Shown here in pieces: positions 1 through 64,000 of a stretch of 64,000 nucleotides of DNA. The first letter of the stretch is position 1, and every line of letters starts with the position of its first letter. The stretch covers positions 1-64,000 of the forward strand of contig JACAEQ010000097.1 in NCBI GenBank assembly GCA_013388755.1, read 5' to 3'. The notes under the pieces are model-generated. The model saw only the letters and a program-made list of their open reading frames with translations. It was not told the DNA's origin and ran no database searches. A program made the position numbers and the translations under genes. This stretch comes from Chloroflexota bacterium. Lineage in GTDB: Bacteria; Chloroflexota; Chloroflexia; Chloroflexales; Roseiflexaceae.

Positions 1-21
1 CGGGATCGTGGTAGAGTCCAT
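1..21 (-). CDS. Possible 5' end of a divergent gene, cut by window edge
   Basis: On the minus strand an ATG at 21 follows AAAGGTG with a 4-nt gap and reads MDSTTIP before the window ends. Only seven codons are visible, so no product can be named. The start is supported by the ribosome-binding site and by the divergent gene on the other side of the spacer. The same AGAAAGGTG string appears in the other orientation at 70-78, making a 9-bp inverted repeat with 26-34. It could also be chance. Confidence 0.35.
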
Positions 22-137
22 GGTGCACCTTTCTTGGCTGATTGGTTCGTGACGTTCCAATCCTACCCGAGAAAGGTGTTTTCCTGGGTATGTCTCCTTC
101 CGACTTTGCACATGCCCTGCCCGATCGCCGCTCCGCC

Positions 138-167
138 TTGACGTATCAATTCACACCGTGTTACTAT
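138..167 (+). promoter_or_regulatory. Sigma-70-type promoter of the BFN-domain gene
   Basis: TTGACG (138-143), an 18-nt spacer and TACTAT (162-167) form a near-consensus vegetative promoter about 95 bp before the start at 261. Transcription would begin close to 174, just at a 9-bp inverted repeat. Confidence 0.6.
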
Positions 168-173
168 GAATGG

Positions 174-194
174 CAACGCTGATGTTCAGCGTTG
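174..194. other. Perfect inverted repeat at the expected transcript start
   Basis: CAACGCTGA (174-182), loop TGT, TCAGCGTTG (186-194). The arms match perfectly and lie where the transcript from the 138-167 promoter would start, so this is either a 5' stabilising hairpin or an operator. No T-run follows, which argues against a terminator. Confidence 0.5.
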
Positions 195-260
195 TCATGC
201 TCGCTGCGGTGAAACGCTCCGGCGCCCCTCCCGCGCGTAGCCCCTCAGAAAGGTCGAGCG

Positions 261-824
261 ATGATTCGTGTCACTGTTGACAGCATCCGCGTGAGTCTGC
301 TGACACAGCACCGTGTCGTCGTCCTGCGTGAGGCCGACAGCCGGCGTTATTTGCCCATCTGGATCGGCGCCTTCGAGGCTGATGCCATTGCACTCGCGCT
401 GCAAGGTCACGAGCCGCAGCGCCCGATGACGCATGACCTGCTGAAATCAGTCTTTGGCGAACTGGGATCAACTATCAGCCATATCGTGATCAACGATATT
501 CAGGACAGCACGTTCTTCGCGCGGATTGTCGTTGAACAGGGCAGCCATACGATCGAGATTGATGCCCGCCCGAGCGATGCAATTGCGCTCGCGGTGCGCG
601 CCGATGCTCCGATTTTTGTCGAAACCCACGTGTTTGAGGCTGCAGGTGTGCTCTTTGATGAGGAAGAGGGTGCTGTCAGTGAGGAACGACCCGCCGAGGC
701 CACTGCCCCGGCCACTGAGGAGCCGGAACCGGATAGCTCTGCTGACGAGGGCCTCTCCCTCTTCCGTGACTTTATTAATACGCTCGATATTGACGACGAA
801 GAACGAAATAAGGGCAAATCATAG
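261..824 (+). CDS. Bifunctional nuclease (BFN/DUF151) family protein
   Basis: 187 aa. Residues 1 to about 135 match the BFN/DUF151 family: start MIRVTVDSIRVSL, then LREADSRRYLPIWIG, a central MTHDLL segment and IDARPSDAIALAVR near residue 105. Members are linked to nuclease activity in plants and are common, poorly studied single-domain proteins in bacteria. The last 50 residues are acidic and low in complexity, ending in a basic KGKS. The ATG at 261 has AGAAAGG upstream (247-253). The gene is monocistronic: its own promoter precedes it and a strong hairpin terminator follows. The cellular role is unknown. Confidence 0.88.
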   Translation: MIRVTVDSIRVSLLTQHRVVVLREADSRRYLPIWIGAFEADAIALALQGHEPQRPMTHDLLKSVFGELGSTISHIVINDIQDSTFFARIVVEQGSHTIEIDARPSDAIALAVRADAPIFVETHVFEAAGVLFDEEEGAVSEERPAEATAPATEEPEPDSSADEGLSLFRDFINTLDIDDEERNKGKS

Positions 825-845
825 CGCTGGATACGGTTCCGTTTG

Positions 846-880
846 CGAGCGTCCCCTGGCAGGGGACGCTCGTTGCTTTT
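846..880 (+). terminator. Rho-independent terminator after the BFN gene
   Basis: CGAGCGTCCCCT (846-857), loop GGC, AGGGGACGCTCG (861-872), followed by TTGCTTTT. A perfect 12-bp stem 22 bp after the stop codon. Confidence 0.8.
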
Positions 881-919
881 CAGTGGTCTGGACATATTGA
901 GCCGTCCCATGACCAGATC

Positions 920-1126
920 TGTGGATAACTCGTGTGGTTCTGTGGATAATTCTGGGGTGTTGTGGATAAGTTGGCGAATATGGTGTGTTCAACATGTGCG
1001 TCGATCTGGAGCGTCGTGCCATCCGCATCCGAAATGTTGCGCCAGTGTGGAAGGTTGTCAACCGCTTGTTCCTTCACGTTTCGCGCACTGGCGACAGACG
1101 CTTCATCACTCGTCCACTAATCCACA
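920..1126. other. DnaA-box cluster in a 570-bp gene-free spacer
   Basis: TGTGGATAA, the complement of the consensus DnaA box TTATCCACA, occurs three times in the same orientation at 920-928, 941-949 and 961-969, with start-to-start spacing of 21 and 20 bp (two helical turns). A one-mismatch box in the opposite orientation, TAATCCACA, lies at 1118-1126. A stretch at about 1141-1185 is much richer in A+T than the surroundings. No convincing ORF fills 825-1394. This could be an oriC-like site, a DnaA-titration site or a DnaA-controlled regulatory region. dnaA itself is not in the window. Confidence 0.65.
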
Positions 1127-1284
1127 GGCCCTACTATGACAACGAGGTTCTTCTCTTTTTCTTATGTGAGAAACAGAGCTTATCGTTGAGCCGTACTGCA
1201 TGCAGCCAGCCAGTACATGCGCTACGTCCAGTGGAAACGTTCGCCAGATAAACCTGCCAGGTTCCATGGCACCATCATCATCCA

Positions 1285-1313
1285 TTGACAGCCAGCCAAC
1301 TCTGTCGTATACA
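1285..1313 (+). promoter_or_regulatory. Promoter of the response regulator - kinase - symporter unit
   Basis: TTGACA (1285-1290), a 17-nt spacer, TATACA (1308-1313). The -35 is perfect, the spacing optimal and the -10 one base off. It lies about 75 bp before the regulator's start codon. Confidence 0.75.
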
Positions 1314-1394
1314 TACGGGTACAGGGGTGTTGTGAATATCCCACCACACTGATCAACTCCGTACCATTCAGGCGATTGCTGCAAGGTGGCGCAT

Positions 1395-2117
1395 ATGGCC
1401 GCGACGATCCTCGTCATTGAAGATGAGGAGCCGATTCTGAACCTGGTCGTTGCCTATCTGAAGGCCGATGGGTTTGTCGTGCATACGGCACACGATGGCG
1501 AAACGGCCCTGGCGGTCGCGCAGGCAACGTGTCCTGATCTGGTTGTGCTCGATCTCCTTCTTCCTGGAATGGATGGATTGGAGATCTGCCGGCGCTTGCA
1601 GTATGACGGTGGCCCATATGTGTTGATGCTGACAGCTCGAGCCGAAGAGGTCGATAAAGTGGTCGGCCTGGCAGTTGGTGCTGACGATTATCTGACCAAG
1701 CCGTTCAGTCCGCGTGAGCTTGTGGCGCGCGTCAAAGCGATACTTCGCCGCAGTCGCAATGTGGGTACGTCGCAGTCGCCGGATCTGTCGTTGCTGACCT
1801 TTCGCGATTTGCGGATCGATGTGGCGCGACGAGAAGTACAGCGTCGGGGTACTGCGGTCACGCTGACAGCGCGTGAGTTTGACTTGCTTCATACACTGGC
1901 CGCGACTCCTGGCCGCGTTTTTACCCGTGAGCAGTTGCTTGAGCGTATCTGGGGCCACGATTTCGACGGGGTCGATCGGGTCGTTGATGTGCATATCAGC
2001 CTGTTGCGCCGTAAGCTTGAAGATGACCCGGCGGAGCCAACATTGATCCAGACGGTGCGAGGGGTTGGCTATAAGTTCGCCGGCCAGCAACGCTATGGCG
2101 GTGAGCAGAAACTGTGA
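1395..2117 (+). CDS. OmpR/PhoB-family response regulator
   Basis: 240 aa. An N-terminal receiver domain begins ATILVIEDEEPI, with the phosphoacceptor Asp in VVLDLLLPGMDG near residue 50 and the conserved Lys in LTKPFSPREL. The C-terminal winged helix (about 140-235) has LTAREFDLL and the closing VRGVGYKF. It should be phosphorylated by the kinase encoded 220 bp downstream and bind DNA as a dimer. I take ATG 1395 over GTG 1386 because AAGGTGG (1383-1389) sits 5 nt before it. Being transcribed with a sodium/solute symporter suggests control of substrate uptake, which is inference. Confidence 0.93.
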   Translation: MAATILVIEDEEPILNLVVAYLKADGFVVHTAHDGETALAVAQATCPDLVVLDLLLPGMDGLEICRRLQYDGGPYVLMLTARAEEVDKVVGLAVGADDYLTKPFSPRELVARVKAILRRSRNVGTSQSPDLSLLTFRDLRIDVARREVQRRGTAVTLTAREFDLLHTLAATPGRVFTREQLLERIWGHDFDGVDRVVDVHISLLRRKLEDDPAEPTLIQTVRGVGYKFAGQQRYGGEQKL

Positions 2118-2337
2118 TTCGCGGCGCACCTCCGTTCCTGCTCGCCACGCTCCTCACCGGGACCCAGGGTTGCTTCACGTTACGAGAGGGTGTGGTAGCG
2201 GAAGTCTGTCAGTGGGTTCAGACGGGCTTGAGCCCGAAAGTGTTGCGCGATAACGGAACAACTACGCGCCGGCGCGCCAGGAGCGCTACCCGCGGCGAAT
2301 GGCGCGTCCATCTCATCTCATGCTTCATCATTCGGCT

Positions 2338-3486
2338 ATGCGCTGGTTTCGTCAACTTCGCTGGAAGTTGTTCGTCTCACATGCGATCATTATTATCATC
2401 GCGGTTGCAGTCCTTCTTGGCGCGGTGCAGATCCTGGTGCGTAGCAGCATCGCAGAACGCGCGGCACTGGCGGCGCTGTCCGACGCTGACAATGGGGTGG
2501 TTGCGTCCCGTGGTGAGATGGGTCTCCAGGAACGGTTCCAATCGGTCCTGGAACAGGCACTGCTGCTTGCGAGTTTTGGCGCCCTGGCGGCAGCAGTGAT
2601 CGTCAGTCTGTTTGTTTCGCGCCGGATCGTGGAACCATTACAAGATCTGACAGCAGTGAGCCAGCGCCTGGCGCAGGGATATTACCGTGAGCGGACCTCT
2701 ATTCGCTCGGATGATGAGCTGGCTGAGTTGAGCCAGAGTATTAATCAACTGGCGGAGGCACTCGATCGGACGGAACAACGGCGCCTGGCGTTGCTTGCCG
2801 ATGTGGCGCATGAGTTACGCACACCGCTTACGACAATTGAAGGGTATATGGAAGGTCTGCTGGATGGTGTGATTGCTCCGGATGAGCAGACGTTCACGCT
2901 GGTGCGCCATGAGGCGGCGCGCCTCCGTCGTCTGACCGAGGAACTTGGTCTGTTGTCACGTGCTGAAGCTGGTGAATTGCACGTTCAGCCGCGCCGGTTC
3001 GATCTGCGCCGGCTGTTGCAGGACCTCATGGCGCGCTTCCAACCCCAGTTCGCCGCCTGTGAGGTGGAACTCTGTCTACAATTGCCGGATCGGTCGCCGG
3101 AGATCTTCGCCGATCCGGATCGCCTGGTTCAGGTGATGGTGAACTTACTGTCGAATGCCTTGCGCTATACACCGGCTGGAGGGCGCGTTGAGGTCGTGCT
3201 GACTCCATTCGATGATTATGTGCGCATCGCGGTGCGCGACTCCGGAATCGGTATCGAACCCGAGCACTTGCCGCTCATTTTTGAACGTTTCTACCGTGTT
3301 GATAAGTCGCGTGCCCGCAATAGCGGCGGGACCGGTATCGGCCTGACGATTGCGCGTCACCTCATCTATGCCAGCGGCGGCGAGATCTGGGCCGAAAGCG
3401 CGGGCGCTGGCCACGGAACAACATTCTTTCTGACGCTGCCGCTCGCAGCGGTACGCCAGTCAGTACAGATTGCGGTTGAGGCGTGA
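2338..3486 (+). CDS. Membrane sensor histidine kinase
   Basis: About 382 aa. TM1 covers about residues 10-32, a short outside loop of about 45 residues follows, then TM2 and a HAMP linker (SRRIVEPLQDLT). The H-box is VAHELRTPLTTIEGY, and the ATPase domain has NLLSNALRYT, DSGIGIEPEHL and GGTGIGLTIARH, so all catalytic motifs are intact. It has no large sensor domain, so it may sense the membrane or a partner. ATG 2338 is preferred because MRWFRQLRWKLF fits the family's usual start; in-frame ATGs at 2299 and 2320 are possible, and none has a good ribosome-binding site. The spacer 2118-2337 holds only a small CGGGC/GCCCG hairpin (2223-2236). The symporter gene follows after 3 bp. Confidence 0.92.
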   Translation: MRWFRQLRWKLFVSHAIIIIIAVAVLLGAVQILVRSSIAERAALAALSDADNGVVASRGEMGLQERFQSVLEQALLLASFGALAAAVIVSLFVSRRIVEPLQDLTAVSQRLAQGYYRERTSIRSDDELAELSQSINQLAEALDRTEQRRLALLADVAHELRTPLTTIEGYMEGLLDGVIAPDEQTFTLVRHEAARLRRLTEELGLLSRAEAGELHVQPRRFDLRRLLQDLMARFQPQFAACEVELCLQLPDRSPEIFADPDRLVQVMVNLLSNALRYTPAGGRVEVVLTPFDDYVRIAVRDSGIGIEPEHLPLIFERFYRVDKSRARNSGGTGIGLTIARHLIYASGGEIWAESAGAGHGTTFFLTLPLAAVRQSVQIAVEA

Positions 3487-3489
3487 ACC

Positions 3490-5826
3490 GTGGAGACGGT
3501 TCTCAACTGGACCGGCGCACTCGTCGGCATGCTGTTCTGGCTTGCAACGGTTGCGCTGGCATTGATGCTGCTGACGCTGCTGTTTCCTCGGCTCGAACGC
3601 CGGAACAGTGACGATCGTATCGCGACGCAGCGTCCGCATGTTCGCTCGCCATTGCCACATGCTGGTCATGGTCAGATGCCTCCGGTGACAATCGTCGAGA
3701 CCCCCGCGGTTGCCGGCATGTCGGTCGCGCAACGTGCCGTTTACTGGTCATCAAATGTGCGCCTGATCCTGGTTTTGTTGCTCCTGTGGGCTGCCGGCGC
3801 CTACCTTCCCGCCATCTTTGCGCCCTGGTTGAACCAGATCAGGGTCTGGACCGGATTTCCGCTGGCGTATTTCCTGGGTGCGCAAGGCGCACCGTTGCTG
3901 TTCCTGGCTCTCGGCTCGGTCTATACGATCATCATGACGCGCCGCGACCGGCGCCTCGGTGGCCGCCAGGCCACGATGGAGCCATCAATTGTTTCCAACG
4001 CGCTCCGCCCGATTTTGATCGTGGTTGGCGGCGGGCTCATCCTCGTGCTGGCCGGCATTGCATTCGCGTGGCCGACAACGCTGGTCGGCTGGACCCTGAT
4101 CGCGCTGACAATCGCTGTCTATGCCGCGATTGGCCTGCGAAGCCGCACCACCGATCTGTCCGAGTACTATGTCGCCAGCCGGCGAATCCCTGCATTGTTT
4201 AATGGGCTCGCGATCAGTGCGGACTGGATGAGTGCGGCAACGGTGATTTCGCTTGCTGGTACGCTCTGGTTACTCGGGTACGAGGGCCTGGCGTATATTA
4301 TCGGCTGGACCGGCGGGTATGTGCTGCTCGTGCTGTTACTGGCGCCCTATATACGCAAATTTGGCCAGTTCACGATCCCTGAGTTTATAGGTGTGCGTTA
4401 TGCGTCAACCACGGCGCGCATGATTGCCGCCCTGATTGCAATCATCGTCTCGTTTACCTATCTGACGGCTCAGGTTTCCGGTATTGGTCTCATCATGGGG
4501 CGCTTCCTTGGCGTGCGCTATTTCCTGGGTGTGGCGATCGGGCTTGGTGCGGTCCTGTTCTGTTCCTATCTCGGCGGGATGAAGGCAGTGACCTGGACGC
4601 AGGTGGTGCAGGCGATTGTGATTGTGCTGACATATCTTGTGCCGGTGGCCTGGTTGTCGCTTAAGGATACCGGGATCGCAGCGCCGCAGGTGATGTATGG
4701 TGTCGCGTTCGATGCCATCGCACAGCTCGAGGAATCGCAGGGTATTGTGCGGGCCTATGCTGAGCCGTTCAATGACTGGACCATCTGGAACTACCTGGCG
4801 CTTATCACGTGCCTGATGTTCGGTACCGCCGGCCTGCCGCATATCCTCGTTCGCTTCTACACCGCGCCGTCGGTTATTCATGCCCGCCGCAGCGTGAACT
4901 GGGCACTGCTCTTCATTGTGCTGGTCTACCTGACAATTCCGGCATATGCGGTATTCGCGCGCTGGGAAATCCTGGCCTACGTGGTTGGCCAGCCAGTTCG
5001 CTCTTTGCCGCAATGGGCCGTCAACTGGGGAAATGCCGGCCTGCTGAGTATTGCTGATCTGACGACGTTGCACGATCGGCCGGTTACGGATCTGCCCGCA
5101 TGGGCAGCGGCACGCCTGGCAACCGGTGCGTTGCGCTTTGACGATCAAAACGCTGATGGCATGGTTCAGCTCGATGAATTGGGTGGACGCACGGTGACGC
5201 CTGAGTCGACCGATGGTGTATTGCAGCTCAACGAACTGAATATCAGTCCTGATCTGATCGTGCTTTCGACGCCGGAGATGGTCGATCTGCCTGGCGCTGT
5301 CGCCGCACTGGTCATTGCCGGCGGGCTGGCGGCGGCATTGAGTACTGCCGATGGATTGTTGATCGTTATTACGTCCGCGGTGGCGCACGATGTCTACTAT
5401 GGTGCGCTGAACCAGCGTGCCAGCCCGATAACGCGCTTGAACATCGGTCGTGTGGCGTTGCTGTGCGCGGCCATGCTCGCCGCGCTGACGGCGTTACGCC
5501 AGCTTGGTATCATTGTCGAACTGGTGGCGTGGGCGTTCTCGATTGCAGCAGCGACGATCTTCCCTGCCTTGACGCTCGGGATCTTCTGGCGTCGTACGAA
5601 CCGCCAGGGTGCGGTTGCCGGTATGCTGGCCGGGTTGTTTGTGACGATCGCTGCAATTGGCCTGAACTGGCTGAACCCGGCTGCGCTCGTGCTTGGAATC
5701 AGTGGCCCCGCGACCGGCGTCTTTGGCCTGGTTGCCGGGACGTTGACAACGGTTGTGGTGAGCCGGTTGACGCCGCCGCCGCCACCTGAAGCACAGATCG
5801 TGATCGACGCGATTCGCCGGCCATAG
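3490..5826 (+). CDS. Sodium:solute symporter, fused small (DUF4212) and large subunits
   Basis: 778 aa, longer than the usual 550-600 for this family. After an N-terminal membrane segment, residues about 78-155 (YWSSNVRLILVLLLLWAAG, LNQIRVWTGFPLAYFLGAQ) match the DUF4212 small subunit that is normally a separate gene. Residues about 190-770 are a solute:sodium symporter of the VC_2705/ActP-like group (YYVASRRIPALFNGLAISA, GGMKAVTWTQ, GGLAAALSTADGLL). A loop carries DDQNADGMVQLDEL, an EF-hand-like calcium loop, and a weaker copy STDGVLQLNEL; related transporters carry similar loops. The substrate is probably a small carboxylate such as acetate, but the sequence does not prove it. The GTG start lies 3 bp after the kinase stop, so the two are co-transcribed. 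Confidence 0.9.
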   Translation: METVLNWTGALVGMLFWLATVALALMLLTLLFPRLERRNSDDRIATQRPHVRSPLPHAGHGQMPPVTIVETPAVAGMSVAQRAVYWSSNVRLILVLLLLWAAGAYLPAIFAPWLNQIRVWTGFPLAYFLGAQGAPLLFLALGSVYTIIMTRRDRRLGGRQATMEPSIVSNALRPILIVVGGGLILVLAGIAFAWPTTLVGWTLIALTIAVYAAIGLRSRTTDLSEYYVASRRIPALFNGLAISADWMSAATVISLAGTLWLLGYEGLAYIIGWTGGYVLLVLLLAPYIRKFGQFTIPEFIGVRYASTTARMIAALIAIIVSFTYLTAQVSGIGLIMGRFLGVRYFLGVAIGLGAVLFCSYLGGMKAVTWTQVVQAIVIVLTYLVPVAWLSLKDTGIAAPQVMYGVAFDAIAQLEESQGIVRAYAEPFNDWTIWNYLALITCLMFGTAGLPHILVRFYTAPSVIHARRSVNWALLFIVLVYLTIPAYAVFARWEILAYVVGQPVRSLPQWAVNWGNAGLLSIADLTTLHDRPVTDLPAWAAARLATGALRFDDQNADGMVQLDELGGRTVTPESTDGVLQLNELNISPDLIVLSTPEMVDLPGAVAALVIAGGLAAALSTADGLLIVITSAVAHDVYYGALNQRASPITRLNIGRVALLCAAMLAALTALRQLGIIVELVAWAFSIAAATIFPALTLGIFWRRTNRQGAVAGMLAGLFVTIAAIGLNWLNPAALVLGISGPATGVFGLVAGTLTTVVVSRLTPPPPPEAQIVIDAIRRP

Positions 5827-5864
5827 AGGTTGCTTGCTTCGGGATGGAGTTTCCGACCTTCTGC

Positions 5865-5894
5865 TTGACAGCAGGCGACGCGCCGTGCTACCAT
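5865..5894 (+). promoter_or_regulatory. Promoter of the T-box operon
   Basis: TTGACA (5865-5870), an 18-nt spacer, TACCAT (5889-5894). It lies directly before the T-box leader, giving a transcript start near 5901. Confidence 0.7.
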
Positions 5895-5900
5895 CCCTAT

Positions 5901-6170
5901 CAGCACCTCAACAATTGAGTGATGATGTGTTGACGAGGACGAGTACCCGCACATCAGCCTTCAGGGAGGGCACGCCGCCGACTGTGAGCGCGCCCGGTGA
6001 TGAGTGCGGCGAATACCACCTCTGAGCCGCTTCCTCAACGCCCGATGGGTAAGTATGGAAGCGCGGGTTCGCCCGATAGCGCGATGATGAGTGAACAGGT
6101 CTCTGTTGTGAAGGTGGGTGGAACCACGAAGCGGCCCTTCGTCCCATGCGGGACGGAGGGTTTTGTTGTT
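5901..6170 (+). promoter_or_regulatory. T-box riboswitch, threonine specific (specifier ACC)
   Basis: Stem I can be drawn by hand. GAGG (5935-5938) pairs with CCTC (6019-6022), and CCGCAC (5947-5952) with GTGCGG (6004-6009). The internal loop between them has AGTA (5942-5945) on one side and GAAT-ACC-A on the other, so the specifier codon is ACC (6015-6017), a threonine codon followed by the usual purine. The T-box sequence GGTGGAACCACG is at 6117-6128. An antiterminator can form by pairing ACGAAG (6126-6131) with CTTCGT (6137-6142), excluding the terminator at 6135-6160. Uncharged tRNA-Thr would let transcription continue into the anchored protein and thrS. Confidence 0.92.
6135..6170 (+). 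terminator. Conditional terminator of the T-box
   Basis: CCCTTCGTCCC (6135-6145), loop ATGC, GGGACGGAGGG (6150-6160), then TTTTGTTGTT. The left arm overlaps the strand used by the antiterminator, so the two folds exclude each other. Confidence 0.9.
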
Positions 6171-6177
6171 ATAAGGC

Positions 6178-6204
6178 CTATCCGACCTTCCGTTCTTCGG
6201 ATAG
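6178..6204 (+). other. Hairpin between the T-box and the first gene
   Basis: CTATCCGA (6178-6185), 11-nt loop, TCGGATAG (6197-6204). It sits just before the GAGG ribosome-binding site (6210-6213). A similar GCCTATCC/GGATAGGC pair forms the outer ends of the palindromic element at 21337-21487. Confidence 0.5.
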
Positions 6205-6221
6205 ATACTGAGGACAATACC

Positions 6222-6794
6222 ATGAGCTATCGCTATCAACGGCGGCCACCGCGCCGCGGCAATGGTTGCCTTGGCTGGACGGTGGCAATGATCTGGATCG
6301 CGGTGGTCGCGGTGGCCGCATATCTCTTCTGGCTGCGCCCACAACTTAGTCGTATGCTCGGCGAGCAGGTGGTGCGTCAGGTTGATGCTGGCACTGTGGA
6401 TGGCGCTACTGGCGCCCTGCCGACGACGATCGCCGCGTTGCCGCGTGGCGAGGTGTCTATCAGCGAGCAGGAGGTGAATGCCTATCTCGCCGCGAACACC
6501 GGGGCAATGGCGCCGATCGAGCAGGCGACAGTGCGCTTCACCTCCGGTGGGGTAGAGGCCGACCTGCGCGCACTTGGCCTTGATGGTACAGCACGTATGG
6601 GCCTCGCGGTGCAAAATGGGCGCGTGATTGCCATTGCCCCTCACCTTGATGGGCCGCTTGGCCAGGTTGTGGCTTTCGACGATCTGCTGCAACCGATTGA
6701 ACGGCAGTTCAACGACCAGCTCGCAGCCCAGGGCCGCCGCATCACCGACCTGCGGATTGAACCCGGCACGCTGGTGGTGATCGTGGAAGGATAG
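6222..6794 (+). CDS. Membrane-anchored protein of unknown function in the T-box operon
   Basis: 190 aa. A basic N-terminus (YRYQRRPPRRGN) is followed by one membrane helix (about residues 19-38), leaving about 150 residues outside the membrane. That part has a SISEQEVNAYLAAN segment near residue 80 and alternating hydrophobic stretches, reminiscent of small lipid-binding-like folds, but I recognise no family. ATG 6222 has GAGG 8 nt before it; an upstream in-frame extension would run through the T-box and is rejected. It is the first gene after a threonine T-box and 97 bp before the thrS start, so it shares amino-acid control with thrS. A link to translation is not shown by its own sequence. 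Confidence 0.8.
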   Translation: MSYRYQRRPPRRGNGCLGWTVAMIWIAVVAVAAYLFWLRPQLSRMLGEQVVRQVDAGTVDGATGALPTTIAALPRGEVSISEQEVNAYLAANTGAMAPIEQATVRFTSGGVEADLRALGLDGTARMGLAVQNGRVIAIAPHLDGPLGQVVAFDDLLQPIERQFNDQLAAQGRRITDLRIEPGTLVVIVEG

Positions 6795-6891
6795 GATCTG
6801 GGTGACGTTTACGGCCGGGGAGGCCACCGGAAGAAAGAATCGCGCCAGTCCACAATCAAGAATCTGCAATCGCACGTGTGAGGGAATGATC

Positions 6892-8667
6892 ATGCCAGTC
6901 AGACCAGACAGTGACCCCTATTACCGCCTGCGTCACTCAGCCGCACATGTTATGGCCCAGGCGGTGCTCGAACTCTTCCCTGAGGGGAAAATTGCTATCG
7001 GGCCGCCCATAGAGGATGGCTTCTACTACGACTTTGATCTGCCGCGCGCATTAACACCTGATGATCTCATCGAGATTGAGACGCGCATGCGACGCATTAT
7101 TGCCGGCGCGCATCCGTTCGTCTACCGTGTTGTTGATCCTGGTGAGGCGCGAGCATTGTTCCGCGATCAGCCATATAAACTGGAATTGATCGATGGCCTG
7201 GCGCGTGGCCAGGATGAGTATGGTGAACGGAGCGAAGCCGGTACGGTCATCTCAACATATAAGCACGACACATTCGAGGATCTCTGTCGCGGTCCGCACC
7301 TTGCCAGTACGGACCAGATTCCGCCGGATGGCTTCAAGTTGATGAGTGTGGCCGGCGCATACTGGCGCGGCGATTCGAACCGGCCGATGCTGCAGCGGAT
7401 CTACGGTACGGCCTGGAACAGCAAGGAGGAGTTGGAGCAGTATCTCTGGCGCCTGGAAGAAGCCAGGCGCCGCGATCATCGTGTGCTCGGCAAGGAGTTG
7501 GATCTGTTCAGTGTCTCGGAGGATGTGGGTCCGGGCCTCATCCTGTGGCATCCGAAAGGCGCGATGATTCGCGTCATCGCGGAGGATTTCAGCCGCCAGG
7601 CGCATCTGGAGAATGGCTATGAATGGGTGTTCTCGCCGCATATCGGGCGTGCGCATCTGTGGGAGACGTCGGGACATCTGCATTTCTATAAAGAGAACAT
7701 GTATGCGGCGATGGATATCGAGGGTGAGGAATATTACGCCAAACCCATGAATTGCCCGTTCCATATTCAAATCTATAAGAGCCATCTCCGTTCGTACCGC
7801 GACCTGCCGAAGCGCTACGCCGAATATGGAACGGTCTATCGCTATGAGCGCAGCGGTGTCCTGCACGGGCTTACGCGCGTGCGCGGCTTCACGCAGGACG
7901 ATGCGCATATCTTCTGTCGCGCCGATCAGGTTGAGGAGGAAATCAGTCGTGCCCTCGACTTTTCGCTGTATGTGTTGCGCTCCTTCGGCCTGAGTGACTT
8001 TACGGCCTATCTCTCGACACGCCCGGAGAAGTACGTCGGCGATCCGGCGGATTGGGACATGGCGACGGAGGCACTGCGTCGCGCGATTGAAGCCCATGCG
8101 CTTCCGTATGAGGTGGATGAAGGTGGCGGCGCGTTCTATGGTCCGAAGATTGACCTCAAGGTTAATGATGCATTGGGGCGCGAGTGGCAACTCTCGACGA
8201 TCCAGTTCGATTTCAATCTTCCCGAGCGCTTCGGGCTTGAGTACATCGCCGAGGATAGCCAGCCACGTCGCCCATACATGGTGCATCGTGCGTTGCTCGG
8301 TAGCATGGAACGTTTCTTTGGCGTGCTGATCGAGCATTACGCCGGTGCGTTTCCGCTCTGGCTGGCACCGGTGCAGGCCGTGATCGTTCCCATCTCTGAT
8401 GAGAAGCATGGTGCTTATGCCGCCGAAGTCGCGCGGCAGTTGAAGGAGGCGCAACTGCGCATCGAGGTCGATCTGAGCAAGGATCGTATGCAGGCGAAGA
8501 TCCGCCGGGCGCAGTTGCAGAAGGTTCCATACATGCTTATAATCGGCGACAGGGAGCAGGCTGCCGGCGCCGTCGCGGTTCGTGCTCGTTCCGGTGAGGA
8601 TCTTGGTGCCATGCCGCTTGCGGCATTCATTGCCCGCGCCCGCGCCGAGATTGAAGCAAAGGCATGA
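6892..8667 (+). CDS. thrS: Threonine--tRNA ligase lacking the TGS domain
   Basis: 591 aa, about 50 shorter than the usual ThrRS because it begins directly with the editing domain: RHSAAHVMAQAV (the HxxxH motif) lies near residue 15. The N-terminal TGS domain is missing. The class II core is complete: MNCPFHIQIY with the zinc-binding Cys, motif 2 RYERSGVLHGLTRVRGFTQD, motif 3 RPYMVHRALLGSMERF, then the anticodon-binding domain (about 490-590). It charges tRNA-Thr and edits Ser-tRNA-Thr. ATG 6892 is chosen because GAGGG is 7 nt upstream; ATG 6886 is too close. The threonine T-box at 5901-6170 controls it. Confidence 0.97.
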   Translation: MPVRPDSDPYYRLRHSAAHVMAQAVLELFPEGKIAIGPPIEDGFYYDFDLPRALTPDDLIEIETRMRRIIAGAHPFVYRVVDPGEARALFRDQPYKLELIDGLARGQDEYGERSEAGTVISTYKHDTFEDLCRGPHLASTDQIPPDGFKLMSVAGAYWRGDSNRPMLQRIYGTAWNSKEELEQYLWRLEEARRRDHRVLGKELDLFSVSEDVGPGLILWHPKGAMIRVIAEDFSRQAHLENGYEWVFSPHIGRAHLWETSGHLHFYKENMYAAMDIEGEEYYAKPMNCPFHIQIYKSHLRSYRDLPKRYAEYGTVYRYERSGVLHGLTRVRGFTQDDAHIFCRADQVEEEISRALDFSLYVLRSFGLSDFTAYLSTRPEKYVGDPADWDMATEALRRAIEAHALPYEVDEGGGAFYGPKIDLKVNDALGREWQLSTIQFDFNLPERFGLEYIAEDSQPRRPYMVHRALLGSMERFFGVLIEHYAGAFPLWLAPVQAVIVPISDEKHGAYAAEVARQLKEAQLRIEVDLSKDRMQAKIRRAQLQKVPYMLIIGDREQAAGAVAVRARSGEDLGAMPLAAFIARARAEIEAKA

Positions 8668-8684
8668 TGCCAGAAGGAGCATCA

Positions 8685-8942
8685 ATGAGCCGATTCGTCG
8701 TAGGCTTTGCGATTGGTATGGCCATCGGTGCGGCTGCAGTTGCGATTGGAGCGGCGCGCACCGGCGGGGTTGAGGCGCTGGCGGCACGTGTGCGCGGCGC
8801 TCTGGCCGCCGGTCGCACGGCGATGGAGGCCCACGAGCAGGATATGTGGGCCGATGTTCGTCGCCGCCGCGCGCCGGTCGCATCACAACCGGCAGACCCT
8901 CGCCTCCCGGCTGAGTCGCTGCGAGCACTGTATGAACGCTGA
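8685..8942 (+). CDS. Small YtxH-like membrane protein
   Basis: 85 aa. A single glycine/alanine-rich membrane segment (VVGFAIGMAIGAAAVAIGAA, residues 4-23) is followed by a charged cytoplasmic helix, the layout of YtxH-type proteins. AAGGAG (8674-8679) is 5 nt before ATG 8685. It begins 17 bp after thrS and overlaps the start of the cinA-like gene by 11 bp, so it is probably co-transcribed with both. The function is unknown. Confidence 0.75.
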   Translation: MSRFVVGFAIGMAIGAAAVAIGAARTGGVEALAARVRGALAAGRTAMEAHEQDMWADVRRRRAPVASQPADPRLPAESLRALYER

Positions 8943-10113
8943 GATCCTGGCGATCGGCTCGGAACTGCTGCTCGGCGAGACGATCGATACTAACAGCGCG
9001 TACCTGGCGCGCCAGCTCGCTGCGATTGGCATCAACCTGTTCCGCAAGTCGGTCGTTGGCGATAATGAAGAACGTATCGCCACAATGGTTGGCGAGGCGC
9101 TTGATCGTGTCGATCTGCTGATCTGCACCGGTGGCCTCGGCCCGACTGTTGATGATGTGACCCGCGAGGCGGTCGCACGGGCGCTGCAGCGCCCGCTCGT
9201 TTTCCATCAGCACCTGCTCGATCAGATCGAGGCGCGCTTCCGTTCCTTCGGCCGGACCATGTCGGAGAGTAATCGTCGCCAGGCGTATGTGCCGGAAGGA
9301 GCGCGGATCGTTGAGAATCCCCGCGGTACGGCGCCGGCCTTCATTGTTGAGGATGCGCACGGCACCGTGGTCGTCCTTCCCGGTGTGCCCTCGGAGATGC
9401 GGTACCTCTGGGAACATGCGATCATGCCATACCTGCGCGAGGAACGCGGTGAGACCGGCGTAATCCTGGTGCGTACACTGCACGCTGCGGGTCTGGGAGA
9501 GAGCGTGATTGGTGAGATGATTGCCGATCTGATGGTGCAGACCAACCCGACTCTCGGTATTTCGGCCAGGCGGGCGCAGTATGAACTGCGGATCGGCGCC
9601 AAGGCCGCCAACCGCGCTGTGGCAGAGGAGATGGTCGCGGCGGTTGAGGCGGTCATTCGCGAACGGCTCGGGTCACATCTGCTTGGCGACGAGCGACTCG
9701 ATCGGGTGGTCGCCCGCCTGCTGCGCGAGCGCGACGTAACGCTCGCACTCCATGAGGGATCGACGCACGCGCCGGTCTATCATGCGCTCAATGCCCACCC
9801 CGATGCGCTTGCGGCGCTGCGCGGCGTGATCATCCATCCAGCCGATGTTCCGGTTGATGATCAGGCGGTGATGAGCCTGGCACGTACCGGCGCGATTGCT
9901 GTGCGTTCGCAATGGCACGCTGACATTGGTCTCGCGCTGCAACCGGCAAGTGCGCCCGGGAGCGATGGCTTTACGTTGATGAGCGTCGCGCTGGCCCATG
10001 CCGGTGGGGTCCGTGAGTGGTACCGCCGGTTTGATGCTGGTAGCGACGATGTGTGGGACTTTGCCGGAACCATGGCGCTTGATGGATTGCGACAACACCT
10101 CGCTGCAATGTAG
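8932..10113 (+). CDS. cinA: CinA-like protein with a decayed C-terminal deamidase domain
   Basis: 393 aa. Residues 1-170 are a clear MoCF/CinA domain: AEILAIGSELLLGETIDTNS, CTGGLGPTVDDVTREA and LPGVPSEM. A middle domain follows (GLGESVIGEMI). The C-terminal 150 residues align with the NMN-deamidase (PncC) domain, but the catalytic ESCTGG motif is missing: LALHEGSTHAPVYHALN stands where it should be. The ADP-ribose pyrophosphatase half could still work, while NMN deamidation is unlikely. It overlaps the upstream gene by 11 bp. Confidence 0.88.
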   Translation: MNAEILAIGSELLLGETIDTNSAYLARQLAAIGINLFRKSVVGDNEERIATMVGEALDRVDLLICTGGLGPTVDDVTREAVARALQRPLVFHQHLLDQIEARFRSFGRTMSESNRRQAYVPEGARIVENPRGTAPAFIVEDAHGTVVVLPGVPSEMRYLWEHAIMPYLREERGETGVILVRTLHAAGLGESVIGEMIADLMVQTNPTLGISARRAQYELRIGAKAANRAVAEEMVAAVEAVIRERLGSHLLGDERLDRVVARLLRERDVTLALHEGSTHAPVYHALNAHPDALAALRGVIIHPADVPVDDQAVMSLARTGAIAVRSQWHADIGLALQPASAPGSDGFTLMSVALAHAGGVREWYRRFDAGSDDVWDFAGTMALDGLRQHLAAM

Positions 10114-10186
10114 CATCCTGACGGGAGAATGCGAGCGAGGGAACAACCTGCGCATACCCGGTTCCTGACGCTCAACCGCACATCTC

Positions 10187-10915
10187 ATGGATCTTCGAAC
10201 CGCCGCTACAACCATCCACAGCGATCCGCTCTGGTGGCGTAAGACGCTGATCGGCGGCGCGTTGCTAATGTCTATTGTCGGCGCCCCTTTTGCCGGCGGC
10301 TGGATCGTCGAGAGTATCGACAATTCGCGTAAAGGATTTCCAACCCCGCTACCACCCTGGTTCGACTGGTGGTCGCGCTGGTTGATCGGCATGTTCGCTG
10401 GCCTCATCGATTTCCTGTTCTATGGTATGCCATTTCTTGTGGCGGTCGTCGTTTTCTTTTGTGTGGCGTTTTCCTCGGTCATCGGTGGTTCGCCTGAACT
10501 GGCGAACCGGGTGCTCGGGGTGCTGGCAGTCGTGATGAGCGCCTACATCGTTCTGGTATTTATCAGTGGGGTTTCGATCGTGGGGCGCTTGATCTATGTG
10601 CAGGATGCTTCGCCGGAGCACGCGATGAGTGTGCGCGCGATGCGTGAGGCGCTGCGCCCGGGCGCGCGGGGTGTCTATTTCCGTGCACGCCTGGCCTCGC
10701 TGCCGGCGTATCTGCCTGCCGTGCTGCTGGGTGCGCTGGCCTATCTGGCCGCCAGCCGCCTGACGGTGCCCGGTACATGGTTGATTATCTTGCTCCTGGT
10801 CTGGTTAACCTTGAGCGCGGTGCTCTATGCACACTTGATTGTGGCTCAGATATATGTCGCGGCGGAACGTGAACTGGATCGGCGCGGCCTTACCCGGGTC
10901 AGCGAGTTGATCTGA
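10187..10915 (+). CDS. DUF4013-type multi-pass membrane protein
   Basis: 242 aa with about five membrane segments: 22-38, 68-88, 92-128 (probably two) and two near 170-220. It starts with WWRKTLIGGALLMSIVGAPFAGG, like the DUF4013 protein encoded 16 bp downstream. ARLASLPAYLPAVLLGAL and a C-terminal charged helix are visible. No catalytic motif is seen. The pair probably arose by duplication and may form a membrane complex, which is inference. Confidence 0.72.
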   Translation: MDLRTAATTIHSDPLWWRKTLIGGALLMSIVGAPFAGGWIVESIDNSRKGFPTPLPPWFDWWSRWLIGMFAGLIDFLFYGMPFLVAVVVFFCVAFSSVIGGSPELANRVLGVLAVVMSAYIVLVFISGVSIVGRLIYVQDASPEHAMSVRAMREALRPGARGVYFRARLASLPAYLPAVLLGALAYLAASRLTVPGTWLIILLLVWLTLSAVLYAHLIVAQIYVAAERELDRRGLTRVSELI

Positions 10916-10931
10916 AGAGGAGGAGAGGCAG

Positions 10932-11627
10932 ATGGAGATCGGCAAGGCTTTCGGTTTCGTCACCGAAGACGAGCAGTGGATCACCAAAGTACTGCTGGGT
11001 GGCCTCATATCACTCATTCCATTCGTCGGTGCACTTGCTATCTATGGCTATTCATATCGCGTGGCGCAAAACGTGGCGCGCGGCAATCTGCGGCCAATGC
11101 CGGCCTGGGGGGAGTTCGGCGATCTGCTGGCGCGCGGGTTCTTTGCCTGGGTTATTCAGATCGTGTATCTGCTGCCGGTCATGGTGCTCTATTTTCTGTT
11201 CGCCATCCTGACTGCCGGTGCGGCGGCGTTGACCACCGACTCGGACGGCGGGGGCGGCGCCGGCGCGTTGATCGGGCTCTGCCTGTTGCCGCTGGTGATT
11301 ATTGCGGCAATCGTCTGTGGCCTGGCGGCGCTCGCGGCGATTATGCGCTTCCTGGCAACCGATTCGTTTGGCGAGGCGTTCAAGTTCGGCGAGGTGTTCG
11401 CCAGCATCCGCAACAATATCGGTACCTTGATCATGCTGCTGGTCGTGGCCATCCTGGCCGGCCTGGCTGCCTCGCTCGGCTTGATTGCGTGTGGCGTCGG
11501 TGTTCTTTTCACCACCTTCTATGCGCAGTGCGTGATAGGCCATGCGATCGGTCAGGTGATGCCGCGCTTCTATCCGATGCGCGGTGTGCCGGTCGCGCCC
11601 GGCTATGGGCCGCCGCCAGGTTACTAA
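10932..11627 (+). CDS. DUF4013 domain membrane protein
   Basis: 231 aa. The start IGKAFGFVTEDEQWITKVLLGGLISLIPFVG is typical of DUF4013, followed by GYSYRVAQNVARG and LPAWGEFG-like PMPAWGEFGDLL. There are about five membrane segments, with a Gly/Asp-rich loop (about 95-108) and a proline-rich tail. GAGGAGAGG lies at 10917-10926 before ATG 10932. Function unknown; the conserved WG-G-F segment suggests a family-specific role at the membrane. Confidence 0.85.
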   Translation: MEIGKAFGFVTEDEQWITKVLLGGLISLIPFVGALAIYGYSYRVAQNVARGNLRPMPAWGEFGDLLARGFFAWVIQIVYLLPVMVLYFLFAILTAGAAALTTDSDGGGGAGALIGLCLLPLVIIAAIVCGLAALAAIMRFLATDSFGEAFKFGEVFASIRNNIGTLIMLLVVAILAGLAASLGLIACGVGVLFTTFYAQCVIGHAIGQVMPRFYPMRGVPVAPGYGPPPGY

Positions 11628-11653
11628 CAGAGAACCCTGATACGAGGCCGGTT

Positions 11654-12226
11654 ATGGCTGCCCGGTTACGCCATGCCTTCAAGCTGCGCGAAGTACTGTA
11701 TCCGGCGAATCTGCTGACGCTCGCCCGTCTGCTGATGTTACCGGCAGCCATTCACGCGATGCAACGCCCGGAACAGCGCTGGCGTGCGCTTGGTATCCTG
11801 GGTGCGGCGATGTTTACCGACGCGATTGACGGCACGATCGCTCGCCGTCGTCATGAGGTGTCGCCTCTCGGGCAGTTGCTCGATCCGGTCGCCGACAAGT
11901 TGATGATTGACGCGACCGCGGTGGCGCTTGCCCGTTCACGCGGTTTCCCCTGGTGGGCGACGGTGCTGCTCCTGGGCCGTGACGCAGCGATCCTGGCCGG
12001 CGGGTTGTTGATCTACCGCCGCCGCCAGGTGATCTCGACGGCGCATCCATCCGGGAAGGCCACGACGCTGGCGCTTACACTGGCCATGCTGCTGTATATC
12101 GCCGACGGACCGCGTAGTGGCCGTCCTGCGCTCTATGCCGCTATGGCGCCGTTTGCGATCTCGGCGTTCGTCTACCTGCGCGAACTGGCGCGCACGACCG
12201 GTGGCGTGCCGCCTGCGACGGAATAA
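11654..12226 (+). CDS. CDP-alcohol phosphatidyltransferase
   Basis: 190 aa. The family signature is complete: D59-G60-x2-A63-R64-x8-G73-x3-D77-x3-D81 (DGTIARRRHEVSPLGQLLDP). Several membrane helices surround it. The enzyme moves a phosphatidyl group from CDP-diacylglycerol to an alcohol such as glycerol 3-phosphate (PgsA-like) or inositol; the sequence does not decide which. It starts 26 bp after the DUF4013 gene. Confidence 0.9.
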   Translation: MAARLRHAFKLREVLYPANLLTLARLLMLPAAIHAMQRPEQRWRALGILGAAMFTDAIDGTIARRRHEVSPLGQLLDPVADKLMIDATAVALARSRGFPWWATVLLLGRDAAILAGGLLIYRRRQVISTAHPSGKATTLALTLAMLLYIADGPRSGRPALYAAMAPFAISAFVYLRELARTTGGVPPATE

Positions 12227-12264
12227 TTACTGCGCCGGTTGTGCTTCATAGGTGGAGGTGCGCT

Positions 12265-13299
12265 GTGCCGATTGCGTTGATCGTTCATGGGGGTGCGTGG
12301 GACATTCCTGATGATGAGGTCGAGCCGCACCTGGCGGGATGTCGTCGCGCCCTGGCGCGTGGCTGGGATGTGCTCCAGCGCGGCGCAACGGCGCTCGATG
12401 CGGTTGAAGCTGCCGTGCGCGTCATGGAGGATGACCCGGCCTTTGACGCCGGTCTTGGCTCGGTGCTGAACCGGGATGGGGACGTTGAGCTTGACGCCGC
12501 GATCATGGATGGCGCATCGCTGCGTTCGGGTGCGGTGGCTGCGGTGCGCGGAGTACGCAACCCGATTACCCTGGCGCGCCATGTGCTCGATAGCGAGGTC
12601 GTGCTGCTGGTGGGGCGAGGCGCCGAGCAGTACGCTGATTCGATCGGCCTGGAACGCTGTAGCGACGAGGATCTGGTTGTGCCGCGCGAACGTGCCCGCT
12701 GGGAGGCGTTGCGTCGCCTTGAGGTGTATCGCACTCCCGATGCATTTCAGCGCCCTCCAGGCGAGATTGCTGGAACGCGCGGTATTGTATGGGGCGGCAC
12801 TGGAGGAGACGCAGGGCCAGGAGATGCAGCGCCGGTCGCGCCACTGCGTCCACACGTCTCCTCAGGTGCTCGCTCGATGACGGGTCTGAATGGTCCCGGC
12901 GATACGGTCGGTGCAGTGGCTCTCGATCAGTATGGCAATCTTGCGGCCGGTACCTCGACCGGCGGCGTGTCATACAAACCGGCCGGGCGCGTTGGCGACT
13001 CGCCACTGATCGGTGCCGGGCTCTATGCGGATACCCTCACCGGTGGATGTTCATCTACCGGGTGGGGCGAGTCGATCATCAAGGTGCTGCTGGCGAAGAT
13101 GGCGACGGACCTGATTGGCGCCGGCCATTCGCCCGCCGAGGCGGCGCGCGCGGCGGTTGCGTCGCTGGAACGACGCGTGAATGGACTGGGTGGCGTCATT
13201 CTGCTCGATACCCGCGGACGCGCCGGATTCGCCTTCAACACACCACGGATGGCGTATGCCTACCGTGTTGAGGGCGGAGATGAGGTCGCCGGGGTGTGA
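12265..13299 (+). CDS. Isoaspartyl peptidase / plant-type L-asparaginase
   Basis: 344 aa. An Ntn-hydrolase of the T2 family: start PIALIVHGGAWDIP, GATALDAVEAAV, VLNRDGDVELDAAIMDG. The precursor would cut itself before Thr214 in GPGDTVGAVALDQYGN, making alpha and beta subunits; the second substrate motif is AGTSTGG and the third TGWGE. It removes isoaspartyl dipeptides or asparagine. The GTG start at 12265 has GGAGGTG 5 nt before it; an ATG at 12241 is less likely. Residues about 175-205, in the linker that is lost on processing, are rich in Gly/Ala/Pro. Confidence 0.93.
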   Translation: MPIALIVHGGAWDIPDDEVEPHLAGCRRALARGWDVLQRGATALDAVEAAVRVMEDDPAFDAGLGSVLNRDGDVELDAAIMDGASLRSGAVAAVRGVRNPITLARHVLDSEVVLLVGRGAEQYADSIGLERCSDEDLVVPRERARWEALRRLEVYRTPDAFQRPPGEIAGTRGIVWGGTGGDAGPGDAAPVAPLRPHVSSGARSMTGLNGPGDTVGAVALDQYGNLAAGTSTGGVSYKPAGRVGDSPLIGAGLYADTLTGGCSSTGWGESIIKVLLAKMATDLIGAGHSPAEAARAAVASLERRVNGLGGVILLDTRGRAGFAFNTPRMAYAYRVEGGDEVAGV

Positions 13300-13500
13300 C
13301 GCGAGAGAAACCGGCCGACGATCGCCAACCGGTGGTTGCGACAGCGAACCTGTTCACAGTCAGAGGATCGGGCGCGGCGCGGGAAGGTGTGCGCAAGCGC
13401 CAGTTCACGTCGCCCCGTCGGTGGAACACACCATTCCCAGGAGAAGGCCGAATGGTTGGGCGACACTGTTCACTGTCTTCAGAGAGAAACGAGGTGCATC

Positions 13501-13758
13501 ATGTCTGATCTGGCAACACAGTTTGCCGCTGCCGCCGAGGCCGCAACACGCCTGGCAAAACGGCCGGATAATGAGACAATGTTACAGCTCTATGCGCTCT
13601 ACAAGCAGGCGACCAGCGGTGACGCCGGTGGACACCGGCCCGGTGGTTTCGACTTCGTCGGCCAGGCGAAGTATGATGCCTGGGCGAAACTCAAAGGGAC
13701 GACAAAGGACGCCGCGATGCAGCAGTATGTCGATCTCGTCGCGCGGTTGCGCGGGTAA
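13501..13758 (+). CDS. Acyl-CoA-binding protein
   Basis: 85 aa, the full ACBP length. Diagnostic stretches are MLQLYALYKQATSGD, then RPGGFDF, KYDAWAKLKGTTKDAAMQQY and the closing VDLVARL. It forms a four-helix bundle that binds long-chain acyl-CoA in the cytosol. ACBPs are common in eukaryotes and patchy in bacteria. GAGGTG lies 7-8 nt before the ATG. The spacer 13300-13500 behind it holds nothing I can name. The Ser/Thr kinase gene starts 7 bp after its stop. Confidence 0.92.
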   Translation: MSDLATQFAAAAEAATRLAKRPDNETMLQLYALYKQATSGDAGGHRPGGFDFVGQAKYDAWAKLKGTTKDAAMQQYVDLVARLRG

Positions 13759-13765
13759 CGGTGCG

Positions 13766-15415
13766 ATGCTCAAGCGATGGTTCAAGCGCCGTAAGCGCCT
13801 TGCAGACGCGCAACTCGGTCGTGAATACCGGGTTGATGACGTAATCGAGCAACGGTACGAGGTGCAGCAGGTGCGCCGCGGCTATATGGGCGTGGTCTAC
13901 ATCGCCTACGACCGCCAGCGCCGCCGGCGTGTGGTGCTGAAGACCTACCAGACGAAGTATCTCTGGGACGAAGCGGCAATCCGGCGCTTTCATACCGAAG
14001 CCGAACTCTGGACGCGCCTCGGGAGCCATCCCAACATTGTTCGCGCCTACGATATTCATACCTACATGGGCCGGCCGCATGTTGTTGCCGAGTATGTTCA
14101 TGGCGGCCCATTACGCGCCCTGGTCGGGCGCATCCAGTTGCAAGAGGCGATCGACTTCGGCATCCAGATCTGTCGCGGCATGCAACATGCGGTTGATCAG
14201 CTTGACATGGTGCACCGCGATCTCAAGCCCGACAATATCATGGTGTCGTTCGATGGGCGCGCCAAGGTCACCGATTTTGGCCTCTCCAGGGTGCTGCGGC
14301 CATGGCGGACGTTGTTCGACGACGAGCAGACTCGCGAGCGCCGGCGCGTGCCGTTGCGCGCAACCTTCTCAACCAGTGGCCTCGGTGGCACCCTGCCGTA
14401 CATGGCGCCCGAGTTGTTCGATGGAGCGACGGCGAGTATCTCGAGCGATATCTATGCCTTCGGCGTCATGCTCTATGAACTGTTTGTCGGGCGTCTGCCG
14501 TTCGACTCGCCGCACGATTATTCACTGATCCGGATCATCCGTAAGACGCCGCCGCCCGATCCACGCCGGTTCGTGCCGGGATTGCCGCCGGCAGCGGCAG
14601 AGGTGGCGCTGCGTTGTATGGCAAAGCGCCCTGGTGAGCGGTATCCAGCCTTTGCCGCGGTCGAGAAGGCGCTGCAGGAGGTTCGACTGGCCCTCACCGG
14701 CGCGCGCTATGCCGACGATGACCTCCACGATGACCTGGCCGAGGCTGAACGCTGGCGCGAGCGCGGCCTGACGCATATGAACATGGGTGAGTACAAGGAA
14801 GCGATTCGTAGCTTCAATCGTGCCGTTGAGTTCGACCGTGACGATCCGGAGAGCTGGAACTTGATGGCGCGCTGCTCGGTCAAACTCTGGTTGTATCACG
14901 AGTCGTTGCAGGCAGTAGAGGAGGGATTGCGCCGCGCCGTGAGCCGCACCGAATTCGGCGAGCTTTACGGAACACGTGGCGAAATATACGCGACAATGCA
15001 GAAATCTGCCGCCGCGTTGACGGCTTATGATCAAGCGCTCTCGTATACACCCAGCGCGCCGGCGTTGTGGCGCGGGAAGGGCACCGTGCTCTACCGCGAA
15101 GCTCAGTGGCAGCCGGCGCAGGAGTGTTTCGAAAAGGCGATTCGCCTCGATCCCTCCGATGCAGTCGCGCGCAGGCAACTTGGCGATCTGTTGTGCGATC
15201 GTGGTCGCCATAAGGCTGCGGCGGAGTCGTACTATGAATCGCTCAGGCTCGACCCGCGCTCGGTTGAAGGATGGGTTAGCTACGGTATGTGCCTGTTGCG
15301 GCTTGCGCGCCAGGCAGATGCGCAGCATGCCTTTGAAATGGCGCTCAAACTTGATCCGGAGCATACCGGCGCACAGGCGGGGTTGCGCCAGGCGCGCCCG
15401 AGTCGAGAGGGATGA
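13766..15415 (+). CDS. Serine/threonine protein kinase with C-terminal TPR repeats
   Basis: 549 aa. Kinase domain at about 30-310: a variant glycine loop (RRGYMGVVYIAYD), the ATP-binding Lys in VVLKTYQ, catalytic HRDLKPDN (about 150-157), DFG (about 170), LGGTLPYMAPE and SDIYAFGVMLYE, so it should be active. Residues about 330-545 hold four to six TPR units (for example LTHMNMGEYKEAIRSFNRAV). No membrane helix is seen, so it is cytosolic and probably uses the TPRs to hold partners. ATG 13766 follows directly after the ACBP gene; longer starts would overlap that gene. Confidence 0.93.
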   Translation: MLKRWFKRRKRLADAQLGREYRVDDVIEQRYEVQQVRRGYMGVVYIAYDRQRRRRVVLKTYQTKYLWDEAAIRRFHTEAELWTRLGSHPNIVRAYDIHTYMGRPHVVAEYVHGGPLRALVGRIQLQEAIDFGIQICRGMQHAVDQLDMVHRDLKPDNIMVSFDGRAKVTDFGLSRVLRPWRTLFDDEQTRERRRVPLRATFSTSGLGGTLPYMAPELFDGATASISSDIYAFGVMLYELFVGRLPFDSPHDYSLIRIIRKTPPPDPRRFVPGLPPAAAEVALRCMAKRPGERYPAFAAVEKALQEVRLALTGARYADDDLHDDLAEAERWRERGLTHMNMGEYKEAIRSFNRAVEFDRDDPESWNLMARCSVKLWLYHESLQAVEEGLRRAVSRTEFGELYGTRGEIYATMQKSAAALTAYDQALSYTPSAPALWRGKGTVLYREAQWQPAQECFEKAIRLDPSDAVARRQLGDLLCDRGRHKAAAESYYESLRLDPRSVEGWVSYGMCLLRLARQADAQHAFEMALKLDPEHTGAQAGLRQARPSREG

Positions 15416-15478
15416 GGCAAATCAGGCGATAGGCGTGCGGTAGCTGACTGCCCGATGAGCGCGTACGGTTGAGGTTTC

Positions 15479-15487
15479 TGCTATAAT
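15479..15487 (+). promoter_or_regulatory. Extended -10 promoter before fabF
   Basis: TGCTATAAT (15479-15487) combines an extended -10 TGn with a perfect TATAAT. No good -35 lies 17 bp upstream, as is normal for extended -10 promoters. The leader to the fabF start is about 108 nt. Confidence 0.55.
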
Positions 15488-15601
15488 CACCACGCAATGG
15501 ACGGGAATGGCATCCAGTAGCGTGATCATTCACCGCTTGCATAGTACGTGTCCACCTGACACCTATCACCTGACGCCTGTCGCCTCACTATCAGGAGATC
15601 A

Positions 15602-16855
15602 ATGCCGATGTCACGGCGTGTCGTTATTACTGGCATGGGTGCGGTCAGTCCGCTGGGTCTCGACGTTCCTTCCCTCTGGCAAGGTATCCGCGAAGCGCGC
15701 AGCGGCGTCGGACCGATCACTCTGTGTGATGCTGACAACCTCGATTCGCGCATTGCCGGCGAGGTGCGTGGATTTGACCCGCACAATTACATGGACCGTA
15801 AAGAGGTTCGTCGCAATGATCGCTTCATTCACCTGGCAATCGCCGCCGCGACGGAAGCGTTGCGTACGGCCGAGTTGACGGCGACACCAGAGAATGCCGA
15901 TGCGATCGGTGTGATTATCGGTAGCGGCATCGGCGGTATCGCTACCATCGCCGAAGGGGTCCTGACCCTCCGCGAACGCGGCCCGTCGCGCATCAGTCCG
16001 TTCCTGGTGCCGGCCATGATCAATAACATGGCATCGGGCCAGGTCTCAATGATGTTTGGCCTCAAAGGCCCAAACTTTTGCCCGACGTCGGCATGCGCCA
16101 CTGGTGCGCACGCCATAGGTGAGGCTGGCGAGATGATTCGCCGTGGCTGGGCGTCGGCGATTGTGGCGGGTGGCAGTGAAGCGCCGATCACGCCGCTTGG
16201 GATCGCCTCGTTCGCCAGCGCGAAGGCGATATCCACCCGCAACGAGGATCCGGCAGGTGCTTCACGTCCATTCGACGCGCTGCGTGATGGGTTCGTTCTC
16301 TCAGAGGGCGGCGCGGTGCTGCTACTTGAGGATCTGGAGTTTGCCCGGGCGCGCGGGGCGCGCATTCTTGCCGAACTCGTCGGGTATGGACTCTCTGCTG
16401 ATGCATATCATATTACCCAGCCCGCGCCAGGTGGCGAGGGTGCGTTGCGCGCCATGCGGTCGGCGCTGGCGCATGCCGGTCTCTCCCCGGATGATGTTGA
16501 CTATATCAATGCCCACGGCACCAGCACGCCAGCTGGCGATATCGCCGAAACCCAGGCGATCAAGACCTTGCTTGGTGAACGTGCATACCAGGTGCCGGTC
16601 AGTTCCAGCAAGTCTCAGTTTGGCCACCTGCTCGGCGCCGCTGGCTCGATTGAGGCGATCGTCAGTGTGCTCGCCATCCAGAACGATCTGATTCCGCCAA
16701 CGATTAATTACACGACGCCTGATCCACAGTGCGACCTGGATTATGTGCCGAATGTGGCGCGCCCGGGTCGGGTGGATGTTGTGATGAGCAATTCGTTCGG
16801 CTTCGGCGGTCATAATGTATCGCTCGTGTTCCGGCGCTACCATGACAGCGCTTGA
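15602..16855 (+). CDS. fabF: Beta-ketoacyl-ACP synthase II
   Basis: 417 aa, the standard length. Catalytic Cys165 is in [12 protein letters not shown], the two catalytic His are in [11 protein letters not shown] (about 305) and [13 protein letters not shown] (about 341), and the start [15 protein letters not shown] is typical. It extends fatty acyl-ACP with malonyl-ACP. AGGAG (15593-15597) precedes ATG 15602; ATG 15608 is an alternative. It overlaps rnc by 14 bp. In many bacteria acpP precedes fabF-rnc, but no acpP is here. Confidence 0.96.
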
Positions 16856-17558
16856 GACACTGATCGCCCGCCTGGGGGTGACGTTCGCCGATCCCGGCTT
16901 GCTTCAACGCGCGCTTACCCATAGCTCGTATCTGAATGAGCGTATCGAAGAGCGGTTGCATCTCGCCAGCAATGAACGCCTGGAGTTTCTTGGCGATGCG
17001 GTGGTCAATTACCTCGCGGCGACCCTGGTCTATGAACGTTTTCCATCAGCCGGCGAAGGGGAGTTGACCGCATGGCGCATAGCGCTGGTGCGTACCGAAA
17101 CGCTGGCCAGACTCGCGCGCCGGTATGATCTGGGTGGTTATGTTTTGCTGGCGCGCGGTGAGGAGTTGAGTGGCGCGCGGCGCCGTCCGTCGTTACTGGC
17201 CGACACGTTTGAAGCGGTCGTCGCAGCGATCTTCCTCGATGGCGGCCCTGACGCCGCACGCGCGTTTCTTTCTCCGCTCTTCGAAGCGGAACTGGACCAA
17301 CTGCAAACAATTGGCCCGCCAGTGGATTACAAGAGCGCGCTCCAGTCGCGCATCCAGGCGGAACGTGGGGTGACGCCGCGCTACCGTACGCTCGAGGTTA
17401 CCGGCCCTGAACATCAGCGTGAGTTTACTGTCGAGGCGCTGGCAGGCGAGGAGTCGCTGGGGGTCGGTCGTGGGTCGAGCAAGCAGGCAGCGGCTCAGGC
17501 GGCGGCGCGCGCGGCGCTGGAGGCGCTGGACGTGGAAGGTGGGAACGTGGAACGTTGA
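16842..17558 (+). CDS. rnc: Ribonuclease III
   Basis: 238 aa. The RNase III signature [12 protein letters not shown] (44-55) and the second acidic cluster [16 protein letters not shown] are intact; a dsRNA-binding domain covers about 160-230. It cuts double-stranded RNA such as rRNA precursors. The coding end is odd: the last codons (DVEGGNVER, stop) are made by the 7-bp GTGGAAC/GTTGAAC array at 17529-17572, and the TGA stop comes from a GTTGAAC unit. The start overlaps fabF by 14 bp, so the two are translationally coupled. Confidence 0.95.
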
Positions 17559-17572
17559 ACGTGGAACGTTAC
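17529..17572 (+). repeat. Heptamer array (GTGGAAC/GTTGAAC), rnc - reductase junction
   Basis: About six slightly varied 7-bp units. The array covers the last ten codons of rnc and reaches within 6 bp of the next start codon. Confidence 0.85.
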
Positions 17573-17577
17573 ACGCT

Positions 17578-18420
17578 ATGAGGCGTATTCTTATCACAGG
17601 CGGTACCGGTTACCTGGGCACGATGCTGGTTGCACAGGCCCTCGCCCAGGAGTGGGATGTCGTTGCGACCTATCATACGCATCTGCCACAGGAGCCGCAT
17701 GCGTGCTGGGAGTCGCTCGACCTGCGCGATGCGGCGGCAGCTGAAGCCCTGGTAACGCAACTCGCGCCTGCTGTTGTCATTCACACGGCGTATCGCCAGG
17801 ACGGGCCGGACGTTATGGCGATCACCGCGACAGGGGCGGCGGCGGTGGCGCGGGGCGCTCGCGCGGTGCAGGCACGGCTGGTGCATCTTTCGAGTGACGT
17901 CGTGTTTGATGGCGAGCGCGCCGGCAGGTATGTCGAGACCGATCCGCCGCAACCGGTAACGGCCTATGGCACGGCCAAGGCCACTGCCGAACGTCTGGTG
18001 GCCGGAATCCATCCAGCGGCAGTGATCGTTCGCACGTCGCTGATCTACGGTGGCCCGCGCCGCCCCGGGAAACACGAACTGTTCGCGCTCGATGTGGCCG
18101 ATGGGCGCGCTGACGCGCTGTTCTTCACTGATGAACTGCGCTGCCCGATCGAGGTTGGCGACCTGGCAGCCGCGCTGCTGGAGCTGGCGTTACTTGATCG
18201 ATCGGGTGTGTTGCATGTCGCCGGTGCCGATGTCGTTAGCCGCTATGAATTTGCCTGCCTGGTCGCGCGCGCCTTCGCGCATGATCCGTCCCGCCTGCGA
18301 GGTGGGCCGAGCCCGGCGGCGCCCCGCCGGCCACGTAACTGTGCGCTGGACAGCAGCATGGCCCGGGCACTGCTGAGCACTCGTCTGCGTGGTGTGCGCG
18401 AAGTGCTCGGGCAGGAATAA
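17578..18420 (+). CDS. dTDP-4-dehydrorhamnose reductase-like (extended SDR)
   Basis: 280 aa. NAD(P)-binding GGTGYLG (8-14), LDLRD, VIHTAYRQD, LVHLSSDVVFDGE and YGTAKATAE (the Tyr-x3-Lys pair) place it in the RfbD/RmlD family of short-chain dehydrogenases. It would reduce a sugar nucleotide at C4, or act in a related step. No other rhamnose-pathway gene is near, so the true substrate is open. ATG 17578 lies 6 bp after the repeat array and is the only sensible start. The HEAT-repeat gene follows. Confidence 0.85.
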   Translation: MRRILITGGTGYLGTMLVAQALAQEWDVVATYHTHLPQEPHACWESLDLRDAAAAEALVTQLAPAVVIHTAYRQDGPDVMAITATGAAAVARGARAVQARLVHLSSDVVFDGERAGRYVETDPPQPVTAYGTAKATAERLVAGIHPAAVIVRTSLIYGGPRRPGKHELFALDVADGRADALFFTDELRCPIEVGDLAAALLELALLDRSGVLHVAGADVVSRYEFACLVARAFAHDPSRLRGGPSPAAPRRPRNCALDSSMARALLSTRLRGVREVLGQE

Positions 18421-18461
18421 TGCAGGTGCAACCCCCCGACCCGCAAGAAAGAGGTGCAGGC

Positions 18462-19112
18462 ATGGAGAATACGCCCGAGTCAATCCGACGCCTGATCGAG
18501 GAGTTGCAGCGCGGTGATGAGTTCGCCCGTGCACAGGCATCATTCGCCCTCGGCATGCTCGGTGAGCCGGCAGTCGCACCACTGGTCGAGTTGCTCTATC
18601 ACGACGACCGCGATGTTCGCATGCGCGCTGCATGGGCGCTGGGGGTGATCGGTCAGCCGGCGTTGCCGGCGTTGCTGGCGCTGGCTGAAAGCGACGATTC
18701 ATCGGTACGCATTGAGGCCATCCGGGTGCTCGGCGCGATCGGTGAGGGACGGTCGCTCAATCAACTGTTCCATGCGCTGACCGATCCCGATCCGCGGGTT
18801 GCCCAGCGCGCCGCAATTGCCCTGGGGCGTATCGGCGATACGCGCGCCTTCCATCCCCTGCTTACCGCGATCCACCATCCTGCGCCCGACGTGCGCTTTG
18901 CGGCATGTAATGCGCTGGCGCACCTGCACGCCGTTGAAGCCATCCAGCCGCTGCGCGAGCTCGCCGCAGAAGATACCAGTCTCACCTCGTGGGGCGCCTC
19001 CGTCGCCGAAGCTGCGCTACGCGCCATCCAGGAGATCGAAGCGGCCAACCCGCAGAGTGCCGCCGATCAGTTTGCGCGGGTGCGCGAGTTGCTCCGCTGC
19101 ACCGAAGAGTAG
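18462..19112 (+). CDS. HEAT-repeat protein
   Basis: 216 aa made of about five HEAT (PBS lyase-like) repeats of about 31 residues: ARAQASFALGMLGEPAVAPL, DVRMRAAWALGVIGQPALPAL, SVRIEAIRVLGAIGEG, RVAQRAAIALGRIGDTRA, DVRFAACNALAHLH. Such solenoids are protein-binding scaffolds or phycobilin-lyase relatives; no catalytic residue is visible. ATG 18462 has AAAGAGGTG 8 nt upstream. ATG 18420, overlapping the reductase stop, is an alternative. Confidence 0.85.
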   Translation: MENTPESIRRLIEELQRGDEFARAQASFALGMLGEPAVAPLVELLYHDDRDVRMRAAWALGVIGQPALPALLALAESDDSSVRIEAIRVLGAIGEGRSLNQLFHALTDPDPRVAQRAAIALGRIGDTRAFHPLLTAIHHPAPDVRFAACNALAHLHAVEAIQPLRELAAEDTSLTSWGASVAEAALRAIQEIEAANPQSAADQFARVRELLRCTEE

Positions 19113-19138
19113 TCACGACTCCCGGGGCTCATAGACTT

Positions 19139-19155
19139 CAGGCATTACATGCCTG
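19139..19155. other. Small hairpin after the HEAT-repeat gene
   Basis: CAGGCAT (19139-19145), loop TAC, ATGCCTG (19149-19155), 27 bp after the stop. With no T-run it is a weak terminator or an operator. Confidence 0.4.
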
Positions 19156-19208
19156 TCCGAACAATGCTCCGCCAGTACCTATACCGTTGACGATGCTTAA
19201 CCTTCGTG

Positions 19209-19258
19209 TTATCATACGATAACTCTCTTTGACCTGCCCTTCACATGCGTGCAATAGT
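19209..19258 (+). promoter_or_regulatory. Promoter with adjacent palindrome, ABC importer operon
   Basis: TTGACC (19229-19234), an 18-nt spacer and AATAGT (19253-19258) form a fair promoter 195 bp before the lipoprotein start. Just upstream TTATC-ATAC-GATAA (19209-19222) is a perfect inverted repeat well placed for an activator or repressor. The rest of 19113-19452 has no gene. Confidence 0.5.
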
Positions 19259-19452
19259 GTGCACCCTGCCCTCCGCCGAGCCCGGTCGAGCGCCGTGCGT
19301 GCGCCGGTATTGCCATACGGTGTGAAGGGCGCCGCGCTGTGTACGCGCGGAAGGGTTCACACCAAGGAGGTGGCACGCACTCAATCTACCGGATCGTTTT
19401 CGTGACCCTGGTGACAGACTCCTCAACTGTAGCGGAAAGGACACACACCACG

Positions 19453-21270
19453 ATGCGCTCTGTGCGACACCTGTGGCGACGTGGCGGCGCAATGGCGTTG
19501 CTGCTCGTTCTGATCGTCCCGATCCTGGCGGCGTGTGGTGGGCAGCAACCGGCTGCCGCGCCAACGACTGCCCCGGCGGCGGAGCCGACCACCGCGCCAA
19601 CGACTGCCCCGGCGGCGGAGCCGACCGCCGCGCCAACGACTGCCCCGGCGGCGCAGCCCGGTGGCCGCCTGAAGATCCTCTACTGGCAGGCGGTGACGAC
19701 CCTGAACCCGCACCTCGCAAGCGGTACCAAGGACTTTGATGGCGCGACCGTCATCCTCGAGCCGCTGGCTCGCCGTGATCAGAATGATGAACTGGTGCCC
19801 TACCTGGCGGCTGAGATTCCGACCATCGAGAATGGCGGCGTGGCGGCGGACGGAACGAGCGTCACCTGGAAGATCAGGCCGGGCCTCAAGTGGTCGGATG
19901 GCAGCGACTTCACCATTGACGACATTATCTTTACCTGGCAGTATTGCGCCGATGAGGCGACGGCCTGCACCACCAAGGCGAACTTCGATCCCATCAGCAA
20001 CGTCGAGGCGATTGATGCCAATACGGTGAAGATCACCTGGAAAGAGCCGAATGCCGATCCGTACATTTCGTTCGTCGGTCCTAACGGTATGATCCTGCAG
20101 AAGGCGCAGTTCGGCAACTGCATCGGCGCGGCGGCCAGCACCGACGCCGCCTGCCAGGCAGCCAACCTCGCGCCGATCGGCACCAATGCCTGGAAGCTCA
20201 AAGAGTTCAAGCCGGGCGATGTGGTGCTCTATGAGCGTAACCCGTACTTCCGCGACGCGGATAAGGTCTTCTTCGACGAGGTCGAGATTAAGGGTGGTGG
20301 TGACGCCGCGTCGGCGGCGCGCGCCGTCTGTGAGACCGAGGAAGTTGACTTCTCCTGGAACCTGCAGATCCCGAAGGCGGTGCTGGAACCGATCCTTGCC
20401 AGCGGCAAGTGTGATGCCCTCGCGGGTGGTTCGTTCGGTGTCGAGCGCATCGTCGTCAACTTCGCCAACCCCGACCCGGCGCTGGGCGATAAGCGCTCCG
20501 AACCGGATCAGCCGCACCCGTTCCTGACCGAACTGCCGGTACGCCAGGCGATTGCACTGGCGATCGACCGTAAGGCGATTGCCGAGCAGCTCTATGGCCC
20601 GACCGGTGAGCCGACCTGTAATGTGCTGGTGGTTCCCGCAGCGGTCAATTCGCCGAATCTGAAGTGTGAACGCGATGTTGAAGCGGCGAAGAAGTTGCTC
20701 GAAGACGCCGGCTGGGTTGGCAGCCCGGTGCGTGAGAAGAATGGGGTGAAGCTGGTCGTCAGTTTCCAGACCTCGATCAACACGCTGCGCCAGGGCGAAC
20801 AGGCGATCATTAAGGCGAACCTGGCCGAGATCGGTATCCAGGTTAACGTCAAGGCGATTGATGCCGGCGTCTTCTTCAGCGGTGACCCGGGCAATCCCGA
20901 TACGCTGAACAAGTTCTATGCCGATCTGCAGATGTACACCAACGGCCCCTCCACAACCGATCCGCAGGCGTATTTGCAGGCCTGGACGTGTGCCGAGCGC
21001 GCGTCGTCGGAGAATAACTGGAATAACAACGGCGACGGACGCTACTGCAACCCGGAGTATGACGCGCTCTTCGATCAGTTGAAGAAAGAGCTCGATCTTG
21101 AGAAGCGCGCGGAACTGGCGATCAAGATGAACGATCTCCTTTCCACGGATGTCGCCGTCATTCCGCTGATCAATCGTCGCACACCGAATGCCAAGGTCAA
21201 GGCGCTTAACGGCCCGACCTATAACACATTCGACTCGAGTATCTGGAACATCGCTTCCTGGAGCAAATAG
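19453..21270 (+). CDS. ABC transporter substrate-binding lipoprotein, family 5
   Basis: 605 aa. Signal peptide MRSVRHLWRRGGAMALLLVLI and lipobox LAAC: the Cys would be lipidated. A linker of three 12-residue repeats (APTTAPAAEPTT) follows, then a family 5 (peptide/nickel/dipeptide) binding domain: LKILYWQAVTTLNPHLASG, WKIRPGLKWSDGSDFT, PIGTNAWKLKEFKPGD, LPVRQAIALAIDRKAIAEQLYG. It captures peptides or a similar ligand outside and passes it to the permeases encoded next. ATG 19453 is chosen because the signal peptide begins there. A strong hairpin separates it from the permeases, which usually means more binding protein than permease is made. Confidence 0.93.
   Translation: MRSVRHLWRRGGAMALLLVLIVPILAACGGQQPAAAPTTAPAAEPTTAPTTAPAAEPTAAPTTAPAAQPGGRLKILYWQAVTTLNPHLASGTKDFDGATVILEPLARRDQNDELVPYLAAEIPTIENGGVAADGTSVTWKIRPGLKWSDGSDFTIDDIIFTWQYCADEATACTTKANFDPISNVEAIDANTVKITWKEPNADPYISFVGPNGMILQKAQFGNCIGAAASTDAACQAANLAPIGTNAWKLKEFKPGDVVLYERNPYFRDADKVFFDEVEIKGGGDAASAARAVCETEEVDFSWNLQIPKAVLEPILASGKCDALAGGSFGVERIVVNFANPDPALGDKRSEPDQPHPFLTELPVRQAIALAIDRKAIAEQLYGPTGEPTCNVLVVPAAVNSPNLKCERDVEAAKKLLEDAGWVGSPVREKNGVKLVVSFQTSINTLRQGEQAIIKANLAEIGIQVNVKAIDAGVFFSGDPGNPDTLNKFYADLQMYTNGPSTTDPQAYLQAWTCAERASSENNWNNNGDGRYCNPEYDALFDQLKKELDLEKRAELAIKMNDLLSTDVAVIPLINRRTPNAKVKALNGPTYNTFDSSIWNIASWSK
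19558..19665 (+). repeat. Three tandem 36-bp units coding the lipoprotein linker
   Basis: The 12-residue unit A-P-T-T-A-P-A-A-E-P-T-x is repeated three times with nearly identical DNA. It spaces the ligand-binding domain from the lipid anchor and could vary in copy number between strains. Confidence 0.8.
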
Positions 21271-21285
21271 TCGCCTACGGTAGAT

Positions 21286-21323
21286 GCGGGGGACAGGGGA
21301 GCATATGCGAACCTGTCCCCCGC
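21286..21323 (+). terminator. Strong stem-loop between binding protein and permeases
   Basis: GCGGGGGACAGG (21286-21297), 14-nt loop, CCTGTCCCCCGC (21312-21323). A perfect 12-bp GC-rich stem without a T-run: a partial terminator or a 3' stabiliser of the lipoprotein message. Confidence 0.7.
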
Positions 21324-21336
21324 GTGCATATTACGT

Positions 21337-21487
21337 GCCTATCCAACAAACGGATTGGATGTCATTGCGAGGAGTGCCAGCGACCGCGTGCAGCGAGCGC
21401 AGCGTGGCTGAAGCAATCGACCGGCGCGAGAGGAGATTGCTTCGCTCGCGCTCGCAATGACATGGACCATCTGGTTTTCGGATAGGC
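21337..21487. repeat. Palindromic 151-bp MITE/REP-like element
   Basis: Nested inverted repeats: outer GCCTATCC (21337-21344) with GGATAGGC (21480-21487), middle ATGTCATTGCGAG (21359-21371) with CTCGCAATGACAT (21451-21463), inner GAAGCAATC with GATTGCTTC. The CATTGCGAG...GCAATGAC type of palindrome is widespread in many bacterial genomes. It sits between the lipoprotein terminator and the first permease and could fold in the transcript. Confidence 0.75.
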
Positions 21488-21505
21488 TCTAAAGGGTTGA
21501 TGTCG

Positions 21506-22465
21506 ATGGCCCAGTACTTTTTGCGCCGTGTGCTGATAGCTATTCCTACCTTGCTGGTGATCAGCTTTGTGATTTTTGCCATCCTGGCGCTGGCACCAGG
21601 TGACCCGCTGGCGCAATTTGCGCTCAATCCTGCCATCCCCGAATCGACGCGCGAGTTGATCCGCGCACAGTTTGGCCTCGATCAACCCTGGTATGTTCGC
21701 TATGTTAAATGGCTTGGCGCCCTGGCCAGTGGCGACTGGGGCTTCTCGTTCGCGTCGCGTAGCCCGGTGATAGACCTGGTCTGGCAACGCCTGCCGCAGA
21801 CGCTCCAGGTGGTCGGAGCGGCTTACCTGATAGCTGTGCTGATTGCGATTCCGATCGGCGTTATCTCGGCGGTCAAGCAGTATTCATGGTTCGACCAGCT
21901 GGCGACGTTTTTCGCATTCATTGGTTTTTCCGTGCCATCATTCTTTACCGGTCTGACATTGATGCTGGTATTTGCAATCAACCTGAAGTGGTTCCCGATT
22001 GTTTATAGTTCAACACTCAATCTCGCTGGATGGGATGGATTCACTGAGCAGTTGCGCCAGATGGTGCTGCCGGTCACCGTGCTGGTCGTCCAGCAAACGG
22101 CGGCGCTGACCCGCTTCATGCGTTCGTCTATGCTTGATAACCTGCCGCTCGATTATGTGCGCACCGCGCGCGCCAAGGGTCTGGCCGATGCTATGGTGGT
22201 CGTCAGGCATGTCTTGCGCAACAGCATGATTCCGGTGGTCACACTGATCGCACTGGGGATTCCGGCTATTTTCGCCGGTGCAATCATTACCGAAAATCTG
22301 TTCCGCGTCAACGGCCTTGGCCAGTTATTGATTACCTCGATTCAGAATTCTGATACGCCTGTGGTCATGGCGCTGACGTTCATCTTCGCCTGCCTCACGG
22401 TGTTGTTCAATTTGATTGCTGACCTGTTGTACGGCGTTCTTGACCCGCGTGTCCGGTACAGCTGA
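21506..22465 (+). CDS. ABC transporter permease, DppB/OppB type
   Basis: 319 aa with six membrane segments. The N-terminus YFLRRVLIAIPTLLVISFVIF, the APGDP loop and the EAA-type motif RTARAKGLADAMVVVRHVLRNSMIP mark the first permease of peptide/nickel importers. AAAGGG (21491-21496) is 9 nt from ATG 21506 and only 3 nt from ATG 21500, so 21506 is preferred. It pairs with the permease encoded 28 bp downstream. No ATPase gene follows in the window, so these must be elsewhere. Confidence 0.93.
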   Translation: MAQYFLRRVLIAIPTLLVISFVIFAILALAPGDPLAQFALNPAIPESTRELIRAQFGLDQPWYVRYVKWLGALASGDWGFSFASRSPVIDLVWQRLPQTLQVVGAAYLIAVLIAIPIGVISAVKQYSWFDQLATFFAFIGFSVPSFFTGLTLMLVFAINLKWFPIVYSSTLNLAGWDGFTEQLRQMVLPVTVLVVQQTAALTRFMRSSMLDNLPLDYVRTARAKGLADAMVVVRHVLRNSMIPVVTLIALGIPAIFAGAIITENLFRVNGLGQLLITSIQNSDTPVVMALTFIFACLTVLFNLIADLLYGVLDPRVRYS

Positions 22466-22493
22466 TCATTCCACATCGTAAAGCGAGGCGCAG

Positions 22494-23528
22494 ATGTCCG
22501 AAGTAGACCAGACCATGAATGCAGCAGGAGCGACTGATGCCTCGGTCACCATCCGCCAGTTGCAACTCGGTGTGCCAGCGAAGCCGCGCACGCTGCTGGG
22601 TGATGCATGGCGGCGCTTCCGGCGACACAAACTGGCAATGGTTGGCGCCAGCACGTTGTTCCTTCTCATCCTGGCTGTGACGATCGGTGCCCTGTTTTAT
22701 GAGCGCTACCTGGTGGATCAACTGGCACAATCCGGTATGCCCGTTCCGGTTGAGAATCCGGATATTCGCGTGTTGATCGACCATCTTGACTTCCTGGCGC
22801 TGCTGTCGCCACCAACCAGTGTGCACCCGTTTGGCACCGATGATCTGGGCCGCGATCTCCTGGCGCGCTGTATCTATGGCGGGCGCGTCTCGCTTTCGGT
22901 CGGCCTGGTCGCCATGCTGATCGCTATTTCGCTGGGAACCATCATTGGCGCCGCTGCCGGTTTCTTCGGCGGTGTCGTGGATCAGGCGCTGATGCGGCTG
23001 ACCGATCTGTTCCTGTCGTTGCCGGCCGTGCCGCTCATCCTGCTTACCGTCTATTTGTTCCGCGATCCGGTGATTCAGGCGATGGGGTCGCCGGAGGCAG
23101 GGATCTTCGTGATTGTCGTGACGGTGATTGGCGCGCTGGCATGGATGCAGACCGCGCGTGTCGTGCGCGCGACGTTTCTGTCGCTCAAGGAGAAGGAGTT
23201 TGTTGAGGCGGCGCGCTGCCTTGGCATCAGCCGGACGGCAATTATGTTTCGTCACATTCTGCCCAATGCCATGAGCCCGATTATTGTCGCGGCGACGCTC
23301 GAAATCGGCAGCGCAATCATCGCTGAATCGACCCTCTCCTTCCTGGGGGTCGGTTTCCCGCCGGATACGCCAACCTGGGGCCGGCTGGTGACCGACGGTA
23401 GCCAGTATCTTCAGGCGGCGCCATGGCTGGCGCTCATCCCCGGCCTGCTGATCTTCCTCACGGTGCTCAGTATCAACTTTATGGGTGATGGCCTGCGCGA
23501 TGCGCTCGATCCACGGTCGCGACTGTAG
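22494..23528 (+). CDS. ABC transporter permease, DppC/OppC type
   Basis: 344 aa. RTLLGDAWRRFRRHKLAMVG, the family signature GTDDLGRDLLARCIYGGRVS and the EAA motif EAARCLGISRTAIMFRHILP identify the second permease. A longer first outside loop (about 65-105) is seen, as is usual. The TAG stop (23526-23528) overlaps the first unit of the AGGGGTT array, so the repeat array abuts the gene exactly. The expected dppD/dppF-like genes are absent; a four-helix-bundle gene in repeats occupies the downstream spot. Confidence 0.93.
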   Translation: MSEVDQTMNAAGATDASVTIRQLQLGVPAKPRTLLGDAWRRFRRHKLAMVGASTLFLLILAVTIGALFYERYLVDQLAQSGMPVPVENPDIRVLIDHLDFLALLSPPTSVHPFGTDDLGRDLLARCIYGGRVSLSVGLVAMLIAISLGTIIGAAAGFFGGVVDQALMRLTDLFLSLPAVPLILLTVYLFRDPVIQAMGSPEAGIFVIVVTVIGALAWMQTARVVRATFLSLKEKEFVEAARCLGISRTAIMFRHILPNAMSPIIVAATLEIGSAIIAESTLSFLGVGFPPDTPTWGRLVTDGSQYLQAAPWLALIPGLLIFLTVLSINFMGDGLRDALDPRSRL

Positions 23529-23561
23529 GGGTTAAGGGTTAAGAGTTACGGGTTAGGGGTT
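23527..23561 (+). repeat. Left heptamer array, (AGGGGTT)5
   Basis: Five units in exact 7-bp phase: AGGGGTT, AAGGGTT, AAGAGTT, ACGGGTT, AGGGGTT, ending 9 bp before the four-helix-bundle gene. It is the mirror image of the array at 24007-24030. Confidence 0.9.
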
Positions 23562-23570
23562 AAGCTGAAC

Positions 23571-24002
23571 ATGGGTGAAGTGCTCAATTACAAGGATCTG
23601 CCCATTGTGCAGCGCGCTTTTGAGCTAGTTCGCGAGGTTGACATCTTCGTTCAGTTGTTACCACGAACACCGCAAGGTCGAACCGTCGCCGATCAATTGT
23701 TTCGCGCCGCAGCCTCAATTGGGGCGAATGTGGCTGAAGGGCGCGGGCGTGATACTGGTAGAGAGTACGTTCGCTATCTTCGGATCGCTCGCGCCTCGGC
23801 GAACGAAACTGACTATTGGCTTCACATTGCGCACGACTGTCAGCTAGTTGTGGACGAGGATTACGATCGAATGCTGAAGCTTACTGACGAGTGTCTGCGA
23901 ATGCTCTCTGCTATGATAGGTAAGCTCAAGCAATCGCACGAAACACCGCTTCGCGAAACTGCTGAAGGGTACGTTACAGACAATGAAGATTCTAAACTCT
24001 GA
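23571..24002 (+). CDS. Four-helix-bundle protein, S23/TIGR02436 type
   Basis: 143 aa. The family core LFRAAASIGANVAEGRGR (about 45-62) and YVRYLRIARASANETDYWL (about 67-85) match the 23S rRNA intervening-sequence/four-helix-bundle family, which also resembles the Avd accessory protein of diversity-generating retroelements. Family members probably bind nucleic acid; a firm function is not known. The gene is tightly bracketed by inverted 7-bp arrays: (AGGGGTT)5 on the left and (TAACCCC)3 on the right. A second member (46690-47118) is likewise bracketed by heptamer arrays. No reverse transcriptase or rRNA is nearby. Confidence 0.9.
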   Translation: MGEVLNYKDLPIVQRAFELVREVDIFVQLLPRTPQGRTVADQLFRAAASIGANVAEGRGRDTGREYVRYLRIARASANETDYWLHIAHDCQLVVDEDYDRMLKLTDECLRMLSAMIGKLKQSHETPLRETAEGYVTDNEDSKL

Positions 24003-24006
24003 TTCG

Positions 24007-24030
24007 TAACCCCTAACCCCTAACCCCTAA
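24007..24030 (-). repeat. Right heptamer array, (TAACCCC)3, inverted to the left array
   Basis: TAACCCC three times in exact phase plus TAA. Read on the minus strand it is GGGGTTA, the left unit. CTA at 24027-24029 is the TAG stop codon of the hydrolase on the minus strand, so this array too provides a neighbour's stop. Confidence 0.9.
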
Positions 24031-24866
24031 ATATACTCCAGCTGGCTCACCCGTCGCCGCCATTCTGTCTTGATCTCCACCTGCGTCCCGCTGCTGGCCT
24101 GGAAGTCCATCAGCAGGCGATTGAAGACATTGGGCTGGTCGAGGAAGGGGAAGTGGTTTGAGCGGGGCAATTTGATAACCTGTTGTAACGATCGGTGATC
24201 ATCGTGCAGGAATCGCGCCTGGTCCGCGGTGACAATCGCATCCTTCTCGCCATACACGGCCAGTAATGGCACGTCCAGCGACTCAAGATCGCCGCGCAGA
24301 TCGGCTTCTACCACCGAGGCGATCACGCGCTGCACCACAAGCTCCGACAGGCTATCGGTATCCTCAATAATTTCGTTCAAGATCTGGGGGTAGTCAACGT
24401 TTAACTGGCGCACCAGACGCGTCCAGACATTGCCTGGCGTCGCGCGCCCGAAAATGCGCGAAAGCGCCCCTGGTTTGATATGGCTCTGGATCTGTGATCC
24501 CTGGATTGGCGTGCTGACCATCATCAGGCGGGTAACGCGATCCGGATTCTGACATGCGGCCCGGAGCGCGACCATACCACCCAGCCCGTGGCCGACCAGG
24601 CTGACCTTTGTGATACCCAGCTGGTCCATGAACCGCATGAGCAGATCGACATACTCGGCGATCGAAAACGCCCCTTCGCGCCGATCCGACTCGCCAAAAC
24701 CCCAGAAGTCGATTGCGAAGGTCCGATAGCGTTCCGCGGCATGTTCCATCGTTGGCAACCAGTAGCGCCACGATCCCAGCCAGCTATGCAGAAAGATCAC
24801 AGGTGCGCCGCGGCGACCGATCACCTCGTAGTGCACCAGCCGGTTGTCGAGATGGACGGCGCTCAT
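24027..24866 (-). CDS. Alpha/beta hydrolase-fold protein with nucleophile Ser replaced
   Basis: 279 aa with the full alpha/beta-hydrolase plan: oxyanion region FLHSWLGSW, IDFWGFGESDR, a cap region, acidic residue region YGEKDAIV and catalytic His in SNHFPFLDQP. The nucleophile elbow, usually G-x-S-x-G, reads VGHGLGG, so Gly94 stands where Ser should be. DNA at this place (GGG codon) leaves no doubt in this sequence. It is therefore probably not a classic esterase; it may bind a ligand or act differently. It overlaps the giant kinase gene by 4 bp, so it may work in that signalling unit, as RsbQ-like hydrolases do with sensor proteins. Confidence 0.85.
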   Translation of the reverse strand: MSAVHLDNRLVHYEVIGRRGAPVIFLHSWLGSWRYWLPTMEHAAERYRTFAIDFWGFGESDRREGAFSIAEYVDLLMRFMDQLGITKVSLVGHGLGGMVALRAACQNPDRVTRLMMVSTPIQGSQIQSHIKPGALSRIFGRATPGNVWTRLVRQLNVDYPQILNEIIEDTDSLSELVVQRVIASVVEADLRGDLESLDVPLLAVYGEKDAIVTADQARFLHDDHRSLQQVIKLPRSNHFPFLDQPNVFNRLLMDFQASSGTQVEIKTEWRRRVSQLEYI

Positions 24867-27800
24867 GGCTGGCCCTGCCCTGCCGGCTCTGAGACCGGCT
24901 CTGCCTCAGGTTGCGTTAACGGGATAATAAAGCTGAAGGTGCTCCCTTTGCCGACTTCGCTCTCGACCCACATCTCGCCGCCGTGCAGTTCGATCAGCGA
25001 TCTGGCGATCGACAGCCCGAGACCGGTACCGCCCGCCTCATCGCGGAGCGGGTTATCGGCGCGATAGAAGCGACGGAAGAGATTCTGCTGTTGTTCAGGG
25101 GTAATGCCGACCCCATTGTCAATCACGTCAACCTGCAACAGGCCGGCAGGGTTCAGCACGGCACGCAGTGTGATTTCGCCTTCGGGATAGGTATACTTGA
25201 CGGCATTCGACGCCAGGTTCAGCACGACCTGGGTGAGGCGGCGCGGATCGGCAATGATTGGCGGCACCGCATCGTCAATCTGCACGCTTACCGCCAGACG
25301 CTTGCGTTCGATCTCGGCCCGCAGCGTCTGCAACACATCGTGGAACACGTTGCCGATTGTGACTTCCTCGACGCTGAGCTGGATCTTGTCGCTGTCGATC
25401 CTCCCGATTTCGAGGATGTCGTTAATCAGGTCCATCAACCGGTTGGCGTTGTTTTTGACCACGCTCAGGAACGAGAGTTGTCCTTCGCTAAGCTGGCCGC
25501 CGGCACCGAGCAGCAGCAGATCCACATACCCTTTGATCGAAGTCAGTGGTGTACGCAACTCGTGCGACACGCTGGAGATGAAGTCGCGTTTGGCGCGATC
25601 AGCTTCAACCTCGCGGGTAATGTCGCGCAACACGAGGACGCTGCCAAACACCGCGCCGCGCGGGCCAAGCCAGGGTGCAAAGTTCAGCACAATCGACTGG
25701 GCCGGCGCCGGCAGTTCGAGCATGCGATTGTGGTTCTTCCGTTCATCAGCCAGGACGCGGAGGCCCTGTTGCAGGCCGTCATAGATCTGTGTCGCACGAT
25801 CTGGCACCACGCCGGGGTCGCGATACTCGGCGATGCGCGCCAGCGACTGGCCGGCGACATATGACGCCGGAATGCCGAGGATCTGCTCGGCAGCCGCGTT
25901 GTACAGCACCACGCGCTGCTGCTCATCAACGACGATGACACCCTCACCCAGGCTTTGCAGAATGGCCTGGTTCTTGCTGTTCTCCTCGCGTTGCTGGGCC
26001 CACAGCTCGCCGCGTTCCATCGCGATCTCATTAATGACGGTGTACAGCGTGGCATTGTGGATAACAATCGCCACTTCGTTGGCAATGGTCGCAAGCAGTT
26101 GCACCTGGTCCTGGCTGAAGAAGTTGATTCGTGGGCTGGAAAGAATAAGTACGCCGAGCGGGCCGTCCTGGGTCATAAGCGGCGCGGCAATCACCGAGCG
26201 CACCTCCTCGGCGCGTCCCTCTTCGCGTAACCAGCGATCATCGCCACGCACATCGGCAATGCAGACGGCCTCCTGGTGACGCATGACCCAGCCGGAGAGC
26301 CCCGATCCCTTCTCGAAGCTGATAGGGAAACTCTTCGTCTCAACCGAGCCATCGCTATTGAGTACGGCACGGCAGGTGAGGCGGTTCGCCTGCGGATCGT
26401 GCAGCATGATCGACCCCCGTCGCGCGCCAATCGCGGCGGATGCAAGTTCCAGCGCGCGATTCAAGGTCGTCTGCAGGTCGAGGCTGGCCGTCAGTTCCAG
26501 CGTGATGGTATGCACTGCCTGCAGGCGATCCTTCTCGGCTGCGAGTTGCGCATTGGCGTCCTGCAACGCTGCGGTCCGGTCGTCAACCAGTTTCTCCAGT
26601 TCAGCGGTGAAGCGCCGTACCTCGGCAAACAGGCGCGCATTACGAATCGCCTGTGCGGCCTGGCTGGCGAGCGCGAAGGCCAGTTGTGCATCTTCATCGT
26701 CATATGCGCCCACCGTCGCGCTATCAACGTTGAGCACGCCGATGACATCATCGCCGAGCAATAGCGGTGCTCCGATCCAGCCGCGAATATGCTCAGTGCC
26801 CTCATCAACGCTCGACGGCGGCGCCTCGCGCGCATCGATGAGCACCAGCGGGCGCCGGCTGTGCACAACGCGGGCCAGCGACGCATCAGCATCTATCGGC
26901 AGCGCCAGTTGTTCGACGCGTGACTGGAGCACTTCGTCAAAGCCGCGCGCCGCCGCGACGCGCAGGATGTCGCCCTCGCGCAGCATCAGCGAGGCTGTAT
27001 CGTAGGGCACCACGCGCGCAAGCTGATCAAGGATCAGTGAGAAAATCTCATCGAGCGCCAGGACGCCGGTCAACGTCTTCGCCACCTCACGCAACGTATC
27101 CGCCGCGCGGCGGCGCGCCTGTTCGCTCTGGAACAGACGAACATTGCTGAGTGCGATGGCTGCCTGATTGGCCATGGTCATCAGGAAGCGTAATGCATCC
27201 TCATCGAACTTGCCAGCCTCGTAACTCTGAACATTCAGGACGCCGAACACATCGTCGCCCTGAATAATCGGCACTCCCAGCCATGAGCAGATCGGTGGCT
27301 CGCCTGGTTCATAACTGGTTGTTGAGATAGCATCAACTTCCTGCTGGGACCGCAGCAACAATGGCCGGCGCTGAACAACCACGGTTGGAGTGAGGCCGGT
27401 CGCCTCATCGACGATAATGACCTCGGCCTCTTCCTCCGCCGATCGGTGGCCGTCCACATACACCAGCGGATAGCTCAGGCGGCGCGTTTCCGCATCGTAC
27501 AACGCGATAAACGACTGCGACGTATCGAGCACTTCGCTCATGCCGCGGTGCAACGCTACCAGAATCTCGTCGGTGCTGAGCGAAACATTGATTGCCTGGC
27601 TGATATGGTTCAGCGCCGTCAGTTCAGCGATGCGCTGTTCTCGTTCAGCGAACAGGCGCGCGTTCTCAAGCGCAATTGCCGCCTGGTAGGCCATGCCGGC
27701 CAGCAAGGTAACCTCATCGGGGCTGAACGCGCGCTCCTGCACCGTCATCACACTCAACACGCCAATCGTCTGTTCGCGGTAGACGACCGGTACACCCATA

Positions 27801-30800
27801 AAGGATGTATACTGATTATCGCGGTTGAACTGCGGGTAGAGCGAACTGCCCTCATCCTCGACATTCGTCACCACCAGCGGGCGCCCGTCGGCTGCGACGC
27901 GACCGGTGAGGCCGCGACCTACCGGAACGCGCAGGGTGCGCGCAACATCGGGCGGAATACCTTGCATCGCGGCGGGAGTGAGGAAACCATCATCGGCTAT
28001 CTTCCAGAGGGCCACCGTATTCACCTGGAGTTGTTCCGCGACGACGGCCATCAGCGTATGCAACACATCCGCCGGCTTGAGTGATGAACTCAGCACCTGC
28101 GCCGCGCGCAGTAGCGTTGACAGCTCGCCGACCTTGCGCTGCAATGCCGCCGCGCTTTCACGCGCCTCGGTCAACAGGCGAATATTCGACAGCGCGACCG
28201 CAAGCTGGTTCGTGACCGTTGACAGCCACTGGACGTCGCGTGCGCTGAAGGCGCGCGGCTCGAAGCTCTGCACCGAGAGAACGCCGATGGCCTGGTTCTG
28301 GCTCATCAACGGAAGGCCGACCCACGAACGAATCGGCTCGCCAAGCTTGATCGGTGGGACAGGCAGGTATTGCTCTTCTTCCTGGTAGTCGCTAATGTGC
28401 AGTATCTCGCCATGCTCGATCACCCAGCCAGCCAGACCACCGCGTGGCATAGTCATGTGTTGCAGGTGCTCCAGGGTCACGCCTTCGCGCTTGAACATCT
28501 CGAAGCGGATCTCATCGCGGGCGGGATGGTACGATGCCACAAAACAGAATGATGGCACCCCCATGCGTTCGACGATCTCATCATAGATCCGATCGAGCAG
28601 GCTACCGAGGTCGAGTGAAGTCGCCATTGCCGTGCTGGCGCGGTAGAGCGACGTCATCTGTTCGGCCTGCGAGCGCGCCTCGCGCAGCAGGCTGGCGTTT
28701 TCAATGGCAATCGCTGCCTGGTCGGCAAAGATCTCGAGCGTTTCAACCGAGCGCAGGGTCGGCCGCTGGCGATCATACGGCTCATCCGCCACCATAATAC
28801 CCACCAGGCGCGCGCGGGTGCTGTAGAGTGGAACGATCAGCGTGTCATCGGCCTGCCACTCGTGTGGTGCGCGTTCGCCCTCGCTCTCCACAGTCGAAAG
28901 CAGGCGGAGGTCAATCTCACTGGAGAGTTCGCGCAGCGAAGCGCCAGGCACGAAAAAACTACGACCGATGCGGAAGCGACGATCGAGGAGCTGGTCAATC
29001 AGTGCCATGGGCAATGTGCCGCTCCGCAACCGTTCGATCTCGACCAGGGGCAGGCCGGCGGCAGCGACCAGTGTTGCCGTGGCGCCATCGTCGGCATTGA
29101 GCAGATAGAACACCACCGAGCGGAAGCGCGCCGTTTCGACGGCACTGAACGCAATCTGCTCCAGCACATCATCAAGTGAGCGATCGGCGCGCATCTCCTG
29201 GCCGATGCGCAAGACCTCGTTCAGTGTGTTGGCGCGTTGCGCCAGGAGATCTCGCTGGCGGCGCTGTTCATAATAGCGTTCTTCGTTGCCAATGGCGAGC
29301 GCGATCTGGTCTGCCACAGCGCGAATGAAGTCGAGCGCGTCACGATCGAAGGCGCGTGCCTGGGCGCTATGAAGGTTGACGACGCCGATCACTTGCGCTT
29401 CGTAATAGATTGGCGCCGCCACGGTTGCTGCAGGGAGTGACCCGACTGCGGCAGGGCGATCATCACCCGAGAGTTCGTCGGCAACCAGCGGCTCGCCGCG
29501 CGTCGCCACCTGTTCGGCAATCGTCTGTCCTGCAGTGATCTCCGTATTGAGCAATCGCTCATACTCTTCGGCGCTATACCCTTCGGCGGCAACCAGGCGA
29601 ATCGGGCCATTGTGATCAACGGCGCGTAGCGCGATATGGAACTGCGGCGACGGCGTAACGCCAAGCGCTTCCGATTGTTCCATCTCAAACGCTTCGCGCC
29701 GGGCTTCATAGCCGCGCAGCGCAACGTACCCGGCAGTGGCGCGCGTGGCACGTAAGGACTCCTTGAGGGCAAAGCCGAGAATATTGTGCAGGTACAGGGT
29801 TGCGGTCAATTCGCGGCTGATACGCTGCAAGGATCGGAGCTGGAGCAGGCGCGTCTGGAGGTGTTCATCAGCCTGCACATAGCGCTGCGTACCGACGATC
29901 GCCTGTGCCGCGTGCGTGGCAAGGATCGTGATCAACTGCTCGTCATGCTCGTTGAAGCGGCCAGCCTGGGCATCGAACAGTTCGATAACGCCGAGCAACT
30001 GTTCGGCGACCTGCAATGGCGCGGCCAGGTAAGAACTGATGGGCTCGCCATCAACGAGTGAGGCAATCGTCGGGCGTACGGGCGCATGGCGCAGGTCGGC
30101 AAGCCGGAGCGAACTGCGGTGGCGCGCCACCCATGCGCCGAGGCCGGGGCTACTGCTGAACGGCGTAGAGCTGGCGCAATCGAGCGTTATGCCAGTCGAA
30201 TATGCCGGCTGGAGTGAGAGGGTCTCTGGATCGATCAGGCTCAATGCGACCGCGGCACATGGCGCGAGCCGACACGCCCCTTCGACAATCGCCTGTGCCA
30301 GCTGGCCTGCCGGAAGACCGGCCGCGAGCTGTGCGCTGATCGCGCGCAGGGTATCGATCGCGCCGGCATGCCGTTGTTCTGCCAGCGCCAGCCGTGCATT
30401 CACCACGGCAGTGCTGACCTGCGCTGCGAGTGTCTGTGCCAGATTGATCTCGGCGCGACTGAAATGATGCGCACGATGTATCACCCCGGCGCCCAGCAAT
30501 CCAATCGTGCGATCGCCGATGCGGAGCGGCGCGAACAGGGCGCTCGTCCAGCGAAAGAGTCGCAGCGTGCCACCGGCATCACGCTCGAACACACGCGGTT
30601 GATCGGAGGCGAGGGCCTGGGCGATCAGGGGCGCCTGTACCAGAGCAATGCGCGCCGGCAAGACACATCCAGCCTCGCCACCGTAGGTGCCGGCCTCGAG
30701 TAGCATATTGGGGTCGGCAGGATCGCGCAGGAAAATGCCGCAGCAATCGACATTGAGGGCCAGTGCGCTGTTTTCCGCCAGGCGGGCCAGTGCCCGATCG

Positions 30801-31285
30801 AGTGGTGTGGCCGTTGCGAGCGCATCGGCGTTCTCATACAGCACAAACAGCTCGCGGGCACGTAACTGCTGCGCTGTCTCGCGGCGTTGCAGCGCTATCA
30901 GCAGTTCAATCTGGTTTCGCAGCGTCGTAAGGAATCCCGGCACAAGTTGTTCATGCTCGGCTGCCGGCACACCCAGCAACAGCATTCCTGCCGGCTCATC
31001 GAGGTGGTAGAACGGAAGTTCGATCGTCTGTTCAGGGACGGAGACGGCGCGTGCCGCAAGGCGCTGCTGCCGCTCCGGTGGAATCCCCCAACCAGCGCTT
31101 GCGGATACATCGGCGGAATGCACGGCAACCACGCCCCAGGGGCAGGGCAAGTGCTCGCGCGCCAGTTCCGCAATCCGGCGCACCAGATCCTGCATGGTGC
31201 CGCCGCCGGATCGACCGTATTCCGCCAGTCCTGTCAGGAACTCCCACGCTCGGACCTGCGGCGACGTAACAGTTGTCGTGTCCAT
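24863..31285 (-). CDS. Giant multi-GAF sensor histidine kinase (2,140 aa)
   Basis: 2,140 aa and soluble. From N- to C-terminus: a weak GAF (about 10-150), then about eight to nine GAF domains in tandem to about residue 1750 (repeated endings such as ANQAAIALSNVRLF and ATQVS-type helices), a PAS domain (about 1770-1880, ILQSLGEGVIVVDEQQRVVLYNAA), HisKA with His1908 in VSHELRTPLTSIKGY, and an ATPase domain with NLASNAVKYT, DNGVGITPEQQ and GGTGLGLSIARS. All kinase motifs are intact. GAF domains bind small ligands or chromophores; each has the usual SWLGVP/APL stretch. It lies between a response regulator and a hydrolase gene, all minus strand. Its long array of similar domains could recombine. 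Confidence 0.95.
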   Translation of the reverse strand: MDTTTVTSPQVRAWEFLTGLAEYGRSGGGTMQDLVRRIAELAREHLPCPWGVVAVHSADVSASAGWGIPPERQQRLAARAVSVPEQTIELPFYHLDEPAGMLLLGVPAAEHEQLVPGFLTTLRNQIELLIALQRRETAQQLRARELFVLYENADALATATPLDRALARLAENSALALNVDCCGIFLRDPADPNMLLEAGTYGGEAGCVLPARIALVQAPLIAQALASDQPRVFERDAGGTLRLFRWTSALFAPLRIGDRTIGLLGAGVIHRAHHFSRAEINLAQTLAAQVSTAVVNARLALAEQRHAGAIDTLRAISAQLAAGLPAGQLAQAIVEGACRLAPCAAVALSLIDPETLSLQPAYSTGITLDCASSTPFSSSPGLGAWVARHRSSLRLADLRHAPVRPTIASLVDGEPISSYLAAPLQVAEQLLGVIELFDAQAGRFNEHDEQLITILATHAAQAIVGTQRYVQADEHLQTRLLQLRSLQRISRELTATLYLHNILGFALKESLRATRATAGYVALRGYEARREAFEMEQSEALGVTPSPQFHIALRAVDHNGPIRLVAAEGYSAEEYERLLNTEITAGQTIAEQVATRGEPLVADELSGDDRPAAVGSLPAATVAAPIYYEAQVIGVVNLHSAQARAFDRDALDFIRAVADQIALAIGNEERYYEQRRQRDLLAQRANTLNEVLRIGQEMRADRSLDDVLEQIAFSAVETARFRSVVFYLLNADDGATATLVAAAGLPLVEIERLRSGTLPMALIDQLLDRRFRIGRSFFVPGASLRELSSEIDLRLLSTVESEGERAPHEWQADDTLIVPLYSTRARLVGIMVADEPYDRQRPTLRSVETLEIFADQAAIAIENASLLREARSQAEQMTSLYRASTAMATSLDLGSLLDRIYDEIVERMGVPSFCFVASYHPARDEIRFEMFKREGVTLEHLQHMTMPRGGLAGWVIEHGEILHISDYQEEEQYLPVPPIKLGEPIRSWVGLPLMSQNQAIGVLSVQSFEPRAFSARDVQWLSTVTNQLAVALSNIRLLTEARESAAALQRKVGELSTLLRAAQVLSSSLKPADVLHTLMAVVAEQLQVNTVALWKIADDGFLTPAAMQGIPPDVARTLRVPVGRGLTGRVAADGRPLVVTNVEDEGSSLYPQFNRDNQYTSFMGVPVVYREQTIGVLSVMTVQERAFSPDEVTLLAGMAYQAAIALENARLFAEREQRIAELTALNHISQAINVSLSTDEILVALHRGMSEVLDTSQSFIALYDAETRRLSYPLVYVDGHRSAEEEAEVIIVDEATGLTPTVVVQRRPLLLRSQQEVDAISTTSYEPGEPPICSWLGVPIIQGDDVFGVLNVQSYEAGKFDEDALRFLMTMANQAAIALSNVRLFQSEQARRRAADTLREVAKTLTGVLALDEIFSLILDQLARVVPYDTASLMLREGDILRVAAARGFDEVLQSRVEQLALPIDADASLARVVHSRRPLVLIDAREAPPSSVDEGTEHIRGWIGAPLLLGDDVIGVLNVDSATVGAYDDEDAQLAFALASQAAQAIRNARLFAEVRRFTAELEKLVDDRTAALQDANAQLAAEKDRLQAVHTITLELTASLDLQTTLNRALELASAAIGARRGSIMLHDPQANRLTCRAVLNSDGSVETKSFPISFEKGSGLSGWVMRHQEAVCIADVRGDDRWLREEGRAEEVRSVIAAPLMTQDGPLGVLILSSPRINFFSQDQVQLLATIANEVAIVIHNATLYTVINEIAMERGELWAQQREENSKNQAILQSLGEGVIVVDEQQRVVLYNAAAEQILGIPASYVAGQSLARIAEYRDPGVVPDRATQIYDGLQQGLRVLADERKNHNRMLELPAPAQSIVLNFAPWLGPRGAVFGSVLVLRDITREVEADRAKRDFISSVSHELRTPLTSIKGYVDLLLLGAGGQLSEGQLSFLSVVKNNANRLMDLINDILEIGRIDSDKIQLSVEEVTIGNVFHDVLQTLRAEIERKRLAVSVQIDDAVPPIIADPRRLTQVVLNLASNAVKYTYPEGEITLRAVLNPAGLLQVDVIDNGVGITPEQQQNLFRRFYRADNPLRDEAGGTGLGLSIARSLIELHGGEMWVESEVGKGSTFSFIIPLTQPEAEPVSEPAGQGQP

Positions 31286-31355
31286 AGCCGGGGGCCTATC
31301 GAAACACCGCCGTCACCACCCCGTGAGAATTGAGGCGCCGGCCAGTGATCTCCGG

Positions 31356-32300
31356 TTACACTCTGCCGATACTCATATGACTCTTGCGCCCCTGTTCACG
31401 TGCTTCGGCGAGCGCGCGCTGGCGCACCTCTTCGGCGCTCTCGCTGAGTTCGCGAATATCGTAAAATGGGCCATCCTCGCTGGTCAGCACGCCGATCGAG
31501 AGCGACATCAACGGTATCTGGCGCGGATTGCCTTCGTCGTCCTGAATGGTGATATGACCATTGCGGCGATCTTTGTAGTTGTAATGCAGGCCTATCTCCG
31601 CATCAAAGCGCTCGCACAGCTTCTGGCAGATCGCCTGCAACGCCTCGGGCGACGAGGTGATGACAAATGCCGGCCCGACAATCATCTGGCCGGCAAAATC
31701 CTCCGGACGCCCAAGTTCATTAATGATCTCGCTCATCAGCAGCGCCGTAAACTTCAATACTTCCTCACCCACCACTGCGCCATACGACTGTGTGAACGTC
31801 TCAAAGCCATTGATCTGCACCAGCGCCAGCGCCCAGCCACTTGTCGAGAGGAGGGTGCGATACTGCTCGTTAATCAATTCGGCAGTAGGCAGGTTCGTGA
31901 CCGGGTGGGTCAGGTTCTTTTGCCGCGCGCGGTCAAGGGCGCCTTTGACGATCGTATGCACCTCTTCGATATCAAATGGTTTGACGATATAGTATTCGGC
32001 CTGCACCTCGCCAAGGCCTTTCAGGCGATCCTGCTTCTCGCCGCGCGCGGTCAGGAAGATCACCGGGATGTGCCGCGTCCGGGCGCTCTGGCGCAGCGCC
32101 TTACCGATCTCATACCCCTCCATATCCGGGAGATTGACATCGAGCAGCGCCAGGTTGGGTGGCGTCTTGCGGCAGATTTCGAGCGCCGCCTGGCCGCGCA
32201 TGGCCGTGATCACCTCATACCCCTGCGACGTAAAATAGATCTTCAGCAGGCTGGAAATGTCGGGGGCATCTTCGACGACCAGGATTTTCTCTTTGCTCAC
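31356..32300 (-). CDS. Response regulator with degenerate GGDEF-like output domain
   Basis: 314 aa. The receiver domain (1-125) has EKILVVEDAPD, the phosphoacceptor in LALLDVNLPDMEGYE and Lys in IVKPFD. After an ARQKNLTHPVTNLPTAELI linker, typical of GGDEF starts, the second domain keeps the fold-like spacing (WALALVQINGFETFTQSYG), but GQMIVGPAFVI stands in the GGDEF position. It should not make c-di-GMP. The end SLSIGVLTSEDGPFYDIREL and AREQGRKSHM again resemble GGDEF domains. It lies 70 bp before the giant kinase gene and is its likely partner. Confidence 0.88.
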   Translation of the reverse strand: MSKEKILVVEDAPDISSLLKIYFTSQGYEVITAMRGQAALEICRKTPPNLALLDVNLPDMEGYEIGKALRQSARTRHIPVIFLTARGEKQDRLKGLGEVQAEYYIVKPFDIEEVHTIVKGALDRARQKNLTHPVTNLPTAELINEQYRTLLSTSGWALALVQINGFETFTQSYGAVVGEEVLKFTALLMSEIINELGRPEDFAGQMIVGPAFVITSSPEALQAICQKLCERFDAEIGLHYNYKDRRNGHITIQDDEGNPRQIPLMSLSIGVLTSEDGPFYDIRELSESAEEVRQRALAEAREQGRKSHMSIGRV

Positions 32301-32311
32301 GGAACGGCCTC

Positions 32312-33712
32312 CTAGCGTCGTGCAGGCACGGACGAAGAAAGTGACAGCGGTACAAACAACGGCCCCTGCGGTTCATCATTGTCGTCGGGCGCGTCGGGAT
32401 CGTAGCGGCGCGGCCACTTGTAGATCGTGCGGCGCGGCTCGCCGTATGCATCGGCATCGTCAGTATCGTCGCCGGGAACATGCGTCACATTATGGCCGAT
32501 CGCGCTGTCGGGAGCATCATACAACAGTACGGTGTTCGAGTCGATCATTCGCGCCGGATAGATCACAAAGCCACTACCGATCTTCACATTGTGACCAACC
32601 GCCGATCCGAGCACCGGCAGCCCGACATCAACCAGTTCAGGCTTGTCGGCACCTTTCCAGCGATGGAAGGTGCGGATGGGCCGGTTCAGCAGGTGAAAAT
32701 CGGTGAAAATGTTCCCTGCGCCGATGAAGGTATTCCGCCCGACGACGCACATCTGCAGGCAACTGAGCTGGGCGACCATCGAATTGTCCATCAATGTCGA
32801 CATGAACAACCCGGCGTTGAATGGCAGATAGCACCGATCGCTCACCACGCTCAACATCACCTGCGATCCTTGCATAATGTTGACATTATCGCCGATCAGG
32901 CTGTTGGTAATCACCGCGCCAGCGCCGATATAGACATTGTTGCCGATTACCGTGGGGCCATGGATCGTCGCCGTCGGGTCGATCGAACAATTCTTCCCGA
33001 TTTTGACCAGACGCGAACAGGCAAGGAAATGGTTCCGCCAGGGCGGTGCGAATGGATTCAGGCGTTCGGCGATGGTTGTGAGCGAAACGGCGATTTTCTC
33101 CTTCCAGCTCTCCTCGACCAGTTGCTCGTGTATGCGCCCCCACGAGAACACACCAAATGGCGAGTTGGCGAGGAAGAGATGCACCCAGTTTTCGATTGAC
33201 AGAAAGGCGCGTATGGGAACCTGAAACACCAGGTCGCCGTGACGCGCCATATAACTCGGGATATGATAATACCCCATTTCCCGCGGCAATGTATCAATGA
33301 TCAGCGGCTCCGGTTCGGCATCAGGCCCGTGCGGATAGTAGAACATGTCGGCGACGTACACGCCGTGACGTTCATCGAGCCGGATGCCTTCCTGTAAATG
33401 GAGCGCATGCGTGGTGATCGACGCATCATTGCGCGCAAACGCGATCTGGCAGGCGCGTCCAGTCGCGCGTGCCTGCCGGATGAAGGCATCGATCAGGAAC
33501 TCGTTGAAGAAGAGATTGTCGCGATGCACCAGCAGTTCATCGCGCTCTTGCGGAATCTCATCAACTGAGTCCACTTCCAGGGCACCACGGCAGTATGGCG
33601 CGAGCAGGTCGCGCTGGAGCAACCAGAGCGGCTTATTCAGCAGACGTAGGTCGCGTGCCGGCTCGCCAAACGGGGGGATGAGCGTACGCTCACGGATGAT
33701 AATGCGTTTCAT
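32312..33712 (-). CDS. Left-handed beta-helix multidomain protein (nucleotidyltransferase/GlmU-like)
   Basis: 466 aa. The N-terminal 200 residues start MKRIIIRERTLIPPFGEPAR and show a loose nucleotidyltransferase-like layout. Residues about 240-410 contain hexapeptide repeats of a left-handed beta-helix: IGKNCSIDPTATIHGPTVIG, NVYIGAGAVITNSLIGDNV, VVGRNTFIGAGNIF, VGHNVKIGSGFVIYP. Such proteins are sugar-phosphate nucleotidyl- or acyltransferases. The N-terminal signature GxGxR is not evident, so activity is open. ATG 33712 has GGGAG 8 nt upstream. It is first in the minus-strand unit and has a strong promoter at 33784-33812; the regulator gene follows after 11 bp. Confidence 0.8.
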   Translation of the reverse strand: MKRIIIRERTLIPPFGEPARDLRLLNKPLWLLQRDLLAPYCRGALEVDSVDEIPQERDELLVHRDNLFFNEFLIDAFIRQARATGRACQIAFARNDASITTHALHLQEGIRLDERHGVYVADMFYYPHGPDAEPEPLIIDTLPREMGYYHIPSYMARHGDLVFQVPIRAFLSIENWVHLFLANSPFGVFSWGRIHEQLVEESWKEKIAVSLTTIAERLNPFAPPWRNHFLACSRLVKIGKNCSIDPTATIHGPTVIGNNVYIGAGAVITNSLIGDNVNIMQGSQVMLSVVSDRCYLPFNAGLFMSTLMDNSMVAQLSCLQMCVVGRNTFIGAGNIFTDFHLLNRPIRTFHRWKGADKPELVDVGLPVLGSAVGHNVKIGSGFVIYPARMIDSNTVLLYDAPDSAIGHNVTHVPGDDTDDADAYGEPRRTIYKWPRRYDPDAPDDNDEPQGPLFVPLSLSSSVPARR

Positions 33713-33783
33713 AGAGGCGACTCCCCGCAACGATGGCCGGAGGCGAAGGGGTGAAAAAACCTCCTTCGGGGCTCTGCCCCTGT

Positions 33784-33812
33784 ACTATACAGAATAGGGA
33801 ACACCCGCTCAA
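33784..33812 (-). promoter_or_regulatory. Promoter of the minus-strand signalling unit
   Basis: Read on the minus strand: TTGAGC (33812-33807), a 17-nt spacer, TATAGT (33789-33784). It lies 72 bp before the beta-helix gene start. A small GGGGC-TCT-GCCCC hairpin follows in the leader. Confidence 0.7.
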
Positions 33813-33944
33813 GGGCATGAGATTACAGTCGAATTACGCGCCACAACCCCATCCAGGAGCGCCGAGGAGGGCGCTCCGCACACGGAGGGAAGCGAGTTCA
33901 TGGCGTATGTGCAATCTGCCGGGGGCAGCGCGAGACGGGCCGAT

Positions 33945-34592
33945 CTAATCGACCGGGTCTTTGTTGATGGCGAAGATGCAGCGCTCGCAGCCCATGCCCT
34001 GGCAGTCGGTCTGTTCGATATGGAACGAATGACCGCCGGTAACCCAGGTCAGCGCCTCTTCGAGAATCCCTTGCGCCAGGTGACCAACGGGATGCGTTGA
34101 TGTACGACCCCAGCAGATCGGGCACTTGTCGATAATATAGACGAACTGGCCCTTACGCTCCTCGACATGCGACGGTTGATCGCTAAAGCGGTCGAACGTC
34201 TGCGCCGTTGCATTCAGGACAATCTTCATCTTCATCGTCATCGGCATGAGTTTCAACGCGAGGTCGGCCATGCCGAGGAGCGGGCCGAATTCTTTCAGGC
34301 CCAGATTAAATGCATAGCGCCCGGCGCGCAACTCCATGCCACGCGCGCCACGCGGGCCGTACATCGTTTCGGTCGCCTTGGAGATTGCCGACAGATCTGC
34401 AAACGGAAATTCGCGTTTGAGATTGTTCGGTGGATAGTTATTGACCAGATGCCGGGTACCGGCCAGGTTCAACAGCGCATTGACGCCGTTGCGCCCCATG
34501 ACGTCCTCGAGGCTGATCAGGTAGAGACGACCGATGAGATTCGGATAATATCGCACCTCAAGTTCGCTTGCGCTGCCACGCTCGTCTGGCAT
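33945..34592 (-). CDS. V4R (4-vinyl reductase-like) domain protein
   Basis: 215 aa. The C-terminal half carries the V4R pattern: a GGHSFHIEQTDCQGMGCERC cluster and an upstream CPICWGRTSTHPVGHL segment, both with the conserved Cys residues for a metal or small ligand. The N-terminus (YPNLIGRLYLISLEDVMG) resembles BchJ-type proteins, once named bacteriochlorophyll 4-vinyl reductases. V4R domains also act as small-molecule sensors, and nothing else here is a pigment gene, so a catalytic role is not proven. ATG 34592 has AGGAG 8 nt upstream; longer in-frame starts lack support. It has its own promoter at 34660-34688. Confidence 0.8.
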   Translation of the reverse strand: MPDERGSASELEVRYYPNLIGRLYLISLEDVMGRNGVNALLNLAGTRHLVNNYPPNNLKREFPFADLSAISKATETMYGPRGARGMELRAGRYAFNLGLKEFGPLLGMADLALKLMPMTMKMKIVLNATAQTFDRFSDQPSHVEERKGQFVYIIDKCPICWGRTSTHPVGHLAQGILEEALTWVTGGHSFHIEQTDCQGMGCERCIFAINKDPVD

Positions 34593-34659
34593 TGCCCGGC
34601 TCCTTACGGGTCTCAGGGGGTGAAGAAAAGCAGGATCCGTCGCCTTGACGGCTTGGAAC

Positions 34660-34688
34660 ATTGTACACGAAGGGATCGGGATCGTCAA
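34660..34688 (-). promoter_or_regulatory. Promoter of the V4R gene
   Basis: On the minus strand TTGACG (34688-34683), a 17-nt spacer, TACAAT (34665-34660): one base from consensus in each box, about 68 bp before the start codon. Confidence 0.75.
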
Positions 34689-34767
34689 CAGCGATAGTAG
34701 GAGCGGCGAATTGCACATGTGACCCGGGCGTCGAGCGCAGGAAACGGCTATAATGCAGCAACTGTGT

Positions 34768-34964
34768 AAGACGCCCGGGTGGGTGTCTCTCATGTCACAC
34801 GACGTACGCGGTAGCGTACCGACAGGGTCAATCATCCGGCGGCGGGAAGGCGGAACGCGGAAAAGAACGCCGTCTCGCCGGCGGACGGGCCCTGGCATGC
34901 GCCCGGCTGGCCGATTGCGCGCGTGACCGCGTAACTCCAGTCATGGAATACGAGTTACGCGGTC
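34768..34964. other. Gene-free spacer with two hairpins before the polysaccharide cluster
   Basis: Between the V4R promoter and the first glycosyltransferase (34689-35081) there is no convincing gene. A lone TATAAT lies at 34749-34754 (+). AGACGCCC/GGGTGTCT forms a hairpin at 34768-34788, and GACCGCGTAACTC (34925-34937) pairs perfectly with GAGTTACGCGGTC (34952-34964) across a 14-nt loop. The second hairpin shares the 11-mer CGCGTAACTCC with the one at 37616-37633. They may be leader structures of the cluster. Confidence 0.55.
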
Positions 34965-35081
34965 GCTGGCGCTTGCGACGTGTCACCCGGCTCATTTGCC
35001 TGCGGTAGACTGGCAGGACCACGCTGCCAGGCCATGGCGAAGCCCAGAAACGTGCCACCGCGTGAGTCGTGTCATCGCTGG

Positions 35082-36242
35082 ATGACGATGCGTATTAGCA
35101 TGCTGGCCCCGTTCGGTATCCGCCCGAAAGGAACGCTGGCGGCGCGGATGTTGCCGCTGGCGCAGGCACTGGCGCGGCGCGGCCATTCCGCCGAGATTGT
35201 TGCGCCGCCGGTGCACAACCCGGAAGATGCCGGCACGTGTGTTGACCACGGTGGTGTGCCGGTAATCCATGTTGCCGCGCCGCGATTGCCGGGACCGGCA
35301 GGCGCCGTACAGCAGACCCTGGCGCTGCTGCGGGCGGCGCTGGTGTTCCAGCCAGATGTGGTGCACCTGTTCAAGCCGAAAGGGTACAGCGGCCTGGCGG
35401 CATTGCTGGCGCAAATGGTTCTTCCGGCGCTCCCGCTTGTGGTTGACATGGACGACTGGGAAGGGCCGGGCGGTTGGAATGACCTGCTTCCGTACCCTGC
35501 CGTGGCGAAACACATGTTTGCCTGGCAGGAGCGTGACCTGCCGCGCCGTGCCGCTGCCGTGACGGTCGCCAGCCGGACCCTTGAGACGTTGGCGTTGAGC
35601 TTCGGGGTCGCGTCTGACCGCATCTTCTATCTGCCGAACGGCGTCACGTATGCTCAACGTTCAACGTTCAACATTCAACGTTCAACGTTCAACCTCCTTC
35701 TCTACACCCGCTTCTGGGAACTCGACATTCACGAAGTTGTCGCGGCGCTGGCAGGAATCGCGTCGCGTCGCCCGGAAGCGAGGCTGATCGTCGTCGGCAA
35801 GGGGGAGCGCGGCGAAGAACGCGAACTCCTGCGCCTGGCCGGTCGCGCCGGTCTGGCGGAGATGATCGATTACCGTGGATGGCTGGCGCCTGAAGCGATT
35901 CCGGCGGTGCTGGCGCTGGCCGATGTGGCGCTGGCGCCGATGCAAGATACCCTGATCAACCGGGCGCGCGGCCTGGCCAAGTTGCTGGAATTGATGGGAG
36001 CGGGTCTTCCGATCGTCGCGAGCCGGGTGGGCCAGGCCGCCGAGTACCTTGAGGATGGCGCCAGTGGTTTCCTTGTTCCGCCGGGCGATCCCGGCGCGCT
36101 GGCCGTTGCGGTGCTCCGGCTGCTGAACGACGAGGTGTTACGGTCACGGCTTGGCGCCGGGGCGCGTGTCGCTGCGACACGCTATGCCTGGGATACCCTT
36201 GCGCTGACCGCCGAGCGAGCGTACCGGCGCGCACGGGTGTGA
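35082..36242 (+). CDS. GT4-family glycosyltransferase with in-frame heptamer insertion
   Basis: 386 aa. GT-B fold: N-terminal domain LAPFGIRPKGTLAARMLPLA, LPLVVDMDDWEG; C-terminal donor-binding domain with LIVVGKGERGEERELL, PEAIPAVLALADVALAPM and the E-x7-E-like KLLELMGAGLPIVASRVG. Between the two domains, right after FYLPNGVT, a 42-bp array of CAACGTT units encodes AQRSTFNIQRSTFN. 42 bp is two turns of 21 bp, so the frame is kept. ATG 35082 or 35088 can start it; neither has a strong ribosome-binding site. First gene of the large polysaccharide cluster. Confidence 0.88.
   Translation: MTMRISMLAPFGIRPKGTLAARMLPLAQALARRGHSAEIVAPPVHNPEDAGTCVDHGGVPVIHVAAPRLPGPAGAVQQTLALLRAALVFQPDVVHLFKPKGYSGLAALLAQMVLPALPLVVDMDDWEGPGGWNDLLPYPAVAKHMFAWQERDLPRRAAAVTVASRTLETLALSFGVASDRIFYLPNGVTYAQRSTFNIQRSTFNLLLYTRFWELDIHEVVAALAGIASRRPEARLIVVGKGERGEERELLRLAGRAGLAEMIDYRGWLAPEAIPAVLALADVALAPMQDTLINRARGLAKLLELMGAGLPIVASRVGQAAEYLEDGASGFLVPPGDPGALAVAVLRLLNDEVLRSRLGAGARVAATRYAWDTLALTAERAYRRARV
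35653..35694 (-). repeat. Heptamer array inside a glycosyltransferase gene
   Basis: Six units of CAACGTT (one CAACATT), the reverse complement of the GTTGAAC unit found elsewhere. Only in this orientation does the GTTGAAC type read through without stop codons. Confidence 0.9.
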
Positions 36243-36261
36243 CCGGTACGCCCGTTGCAGT

Positions 36262-36278
36262 GCGGGCGAGACGCCCGC
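36262..36278. other. GC-rich hairpin after the glycosyltransferase gene
   Basis: GCGGGCG (36262-36268), loop AGA, CGCCCGC (36272-36278), 20 bp after the stop and without a T-run. It may act as a weak terminator or message stabiliser; related GC-rich hairpins occur at 48650-48675. Confidence 0.5.
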
Positions 36279-36437
36279 GCTCGCGGGACCAGCGGAAGCG
36301 GTTACGACGAAGTGGCAGGGAGCCGGGGCATGTGCAACTGCTTCGGCCTTACTATCATGTCGACTCCATGTTGATCAGATATGGGCGAACGATTCGGCAT
36401 ATACTACAACGGGCGGTATCGTCTGCTCTGGAGACCG

Positions 36438-37565
36438 ATGGATCGTATGGCTGATCTCAACACCGGCGCTGTTCGCACACCTCACCAGCGTTTTCCTTCC
36501 AGACCGGATCTTGCAGCGTCGTACGCCATTCCGACCAATGATGCGCAGGCAGCGCTGGCGTTCTGCCGCCGGCTGGCGGGCCTGCTCGAAGGAGATGATG
36601 CAGATCTGGCGGAAGCCGCACCCGAGCCCCGGCCGCATCTCTCGGTGGTGCTGCCGGTGTTCAACGAACGCGAGAATCTGCCGCTCCTCTATGAGCGCCT
36701 GGTGCAGGTGCTGGATACTGAGGGACAGCCGTATGAAATGGTGTTTGTTGACGACGGCAGCCGCGACGGGAGCCTGAATGTGCTGCGCGCCCTGGCCACC
36801 GCTGATCCACGGGTCGTGGTTGTCGAACTGGCGCGCAACTTCGGCCACCAGGTGGCGATCAGCGCCGGGCTTGACCACGCACGCGGCGATGGCGTCATTG
36901 TGATGGACGCCGACCTACAGGACCCGCCGGAGGTTTTGCCGCAGTTTATCGCGCGCTGGCGCGAAGGGTACGATGTCGTATATGCGGTGCGCGCCAGTCG
37001 CAAAGAACATCTCCTGCTGCGCGCGGCATACGCCCTCTTCTACCGGATGTTGCGGCGCATCGCGAATATTGACATCCCACTCGATGCCGGAGATTTCTGC
37101 CTGATGGATCGGCGCGTCGTTGATGTGTTGACGGCGATGCCGGAACGGAACCGCTTCGTGCGCGGGATCAGAAGCTGGGTCGGGTTGAACCAGGTCGGCA
37201 TGGCGTACGAGCGGCAGGGGCGCCATGCCGGGAAGCCGAAATACACCCTGAGCCGGCTGACCTACCTGGCGCTCGATGGGATCGTGTCGTTCAGTTTTGT
37301 GCCATTACGGATCATCACCATGCTGGGGTTCATCGTCTCAGCGATCTCGATCGCACTGGCGATCGTGTACGCCGTGCAACGTATCGCGTTCGGCCTGACC
37401 CCGCCCGGCTTCCCGACCCTGATCGTCGCAGTGTTCTTTCTCGCCGGCATCCAGCTCATTACCATCGGCGTCATTGGCGAGTATGTCGGGCGGATCTTCG
37501 AAGAGGTCAAGCAACGACCACTCTATGTGGTCCGGCGGGTAATGGGGAAGCGAACAGAGAACTGA
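36438..37565 (+). CDS. GT2 polyprenyl-phosphate glycosyltransferase (DPM1/GtrB-like)
   Basis: 375 aa. After a 70-residue extension of unknown role, a GT2 domain has LSVVLPVFNERENLPLLYER, the nucleotide-binding FVDDGSRDGS, VMDADLQDPPE and HAGKPKYTLSRL. Two C-terminal membrane helices (about 290-350) and EYVGRIFEEVKQRP match enzymes that load a sugar on undecaprenyl phosphate at the inner membrane. ATG 36438 has GGAG 5 nt upstream; the in-frame ATG 36381 has none. Confidence 0.9.
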   Translation: MDRMADLNTGAVRTPHQRFPSRPDLAASYAIPTNDAQAALAFCRRLAGLLEGDDADLAEAAPEPRPHLSVVLPVFNERENLPLLYERLVQVLDTEGQPYEMVFVDDGSRDGSLNVLRALATADPRVVVVELARNFGHQVAISAGLDHARGDGVIVMDADLQDPPEVLPQFIARWREGYDVVYAVRASRKEHLLLRAAYALFYRMLRRIANIDIPLDAGDFCLMDRRVVDVLTAMPERNRFVRGIRSWVGLNQVGMAYERQGRHAGKPKYTLSRLTYLALDGIVSFSFVPLRIITMLGFIVSAISIALAIVYAVQRIAFGLTPPGFPTLIVAVFFLAGIQLITIGVIGEYVGRIFEEVKQRPLYVVRRVMGKRTEN

Positions 37566-37615
37566 GTAAGGAATGGTCGCCCCTGGTGCGACAAGAACCT
37601 GCTGGAACAAGGATC

Positions 37616-37633
37616 GCGTAACTCCTGTTACGC
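37616..37633. other. Hairpin before the second GT4 gene
   Basis: GCGTAAC (37616-37622), loop TCCT, GTTACGC (37627-37633). It shares CGCGTAACTCC with the hairpin at 34925-34964, also ahead of a glycosyltransferase gene. Confidence 0.5.
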
Positions 37634-37681
37634 TTACAGCAATAGTCGAAGCGGGTAACAGTAAATGTTCGAGAGCGAGTT

Positions 37682-38905
37682 ATGCGCATCTTAATGCTGG
37701 ATAATGAATATCCCCCGCTAGGGGGCGGTATGGGAACGGTCAATCAGGAAGTGGTGCGCGTGTTTGCGCGTCATACTGATCTCGAGATTGACCTGATCAC
37801 GTCAGCGATTGGTGGGAGACCAGAGACTGAACGCATTGCCGAGCGGATCATAATGCACAAAGTGCCGGTCTGGAACCGCAACATTCACCATTCGACGAAC
37901 CGTGAACTCCTGCTATACGCAGCGCAGTCATTGCCACTTGCGTACATGCATCATTTGCGCCGGCCCTATGATCTGTGCCTGGCCTGGAGTGCCTTACCGG
38001 CCGGCGCTGCAGCACTTGCATTGCGCCGTCTGAGCGGAATACCGTTTGTCGTCTGGGTCAGTGGACCAGACATACCTGGTTTCGAGCAACGCTATGAGTG
38101 GTTGTACCCGCTACTTACACCAACGATTCGCGCTGTGTGGCGGGGTGCGGCATCGGTGATCGCGAAGTGTGCAGAAGAGATCGCAATGATCCAGGTTGTT
38201 GATCCTGCTATTGAGCCTGTTCTCATTCCAAACGGCGTTGATCTAGACGTTTTTCGCCCCTCACGTACAAAGGCCGGAGAAGAACCGTTGAAAGTCATCT
38301 GTGTTGCACGCCTGATCGAGCGCAAAGGGCAGCACCACCTGATCGAAGCAATACGTCGCCTGGCCGTCGACGGCGTGATGGTGACGGCCGAGCTCGTCGG
38401 GACGGGTGATAGCCAGCATGATCTTGAAGTGCAGGCGCGTGCAGCGGGAGTGGCTGATCGAGTGATCTTCTCCGGATATGTGCCGCGTGAGCAGATTGCC
38501 GAACGGTATGCGATGGCGGATGTATTTGTCTTGCCATCATATAACGAAGGGCTCAGCCTCGCGGCGCTCGAGGCACTGGCGGCCGGCTTGCCGTTGGTCG
38601 TCACCCGCACTGGTGGAACGAACGATCTTGTCCACGAAGAGACGAATGGATTGACCTTCAACTGGGGCGATAGCGCGACACTGGCAACTCATCTGCGGCG
38701 GTTGGCGGAAGATCGCGCGCTGGTGCAACGCATGGGAGAGGAATCGCGCAAGCGAGCGTACCGGTTTGGATGGGAAGCGATCGCAGAACAGTTCCTCCAG
38801 ACTCTTGAGAGTGTTCCTATGCACCACCTCAACCGTACCAGGCAACGTGTACGCAACGACCCGTTGAGGATCCGGCGCGATCTGCAGGGCTCTTCCCACG
38901 AATGA
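37682..38905 (+). CDS. GT4-family glycosyltransferase
   Basis: 407 aa. Opening ILMLDNEYPPLGGGMGTVNQ is the usual first strand and glycine loop; VLIPNGVDLDVFRP is the domain hinge; VICVARLIERKGQHHLIEAI and the donor-binding PSYNEGLSLAALEALAAGLP (E-x7-E) are in the C-terminal domain. It would use a sugar nucleotide and retain the anomeric form. The C-terminal 30 residues are basic and unlike the family. It overlaps the next gene by 4 bp. Confidence 0.93.
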   Translation: MRILMLDNEYPPLGGGMGTVNQEVVRVFARHTDLEIDLITSAIGGRPETERIAERIIMHKVPVWNRNIHHSTNRELLLYAAQSLPLAYMHHLRRPYDLCLAWSALPAGAAALALRRLSGIPFVVWVSGPDIPGFEQRYEWLYPLLTPTIRAVWRGAASVIAKCAEEIAMIQVVDPAIEPVLIPNGVDLDVFRPSRTKAGEEPLKVICVARLIERKGQHHLIEAIRRLAVDGVMVTAELVGTGDSQHDLEVQARAAGVADRVIFSGYVPREQIAERYAMADVFVLPSYNEGLSLAALEALAAGLPLVVTRTGGTNDLVHEETNGLTFNWGDSATLATHLRRLAEDRALVQRMGEESRKRAYRFGWEAIAEQFLQTLESVPMHHLNRTRQRVRNDPLRIRRDLQGSSHE

Positions 38906-40068
38906 GCAAACCGTCACAGTGCAGTTCGTGCCCTGGGCCATGGAACAGCAGGGTGCAACCATTACGCATCGGTATTGTCGCGCGCGCGTTGAGCCTGCCA
39001 TTTGGCGGCGTGCGCGAGTTTCTTGAGGCGACCATCGAAGCATTGCTGTGCCTCGATGTGCCGCATCGCTTTGTGATTTACTATGATGATCCGGCGCATA
39101 TGGGGAAACATCCAGCTGCCGATGAGACGTTCCTCGCTGCGCCGCACAAGTTTCTCTGGGATCACGTGGTGCTGCCGTTGCGGCTGGCGCGAGACAGACT
39201 CGACGTCGTCTGGTTTCCGCACAATGTCGTCGCGCTTGGCGTGCGGACGCCAGCGGTTGTTACGATTCATGATCTGCTCTACTTTCCGGCGCCTGAGGTG
39301 TCGCGCCGTGAATATGCGTTACTTGATACACTCTACATGCGCCTCTTCATTCCGCGCTCGCTGCGTCGCGCCCGGCGTGTCATCGCCGATTCCCGCTGGA
39401 CAGCAACCGATATCAGACGGTTGGTGCGCATCGAGCGCGACGATGTACAGGTCGTCCCACTCGCGCCGGGGCGCCTGTTCGGCCCGCAACCGGAGAGCGA
39501 GCAGGCTCGGGTACGGCAGGTGTATCGTCTGGAACGGCCGTACTTTCTGTTTACAGGTATCACGTCGCCGCGGAAAAATGTGCGCGCACTGATCGAAGCG
39601 TTTGCACAGATCAACGATGCTATCCCGCATGACCTGGTGCTGGTCGGTGGCCGGGGCTATGTGAACGAGCCAGTTGATGATCTGATCCGGCGTACCGGTC
39701 TGACGGGCAGGGTACATTGCCTGGGTGTAGTACCGCGCACTGATCTGCCGGGGTTGTACAGCGCTGCAGATGCGTTTGTGTTCCCTTCACTCTACGAAGG
39801 GTTCGGTCTTCCGCCACTTGAGGCAATGGCCTGTGGGTGCCCGGTGATCTGTTCGCATGCGACATCGTTGCCCGAGGTCGTGGGTAATGCTGCACTCGTA
39901 TTCGACCCGCGCGACACGACCATGCTGGCACACCATATGCGGGCCGTGGTGTGCGACATGGCCCTGCGTGAGCGATTGAAGCGTCAGGGGCTGGATCGCG
40001 CGGCACAATTCAGCTATGCGCGATCTGCCGGCCGGTTGCTGGCGCTGCTCGAGGAGGCGGCCGGATGA
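38902..40068 (+). CDS. GT4-family glycosyltransferase
   Basis: 388 aa. After a short Cys/Ser-rich start the domain begins [20 protein letters not shown]. The acceptor domain has [14 protein letters not shown], and the donor domain [40 protein letters not shown] and [20 protein letters not shown], the classic mannosyltransferase-type E-x7-E motif. Start and end overlap neighbours by 4 bp each, so it is translationally coupled on both sides. Confidence 0.93.
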
Positions 40069-41066
40069 TCCCGCTGCTCTCGATCGTCATTGTGAATAGC
40101 GACGGTTGCGCCGATACGCTGCGCTGCCTTGAGTCGATCATGGCCCACCCGGCCGATCTTGCCACGCTTGCGGCACGGAGTAGCGCGCTCGCGGAGCAAG
40201 AGATCATTCTGGTTGACAACTGCTCGCGCGACGGGTGCGCGGCGCTGGTGCGGCGCTCCTTTCCGATGGTGCGGGTTATTGAGTCGCCGGTGCGCCAGGG
40301 GTTTGCGCGCAATTACAATCTCGGCATACGGCAGGCGCGAGGGATGTTTGTCCTGGTGCTGAACAACGATACGATGGTGCATGCCGGAGCATTGACGCAT
40401 CTGGTGGCGGCAATGATTGACGCGCCGGCGTACGGCATAGCCGGGCCGCGCCTGGTGTCGTGCAGTGGCGCGGTGCAGACCGATTGCGCCCGCCCGCTGC
40501 CGACACCCGGCGCCTACGTCTGGACGCAACTGGTCGCCGATCCCGGGTTTCCCATCGGGCGGCTGTGGCAGCAATGGTTGCGGTGGCGGATCGAGCGCCG
40601 CAGTAGCGGGCCTGTGGCGTGCATCAGCGGCTCGTGCATGCTGGTGCGCCGCGCGGCGTTCGAACAGGCCGGCCTGCTGGACGAAGGGTTCGATTTCTAC
40701 TACGAGGATGTGGAGTGGTGCCACCGTTTCCAGCGCATGGGATGGAGGGTCGGGTATGTGGCCGAGGCGACGATTACACATCTGGGTGATCAATCTCTCG
40801 GCAAAGTAAGGGTCTGGGCCAGGAAGAGCGAGTACCGCAGCGCGCTGCGCTATTTTCGTCTGTATCACAGGCTTGCGAACGGCGCCGTTCGCGTATTGCG
40901 TCTGGCGACGATCGTCGGGTGGTTATTGCGTGGGACGGCGTTCGCGGTTGCTGAAGCATTGACCGGGAAAGACGGCCATGCCCGGGCGTATGGGTATCTG
41001 TGGAGCTGGATCTTGCGTGAAGAGCAAGCAGGCGGACCGTCATCAGTGAAACCAGGAGGGTGCTGA
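40065..41066 (+). CDS. GT2-family glycosyltransferase (rhamnosyltransferase-like)
   Basis: 333 aa. LLSIVIVNSDGCADTLRCLE, EIILVDNCSRDGCA, VRQGFARNYNLGIRQARG and VLVLNNDTMV (DxD-like) define a GT2 fold, and FDFYYEDVEWCHRFQRMGW is the typical ED catalytic-base motif of this subgroup. It lacks the long membrane tail of processive synthases; one weak helix lies near 285-300. It would add one sugar at the cytoplasmic face. It overlaps the upstream gene by 4 bp. Confidence 0.92.
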   Translation: MIPLLSIVIVNSDGCADTLRCLESIMAHPADLATLAARSSALAEQEIILVDNCSRDGCAALVRRSFPMVRVIESPVRQGFARNYNLGIRQARGMFVLVLNNDTMVHAGALTHLVAAMIDAPAYGIAGPRLVSCSGAVQTDCARPLPTPGAYVWTQLVADPGFPIGRLWQQWLRWRIERRSSGPVACISGSCMLVRRAAFEQAGLLDEGFDFYYEDVEWCHRFQRMGWRVGYVAEATITHLGDQSLGKVRVWARKSEYRSALRYFRLYHRLANGAVRVLRLATIVGWLLRGTAFAVAEALTGKDGHARAYGYLWSWILREEQAGGPSSVKPGGC

Positions 41067-41069
41067 GCT

Positions 41070-42392
41070 GTGCAGCAGCAAATGCCGGCAGATCATACTG
41101 ATACTCGCCGCATACTGGCAGTCAGCTACTATTATGCTCCAATAGAGAACCCCGGTACACGCCGTGTTGGTTCCTTCGTGCGCTATTTGCCGCAGTATGG
41201 TTATCATCCCGTTGTGCTGACAACGTCAAGTTATGGCACGACGGCCGATGATGACTCGGCATTGATCTTGCGAGCACCGGATCTTCTTGATGTGGCACGG
41301 TCGTTGGTCAGGCGTGTGGTTCGCGTGCGCGCGGATTCTGCATCAGGTTGGCAGGGGCCGCTTGTTGCACCGGATAGCCGCATCTCGGCTGTTCTGGAGC
41401 AGGTCATGATTCCAGATATTCAGCTTGGCTGGTTACCCGGCGCCGTCATGCGCGGCAGGGTGCTGCTACGAACGGGTTTCTTCCGTGCCATCTTCAGTAG
41501 CTCACCACCGGTCACGGCGCACCTTGTCGGGTATGCGCTGAAACGCGCCTCCGGGTTGCCGTGGGTGGCCGATTTTCGTGATGGCTGGCTGTTTGAGCCG
41601 CCGAACAAGGTCGTGCTGAGTTCGATAATACGGCAGCGCATTGAAGGAGTGCTCGAGCGTGCCGTTGCAGAAGGTGCTGATCGGATCGTCACAGTAAATG
41701 ATGTTCTGGCTGATGACATGAGACGAAGATATCCTGCGACGGCGAAGAAGGTTGTGGTGATCAGTAATGGCTATGATCCCGCCGAGTACAACTTTGCACC
41801 ATCAACGATGAGCAGCGTCAGGTTTCGTGTCGTGCATACCGGGTCACTGGCGTATAGTCGAAAGCGCACCTTGATTACCGGTCTGCTGGCAGCGCTTCAA
41901 CGCCTGAGGCAACAACACGCGCCGGTTATGGAGCGACTGGATGTCCGTCTCATCGGCAAGTTATCGCTGGCGGAACGTGCTGCTATCGCTGATGCTGGTC
42001 TCGATGAGTCTATAACCATCGTCGGCTCAGTGGCGCATAGTGACGTCCTGCGAATTCAGTCAGAAGCTGAAGTGCTGCTATTAGTGACGGCTGCTGATGA
42101 TGCTAGCGTCACAACCAGCAAGCTCTTTGAGTATCTCGCCAGTGGACGCCCGATACTGGCGCTTACAGGGCGCTCAGCAGCAGGGGCGCTTATTGAAGAG
42201 TTGAATGCGGGAGAGGTCGTACACCCTGACGATGTCGATGGTATCTGCCGGGCGCTTGAAGGACTCTACCGGCGCTGGCTGGCAGGTGAGTTGCACACGC
42301 GTGTTGATGCACGTGTGCACCGTTTCGATCGACGCATACTGACCGGCGAACTGGCTAAGGTCTTCAGAGAGCTTGATCCCTGGTCACGATGA
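41070..42392 (+). CDS. GT4-like glycosyltransferase (WcaI-type)
   Basis: 440 aa. RILAVSYYYAPIENPGTRRV at the start and the long acceptor domain with GLPWVADFRDGWLFEPPN are typical of a subgroup with a large N-terminal half. The donor domain has VISNGYDPAEYNF, VHTGSLAYSRKRTLI and KLFEYLASGRPILALTGR. The usual E-x7-E Glu is in the LFEYLASG helix. Its codon use looks slightly less GC-rich than that of its neighbours, an eye estimate. Only 3 bp separate it from the previous gene. Confidence 0.88.
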   Translation: MQQQMPADHTDTRRILAVSYYYAPIENPGTRRVGSFVRYLPQYGYHPVVLTTSSYGTTADDDSALILRAPDLLDVARSLVRRVVRVRADSASGWQGPLVAPDSRISAVLEQVMIPDIQLGWLPGAVMRGRVLLRTGFFRAIFSSSPPVTAHLVGYALKRASGLPWVADFRDGWLFEPPNKVVLSSIIRQRIEGVLERAVAEGADRIVTVNDVLADDMRRRYPATAKKVVVISNGYDPAEYNFAPSTMSSVRFRVVHTGSLAYSRKRTLITGLLAALQRLRQQHAPVMERLDVRLIGKLSLAERAAIADAGLDESITIVGSVAHSDVLRIQSEAEVLLLVTAADDASVTTSKLFEYLASGRPILALTGRSAAGALIEELNAGEVVHPDDVDGICRALEGLYRRWLAGELHTRVDARVHRFDRRILTGELAKVFRELDPWSR

Positions 42393-42408
42393 GAGAGACG
42401 CGGTACAT

Positions 42409-43212
42409 ATGAGCCCACAATTTGCCGATTATCCCCGCTATGCCTGGCAGTTACTCCAGGGTGATCGTTCATCCAGCGAAGCCACCGGCGCCGCCTGGCG
42501 TACCGCTGACATCGCGCCATACCTCGATCTCAGCCGGCCACGCGACATCCTCGATCTTGGTAATGGCAGGTTGCGACCGCAATACTCTATCCTGCGGGCG
42601 CAGGGTCACCGCGTGATTGGTATTGACCTGGTAAACCGGCCTGCATCGGGATGGAAGGATGTTGCCTATGTCGTGGCACGCCGAATCTACCTGCACCGCC
42701 TCGGCCTGCCTGTGATGACTGCTGCGCCTGCCGGTCTGGTCTGCGGTCATGCCGGGTTGTTGCCGTTTGCCGATCACACATTTGATCTGGTGACGTCAAT
42801 CGCCGCATTCGAGCATTTTCTTGACGTACCGGCAGTTCTGAGCGAAGTCGCTCGAGTACTCCGGCCAGGTGGGGTCATCTGGGCGCTGGTTCATTTGTTT
42901 ACCAGCCCTTCCGGTGGGCACAATCTGAGTTTCACCGAGGTGCCGTTGCAGCACATACCTCCGGGCGTCGAACCATGGGATCATCTGCGCAGCAGACGTT
43001 TGCCGTTCAATGTACCGCTGAATGAATGGCGCGCCCATCAGTATCTTGCTGAATTCGGCCGGCATCTTGAGGTGCTGAAGCAGTATTGCGCCACGCGTGA
43101 AGGCGAGACCTGGCTCAATACGCCTGAAGCGGCCGAATTGCTGCAGGCTGGCTACACAGCGGACGAGTTAACGTGTTGCGCGTATGTCATTGTCGCGCGT
43201 AAGGCGGGATGA
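42409..43212 (+). CDS. SAM-dependent methyltransferase-like protein
   Basis: 267 aa. A class I methyltransferase-like fold: RDILDLGNGRLRPQYSILRA takes the place of motif I, then VIGIDLVNRP (acidic end of strand 2), LPFADHTFDLVTSIAAFEHF (motif II region) and LSEVARVLRPGGVIWALVHL. Motif I is unusual: LDLGNGRLRP instead of LDLGCGxG, although the Gly pair is kept. Substrate unknown, presumably a sugar of the polymer. ATG 42409 is preferred; the in-frame ATG at 42373 overlaps the previous gene. Confidence 0.82.
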   Translation: MSPQFADYPRYAWQLLQGDRSSSEATGAAWRTADIAPYLDLSRPRDILDLGNGRLRPQYSILRAQGHRVIGIDLVNRPASGWKDVAYVVARRIYLHRLGLPVMTAAPAGLVCGHAGLLPFADHTFDLVTSIAAFEHFLDVPAVLSEVARVLRPGGVIWALVHLFTSPSGGHNLSFTEVPLQHIPPGVEPWDHLRSRRLPFNVPLNEWRAHQYLAEFGRHLEVLKQYCATREGETWLNTPEAAELLQAGYTADELTCCAYVIVARKAG

Positions 43213-43334
43213 GGAGAGTGGGAGAGCGGGAGAGCGGGAGAGCGGGAGAGCGGGAGACCATGTATGAGTGATGGCTATGCTCAAGACTGCAACATCATCA
43301 AATATCTCAAGCTCTCCCCTTCTCCCCTTCTCCT
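43213..43334. repeat. Inverted 8-bp arrays around a 50-bp gene-free core
   Basis: Left: five GGGAGAGC-type units at about 43218-43258, starting 6 bp after the methyltransferase stop. Right: three units of CTCTCCCC/TTCTCCCC/TTCTCCTG at 43311-43334, the same sequence inverted. The core between them holds only a three-codon ORF (ATG 43260). The layout copies the array - gene - inverted array structure at 23527-24030, without a gene. The spacer up to 43370 holds nothing else. Confidence 0.85.
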
Positions 43335-43370
43335 GAAGCCCCATTTCGTACGTCTCGCAGATGCGTGTAT

Positions 43371-44909
43371 ATGATCTCTTCGTCTCATCCAGCTTGCCCC
43401 CATCTGCTCCGCGACGCGGGGTGGTTATTTATTGTGTTGCTGCTCGCCGGCCTCTGGAACCTTGAAGGCCCCGAGTTCTGGTGGGACGAAGGATGGACGC
43501 TCTCCGTCGCGCGAAACTTCGTCGAGCGCGGTCATTACGGCCGGTTGCTCGACGGCCAGCCCGCGCCCTACGGCCTGGAGGCTTCGCCGGTGGTGACCTT
43601 GCCGGTGGCGTTCATGTTCCAGGTGTTCGGGATCGGGTTGTGGCAGGGGCGGTTGCCTGGCGTTATTTGCGCCGCCCTGGCAGTCGCAGTGGTGTTTGTG
43701 CTCGCAGCGCAACTCCACGATCGGCGCATCGCCTGGGGGACGGTGGCAGTGTTGCTGCTTCTGCCGGCGCACCCGCAACTCAACCCGCTGCTGATCGGGC
43801 GGCAGGCGCTGGGTGAGATGCCGATGCTGCTGCTCCTGGCCGGCGGGTATCTATGCCTGGCCGGTGCGTTGCGTGGGCGGGCGCTCTGGATTTTTCCGGC
43901 GGCGCTCCTCTGGTCGCTGGCGCTGCTTGCCAAGGCGCAGACGCTGCCGTTCTGGGCGGCGTCGCTCGCCGGCGGAACCCTCATGGCGCTGGCGCTGCGC
44001 CAGTGGCGCGCCGCTGTGCTGGTCGCCGCCGGAGCCGTGCTGGCATATGGCGCGCGCCCGTGGGTGATGACCCTGGTCATGTCGCCGGTTGCAGGGCGCA
44101 CTCTGCCGGGTGTCGAAGTCAGCGGGATCTACGAGGTGACAGCGTTCGTGCCGCAATTCTCGAACCGCCTGTTCGCGCTGCAGATGCTCCTGCTCGGCGG
44201 CGTCCCGACGATCGCCGGCCTGGGGTATGGTGCCTGGCGGATCGTGCAGGATGTGCGGCGCGGCAGGCGTGATGATTTTGTTGTGCTGCGCGCTGCGCTG
44301 CTAGCGCTGGCTGGAAGCTGGCTTGCATGGTATGCGCTGTTGTCGGTCGGGGTGCCGCGCTATCTGTTTCCGGCGGTCTTTGCTGCGGGCATATTCACCA
44401 CCGTACTGCTGCACGATCTCAGCGGCGGCTTTCGCCTGGGGTATGTTGTCAGGTGTCTGGCGGCGCCGCTGCGTGAGCGCCGGTTGACGCGGCCGGGCGC
44501 GGGGGCCTGGCTCGCCACGCTGCTGGTTGCAATGGCGGTGCCGCTGACGCTGCTCTCGTATCAGCGGTATTATGCCGAGGATGATCGCGCGGCGTTGCGC
44601 GTGGCGGCGTACCTCAACGACGCTACGGCGCCGGATGCGTTGATCGAAACCTACGAGAGTGAGCTGCACTTTCTGCTTCACCGCCCCTACCATTATCCTC
44701 CCGATCAGGTGCATGTCGAACTGAATCGCCGCAGCCTGCTCGGTCGCGAGACGCTGATTGCCTATGACCCGCTGGCTGCGGACCCGGATTATCTGGTGGT
44801 CGGGCGTTTCGCCGCCGGTAATGGCCTGTATGCCGGAGCGATCGCCGCAGGCGCGTTCCGCGAGGTGCGGCGCGAGGGCCGGTACGTGGTGTTTGAGCGG
44901 GTGCAATGA
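43371..44909 (+). CDS. GT-C membrane glycosyltransferase (ArnT/PMT, GT39-like)
   Basis: 512 aa with about eleven to twelve membrane segments. The first outside loop has EFWWDEGWTLSVARN, where Asp-Glu is the usual catalytic pair of GT-C enzymes using polyprenyl-phosphate sugars. A C-terminal outside domain (about 400-512) follows. It would add a sugar on the outer face of the membrane. ATG 43371 is taken over GTG 43365; neither has a clear ribosome-binding site. Confidence 0.88.
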   Translation: MISSSHPACPHLLRDAGWLFIVLLLAGLWNLEGPEFWWDEGWTLSVARNFVERGHYGRLLDGQPAPYGLEASPVVTLPVAFMFQVFGIGLWQGRLPGVICAALAVAVVFVLAAQLHDRRIAWGTVAVLLLLPAHPQLNPLLIGRQALGEMPMLLLLAGGYLCLAGALRGRALWIFPAALLWSLALLAKAQTLPFWAASLAGGTLMALALRQWRAAVLVAAGAVLAYGARPWVMTLVMSPVAGRTLPGVEVSGIYEVTAFVPQFSNRLFALQMLLLGGVPTIAGLGYGAWRIVQDVRRGRRDDFVVLRAALLALAGSWLAWYALLSVGVPRYLFPAVFAAGIFTTVLLHDLSGGFRLGYVVRCLAAPLRERRLTRPGAGAWLATLLVAMAVPLTLLSYQRYYAEDDRAALRVAAYLNDATAPDALIETYESELHFLLHRPYHYPPDQVHVELNRRSLLGRETLIAYDPLAADPDYLVVGRFAAGNGLYAGAIAAGAFREVRREGRYVVFERVQ

Positions 44910-44943
44910 GCGCGAACGCAGGAACGATTGCGAGAGGAAAGCC

Positions 44944-45945
44944 ATGACGACTGGAACTGGAGCGCGACGCGGCGTGCCGCCGGTCGCGGTTATCGGGTGC
45001 GGCTACTGGGGCAAGAACCTGGTACGCAACTTCTACCAGCTCGGCGCGCTGGCGATGGTGTGTGATGCAACCGAAGCCGGGCGCGCCCTGGCGGCGCAGA
45101 TTGCGCCGGGCGTACCGGTCGTTGCCGACATCGAAGACGTTACCACCGGCGCCGTGGTGATTGCTACACCGGCGGTGACGCACTATGAGATCGTGCGCCA
45201 CGCCCTTGAGACCGGCCGCGACGTGTTCGTTGAGAAACCGCTGGCGTTGACCTATGCCCAGGGCGCACGGCTGGTCCAGATCGCGCATGAGCAGCGCCGC
45301 ATCCTGATGGTTGGCCATGTGCTCGAATATCACCCCGCCATTGTGCGACTGGTCGAGATGGTCCGGAACGGCGAGCTGGGTGATGTTCACTACATCTACT
45401 CCAACCGCCTCAGCCTGGGGAAGGTGCGGCGCGAGGAGAACATTCTGTGGAGCTTTGCGCCGCATGACGTCGCGGTGATCATCCGCTTGCTGGGCGCGTT
45501 GCCATTGCAGGTCGCCTCATCCGGCGGTAGTTATCTCCAGCCGAACGTTGCTGATGTGACGGTGACCAGTTTGCTGTTTGATGGCGGTGTGCGGGCGCAT
45601 ATTCACGTGTCGTGGCTGCACCCGTTCAAGGAGCAACGCCTGGTGGTTATTGGATCGCGTAAGATGGCCAGTTTCGACGATGTTGCGAAAGAACTGGTGC
45701 TGTACGACCAGCGGGTAGAAGTGCGCGAGGGAGAACCGGTGCCGATCCGTGGTGCCGGTGAACCGGTCGAGTTCGACCGCACCGAACCGCTGCGCCTGGA
45801 GTGCGAAGCGTTCCTGCGCGCCGTTGCGATGCGTGAGCCGCCGTTGACCGATGGTGAGAGCGGGTTGCGGGTGCTGCGCGTGCTCCAGGCGGCGCAACGT
45901 TCGCTGGTGACCGGTGGTGAGCCCGTGCCGCTGGTTGAACGTTGA
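44944..45945 (+). CDS. Gfo/Idh/MocA oxidoreductase, WbpB-like
   Basis: 333 aa. Rossmann start VAVIGCGYWGKNLVRNFYQL, then VFVEKPLALTYAQGARLV (the EKP motif) and RREENILWSFAPHDVAVI, which is typical of WbpB-type UDP-N-acetylglucosaminuronate 3-dehydrogenases. It would oxidise C3 before the aminotransferase and acetyltransferase encoded next. AGAGGAAA precedes ATG 44944. The last codons VER and the TGA stop come from GTTGAAC units of a heptamer array. Confidence 0.9.
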   Translation: MTTGTGARRGVPPVAVIGCGYWGKNLVRNFYQLGALAMVCDATEAGRALAAQIAPGVPVVADIEDVTTGAVVIATPAVTHYEIVRHALETGRDVFVEKPLALTYAQGARLVQIAHEQRRILMVGHVLEYHPAIVRLVEMVRNGELGDVHYIYSNRLSLGKVRREENILWSFAPHDVAVIIRLLGALPLQVASSGGSYLQPNVADVTVTSLLFDGGVRAHIHVSWLHPFKEQRLVVIGSRKMASFDDVAKELVLYDQRVEVREGEPVPIRGAGEPVEFDRTEPLRLECEAFLRAVAMREPPLTDGESGLRVLRVLQAAQRSLVTGGEPVPLVER

Positions 45946-45950
45946 ACGTG
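45933..45950 (+). repeat. Short heptamer array (GTTGAAC) at the end of the WbpB-like gene
   Basis: GTTGAACGTTGAACGTGG: two full units and part of a third. They provide the final codons and stop. A GTTCCACG string in the opposite orientation follows at 45965-45972. Confidence 0.75.
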
Positions 45951-45991
45951 GGGGACATGGGAGCGTTCCACGTGAAACAAGGAGTCGCATT

Positions 45992-46612
45992 ATGCCGGAG
46001 CGTCCTTACTTTGTCCATCCAACCGCTATTGTCGATGAGCCATGCGAGATTGGCGCTGGCACAAAGATCTGGCACTTCTGCCATATTCTGGCGGGTGCGC
46101 GTGTCGGGGCGAACTGCGTCCTGGGGCAGAATGTGCTGGTCGCCAGCCAGGTGGTTGTCGGCGACGGCTGCAAGATACAGAACAATGTATCGCTCTATAC
46201 CGGCGTCACACTGGAGGATTTCGTGTTCTGCGGGCCGTCGTGCGTCTTCACGAACGTTATCAACCCGCGCGCCGAGATCAACCGCCGTGCCGAGTATATG
46301 CCGACGCTGGTGCGCCGTGGCGCGACCATCGGCGCGAATGCGACTATCATCTGTGGCGCGACGATCGGTCGCTACGCTTTCATCGGCGCGGGGGCTGTGG
46401 TGCACGGCGATGTTCCTGACTATGCGTTGATACTTGGCGTTCCTGGCCAGCGCCGTGGCTGGATGAGCCGCCACGGGTATCGCTTGCCGGAACCTGATTC
46501 CAATGCGGTCATGCGCTGCCCGGGGAGTGGATGGCGCTATCGCCTGGCTGGCCCGGATACTGTGCGATGCATGGATTGGGATGAGGATGCGGCGTTGGAC
46601 GTGGAACGTTAG
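45992..46612 (+). CDS. Left-handed beta-helix N-acetyltransferase, WbpD-like
   Basis: 206 aa. Hexapeptide repeats from residue 6 to about 150: YFVHPTAIVDEPCEIGAG, VGANCVLGQNVLVAS, CKIQNNVSLYTGVTLEDFV, then GATIGANATIICGATIGR and GVPGQRRGWMSRHGYRL. This is the WbpD type, which acetylates the 3-amino group of a UDP-sugar acid with acetyl-CoA. AAGGAG sits 7 nt before ATG 45992. The C-terminus ends DVER from the heptamer array; the TAG stop lies in it too. Confidence 0.92.
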   Translation: MPERPYFVHPTAIVDEPCEIGAGTKIWHFCHILAGARVGANCVLGQNVLVASQVVVGDGCKIQNNVSLYTGVTLEDFVFCGPSCVFTNVINPRAEINRRAEYMPTLVRRGATIGANATIICGATIGRYAFIGAGAVVHGDVPDYALILGVPGQRRGWMSRHGYRLPEPDSNAVMRCPGSGWRYRLAGPDTVRCMDWDEDAALDVER

Positions 46613-46674
46613 GCGTGGGAACGTGGAACGTGGAACGTTAGGCGTGGGAACGTGGAACGTGGAACGTGGGAACA
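46598..46674 (+). repeat. Heptamer array left of the second four-helix-bundle gene
   Basis: About ten GTGGAAC-type units with GTTAGGC and GTGGGAAC variants. It spans the last four codons and stop of the acetyltransferase and ends about 15 bp before the four-helix-bundle gene. Confidence 0.9.
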
Positions 46675-46689
46675 TAACATGGAGGCATG

Positions 46690-47118
46690 ATGCCGAAAAT
46701 TGAGCGGTTTGAGCATCTCGAGGCATGGAGGCGTGCGCGCGAGCTTACGAACGCGGTATATGAGCTCTCTCAAAGTGGCGCGTTCGCTCGCGATTTCAGC
46801 TTGCGTGACCAGATGCGGCGCGCTGCGGTATCTATCATGTCGAATATCGCCGAAGGTTTTGAGAGCCGGACAATTGCGCTCTACATCGATTATCTCGGCA
46901 GAGCGAAGGCATCTTGTGGCGAGGTTCGTTCACAGCTCTACATTGCTGTCGATCGCCGGTATATATCGGCTGAGTCGTTTGAACAGTCGCTCAGAATGGC
47001 AGAGAGTACAGGCCAGTTGATCCATGGTCTGATCCGTTATCTTGTCAATAGCCAGGCGAAGTCTCCAGTGCATGAAGACAGGATAGAGTATGCATGCATC
47101 CCAGACGTTGAACGTTGA
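46690..47118 (+). CDS. Four-helix-bundle protein, S23/TIGR02436 type (second copy)
   Basis: 142 aa. Family core MRRAAVSIMSNIAEGFESR and YIDYLGRAKASCGEVRSQL correspond to the first copy's core, though the two proteins differ widely elsewhere. GGAGG lies just upstream; ATG 46687 is an alternative start. It interrupts the WbpB-WbpD-WbpE-like set between WbpD and WbpE, with GTGGAAC-type arrays on both sides, and its own end (DVER, TGA) is made by the right array. This location argues for insertion into a working operon. Confidence 0.9.
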   Translation: MPKIERFEHLEAWRRARELTNAVYELSQSGAFARDFSLRDQMRRAAVSIMSNIAEGFESRTIALYIDYLGRAKASCGEVRSQLYIAVDRRYISAESFEQSLRMAESTGQLIHGLIRYLVNSQAKSPVHEDRIEYACIPDVER

Positions 47119-47140
47119 ACGTAGGAACGTAGCACGTCGG
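47104..47140 (+). repeat. Heptamer array right of the second four-helix-bundle gene
   Basis: GTTGAAC units degrading into GTAGGAAC/GTAGCAC. It covers the last four codons and the stop of the four-helix-bundle gene. Confidence 0.85.
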
Positions 47141-47157
47141 ACATAGAGGAGAATAGC

Positions 47158-48402
47158 ATGATCGATCGTCACAACCCGCCGACTACCAGCGAACGTGGAA
47201 CGTGGAACCTTCAACCTTCAACGGCACCGGTCCCGTTGCTCGATCTGAAGGCCCAGTACGCCGCGATCCGTGAGGAGATTCGCGCCGCAATGGATCGGGT
47301 CGCCGACTCACAGTATTTTATTCTCGGCCCGGAGGTGGAAGCACTGGAACAGGAAGTCGCCGCGTACTCCGGTTGCGCGCACGGCATCGGTGTATCGTCG
47401 GGTACCGACGCGCTGCTGGTGGCGCTGATGGCAATCGACATTCAACCCGGCGATGAAGTGATCACCACGCCCTACAGCTTCTTCGCTACCGCTGGCTCGA
47501 TCGCACGTCTTGGCGCTGTGCCGATCTTTGTCGATATCGACCCGTTGACATTCAACATTGATCCGGCCGGGATCGAAGCGCGCATTACGGCACGCACGCG
47601 TGTGATTATGCCGGTGCACCTCTACGGTCAGATGGCCGAGATGGACGCGATCATGGATATTGCGCAGCGTCACCATCTTGTCGTGATCGAAGACGCGGCG
47701 CAGGCGATCGGGTCGGAGTACCGAGGGCGACGCGCTGGCTCGATCGGCCATATGGGGTGTTTCAGTTTCTTCCCGTCGAAGAACCTGGGAGGATTCGGCG
47801 ACGGCGGTATGGTGACCACGAATGATGCCGCGCTGGCAGAACGGGTGCGCCTGCTGCGCGGCCATGGCGCGCACCCGAAGTACTACCACAAACTGATCGG
47901 CGGCAACTTCCGCCTCGACGCATTGCAGGCGGCAGTATTGCGGGTAAAACTAAAGTACCTCGACTCGTGGACCGAAGGGCGACAGCGGAACGCGGCGATC
48001 TACCGCCAGCTCTTCGCCGATGGCGGCCTGGCGCTTGACACGCCGCAATGTCTTGGCGCCGGATGCCGGGCGCGCGCGGAAGGGGCGTGTGCGCTGAGGC
48101 TCGGGGGGGTGGTCTTGCCATACGAAGCGCCGGAGCGACGCCATATCTACAATCAGTTTGTCATCCGCAGCACCCGGCGCGACAATGTCATGGCCGCTCT
48201 CAAAGAGCGCAAGATCGGTCACGAGATCTACTACCCGGTGCCGCTGCACCTGCAGGAGTGCTTTGCCTACCTGGGGAACAAATCGGGTGACCTGCCGGCA
48301 AGCGAATGCGCCGCCGCCGAGACGCTGGCGTTGCCGATCTACCCGGAGTTGACCGAGGAAATGCTGGCAGCGGTGGTGGACGCGGTGGCGGCGGGAGCAT
48401 AG
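47158..48402 (+). CDS. DegT/DnrJ/EryC1 aminotransferase, WbpE-like
   Basis: 414 aa. PLP-dependent sugar aminotransferase: [30 protein letters not shown] and the Schiff-base Lys in [16 protein letters not shown]. With the WbpB- and WbpD-like genes it would form a UDP-3-amino sugar acid. Two oddities: residues 12-22 ([11 protein letters not shown]) come from a heptamer array at 47189-47224, and a Cys/Gly/Arg-rich stretch ([20 protein letters not shown], about 295-315) is inserted before the usual [19 protein letters not shown] lies before ATG 47158. Confidence 0.93.
47189..47224. repeat. Heptamer array with inverted halves inside the aminotransferase N-terminus
   Basis: Two GTGGAAC units (47195-47208) meet two CTTCAAC units (47209-47222), that is, inverted GTTGAAG. 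With the left array at 46598 this could be the outer inverted end of the four-helix-bundle element. Confidence 0.8.
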
Positions 48403-48602
48403 CGTGGGATGGCGGTGCGGCAATGAACTGCCAGAACACCAGCGGTGATCGTTCGAGACACATGTTATACCCCGTTGCATTCAGACAGACACCGATCAGG
48501 AGCGACGGCATGCACCCTTCGCTACACCGCTGCACAGCTCCTCAGGGTGCTGTCCGCCTGTACGACCGACTGCTACCTGGTTCAGCGGGTGCGCTGCGTA
48601 CG

Positions 48603-48705
48603 TGTTCACATTTCTCCTGGGAGCGAGAGTAGCCTGCCCTTGTATCCCGCAACGAGGGCAGGACGCCCTCGCTTCCAGGGTGGCGTTCTATCCCAAATGT
48701 GAACA
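48603..48705. repeat. Palindromic 103-bp element with 11-bp terminal inverted repeats
   Basis: TGTTCACATTT (48603-48613) and AAATGTGAACA (48695-48705) are perfect inverted ends; GAGGGC/GCCCTC forms an inner hairpin at about 48654-48670. No protein is encoded in it. It lies in the 515-bp spacer 48403-48917, which otherwise holds only the hairpin at 48769-48806 and a possible promoter. A MITE-like element is likely. Confidence 0.65.
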
Positions 48706-48768
48706 GCTACTGCGCTGCGCGATCCCGCCGCTGCTCATACCAGGCTGCCGGCATGGATCGCAGCGTGA

Positions 48769-48806
48769 GGGTACAGAACATGGACATTCCTGTCCATACT
48801 GTACCC
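48769..48806 (+). terminator. Large hairpin, possible terminator
   Basis: GGGTACAG (48769-48776) pairs with CTGTACCC (48799-48806), and inside it ATGGACA with TGTCCAT around a TTCC loop; TTGTTGC follows. The double stem with a weak T-run could end the wbp-like transcript. Confidence 0.55.
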
Positions 48807-48877
48807 TTGTTGCATTTCATGCCGGTTTTGTATGCTGATTGATGCCATTTGGCGATCTGAAACGCTGCCGGGCAGGG

Positions 48878-48883
48878 TATACT
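48878..48883 (+). promoter_or_regulatory. Possible -10 box before the methyltransferase - flippase set
   Basis: TATACT (48878-48883) lies 35 bp before the start at 48918. No good -35 is seen at the proper distance, so this is weak. Confidence 0.35.
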
Positions 48884-48917
48884 GACGTATGCATGTCCGT
48901 CAGGTCGTGAGGTGGAA

Positions 48918-49712
48918 ATGCAACGCGAGAAGCCTGTTCGTTCGATCGATGTGCGCGACGTCTACCATCAGGAGTACTTCCTGCGGCGTGTCGACGGTCA
49001 TGATCGGTTTGATGCCTTTGACGGCACGCCTGCGACGTTGTTTGCGCGAGCGCGGCGCAACTTTGAGCTACTTGATATTCAGGCTGGCGAACGCTTCCTC
49101 GACCTCGGCTGCGGTCGTGGCGAGGTTGCGATTACAGCAGGGGTGGCCGGCGCCACCGCGATTGGCTGTGATTTCTCAGTTGATGCTGTCGTGCTGGCGC
49201 AGCTCAAGGCGCGCTCGATAGAGGAAACCCTGGGGCGAGGCATTAACGTGACCTTTCTTTGTGCCGTTGCGACAGATGGCCCGTTTCGGCCGAATACATT
49301 CGACAAGGTTCTGATGTCTGAGTTTGTTGAGCATGTTGCGCCACAGGAGATAACGGCGATCCTTCGCAATGTGTGGCAGTGGTTGAGACCTGGCGGTCGC
49401 GTGTTAATCTACACCTACCCCAATCGCTGGGCCAGGCGCACGTACCCGCTGATGCGCATGTATGTACGCGTGAAGCAGGGGGTTGATATTGGCGAACGCC
49501 CGGATGACACGCTTCATCCTGATTATCACAAGCTGCACCTGAATGAGCAGAGCTATGTCTCGATCCATCTTGCCCTTCGGCGCGCCGGTTTTCGCCATGT
49601 GCGGGTGTGGTTCGATGGCCATGAACCAGCAGGACGATCTGGTGCGCTCAAGCGCACCCTTCCGTACCAACTGCTTTTTGGTGCGAATCTGGCGGCAGAA
49701 GCCGTAAAGTGA
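48918..49712 (+). CDS. Class I SAM-dependent methyltransferase
   Basis: 264 aa. Motif I ERFLDLGCGRGEVAITAG (about 58-75), ATAIGCDFSVDAV, and FDKVLMSEFVEHVAPQE with RNVWQWLRPGGRVLIYTYPN are all standard. A C-terminal domain of about 80 residues may hold the acceptor. The acceptor is unknown, probably a glycan end. GAGGTGG is 5 nt before ATG 48918; GTG 48912 is the alternative. It touches the flippase gene. Confidence 0.88.
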   Translation: MQREKPVRSIDVRDVYHQEYFLRRVDGHDRFDAFDGTPATLFARARRNFELLDIQAGERFLDLGCGRGEVAITAGVAGATAIGCDFSVDAVVLAQLKARSIEETLGRGINVTFLCAVATDGPFRPNTFDKVLMSEFVEHVAPQEITAILRNVWQWLRPGGRVLIYTYPNRWARRTYPLMRMYVRVKQGVDIGERPDDTLHPDYHKLHLNEQSYVSIHLALRRAGFRHVRVWFDGHEPAGRSGALKRTLPYQLLFGANLAAEAVK

Positions 49713-51100
49713 GGAACCTGGTGGGGCGAATGCGAGTTGTCTCGACAACAAGCACGGCGCATCCGGCACCATCGCTTCTGCATAGCGGGATTCACTCTTT
49801 TGCTACGAGTGTTCTTTCGGTTGTGCTGGGGATGGTGAGCAGTGTGGTCATCGCTCGCAGCCTTGGCCCGGCAGCGAAAGGCGGCGCTGATCTGATTGTT
49901 GCGACAGCCGGCCTGCTGGCAATGGTGCTCGGCCTGTCGCTTCAATCGGGTGTGGTGTATGTTGTGGCTCGAGGGCGCGCAATCATTAGCGGGTTGCTCT
50001 TGCGATTGGCACTCGTTGCCCTGATGCAGACGATGCTGGCGGCAGGTTTGCTGGTTGCGCTCGTGCGGATAGATCTGTCGTCTGCGCTGCTGCCGCCAGC
50101 AAGCGAGCAATGGGCGGTGGCGGCTGTGGCGCTCTTTGTGCTGGGAAACCTTCTGGCAGGTCATGTTCGCGGCATCTTGCTCGGTCTGCAGCACATTCCA
50201 CGCGTCAATATGATAGGTCTGTATGGTCAGGCGCTTGTTCTGGCGATGATCCTGATCGCAGCAGTATTGGCGCTGGTTCGTGGCCAGCGAATGACCACGA
50301 GCGAGCTTGTGTGGATACAGGTCGGCGGCGCTCTGGCACTCGTCCTGCTCCTGCTGCGGGCGCTACGACCGTCGCTGACCGGTTCCATCCAGCAAGAAAG
50401 CGGTTTTCGGGAGGTGCTTGCCTACTCGCTGCCGTCCTACCTGGCGAATGTGGTGCAATTCCTGAATTATCGTCTTGATATCTTCTTCGTCAGCTTCTTC
50501 GTCGGGATCGCGGGGGTAGGTCTGTACACGCTTGCGGTCGGTATTGCTCAATTGCTCTGGCTCGTCTCTGGCGCTGCATCACAGGTGCTGCTCCCGAATG
50601 TTGCGGCATCGACGGATCGTGGCGCGGCTCAACAGCGAACTGCGCGTATCTCGCGGCTTTCCTTATGGTTAAGTATGGTGCTGGCGATCGGAGTGCTGCT
50701 GGTAGGCGATGCGCTGTTGCCACTGGTGTTTGGCGCAGCGTTCCGTGAGAGTGTGCAGGCGCTTTTGTGGCTCTTGCCGGGTGTTGTCGTCTTTAGCGTC
50801 GCGAATGTCATCGGTTCGTATCTCGCCGGTATCGGTAAACCACACCTCAATCTGGCAGTGGCGCTGGTTGGTCTCGTTGCGACAATCGCTCTCGATTTCG
50901 CGCTCATCCCGTGGTGGGGTATTGTGGGGGCTGCAGTTGCAAGCAGCGTCTCGTACCTCGTCACGACAGCAGCGATCGTCGCACTTTTTGTGCGTGAGAC
51001 ACGTCTACCGGCAGTAAGCACTCTGTTGCTTACCGGTGATGATCTGACGCTGATCGTTGCTACAATGCGCCGGATGGTACGGGTGCCGCGTGCGACGTAA
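49709..51100 (+). CDS. Polysaccharide flippase (Wzx/MATE-like)
   Basis: 463 aa with about 12-14 membrane segments. SGIHSFATSVLSVVLGMVSS and VVIARSLGPAAKGGADLIVA are the usual first helix and loop of Wzx-type lipid-linked oligosaccharide flippases; LNYRLDIFFVSFFVG in the middle is another family mark. It would move the undecaprenyl-linked repeat unit across the membrane. The GTG start at 49709 overlaps the methyltransferase stop; ATG 49730 is possible and would shorten it by seven residues. Confidence 0.9.
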   Translation: MRNLVGRMRVVSTTSTAHPAPSLLHSGIHSFATSVLSVVLGMVSSVVIARSLGPAAKGGADLIVATAGLLAMVLGLSLQSGVVYVVARGRAIISGLLLRLALVALMQTMLAAGLLVALVRIDLSSALLPPASEQWAVAAVALFVLGNLLAGHVRGILLGLQHIPRVNMIGLYGQALVLAMILIAAVLALVRGQRMTTSELVWIQVGGALALVLLLLRALRPSLTGSIQQESGFREVLAYSLPSYLANVVQFLNYRLDIFFVSFFVGIAGVGLYTLAVGIAQLLWLVSGAASQVLLPNVAASTDRGAAQQRTARISRLSLWLSMVLAIGVLLVGDALLPLVFGAAFRESVQALLWLLPGVVVFSVANVIGSYLAGIGKPHLNLAVALVGLVATIALDFALIPWWGIVGAAVASSVSYLVTTAAIVALFVRETRLPAVSTLLLTGDDLTLIVATMRRMVRVPRAT

Positions 51101-52253
51101 GATTGTTCTGCTCACATCATGGTATCCGAGCGCGTTGTCGCCGGTCAGCGGCGTTTTCATCCAGGAACAGGCGCGCCTCCTGGCGGAACGCTATGATGTG
51201 ACCGTCATTGTGTCGCATGTGTATGGGGTGCGAGCTGCGCTCCGGGGTGGTGATCGCCCGCGAGTCGAACGTGATGGCGATCTTCTGGTCTACCATGAGT
51301 CTGTGCCTGTACCGCCCTACAATGCACAGCTTCATACGCTGGGCCATATAGCGGCTGCGTGGCGCGGCATAGATCGTTTCGTGCGTGAGCGTGGTCGCCC
51401 GGATCTGCTTCACGCCCACGTCGTACTGCCTTGCGGCTGGGTAGCGGCGCAGGCATCGCGCAGGCTGGGCATTTCAGCGCTTCTGACCGAGCATAGCGGC
51501 CCATTTACCGTCCATCTCCGTACGCGGCTCCAGCGGCGCATGGTGCGCGCAACCATCGTGACATTGCGCGTGCTTGCAGTGAGCCCGGCGCTCAGAAGCC
51601 ATATTCTTGAGTTTGCGCCGGGGGCGGATGTGCGGGTACTGGGAAACGTGGTTGCGACGCGCTTCTTTACACCGGGCGAGTACTCTGCGGATGATGCGTC
51701 GCGTGCGACAATGCGTTTTCTCACCATTGCGTTGCTGGTTGAAGGCAAAGGCATCCAGTATCTTCTGGAAGCTGTCGCTCGTTTGATCGCGCATGGTGCA
51801 AGCCCGTTTGAACTGGTCATCGGCGGCGATGGGCCGGATCGCCAGCGGTTGGAAGCGATCGTGCGCGACCGGGGGCTGGAAGATCACTGCCGTTTTGTGG
51901 GTCTTCTCGATCGCACGCAGGTTCGTCACTGGATGCGCTGGTGTGACGCCTTCATCTTGCCCAGTCTCCATGAAACCTTCGGTATTGTGCTGGGTGAGGC
52001 GATGGCGTGCGGCAAGCCGGTAATCACCACGCGTTGCGGTGGCCCGGAATATGTGGTTGACAACAACTGTGGCGTGCTGGTACCTCCGGGGGATCCGGCG
52101 GCGCTGGCCGATGCGATGGACGCGTTTCTGACCGGCCGCATCCGGTTTGATCCATCTCTGGTGAGGAACAGTATTGTCGAGCGCTTTGGAGAAGAAGCGT
52201 TTCTGCGCAACATTGCGGCAATCTACGAAGAGTTCTGGGCCTGCAACTCATGA
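51090..52253 (+). CDS. GT4-family glycosyltransferase
   Basis: 387 aa. RKIVLLTSWYPSALSPVSGV at the start, HAHVVLPCGWVAAQASRRLG in the acceptor domain, then LVIGGDGPDRQRLEAIVRDR and PSLHETFGIVLGEAMACGKP (E-x7-E) in the donor domain. Retaining enzyme of the sugar-nucleotide type. The GTG at 51090 gives the family's normal start and overlaps the flippase by 11 bp; it overlaps the next gene by 4 bp. Confidence 0.92.
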   Translation: MRRKIVLLTSWYPSALSPVSGVFIQEQARLLAERYDVTVIVSHVYGVRAALRGGDRPRVERDGDLLVYHESVPVPPYNAQLHTLGHIAAAWRGIDRFVRERGRPDLLHAHVVLPCGWVAAQASRRLGISALLTEHSGPFTVHLRTRLQRRMVRATIVTLRVLAVSPALRSHILEFAPGADVRVLGNVVATRFFTPGEYSADDASRATMRFLTIALLVEGKGIQYLLEAVARLIAHGASPFELVIGGDGPDRQRLEAIVRDRGLEDHCRFVGLLDRTQVRHWMRWCDAFILPSLHETFGIVLGEAMACGKPVITTRCGGPEYVVDNNCGVLVPPGDPAALADAMDAFLTGRIRFDPSLVRNSIVERFGEEAFLRNIAAIYEEFWACNS

Positions 52254-53437
52254 CGCACAACCAGAAGCTACGCTCAACCATCTGCATCATCTCGTTCTCA
52301 CCCATCGCCCGTGACGCGCGCGTGTTGCGCCAGGTTTCGTACCTGGCACGGCAGTATGACCTGGTTGTGATCGGATATGGCGATCCGCCGCCTGCCTGGC
52401 GCAATCACGCGGGCATCCGGTGGGTTGCCATTGATCCGCCGGCCCGGAACGAACTGCGGGCGGCGCAGTTCCTGTTGCTGGCAGCCCGCGCAGGATTCAT
52501 ACCTGCTCTCTATGAACTCTGGTACTGGCTGCAGATGCCCTATCGCCGCGCGCAGGAACGGGTACAGGCCCTTAAAGCGGATCTGGTGTACGCCAACCAC
52601 TGGACGGCGCTGCCGCTGGGATGGCGATTGGCAGCGCGCTGGAACGCTCCACTGGTGCTCGACCTGCATGAGTATGCGCCCCTGGAATGGGAGGAGCAAT
52701 GGCGCTGGCGCATGCTCCACGCGCCGATGATCCGTTACTTCTTGCAACGCTACGCCACCCGTGCCGGCGCGACGTTGACTGTGTCGCCGGAGATTGCCCG
52801 GCGCTATGAAGAGGAGTTCGGGTTCGCGCCGGTTGTTGTGCTGAATGCGCCGGAGTATGAACCGACGCCGGATCACGATGTCGATCCGCAATCCATCCGC
52901 TTGATCCACCACGGCAGCGCGATTGCAGCGCGCGCGCTGGAACTGATGATCGAGACGATTGCGTGCTGCGATGCGCGTTACCGTCTGCATTTCATGCTGG
53001 TCGGCGATGAGGCGTATATCCAGCGGTTACGCTCCATAGCCGGGCGGGTCGCGCCGGGACGCGTCTCGTTTCTCGATCCGGTTGCGCCGCACCAGGTCGT
53101 GGCCCGGATTGCGCCGTTCGATATTGGCTTCTTTTTACTCAAGCCGTCGAACTATAACTACAGTGTCGCCTTGCCGAACAAGTTGTTCGATTTCGTCGGC
53201 GCCGGCCTGGCGGTCTGTATCGGTCCGTCGCCCGGCATGGCGGCATTCGTGCACGAGCGACAGTGTGGCGTGGTTGCGCCGTCGTTCGATCCGGCCGTCG
53301 TCGCGGCGACGCTCAATCAGTTGAACACTGAACAGATCCGGGCGATGCGGCGCTCCGCGCGCGTTGCCGCTGCCGAGATTAACGCAGCAACGGAGATGGC
53401 GAAGGTCGTACGTTTGTGTGAGCAACTACTGGGTTGA
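52250..53437 (+). CDS. GT4-like glycosyltransferase
   Basis: 395 aa. ISFSPIARDARVLRQVSYLA at the start, LVLDLHEYAPLEWEEQW in the acceptor domain and IRLIHHGSAIAARALELM, FDIGFFLLKPSNYNYSVALP and NKLFDFVGAGLAVCIGP in the donor domain. This belongs to the GT4-like group without the classic E-x7-E spacing, as often seen in capsule clusters. Its stop lies at the edge of a heptamer array (53433-53482). Confidence 0.88.
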   Translation: MTHNQKLRSTICIISFSPIARDARVLRQVSYLARQYDLVVIGYGDPPPAWRNHAGIRWVAIDPPARNELRAAQFLLLAARAGFIPALYELWYWLQMPYRRAQERVQALKADLVYANHWTALPLGWRLAARWNAPLVLDLHEYAPLEWEEQWRWRMLHAPMIRYFLQRYATRAGATLTVSPEIARRYEEEFGFAPVVVLNAPEYEPTPDHDVDPQSIRLIHHGSAIAARALELMIETIACCDARYRLHFMLVGDEAYIQRLRSIAGRVAPGRVSFLDPVAPHQVVARIAPFDIGFFLLKPSNYNYSVALPNKLFDFVGAGLAVCIGPSPGMAAFVHERQCGVVAPSFDPAVVAATLNQLNTEQIRAMRRSARVAAAEINAATEMAKVVRLCEQLLG

Positions 53438-53482
53438 CGTTGAACGTTCAACCTTCAACGTTCAATGCCTGACCTTCAACGG
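53433..53482. repeat. Heptamer array with inverted halves before the asparagine-synthase-like gene
   Basis: GTTGAC and GTTGAAC units turn into CTTCAAC/GTTCAAT units, meeting in the palindrome GTTGAACGTTCAAC. It fills the entire gap between two genes; the ribosome-binding site GGTGAG of the next gene follows directly. Confidence 0.88.
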
Positions 53483-53488
53483 TGAGAT

Positions 53489-55489
53489 ATGTGCGGCATC
53501 TACGGCATCTGGCATCTCGACGGTCGCCCGGTGGATCTGGCGGCGCTGCGTACCTCGACCGATCGGCTGCGCCATCGTGGGCCGGACGATGAGGGGTACC
53601 TGCTGGCCGGTCCACAGGGTGGCCTGGTTGCCTCGTTCGGCGGGGCAGATACCGATGAGCGCCTGGGTCTGCCATCACTCGATGAGGCGCATGGTGAGCG
53701 GTTCAGCCTGGCCTTCGGGTTTCGCCGCCTTGCCATCCTGGACCTCTCGCCCGCCGGTCACCAGCCAATGGCTGACGCCAGCGGGCGTTACTGGATCGTA
53801 TTCAATGGTGAGATCTACAACTATCTCGAGTTGCGCACCGAACTGCAGCAACTCGGGCACACATTTCGCAGCGGCGGCGACACCGAGGTTATTCTGGCGG
53901 CGTATGCGCAGTGGGGCGCGGCATGCCTGGAGCGCTTCAACGGGATGTGGGCCTTCGCGATCTGGGATAGCGAGTGCCGCGAACTTTTCCTCGCGCGCGA
54001 TCGGTTCGGCATTAAACCACTCTACTATGTTGCCGCGCGCCGCACGTTCGCCTTCGCCTCTGAGATCAAGGCGCTGGTCGGGCGCCACGCGCACCCCTTC
54101 GCACCTGAGCCGTATGCGGTCTATCGCTTCCTTGACGACGGCCGGCTCCCCGGGCCGCAGAGTGGAGCAACATTCTTCAAGGGTGTCCGGTCGTTGCCGC
54201 CTGGCCACTTTATGCACGTCAGTGGAGCAGGATCATCGGCACCGCAACGCTATTATGATGTTGTGCTTGCCGATCATGCCGGCAATAGCGGCGATGCGCC
54301 CGATGCGCTGCTTGCGGCATACCGCGATCTCTTCATTGATGCCGTGCGCCTCGAACTGCGCTCCGATGTAGCGGTTGGCACATGCCTGAGCGGCGGCATC
54401 GACTCGTCGTCAATCGTGTGCGCCGTGAACTGGTTGATGGCGGAGAGCGGCATGTCCACCGCTCAGATTGGCGCGCGGCAAAAGACCTTCAGCGCGGTGT
54501 ATGAGGATGATGGGCGTCACAATGAGCGGCGGCACATCGAACGGGTGCTGCGTGCCACTGCGGCGGATGGTCATTTTGTCGTTCCAACCGTCGAACGCCT
54601 GAATGCTGACATGGAGCGCCTGGCATGGCATCAGGACGAGCCGTTCCAGTCAACCAGCATTTTTGCGCAATGGTGCGTGATGAGCCTGGCGCGTGAGCAT
54701 GGCGTCACAGTATTGCTCGATGGGCAGGGCGCGGATGAATTGCTGGCGGGGTATCGCCCGTATGTGTATCACCTGCGCGATCTGGCACGCCGGGCGCGTG
54801 GTGTGGAGCTCGTTGCGGAAGCGGCAGCGATTCACGCGCGGAGCGGGTTGCCGCTGCCGGCCTTGCTGCGTGGCGCCATCATCCATGCTCTGCCGGCGCC
54901 GGCGATCGATCTGGTGCGCCACGGGCGCCGGCGACTCCATGCGCCTCCGGCCGGCCTGCGGCGCGAGTTTGCCGCCGAGCAACAGCGTGCCGCGCGGGCC
55001 GACATTGCGCCATGGCGCGAACAGGACTCGCTCGATCGCCACCTGCGCGATTCGGTGAGGGAAAGCAGCCTGCCGCACCTGTTGCGCTATGAGGACCGCA
55101 ACTCGATGGCGTTTGGTATCGAGGCGCGTGTGCCGTTCCTCGATCATCGGCTGGTCGAGTTCGCCTTTCAACGCGTGCCGCATCTACGCATTCACCAGGG
55201 CTGGACCAAGTGGGTCCACCGGCAGGCGCTGGCCGGGTTGCTGCCTGACGCCATCGCCTGGCGCAGCGACAAAGTCGGCTTTGAGACGCCTGAGGTGGCG
55301 TGGCAACGCGAGTTGATCGCGGGGCGCCCCGACCTGTTTGCCGACGGAGTGGCCAGCGGCGCCTATCTTGATCTGCCGACGGTGCGCCGGGCGGTTGCCG
55401 TGTGGCGTGACCATGGCGGCGATACGCGGCGGGTGTGGCGCTGGGTCAGCCTGGAACTCTGGTTGCGGGCGTGGAACGTGGAACATTGA
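53489..55489 (+). CDS. Asparagine synthase-like glutamine amidotransferase
   Basis: 666 aa. Cys2 of MCGIYGIWHLDG is the glutaminase nucleophile; LRHRGPDDEG, FNGEIYNYLELR and the synthase motif CLSGGIDSSSIVCAV are intact. In polysaccharide clusters such proteins (WbpS/WbpG type) turn uronic acids into amides. That fits the WbpB/D/E-like genes 5 kb upstream, which would make a diacetamido-uronic acid; this is inference. True asparagine synthesis is the alternative. The C-terminus AWNVEH and the stop come from the heptamer array. Confidence 0.92.
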   Translation: MCGIYGIWHLDGRPVDLAALRTSTDRLRHRGPDDEGYLLAGPQGGLVASFGGADTDERLGLPSLDEAHGERFSLAFGFRRLAILDLSPAGHQPMADASGRYWIVFNGEIYNYLELRTELQQLGHTFRSGGDTEVILAAYAQWGAACLERFNGMWAFAIWDSECRELFLARDRFGIKPLYYVAARRTFAFASEIKALVGRHAHPFAPEPYAVYRFLDDGRLPGPQSGATFFKGVRSLPPGHFMHVSGAGSSAPQRYYDVVLADHAGNSGDAPDALLAAYRDLFIDAVRLELRSDVAVGTCLSGGIDSSSIVCAVNWLMAESGMSTAQIGARQKTFSAVYEDDGRHNERRHIERVLRATAADGHFVVPTVERLNADMERLAWHQDEPFQSTSIFAQWCVMSLAREHGVTVLLDGQGADELLAGYRPYVYHLRDLARRARGVELVAEAAAIHARSGLPLPALLRGAIIHALPAPAIDLVRHGRRRLHAPPAGLRREFAAEQQRAARADIAPWREQDSLDRHLRDSVRESSLPHLLRYEDRNSMAFGIEARVPFLDHRLVEFAFQRVPHLRIHQGWTKWVHRQALAGLLPDAIAWRSDKVGFETPEVAWQRELIAGRPDLFADGVASGAYLDLPTVRRAVAVWRDHGGDTRRVWRWVSLELWLRAWNVEH

Positions 55490-55580
55490 ACGTGGGAACG
55501 TGGGACGTGGGACGTGGGACGTGGAACGTGGAACGTGGAACGTGGGAACGTAGGACGTGGAACGTGGAACGTGGGAACGG
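55468..55580 (+). repeat. Longest heptamer array (about 16 units)
   Basis: About 113 bp of GTGGAAC, GTGGGAC and GTGGGAAC units with one GTAGGAC and one ATTGAAC. It spans the last eight codons of the asparagine-synthase-like gene and reaches 9 bp before the next start. Both 7-bp and 8-bp steps occur, so its phase drifts. Confidence 0.92.
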
Positions 55581-55588
55581 GTGAGCTG

Positions 55589-56821
55589 GTGACGGTTCTT
55601 CACAGCAACATCGAGCAGGCTCGTCCAGCCGCGCGCGTCACTGCCTGGCGCTGGGCGTTGCGACTGTATGCCGGGTACAGCCTTCTCTTCATCATCTGGA
55701 ATGCCTGGGTTTCGTCCGTCTATCCTAAATGGGTCGAAGAGGCGTCCATCGCGATCTGGCCGCCGGCGTCACCTGGCGCATGGCTCGAACGCGTGTTGCT
55801 GTTGCCGGTTCTGCGCTACGATGTGCTCTGGTACATTGGCATTGCTCAATACGGCTATGGCCATCGCCCGGGTGATACGGCGTTCCACCCGCTCTATCCA
55901 TTATTGACCGGCATCCTTGGGCATCTGTTCGGTGGCGAGTATTTGCTGGCGGCCTGGTTAATCGCCCAGGTGTGTTGTGTCGCCATGCTGGCGCTGTTCT
56001 ACCGGCTGGTCATACTTGATGATGACGACGCCACGGCGCGGCGCGCCACACTGTTTCTGCTGGGTAGCCCGCTTGGTTTCGCGTTTCTGTTGCCGTACAC
56101 TGAGTCACTCCTCTTGCTGAGTATCGTCGCGGCATTGTATGCAGGGCGGCAGGGGCGCTGGTGGCTCGCGGGCCTGGCAGGGGGCGCTGCGGCGCTCACG
56201 AAGCAGCCTGGCGTTGTGGTGGTGGTGCCGTTGCTCTGGGAGGTGTGGCTGCAACGGGGCAGTGCCGTGCAGCGACAGGGAGTGCGGGCGCTGGTTGCGC
56301 CGCTGGCGGGCCTGGCGCTGACGCCGCTGGCATTGCTGGGGTGGATCGTGTACCGTGCGACGCTGGGTGATGTTGCCTTCTCGTGGCGCGAACCACAGAC
56401 GCTGGTGAGCGCGCTCCTGGTGACGCCGACGTATGCTGATGTGTGGGGCGAGACGTTTAGCTGGCCGTGGGTCAACCTCGGCTACGCGCTCGAGCAGTTA
56501 CGCGCCCGGCCCTATTTCTACCTGCTGCTGAACCTCATGGTCATGCTGATCATGCTGGCGCTGACCCTGGCGGCGGTGGCGCGCGCGCGGCACAGTTATG
56601 CTCTCTACAGCCTGGTGATCACGGCCATGAACCTGTCGATCGTCTACCCGCTCTGGCCGTACATGGGTATCATCCGGCGCTTTACGATTATCTTCCCACT
56701 CTTTGTCCAACTGGCGCGCTGGGGGCGCCGCCGCAGCATCACACTGATCGTGCTCGTCTGCAATGCGCTGCTCTGGGCGTTGATCGCGTCGATGTATGTG
56801 CGCAATGCGTTCGTTCCGTGA
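55589..56821 (+). CDS. Mannosyltransferase-like membrane protein (PIG-V type)
   Basis: 410 aa with about ten membrane segments. VLRYDVLWYIGIAQYGYGHR in the first outside loop and HPLYPLLTGILGHLFGGEYL match the PIG-V/GT76 group of GT-C mannosyltransferases; Asp in RYDVLWY is the likely catalytic residue. It would use polyprenyl-phosphate mannose outside the membrane. GTG 55589 is the best start because upstream in-frame codons lie within the heptamer array. Confidence 0.85.
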   Translation: MTVLHSNIEQARPAARVTAWRWALRLYAGYSLLFIIWNAWVSSVYPKWVEEASIAIWPPASPGAWLERVLLLPVLRYDVLWYIGIAQYGYGHRPGDTAFHPLYPLLTGILGHLFGGEYLLAAWLIAQVCCVAMLALFYRLVILDDDDATARRATLFLLGSPLGFAFLLPYTESLLLLSIVAALYAGRQGRWWLAGLAGGAAALTKQPGVVVVVPLLWEVWLQRGSAVQRQGVRALVAPLAGLALTPLALLGWIVYRATLGDVAFSWREPQTLVSALLVTPTYADVWGETFSWPWVNLGYALEQLRARPYFYLLLNLMVMLIMLALTLAAVARARHSYALYSLVITAMNLSIVYPLWPYMGIIRRFTIIFPLFVQLARWGRRRSITLIVLVCNALLWALIASMYVRNAFVP

Positions 56822-56822
56822 C

Positions 56823-56863
56823 GACGTGGAACGTTGAACGTTGAACGCGGTTTCAAGTACAAT
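56823..56863 (+). repeat. Heptamer array that may donate a -35 box
   Basis: GTGGAAC then two GTTGAAC units (56826-56846) directly after the mannosyltransferase stop. TTGAAC (56834-56839), an 18-nt spacer and TACAAT (56858-56863) form a fair promoter for the next gene, with the -35 box inside the array. The spacer 56864-57051 contains a GC-rich hairpin near 56922-56940 and no gene. Confidence 0.6.
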
Positions 56864-57051
56864 GGGTGGAGGAACTGTGCAGAGTTGAGATACACGATAC
56901 CGGCGGTTGCGCGATATAGAGGCCCGGGGAAGCCCCCGGAATCAGGGATCGGCGGCAGGATCATGATGCGGGTGCGCCGCCGCCTGTACTCCCAGGCGAA
57001 GGGTGAACAGTCACCAGACGGAACATCAGGACTCCAGCGTAAGGAACAACA

Positions 57052-58065
57052 GTGGTGGAAACGGTTACGACCCGCGAACCCATGTCCGGAGCTGCGCTCC
57101 GCCGGGCCGGTGCGCCTGCGCCGCAGCTTTCGGTGGTGGTGCCAGTCTACAATGAAGAGGAGAGTATTCCTCACCTGCACCAGCGGCTGACGGCCGAACT
57201 GGAAAAGCTGGGTATTACCTACGAGATTATTGCCGTTGATGACGGCAGCCGCGACCGGAGTTTTTCACTCTTGAGCGACCTGGCGCGGCATGATCGGCGC
57301 TGGCGCGTGGTGCGCTTCCGGCGCAACTTCGGCCAGACCGCAGCATTCTCCGCCGGGTTCGACCGGGCGCGTGGCGACGTGGTCGTGACCATTGATGCTG
57401 ATCTGCAGAACGATCCGGCTGATATTGGCGCGCTGCTGGAAAAGATCGGCGAGGGATACGACGTTGTCAGCGGCTGGCGCGAGCGCCGCCAGGATCCGTT
57501 TCTCAATCGGCGACTGCCCTCGATGATCGCCAACCGCCTGATTTCGTGGGCCACCGGCGTCTACCTGCACGATTACGGCTGCTCCTTGAAAGCGTACCGG
57601 CTCGATGTTGTGCGCGGCATCCGGCTGTACGGCGAGCTGCACCGTTTTATTCCGGCAATTGCCAGCTGGCAGGGCGTGGCCGTAGCCGAGTTGCCGGTGC
57701 ATCATGAAGCGCGCCGTTTCGGCAAGTCGAAGTATGGCATCAGCCGCACGGTGCGTGTGGTGCTCGACCTGCTGACGGTGCGCTTTTTGCTCAGTTATGG
57801 CACCCGGCCCATGCAGATCTTCGGGTTGCTCGGGTTGCTCGCAAGCAGCCTTGGCGTGGCGATCGGCGCGTATCTCTCGTGGATCAAACTTGTCTATGGC
57901 GCGGCAATCGCCGACCGACCATTATTGCTGCTGGCGGTGCTGCTGATTGTACTTGGCGTGCAGTTCGTCAGCCTGGGCCTGATCGGCGAGTTGATTGTGC
58001 GCACCTACTACGAAACCCAGGCCAAGCCAATCTATGTGGTGCGCGAGGAACTCAATGGCGCGTGA
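57052..58065 (+). CDS. GT2 polyprenyl-phosphate glycosyltransferase (ArnC/GtrB-like)
   Basis: 337 aa. GT2 domain with LSVVVPVYNEEESIPHLHQR, AVDDGSRDRS, TIDADLQNDPAD and RRFGKSKYGISR, then two membrane helices (about 260-315) and the end IVRTYYETQAKPIYVVREE. It loads a sugar on undecaprenyl phosphate and could supply the donor for the PIG-V-like or GT39-like enzymes. GTG 57052 has AAGGA 6 nt upstream. Confidence 0.92.
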   Translation: MVETVTTREPMSGAALRRAGAPAPQLSVVVPVYNEEESIPHLHQRLTAELEKLGITYEIIAVDDGSRDRSFSLLSDLARHDRRWRVVRFRRNFGQTAAFSAGFDRARGDVVVTIDADLQNDPADIGALLEKIGEGYDVVSGWRERRQDPFLNRRLPSMIANRLISWATGVYLHDYGCSLKAYRLDVVRGIRLYGELHRFIPAIASWQGVAVAELPVHHEARRFGKSKYGISRTVRVVLDLLTVRFLLSYGTRPMQIFGLLGLLASSLGVAIGAYLSWIKLVYGAAIADRPLLLLAVLLIVLGVQFVSLGLIGELIVRTYYETQAKPIYVVREELNGA

Positions 58066-58083
58066 GAACGCGAAGGTTGGCCC

Positions 58084-59187
58084 GTGCGTGTCATGATGCT
58101 CAACTATGAGTACCCACCGATTGGCGGAGGCGCCAGTCCGGTGACGCGCGCGCTCTGTGAGCATCTTGCCGCCGCCGGCCACGATGTGGACGTGGTGACC
58201 ATGGGGTTCCGTCGCTTGCCACGCATTGAGGCGTTCGGGCGGTTGCGGGTGTTTCGCATCCCGGCACTACGCCGCTCACCCGTGCGCGCGGTCACTGTCG
58301 AGATGTTGAGTTACCTCATCGCGGCGCTGCCGCCGGTGCTGGCGCTCACCCGGTACTGGCGCTATGATGCGCTACATGCGCATTTCATCGTTCCAACCGG
58401 TGTGCTGGCGGCCGTCGTCCGCCGTCTGAGTGGCCGGCCGCTGGTGATCACTGCGCATGGCTCGGATGTTCCCGGCTACAACCCGGATCGCTTTCAGCGC
58501 GGTCACCGCCTGATCGCGCCTGCCTGGCGCGTCATTGCCAGCAGCGCCGACGTGATTGTGTCGCCGTCACGCTACCTGCGCGACCTGATACAGCGCACCT
58601 GTGACGTGCCGGTTGAAGTGATCCCGTATGGATTCGACGCGCCGCCACCGCGCACCGGCGAGCGACGGAGGCGAATCCTGTTCGTCAGCCGGTTGTTCCC
58701 GCGCAAAGGGGCGCAGTACCTGTTCGAGGCGCTGGCCGGTCTGCCGCGCGACGGCTGGGAGATTACCGTGGCCGGCGATGGGCCGATGATGGCACAATTG
58801 CAGGAGCAGGCGCACCGCCTCGGGTTACAGGTCGACTGGCGCGGTTTTATCAAGGGGCCGCAACTGGAAGAACTCTATGCCACGAGCGCGATTTTCGCCC
58901 TGCCCTCGACCTGCGACAATTTCCCTGTGGTGCTGCTGGAAGCGCTGGCCGGCGGATGCGCCGTGATCACCACCAGTATCAGCGGCATGCCGGAGGTGGT
59001 CGGCGATGCCGGGTTGCTGACGCCGCCGCGCGACGTGCCTGCCCTGCGCGCGGCGCTGGCGCGCCTGATGACCGACGATGCCTTACGTGCCGATCTGAGC
59101 GAACGGGCGCGCGCACAGGTGGCCGGGTTCGCCTGGGATGGGGTGACGCGGCGGTATCTGGAGTTGTATCAGCGAGTGGCAGATTGA
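58084..59187 (+). CDS. GT4-family glycosyltransferase
   Basis: 367 aa. RVMMLNYEYPPIGGGASPVT at the start, LVITAHGSDVPGYNPDRF in the acceptor domain, VSRLFPRKGAQYLFEALA and PSTCDNFPVVLLEALAGGCA (E-x7-E) in the donor domain. It closely resembles the 37682 enzyme in its opening motif. GTG 58084 begins 18 bp after the preceding gene. Confidence 0.93.
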   Translation: MRVMMLNYEYPPIGGGASPVTRALCEHLAAAGHDVDVVTMGFRRLPRIEAFGRLRVFRIPALRRSPVRAVTVEMLSYLIAALPPVLALTRYWRYDALHAHFIVPTGVLAAVVRRLSGRPLVITAHGSDVPGYNPDRFQRGHRLIAPAWRVIASSADVIVSPSRYLRDLIQRTCDVPVEVIPYGFDAPPPRTGERRRRILFVSRLFPRKGAQYLFEALAGLPRDGWEITVAGDGPMMAQLQEQAHRLGLQVDWRGFIKGPQLEELYATSAIFALPSTCDNFPVVLLEALAGGCAVITTSISGMPEVVGDAGLLTPPRDVPALRAALARLMTDDALRADLSERARAQVAGFAWDGVTRRYLELYQRVAD

Positions 59188-59491
59188 TCTCCAGCCGGGT
59201 ACTACAGTTGTACGTGTCGAGTGTGTGCCCACCCATCAATAGCCGATAACCGCTGCCGATGGGCGACTCGGAAATACAGCCCATCCGTATCATCGAGCGT
59301 TATGCTCCAACCACGCATGGGAGAGGCGATCTTCCCGCCGAACGTCCGATACGTGGCTCGGCTACAGTGACTCACTGCACTCTCTATCGGCTAGAGGCTA
59401 TGCTTCCGGCGGGCGGGAGACGAAGAATCCACTCCTGTGACCGGGTGTCTCTTTGATGATATGACGAGCTCTGAAAGGTCTTGCTGATACG
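59188..59491. other. 304-bp spacer without a recognisable gene
   Basis: Located between two glycosyltransferase genes. I see no ORF of family character, no strong hairpin and no heptamer array. AAAGG at 59476-59480 is a weak ribosome-binding site for the following gene. A promoter for 59492 probably lies here, but no box pair stands out. Confidence 0.4.
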
Positions 59492-60637
59492 ATGCGCGTC
59501 GTTCACGTGATAGACCATCTCGGCGCTGGCGGCGCACAGCGATTGGTGGCAGATCTTGCACCACGGCAGGCACGGCGTGGTCATCATGTGACGGTCGTCT
59601 GCTTGCGCGGGCCGACGCCACTCGGCAGTGTGCTAGAGACGGCCGGTGTGCGGGTGCGGTGCCTGGGGCTCGGGCGGACCGATGTTCGCCAGTTGATAGG
59701 GCTGGTTGCACTGCTCCGTAGTAATGCGCCTGATATTGTTCACACCCACCTGACACTGTCATGCCTGCTGGGACGGATCGCTGCCGTTGTGGCCAGCGTC
59801 GCGGCGGTCGTGGTTCATGATCACGAGGCCGATGCAGAGGTGTTCATTACGCCGGGGCCGCTGCTGGCATTGAAGCGGCTTGCCGAACCACGCCTGCCGC
59901 CACAGGCAGTGCGGTACATCGTCGTTTCGCACAGTGCTCTGGCGTATGCACGCGAGGTGCGTCGACTCCCGCCCTGCCGGGTTGCACTCGTGCCGAATGG
60001 CGTCGATAGTGCGTACCTGGAGGAAGGTCGTCTGCCCCCCAGGGAAGCGCGCGCGCGGCTTGGCCTGCCGGCGGCTGGACCGTTGATCGGTTTTGCCGGT
60101 CGCATGGCGCCGGAAAAGGGGATCGACCTGTTGCTGGAAGCGCTGGCGCATCTCCCGGCTGCGCATGCCGCGATTGCCGGGCGTGGCCCGCTCGCCGAGG
60201 ACATGCGGTCACGCGCCGCGCTGCTGGGAGTGGCCGGGAGAGCGCATTTTCTTGGTCATCTTGATGACATTCGCCCGCTCCTCTGGGCGTGTGACATCTA
60301 CACGCAGCCATCGCGCCGTGAAGCATTTGGACTGGCGGCGGCGGAAGCAGCGGCGCTTGGGTTACCTGTGGTGGCGGCGCGGGTTGGCGGGTTACGCGAT
60401 ATTGTACTCGATGGTATTACCGGGCGGCTGGTTCAGCCGGGCAGCGCCGTGACCCTGGCGGCAGGCCTGGCGAATCTGCTGGGCGACAGGGCGCGTGCGC
60501 ACGCGCTTGGCACCGCTGGCGCTCGCCACGCACGGCAGCATTTCGCAATCGAGATGGTCCTCGATAGTATTGACCGCGTGTACCAGGATATGGATCGATT
60601 ATGCCATTCTACGATTTCTGGCGCGAGAAACGGGTGA
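59492..60637 (+). CDS. GT4-family glycosyltransferase
   Basis: 381 aa. RVVHVIDHLGAGGAQRLVAD (the glycine loop for acceptor/phosphate), DIVHTHLTLSCLLGRIAAVV, VALVPNGVDSAYLEEG, LIGFAGRMAPEKGIDLLLEA and PSRREAFGLAAAEAAALGLP (E-x7-E). A standard retaining sugar-nucleotide enzyme. Its last 37 bp overlap the next methyltransferase gene, an unusually long overlap. Confidence 0.93.
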   Translation: MRVVHVIDHLGAGGAQRLVADLAPRQARRGHHVTVVCLRGPTPLGSVLETAGVRVRCLGLGRTDVRQLIGLVALLRSNAPDIVHTHLTLSCLLGRIAAVVASVAAVVVHDHEADAEVFITPGPLLALKRLAEPRLPPQAVRYIVVSHSALAYAREVRRLPPCRVALVPNGVDSAYLEEGRLPPREARARLGLPAAGPLIGFAGRMAPEKGIDLLLEALAHLPAAHAAIAGRGPLAEDMRSRAALLGVAGRAHFLGHLDDIRPLLWACDIYTQPSRREAFGLAAAEAAALGLPVVAARVGGLRDIVLDGITGRLVQPGSAVTLAAGLANLLGDRARAHALGTAGARHARQHFAIEMVLDSIDRVYQDMDRLCHSTISGARNG

Positions 60638-61299
60638 CGGCGCTCGGACGACGCTGGAGTCGTCAGGCTGCTGAGTATACCCTGACGATCATTGCCAGGC
60701 ATGTCGATCCGCTGAACCGCCTGGTTGAGATCGGCCCCGGGCGCGGCATGATTGCAGATGCCTGCCGGGCACGTGGGATGTTCCACATCGGTGTGGATGC
60801 CAACGGTGGTCTGCTGACAGAGCTTGAACCCGGGAGTGCTGTGTGCGCGTTTGCTCCGCCGCTGCCGCTGCAGAGTGCGATCTGCGATGCGGCAGTGGCC
60901 AACCATGTGCTCGAACACGCCGCAGGATTGCTGCAGGCCCAGGCGCTGGTCGCTGAGATGCGCCGGATCGTCCGGCCTGGTGGAGTTGTGTCCATCACCT
61001 CACCTGATGTACTCTGGGAAGGTATTGAATTCTGGGACTGCGACTACAGTCACAATTTCGTCACGACAGCACGACGCTTGCAGCAACTCTTCCGCGATCA
61101 GGGTCTTGACGTGGCGTACCTGGGGTATGTACACAATCATCTTGAGGGTGCGGCAGGCGCATTGGCCGGCTACCTGGCGCGCCTGGCGCCTTATCACGCG
61201 CCTGGCGCCCTGCCTGCCTCGCCACTGTATGTTGACCAGGTCTATAAGCTGCGCATGACCTTCGCGCGCTCGGTGCAGATCGTTGGACGGCGCGTGTAG
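60601..61299 (+). CDS. Class I SAM-dependent methyltransferase
   Basis: 232 aa. NRLVEIGPGRGMIADACRAR is motif I (E-x-G-x-G-x-G), HIGVDANGG the strand 2 acidic site, then ICDAAVANHVLEHAAGLLQ and MRRIVRPGGVVSITSPD. A complete small methyltransferase; substrate unknown. It overlaps the glycosyltransferase gene by 37 bp, suggesting coupled translation. Confidence 0.87.
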   Translation: MPFYDFWREKRVTALGRRWSRQAAEYTLTIIARHVDPLNRLVEIGPGRGMIADACRARGMFHIGVDANGGLLTELEPGSAVCAFAPPLPLQSAICDAAVANHVLEHAAGLLQAQALVAEMRRIVRPGGVVSITSPDVLWEGIEFWDCDYSHNFVTTARRLQQLFRDQGLDVAYLGYVHNHLEGAAGALAGYLARLAPYHAPGALPASPLYVDQVYKLRMTFARSVQIVGRRV

Positions 61300-61334
61300 C
61301 GACCGGCATCGACAGATCTGCTGTGAGAGACATC

Positions 61335-62288
61335 ATGTCTTCATACGTCCAGTCGCGCCGATTCTGGTTGCGCCTTGTACAGTCTGGGGTTTCGTTGTCC
61401 TTGATCGCCTGGCTGCTTGCGCGTGTCTCATGGCGTGACGTTCTGGCGTTGATGGCGCAGGCGGATGTCTGGTTGATGGTCGCCGCGTGTGCGCTGTACT
61501 ATCTCGGAGTCGCTCTGAGTTGTGTGAAATGGGCCATTGCGCTGCGCGTCGAATCCGTGAACCTGCCGTTGCTGCGCCTGTTTCGCTGGTACCTGATCGG
61601 CGCGTTCGTCAACAATTTCTTTCCGACCGACGTTGGCGGCGATCTCGGGCGAGGCTTCTATGCTGGCCGGTTTAGCGGGCGCCTCGGCGCCGTGACGCGC
61701 TCCATCATTGTCGAGCGACTCACCGGCCTGGTGGCAATGTTGGTACTCGCGATCTTTGGCATGGTGGTGGTGATCCGGCAGATTCAGGTCGAGATATCGG
61801 CGATTGCGGCAGGTCTGGGCCTGTTGTTTATCGCGGCGCTACTGGTCGGGCGCACACGTGTTCAGGCGCATCCCTGGTCTGTTGCTGCGATGGACAAGTT
61901 GCGCATGAGTTGGGAGCGATACCGCTCTCGCCCGATTGAGGTGCTCGCCATGCTCGCTCTATCACTCGCATTTCAAACGTTGGCGGGTACGGGCGTATGG
62001 TTGAACATGCACGCTGTGGGAGTTGACCTGCCGCTAGTCGTTATTGTACCGGCAACGGCGCTGGTCGGTGTGGTCGGGTTACTGCCGCTATCGATCAATG
62101 GTTGGGGAGTGCGCGAGTCACTGATCGTGGGATTGCTGGCGCCGCTTGGTGCGCTGCCGGATCAGTTGCTTGCCGGCGCCCTGCTAGGAAGAGTATTGTT
62201 GCTGCTCGTTACCCTGGCAGGCGGTGTGCTCCTTCTTACTGAAAAGCCAACGATGCGTTCAGGAACGGAAAAGGATGTAGCAGTATGA
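61335..62288 (+). CDS. Lysylphosphatidylglycerol synthase TM / YbhN (UPF0104) family protein
   Basis: 317 aa with about eight membrane segments. The family mark FVNNFFPTDVGGDLGRGFYA (about 78-97) and LLPLSINGWGVRESLIVGLL near residue 240 are clear. Members without the catalytic domain are membrane proteins of unknown or transport-like role and are frequent in polysaccharide clusters. GAGAG is 7 nt before ATG 61335; GTG 61323 is the alternative. The stop overlaps the next start by 4 bp. Confidence 0.87.
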   Translation: MSSYVQSRRFWLRLVQSGVSLSLIAWLLARVSWRDVLALMAQADVWLMVAACALYYLGVALSCVKWAIALRVESVNLPLLRLFRWYLIGAFVNNFFPTDVGGDLGRGFYAGRFSGRLGAVTRSIIVERLTGLVAMLVLAIFGMVVVIRQIQVEISAIAAGLGLLFIAALLVGRTRVQAHPWSVAAMDKLRMSWERYRSRPIEVLAMLALSLAFQTLAGTGVWLNMHAVGVDLPLVVIVPATALVGVVGLLPLSINGWGVRESLIVGLLAPLGALPDQLLAGALLGRVLLLLVTLAGGVLLLTEKPTMRSGTEKDVAV

Positions 62289-64000
62289 CTGCTATGCGCC
62301 CTACGCTCCGTGATCCCATCCTCTGGACAGGCTTGCTCCTCAGTGGCGCCGTACTGTGCTGGCTCAGCATTGCCCGCTACGACGGGTTCAATGCCGGGAT
62401 GTACGACCTTGGCAACATGGCGCAGGCGATCTGGAGCGGCGCGCGTGGCGAGCCGCTGCTCTATTCACGGGCCGAAGGATTTCGCGCCTCGCGGCTCGCC
62501 GGGCATGTTGAAATCGGGTACTTCCTTTTTGCGCCGCTCTACGCACTCTGGCCCGACCCGCGCGTGCTGCTGGTGGCACAGGCGGCACTGTTCGCGCTTG
62601 GCGCCATTCCGGTGTACCGTATCGCCTGGCGACGGATTGACGCTCCGGAAGCCGGATCGCAGGCGGTTCGCCCGTACGCGGCGCGCTGCCTGGCCTTGAT
62701 GTACTTGCTCTATCCCACCGCGCAGACGGCCGTCCTGTTCGATTTTCATGCCGATACGGTTGCCGCGCCGCTGCTGTTGTTCGCGCTTGATGCCCTTGAT
62801 CGACGCGCCTTGCGGCAGTATGTGCTCTGGATCGCGCTGGCGCTCAGCCTGAAGTTCTATGTTGCGGCGCTGGTCGCCGGGATCGGTGTGGTGCTCTTTC
62901 TCTGGGAGGGGCGGCGGCATACCGGAGCGCTCACTGCCCTGGCGGGCCTGGCGTATGGCACGGTCGCCTTCTTCGCCGTGCGCCCACTGTTCGCTCCATC
63001 ATCGGCAGGCGCAGCGGGTGCAGTCACAACCAGTTATCTGGCGTACTACTTCGGTGCACTCAACGAGATCATGGCGACAATCCCCGACCGATTGCTGAAT
63101 GCCGTCGTGGTGTTTGGGCCGGCGCTCCTCGTGGGATGGCGCGGGTGGCGCTGGTTGTTGCCCGGCCTGCCCCTGGCGGCGGCCATGCTCCTCTCAACGG
63201 GGCCGGGTGGGGCGTTTGATTATCGCTATCATCATTATGCGCTGGTCGTGCCGTTTATCATGCTGGCGGTCATTGACGGCGCGGCGCGGCAACGCTCGCT
63301 GCTGGCTCGCCGGAGGAGCGAGGCGTTCGCGGCGGCGGTTGGTGGTCGTTCTGCTCCAGGGCGGCGGCCAGGGCGCACGTGGCAGGGCGATCTGGGGGTC
63401 ACCGCCGGCATTGTGGCGATCTTCAGCGCATTGCTGGTCAACGCGCCGTTGAACCCGCTCTTCTGGCTTGGCGTGCCGGGCTATGGGTTCGATCGCTCAG
63501 TGTATGGTGTTACCCCTCGTGATGGCCGGCTTGCCGCATTTGTCGCTGCTCGCGTGCCCGATGGCGCGCCGCTGGCTGCTTCGACATTTGTCGCAACACA
63601 TCTCGTGAACCGTGAGATCGTTTACCTGGTACGGTATCCTTTTGAGCCACGCGCCGGGCGGTTGCCGGATCTGTTGCCACAGGTGCAGTTCGCACTTCCC
63701 GATGCCCTGTTCGACTGGTATCTGCAACTTGATGACGGCTACGGCGGCGGTATCGACTATGACCGTGACGCGATCGCTGTGCTGCTGCGCAACCCGGCAT
63801 TCGGTCTGGTAGACATGGACGATGGGTTGCTGGTGTTCGCGCGGAACGCCGCCCCCGAACGGGCGCTGATGAATCGCCTGATGGTCGTTTCTGACGATGG
63901 CGCGCCTGCGTTGCGACAGTTCGGGCAGCTGGACCTGGTGCGCGCGACCATCGAGGCCATTGATGGGCGACGCCTGCGGGCGACTTTTGTGTGGCGGCTG
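62285..64000 (+). CDS. DUF2079 membrane protein, incomplete at the window edge
   Basis: 572 codons are open to the edge. YDGFNAGMYDLGNMAQAIWS (about 32-51) and GHVEIGYFLFAPLYALWPDP are the DUF2079 signature; FDFHADTVAAPLLLFALDAL and LSLKFYVAALVAGIGVVLFL follow. About nine membrane segments to residue 400, then a long outside part. DUF2079 proteins look like GT-C glycosyltransferases (Asp in MYDLGN), but no activity is established. It overlaps the previous gene by 4 bp. Confidence 0.9.
   Translation, partial: MTAMRPTLRDPILWTGLLLSGAVLCWLSIARYDGFNAGMYDLGNMAQAIWSGARGEPLLYSRAEGFRASRLAGHVEIGYFLFAPLYALWPDPRVLLVAQAALFALGAIPVYRIAWRRIDAPEAGSQAVRPYAARCLALMYLLYPTAQTAVLFDFHADTVAAPLLLFALDALDRRALRQYVLWIALALSLKFYVAALVAGIGVVLFLWEGRRHTGALTALAGLAYGTVAFFAVRPLFAPSSAGAAGAVTTSYLAYYFGALNEIMATIPDRLLNAVVVFGPALLVGWRGWRWLLPGLPLAAAMLLSTGPGGAFDYRYHHYALVVPFIMLAVIDGAARQRSLLARRRSEAFAAAVGGRSAPGRRPGRTWQGDLGVTAGIVAIFSALLVNAPLNPLFWLGVPGYGFDRSVYGVTPRDGRLAAFVAARVPDGAPLAASTFVATHLVNREIVYLVRYPFEPRAGRLPDLLPQVQFALPDALFDWYLQLDDGYGGGIDYDRDAIAVLLRNPAFGLVDMDDGLLVFARNAAPERALMNRLMVVSDDGAPALRQFGQLDLVRATIEAIDGRRLRATFVWRL

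Follow-up and report, generated by a model that had tools for sequence, protein, structure and literature searches.

A heptamer repeat array translated in the interdomain linker of a Roseiflexaceae glycosyltransferase

The stretch of DNA considered here, 64,000 nucleotides long and called the window below, carries a predicted glycosyltransferase gene with an array of seven-nucleotide repeats inside its reading frame. The features that concern us first are listed here together with the evidence that places them.

35088..36242, + strand: gene for a GT4-type (GT-B fold) glycosyltransferase of 384 aa (Pfam, AF2 model, Foldseek)
35643..35696, + strand: interdomain linker of 18 aa, VTYAQRSTFNIQRSTFNL, between LPNG and LLYTRFWE (ortholog alignment, linker comparison, pLDDT)
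35653..35694, + strand: heptamer array of six TTCAACG units (antisense GTTGAAC), coding for residues 190-202 (TRF, period-7 self-match)

Judged from its Pfam N- and C-domains (Glyco_trans_4_4, 3.6e-24; Glyco_trans_1_4, 4.1e-24), which flank the array on both sides, and from its modelled fold, the product is a GT4/GT-B glycosyltransferase, for which sugar transfer is the predicted activity. The AlphaFold2 model, made with 31 sequences, has a mean pLDDT of 93.2, and its Foldseek matches are GT-B enzymes (MshA, PimA, BshA, GlgM). Between two modelled strands (residues 179-181 and 201-206) runs a coil with a mean pLDDT of about 60 over residues 191-200. This low-confidence coil between two strands, taken with the GT-B matches, places the array in the interdomain linker. 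In the ortholog alignment LPNG and LLLYTRFWE are conserved and the linker that they enclose is not, meaning that it tolerates variable sequence.

The six heptamers are CTCAACG, TTCAACG, TTCAACA, TTCAACG, TTCAACG and TTCAACC, and their product is QRSTFNIQRSTFN. TRF calls the same array at 35654-35693, with a period of 7 and 5.7 copies. The 7-bp unit is not divisible by three; six copies of it lie in frame inside the ORF, and the glycosyltransferase frame is open throughout the array. As can be read from the sequence, GTTGAAC arrays run into a stop within 21 nt whatever the frame (GTT GAA CGT TGA), the opposite strand, GTTCAAC, gives stop-free VQRSTFN, and GTGGAAC units have no stops on either strand. 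The initial annotation had this arithmetic right, and the array, its open frame, its stop-free orientation and its position between the domains, all described there, are borne out by sequence, TRF and the structure model.

Since the window was taken from a 145-contig assembly, one might suspect an assembly artefact, or else a chance stretch of low-complexity sequence. However, 42 bp is less than the usual read length, and the period-7 self-match of the array (31/35, compared to a maximum of 23 in 50 simulated first-order Markov sequences of 64 kb) is far above chance. Moreover, six further genomes, among them one that is a single contig, have heptamers at the same site. Such a suspicion is scarcely credible, and the independent orthologs already refute it.

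Orthologs were drawn from the family and the order. In seven of them, namely those of the window genus and of six Roseiflexus genomes, lag 7 (or 14) is the strongest periodicity of the linker DNA (7/7, p <= 0.0006 each by shuffling), and these seven array-bearing orthologs form one clade with support 97/91. Among the other orthologs p < 0.01 is not reached in 22 of 24, the exceptions being L034 and, weakly, L033 (p = 0.008). The unit is CAACGTT in the window and in L068, CAACCTT in L079 and CAACCTT/CAACCCT in L046, while the arrays of L032, L069 and L070 are decayed. Common ancestry of the linker arrays within this clade is likely. The array of L034, a distant relative from another family, is independent of them: it consists of CCCCCAT heptamers in the same linker (L034 2044-2130; G017:C134 near 10744-10764), and in L033, a congener, any heptamer signal there is weak. 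This suggests that repeats can also arise de novo in this linker. We also considered whether a linker array is a copy of the genome's own house heptamer; this fails for L034, where CCCCCAT occurs nowhere else in the genome.

Within the clade the linkers are 18 (window), 20 (L068), 22, 22, 22, 29 and 50 aa long. Array-free linkers range from 15 to 38 aa and are mostly of 17-20 aa; 18 aa is also found in array-free L033, L035, L057 and L060. The array had been described as an insertion, and this does not hold: the 18-aa linker is no longer than those of several array-free orthologs, there is no net gain of 42 bp, and hence the repeat took the place of other linker sequence and did not make the linker longer overall. 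From 22 to 29 and from 29 to 50 aa the steps are 7 and 21 residues, which correspond to 3 and 9 heptamer units. Those of the window and L068 are not whole 7-residue steps from the others, so turnover did not proceed purely in three-unit steps.

Could the array be a selected spacer, kept since in-frame changes of three units tune linker length and domain motion? The differences of 3 and 9 units would fit such a role, and so would the persistence of the repeat across seven species. Nevertheless, most linkers, that of the window included, have the usual length, the identity of the unit is not conserved across orthologs, and array-free relatives have the same gene. We consider selection of this kind unlikely; it is likely that the repeat's role is passive, that of a tolerated spacer.

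The initial annotation also proposed that changes in array length switch the gene on and off. The locus would then be a contingency locus, where 7-bp slippage turns the glycosyltransferase off and on and varies a surface glycan. The arithmetic would allow it: gain or loss of one or two units would put a stop within residues 230 to 270, with most of the C-terminal domain lost, while three units keep the frame. Glycosyltransferases are a class often phase-variable in pathogens, and the gene adjoins other glycosyltransferase genes (four further ones lie downstream on the same strand). Yet the ORF is open in all seven array-bearing orthologs, with no stops within any, and a search for out-of-frame alleles among these seven, at one genome per species, gave 0/7. 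Three of the seven have decayed arrays, and several arrays are too decayed to slip; the longest pure run in the window array is only about 20 nt (2.9 units); and the longest linker arrays differ by multiples of three units. The initial annotation had named one identical length fixed in all relatives as evidence against it, and lengths in fact vary. With seven orthologs of differing lengths all in frame, switching is unsupported rather than disproved, and we regard it as quite improbable. In Haemophilus influenzae the hmw heptamers act in the promoter. The heptanucleotide SSRs of that species, which vary phase, share the 7-bp tandem unit with the window array (PMC2651432, PMC8262952), among whose orthologs no out-of-frame allele was seen.

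The reading that we prefer, at a probability of roughly 0.75, is that the window array belongs to a dispersed GTTGAAS/GTGGAAC repeat family of the Roseiflexaceae and is a clade-wide repeat, filtered by frame and tolerated in a disordered GT-B linker. Its translation product would be a polar QRSTFN-type peptide, part of the disordered segment that joins the two GT-B domains. The repeat would have reached this linker no later than the common ancestor of the window genus and Roseiflexus, and its copy number and unit sequence would have turned over after entry. Purifying selection may have purged alleles that shift the frame or bring stops, and may have kept linker length close to normal, apart from two expansions.

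The family is abundant in G000, the genome of the window gene, and in the Roseiflexus genomes. There are 69 two-unit matches in G000 and 184 four-unit matches in G003, compared to 0 in the reversed-pattern control. Stretches of about 6 kb round arrays were analysed: in G000, every site with two exact GTNGAAC units and, in addition, sites with three GTTGAAN units; in G003, the arrays listed in the first 2.8 Mb of its single contig; in G021, 20 places. Genes were called by a purpose-made codon model, for which stop positions are exact and starts and weak calls inexact. Intragenic arrays of at least 20 bp are all in the stop-free orientation in G000 (the window gene, L114, L115, L144) and in the G003 sample (the ortholog, L155, L167). 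The earlier expectation that intragenic arrays take this orientation thus stands for these samples and this length, although it is partly circular, in that a long sense array ends the ORF. A sense array of 19 bp inside the NudC-like gene of L121 is too short to bring TGA into frame. The other long intragenic arrays, in a DUF2079 membrane protein, an ABC transporter, a PMT-like protein and uncharacterised membrane-like proteins, are always stop-free and lie outside or between conserved domains as far as seen.

Two large membrane-like proteins of G003 (L167 2362-6591 and L155 1810-4431) have long stop-free arrays that are translated, in what look like loops; L167 has three such arrays, apart from one another.

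Most arrays of the family are intergenic, close to an upstream stop codon, and face the opposite way to the linker array, which is an intragenic antisense exception to this pattern. The following sense arrays in the window, called by TRF, are given as context.

17530..17569, + strand: sense array that includes the stop codon of RNase III gene 16842-17558
45934..45949, + strand: short sense GTTGAAC array at the 3' end of gene 44974-45945
46599..46669, + strand: sense GTGGAAC-type array at the 3' end of gene 45992-46612
55470..55579, + strand: sense GTGGAAC-type array between tandem genes
56824..56847, + strand: sense mixed array 2 nt past the stop of gene 55571-56821

Some other repeats of the window may be mentioned. 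Antisense ACGTTCA units at 53437-53465, closely following the stop codon of a gene on the + strand, are an apparent counter-example and fall below the seed length used. An octamer array (GGAGAGCG, 5.6 copies, 43213-43259) begins directly after the stop of gene 42613-43212. Heptamers of the GGGGTTA type lie at the 3' ends of two convergent genes (23526-23564 and 24005-24031), with the G-rich strand in the sense of its own gene at each of the two sites.

Between tandem genes the ratio of sense to antisense arrays is 18:2 in G000 and 31:2 in the G003 sample (p = 7e-11 together); with 11:2 among the places in G021 (p = 0.02), the three genomes give 60:6. For the 49 sense arrays of G000 and G003, the upstream stop is at most 50 nt from the array start in 44, and inside or at the array in 27 if array ends are taken leniently. 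Proteins whose stop is inside the array commonly end in NVER or VEG (e.g. 16842-17558, L132, L134, L140, L146, L147), since all three frames of the array lead to ...TTG AAC GTT GAA CGT TGA. When ten upstream genes were checked with Pfam for truncation by sense arrays, no domain was clearly cut; RNase III, GerE, GcvP and phosphorylase domains end complete just before the array. The supply of stop codons has to be rejected as a complete explanation of the sense bias. The sense orientation is found in 12 of 12 arrays that are made up of GTGGAAC units or include them, and as GTGGAAC is stop-free on both strands and is nonetheless sense-biased, there must be some further cause beyond stops.

A doubtful suggestion can be made here, which is that the family is a transcription-oriented 3'-end element of the Roseiflexaceae. 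The purine-richer strand would be kept in RNA between operon genes, stops or not, perhaps since the C-rich reverse strand would load Rho in untranslated RNA, while ribosome cover would let the glycosyltransferase linker keep the reverse strand. If this is true, the linker is an informative exception.

Comparable heptamer families, including reverse-oriented copies in ORFs, are already published from Xanthomonas, Nostoc and Beggiatoaceae. The TAACTGA direct repeats of Beggiatoaceae, Cyanobacteria and Bacteroidetes are dispersed and mostly intergenic; the forward orientation has stops in all frames, copies interior to ORFs are reverse-oriented (one is in a surface loop of an RNA polymerase beta-prime-like protein), and some repeats overlap the upstream stop codon (PMC4679880). 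The Roseiflexaceae repeats are like them in dispersal, in mostly intergenic position, in forward-strand stops, in reverse copies within ORFs and in overlap of some with the upstream stop; unlike them, they have a different unit and hug the upstream stop, whereas TAACTGA in the BOGUAY genome is mostly just upstream of start codons (PMC4679880). The GGGAATC and GGGGA(T/C)T heptamers of Xanthomonas and Nostoc, which form G-quadruplexes, are likewise dispersed between aligned ORFs, but the GTTGAAC family is without G-tracts, and its strand bias is strong, in contrast to their little overall bias there (30% v 35% in Xcc) (PMC4692102). In-ORF tandem repeats of Borgs are also translated into disordered regions of unbroken ORFs; their units, however, are divisible by three, while with the 7-bp unit of the window array the frame is kept only by whole-array length and orientation (PMC9879509). 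A survey found oligopurine runs moderately over-represented in Chloroflexus and Roseiflexus (PMC4060949), and we found no paper on a GTTGAAC-type heptamer family in Roseiflexus in the library that was searched.

The case shows a non-triplet repeat family settling inside a protein, in a disordered linker and in the stop-free orientation, with the frame kept across several species while the units turn over. The contrasting class is that of the sense arrays at stop codons, whose strong strand bias is not explained by stop avoidance alone.
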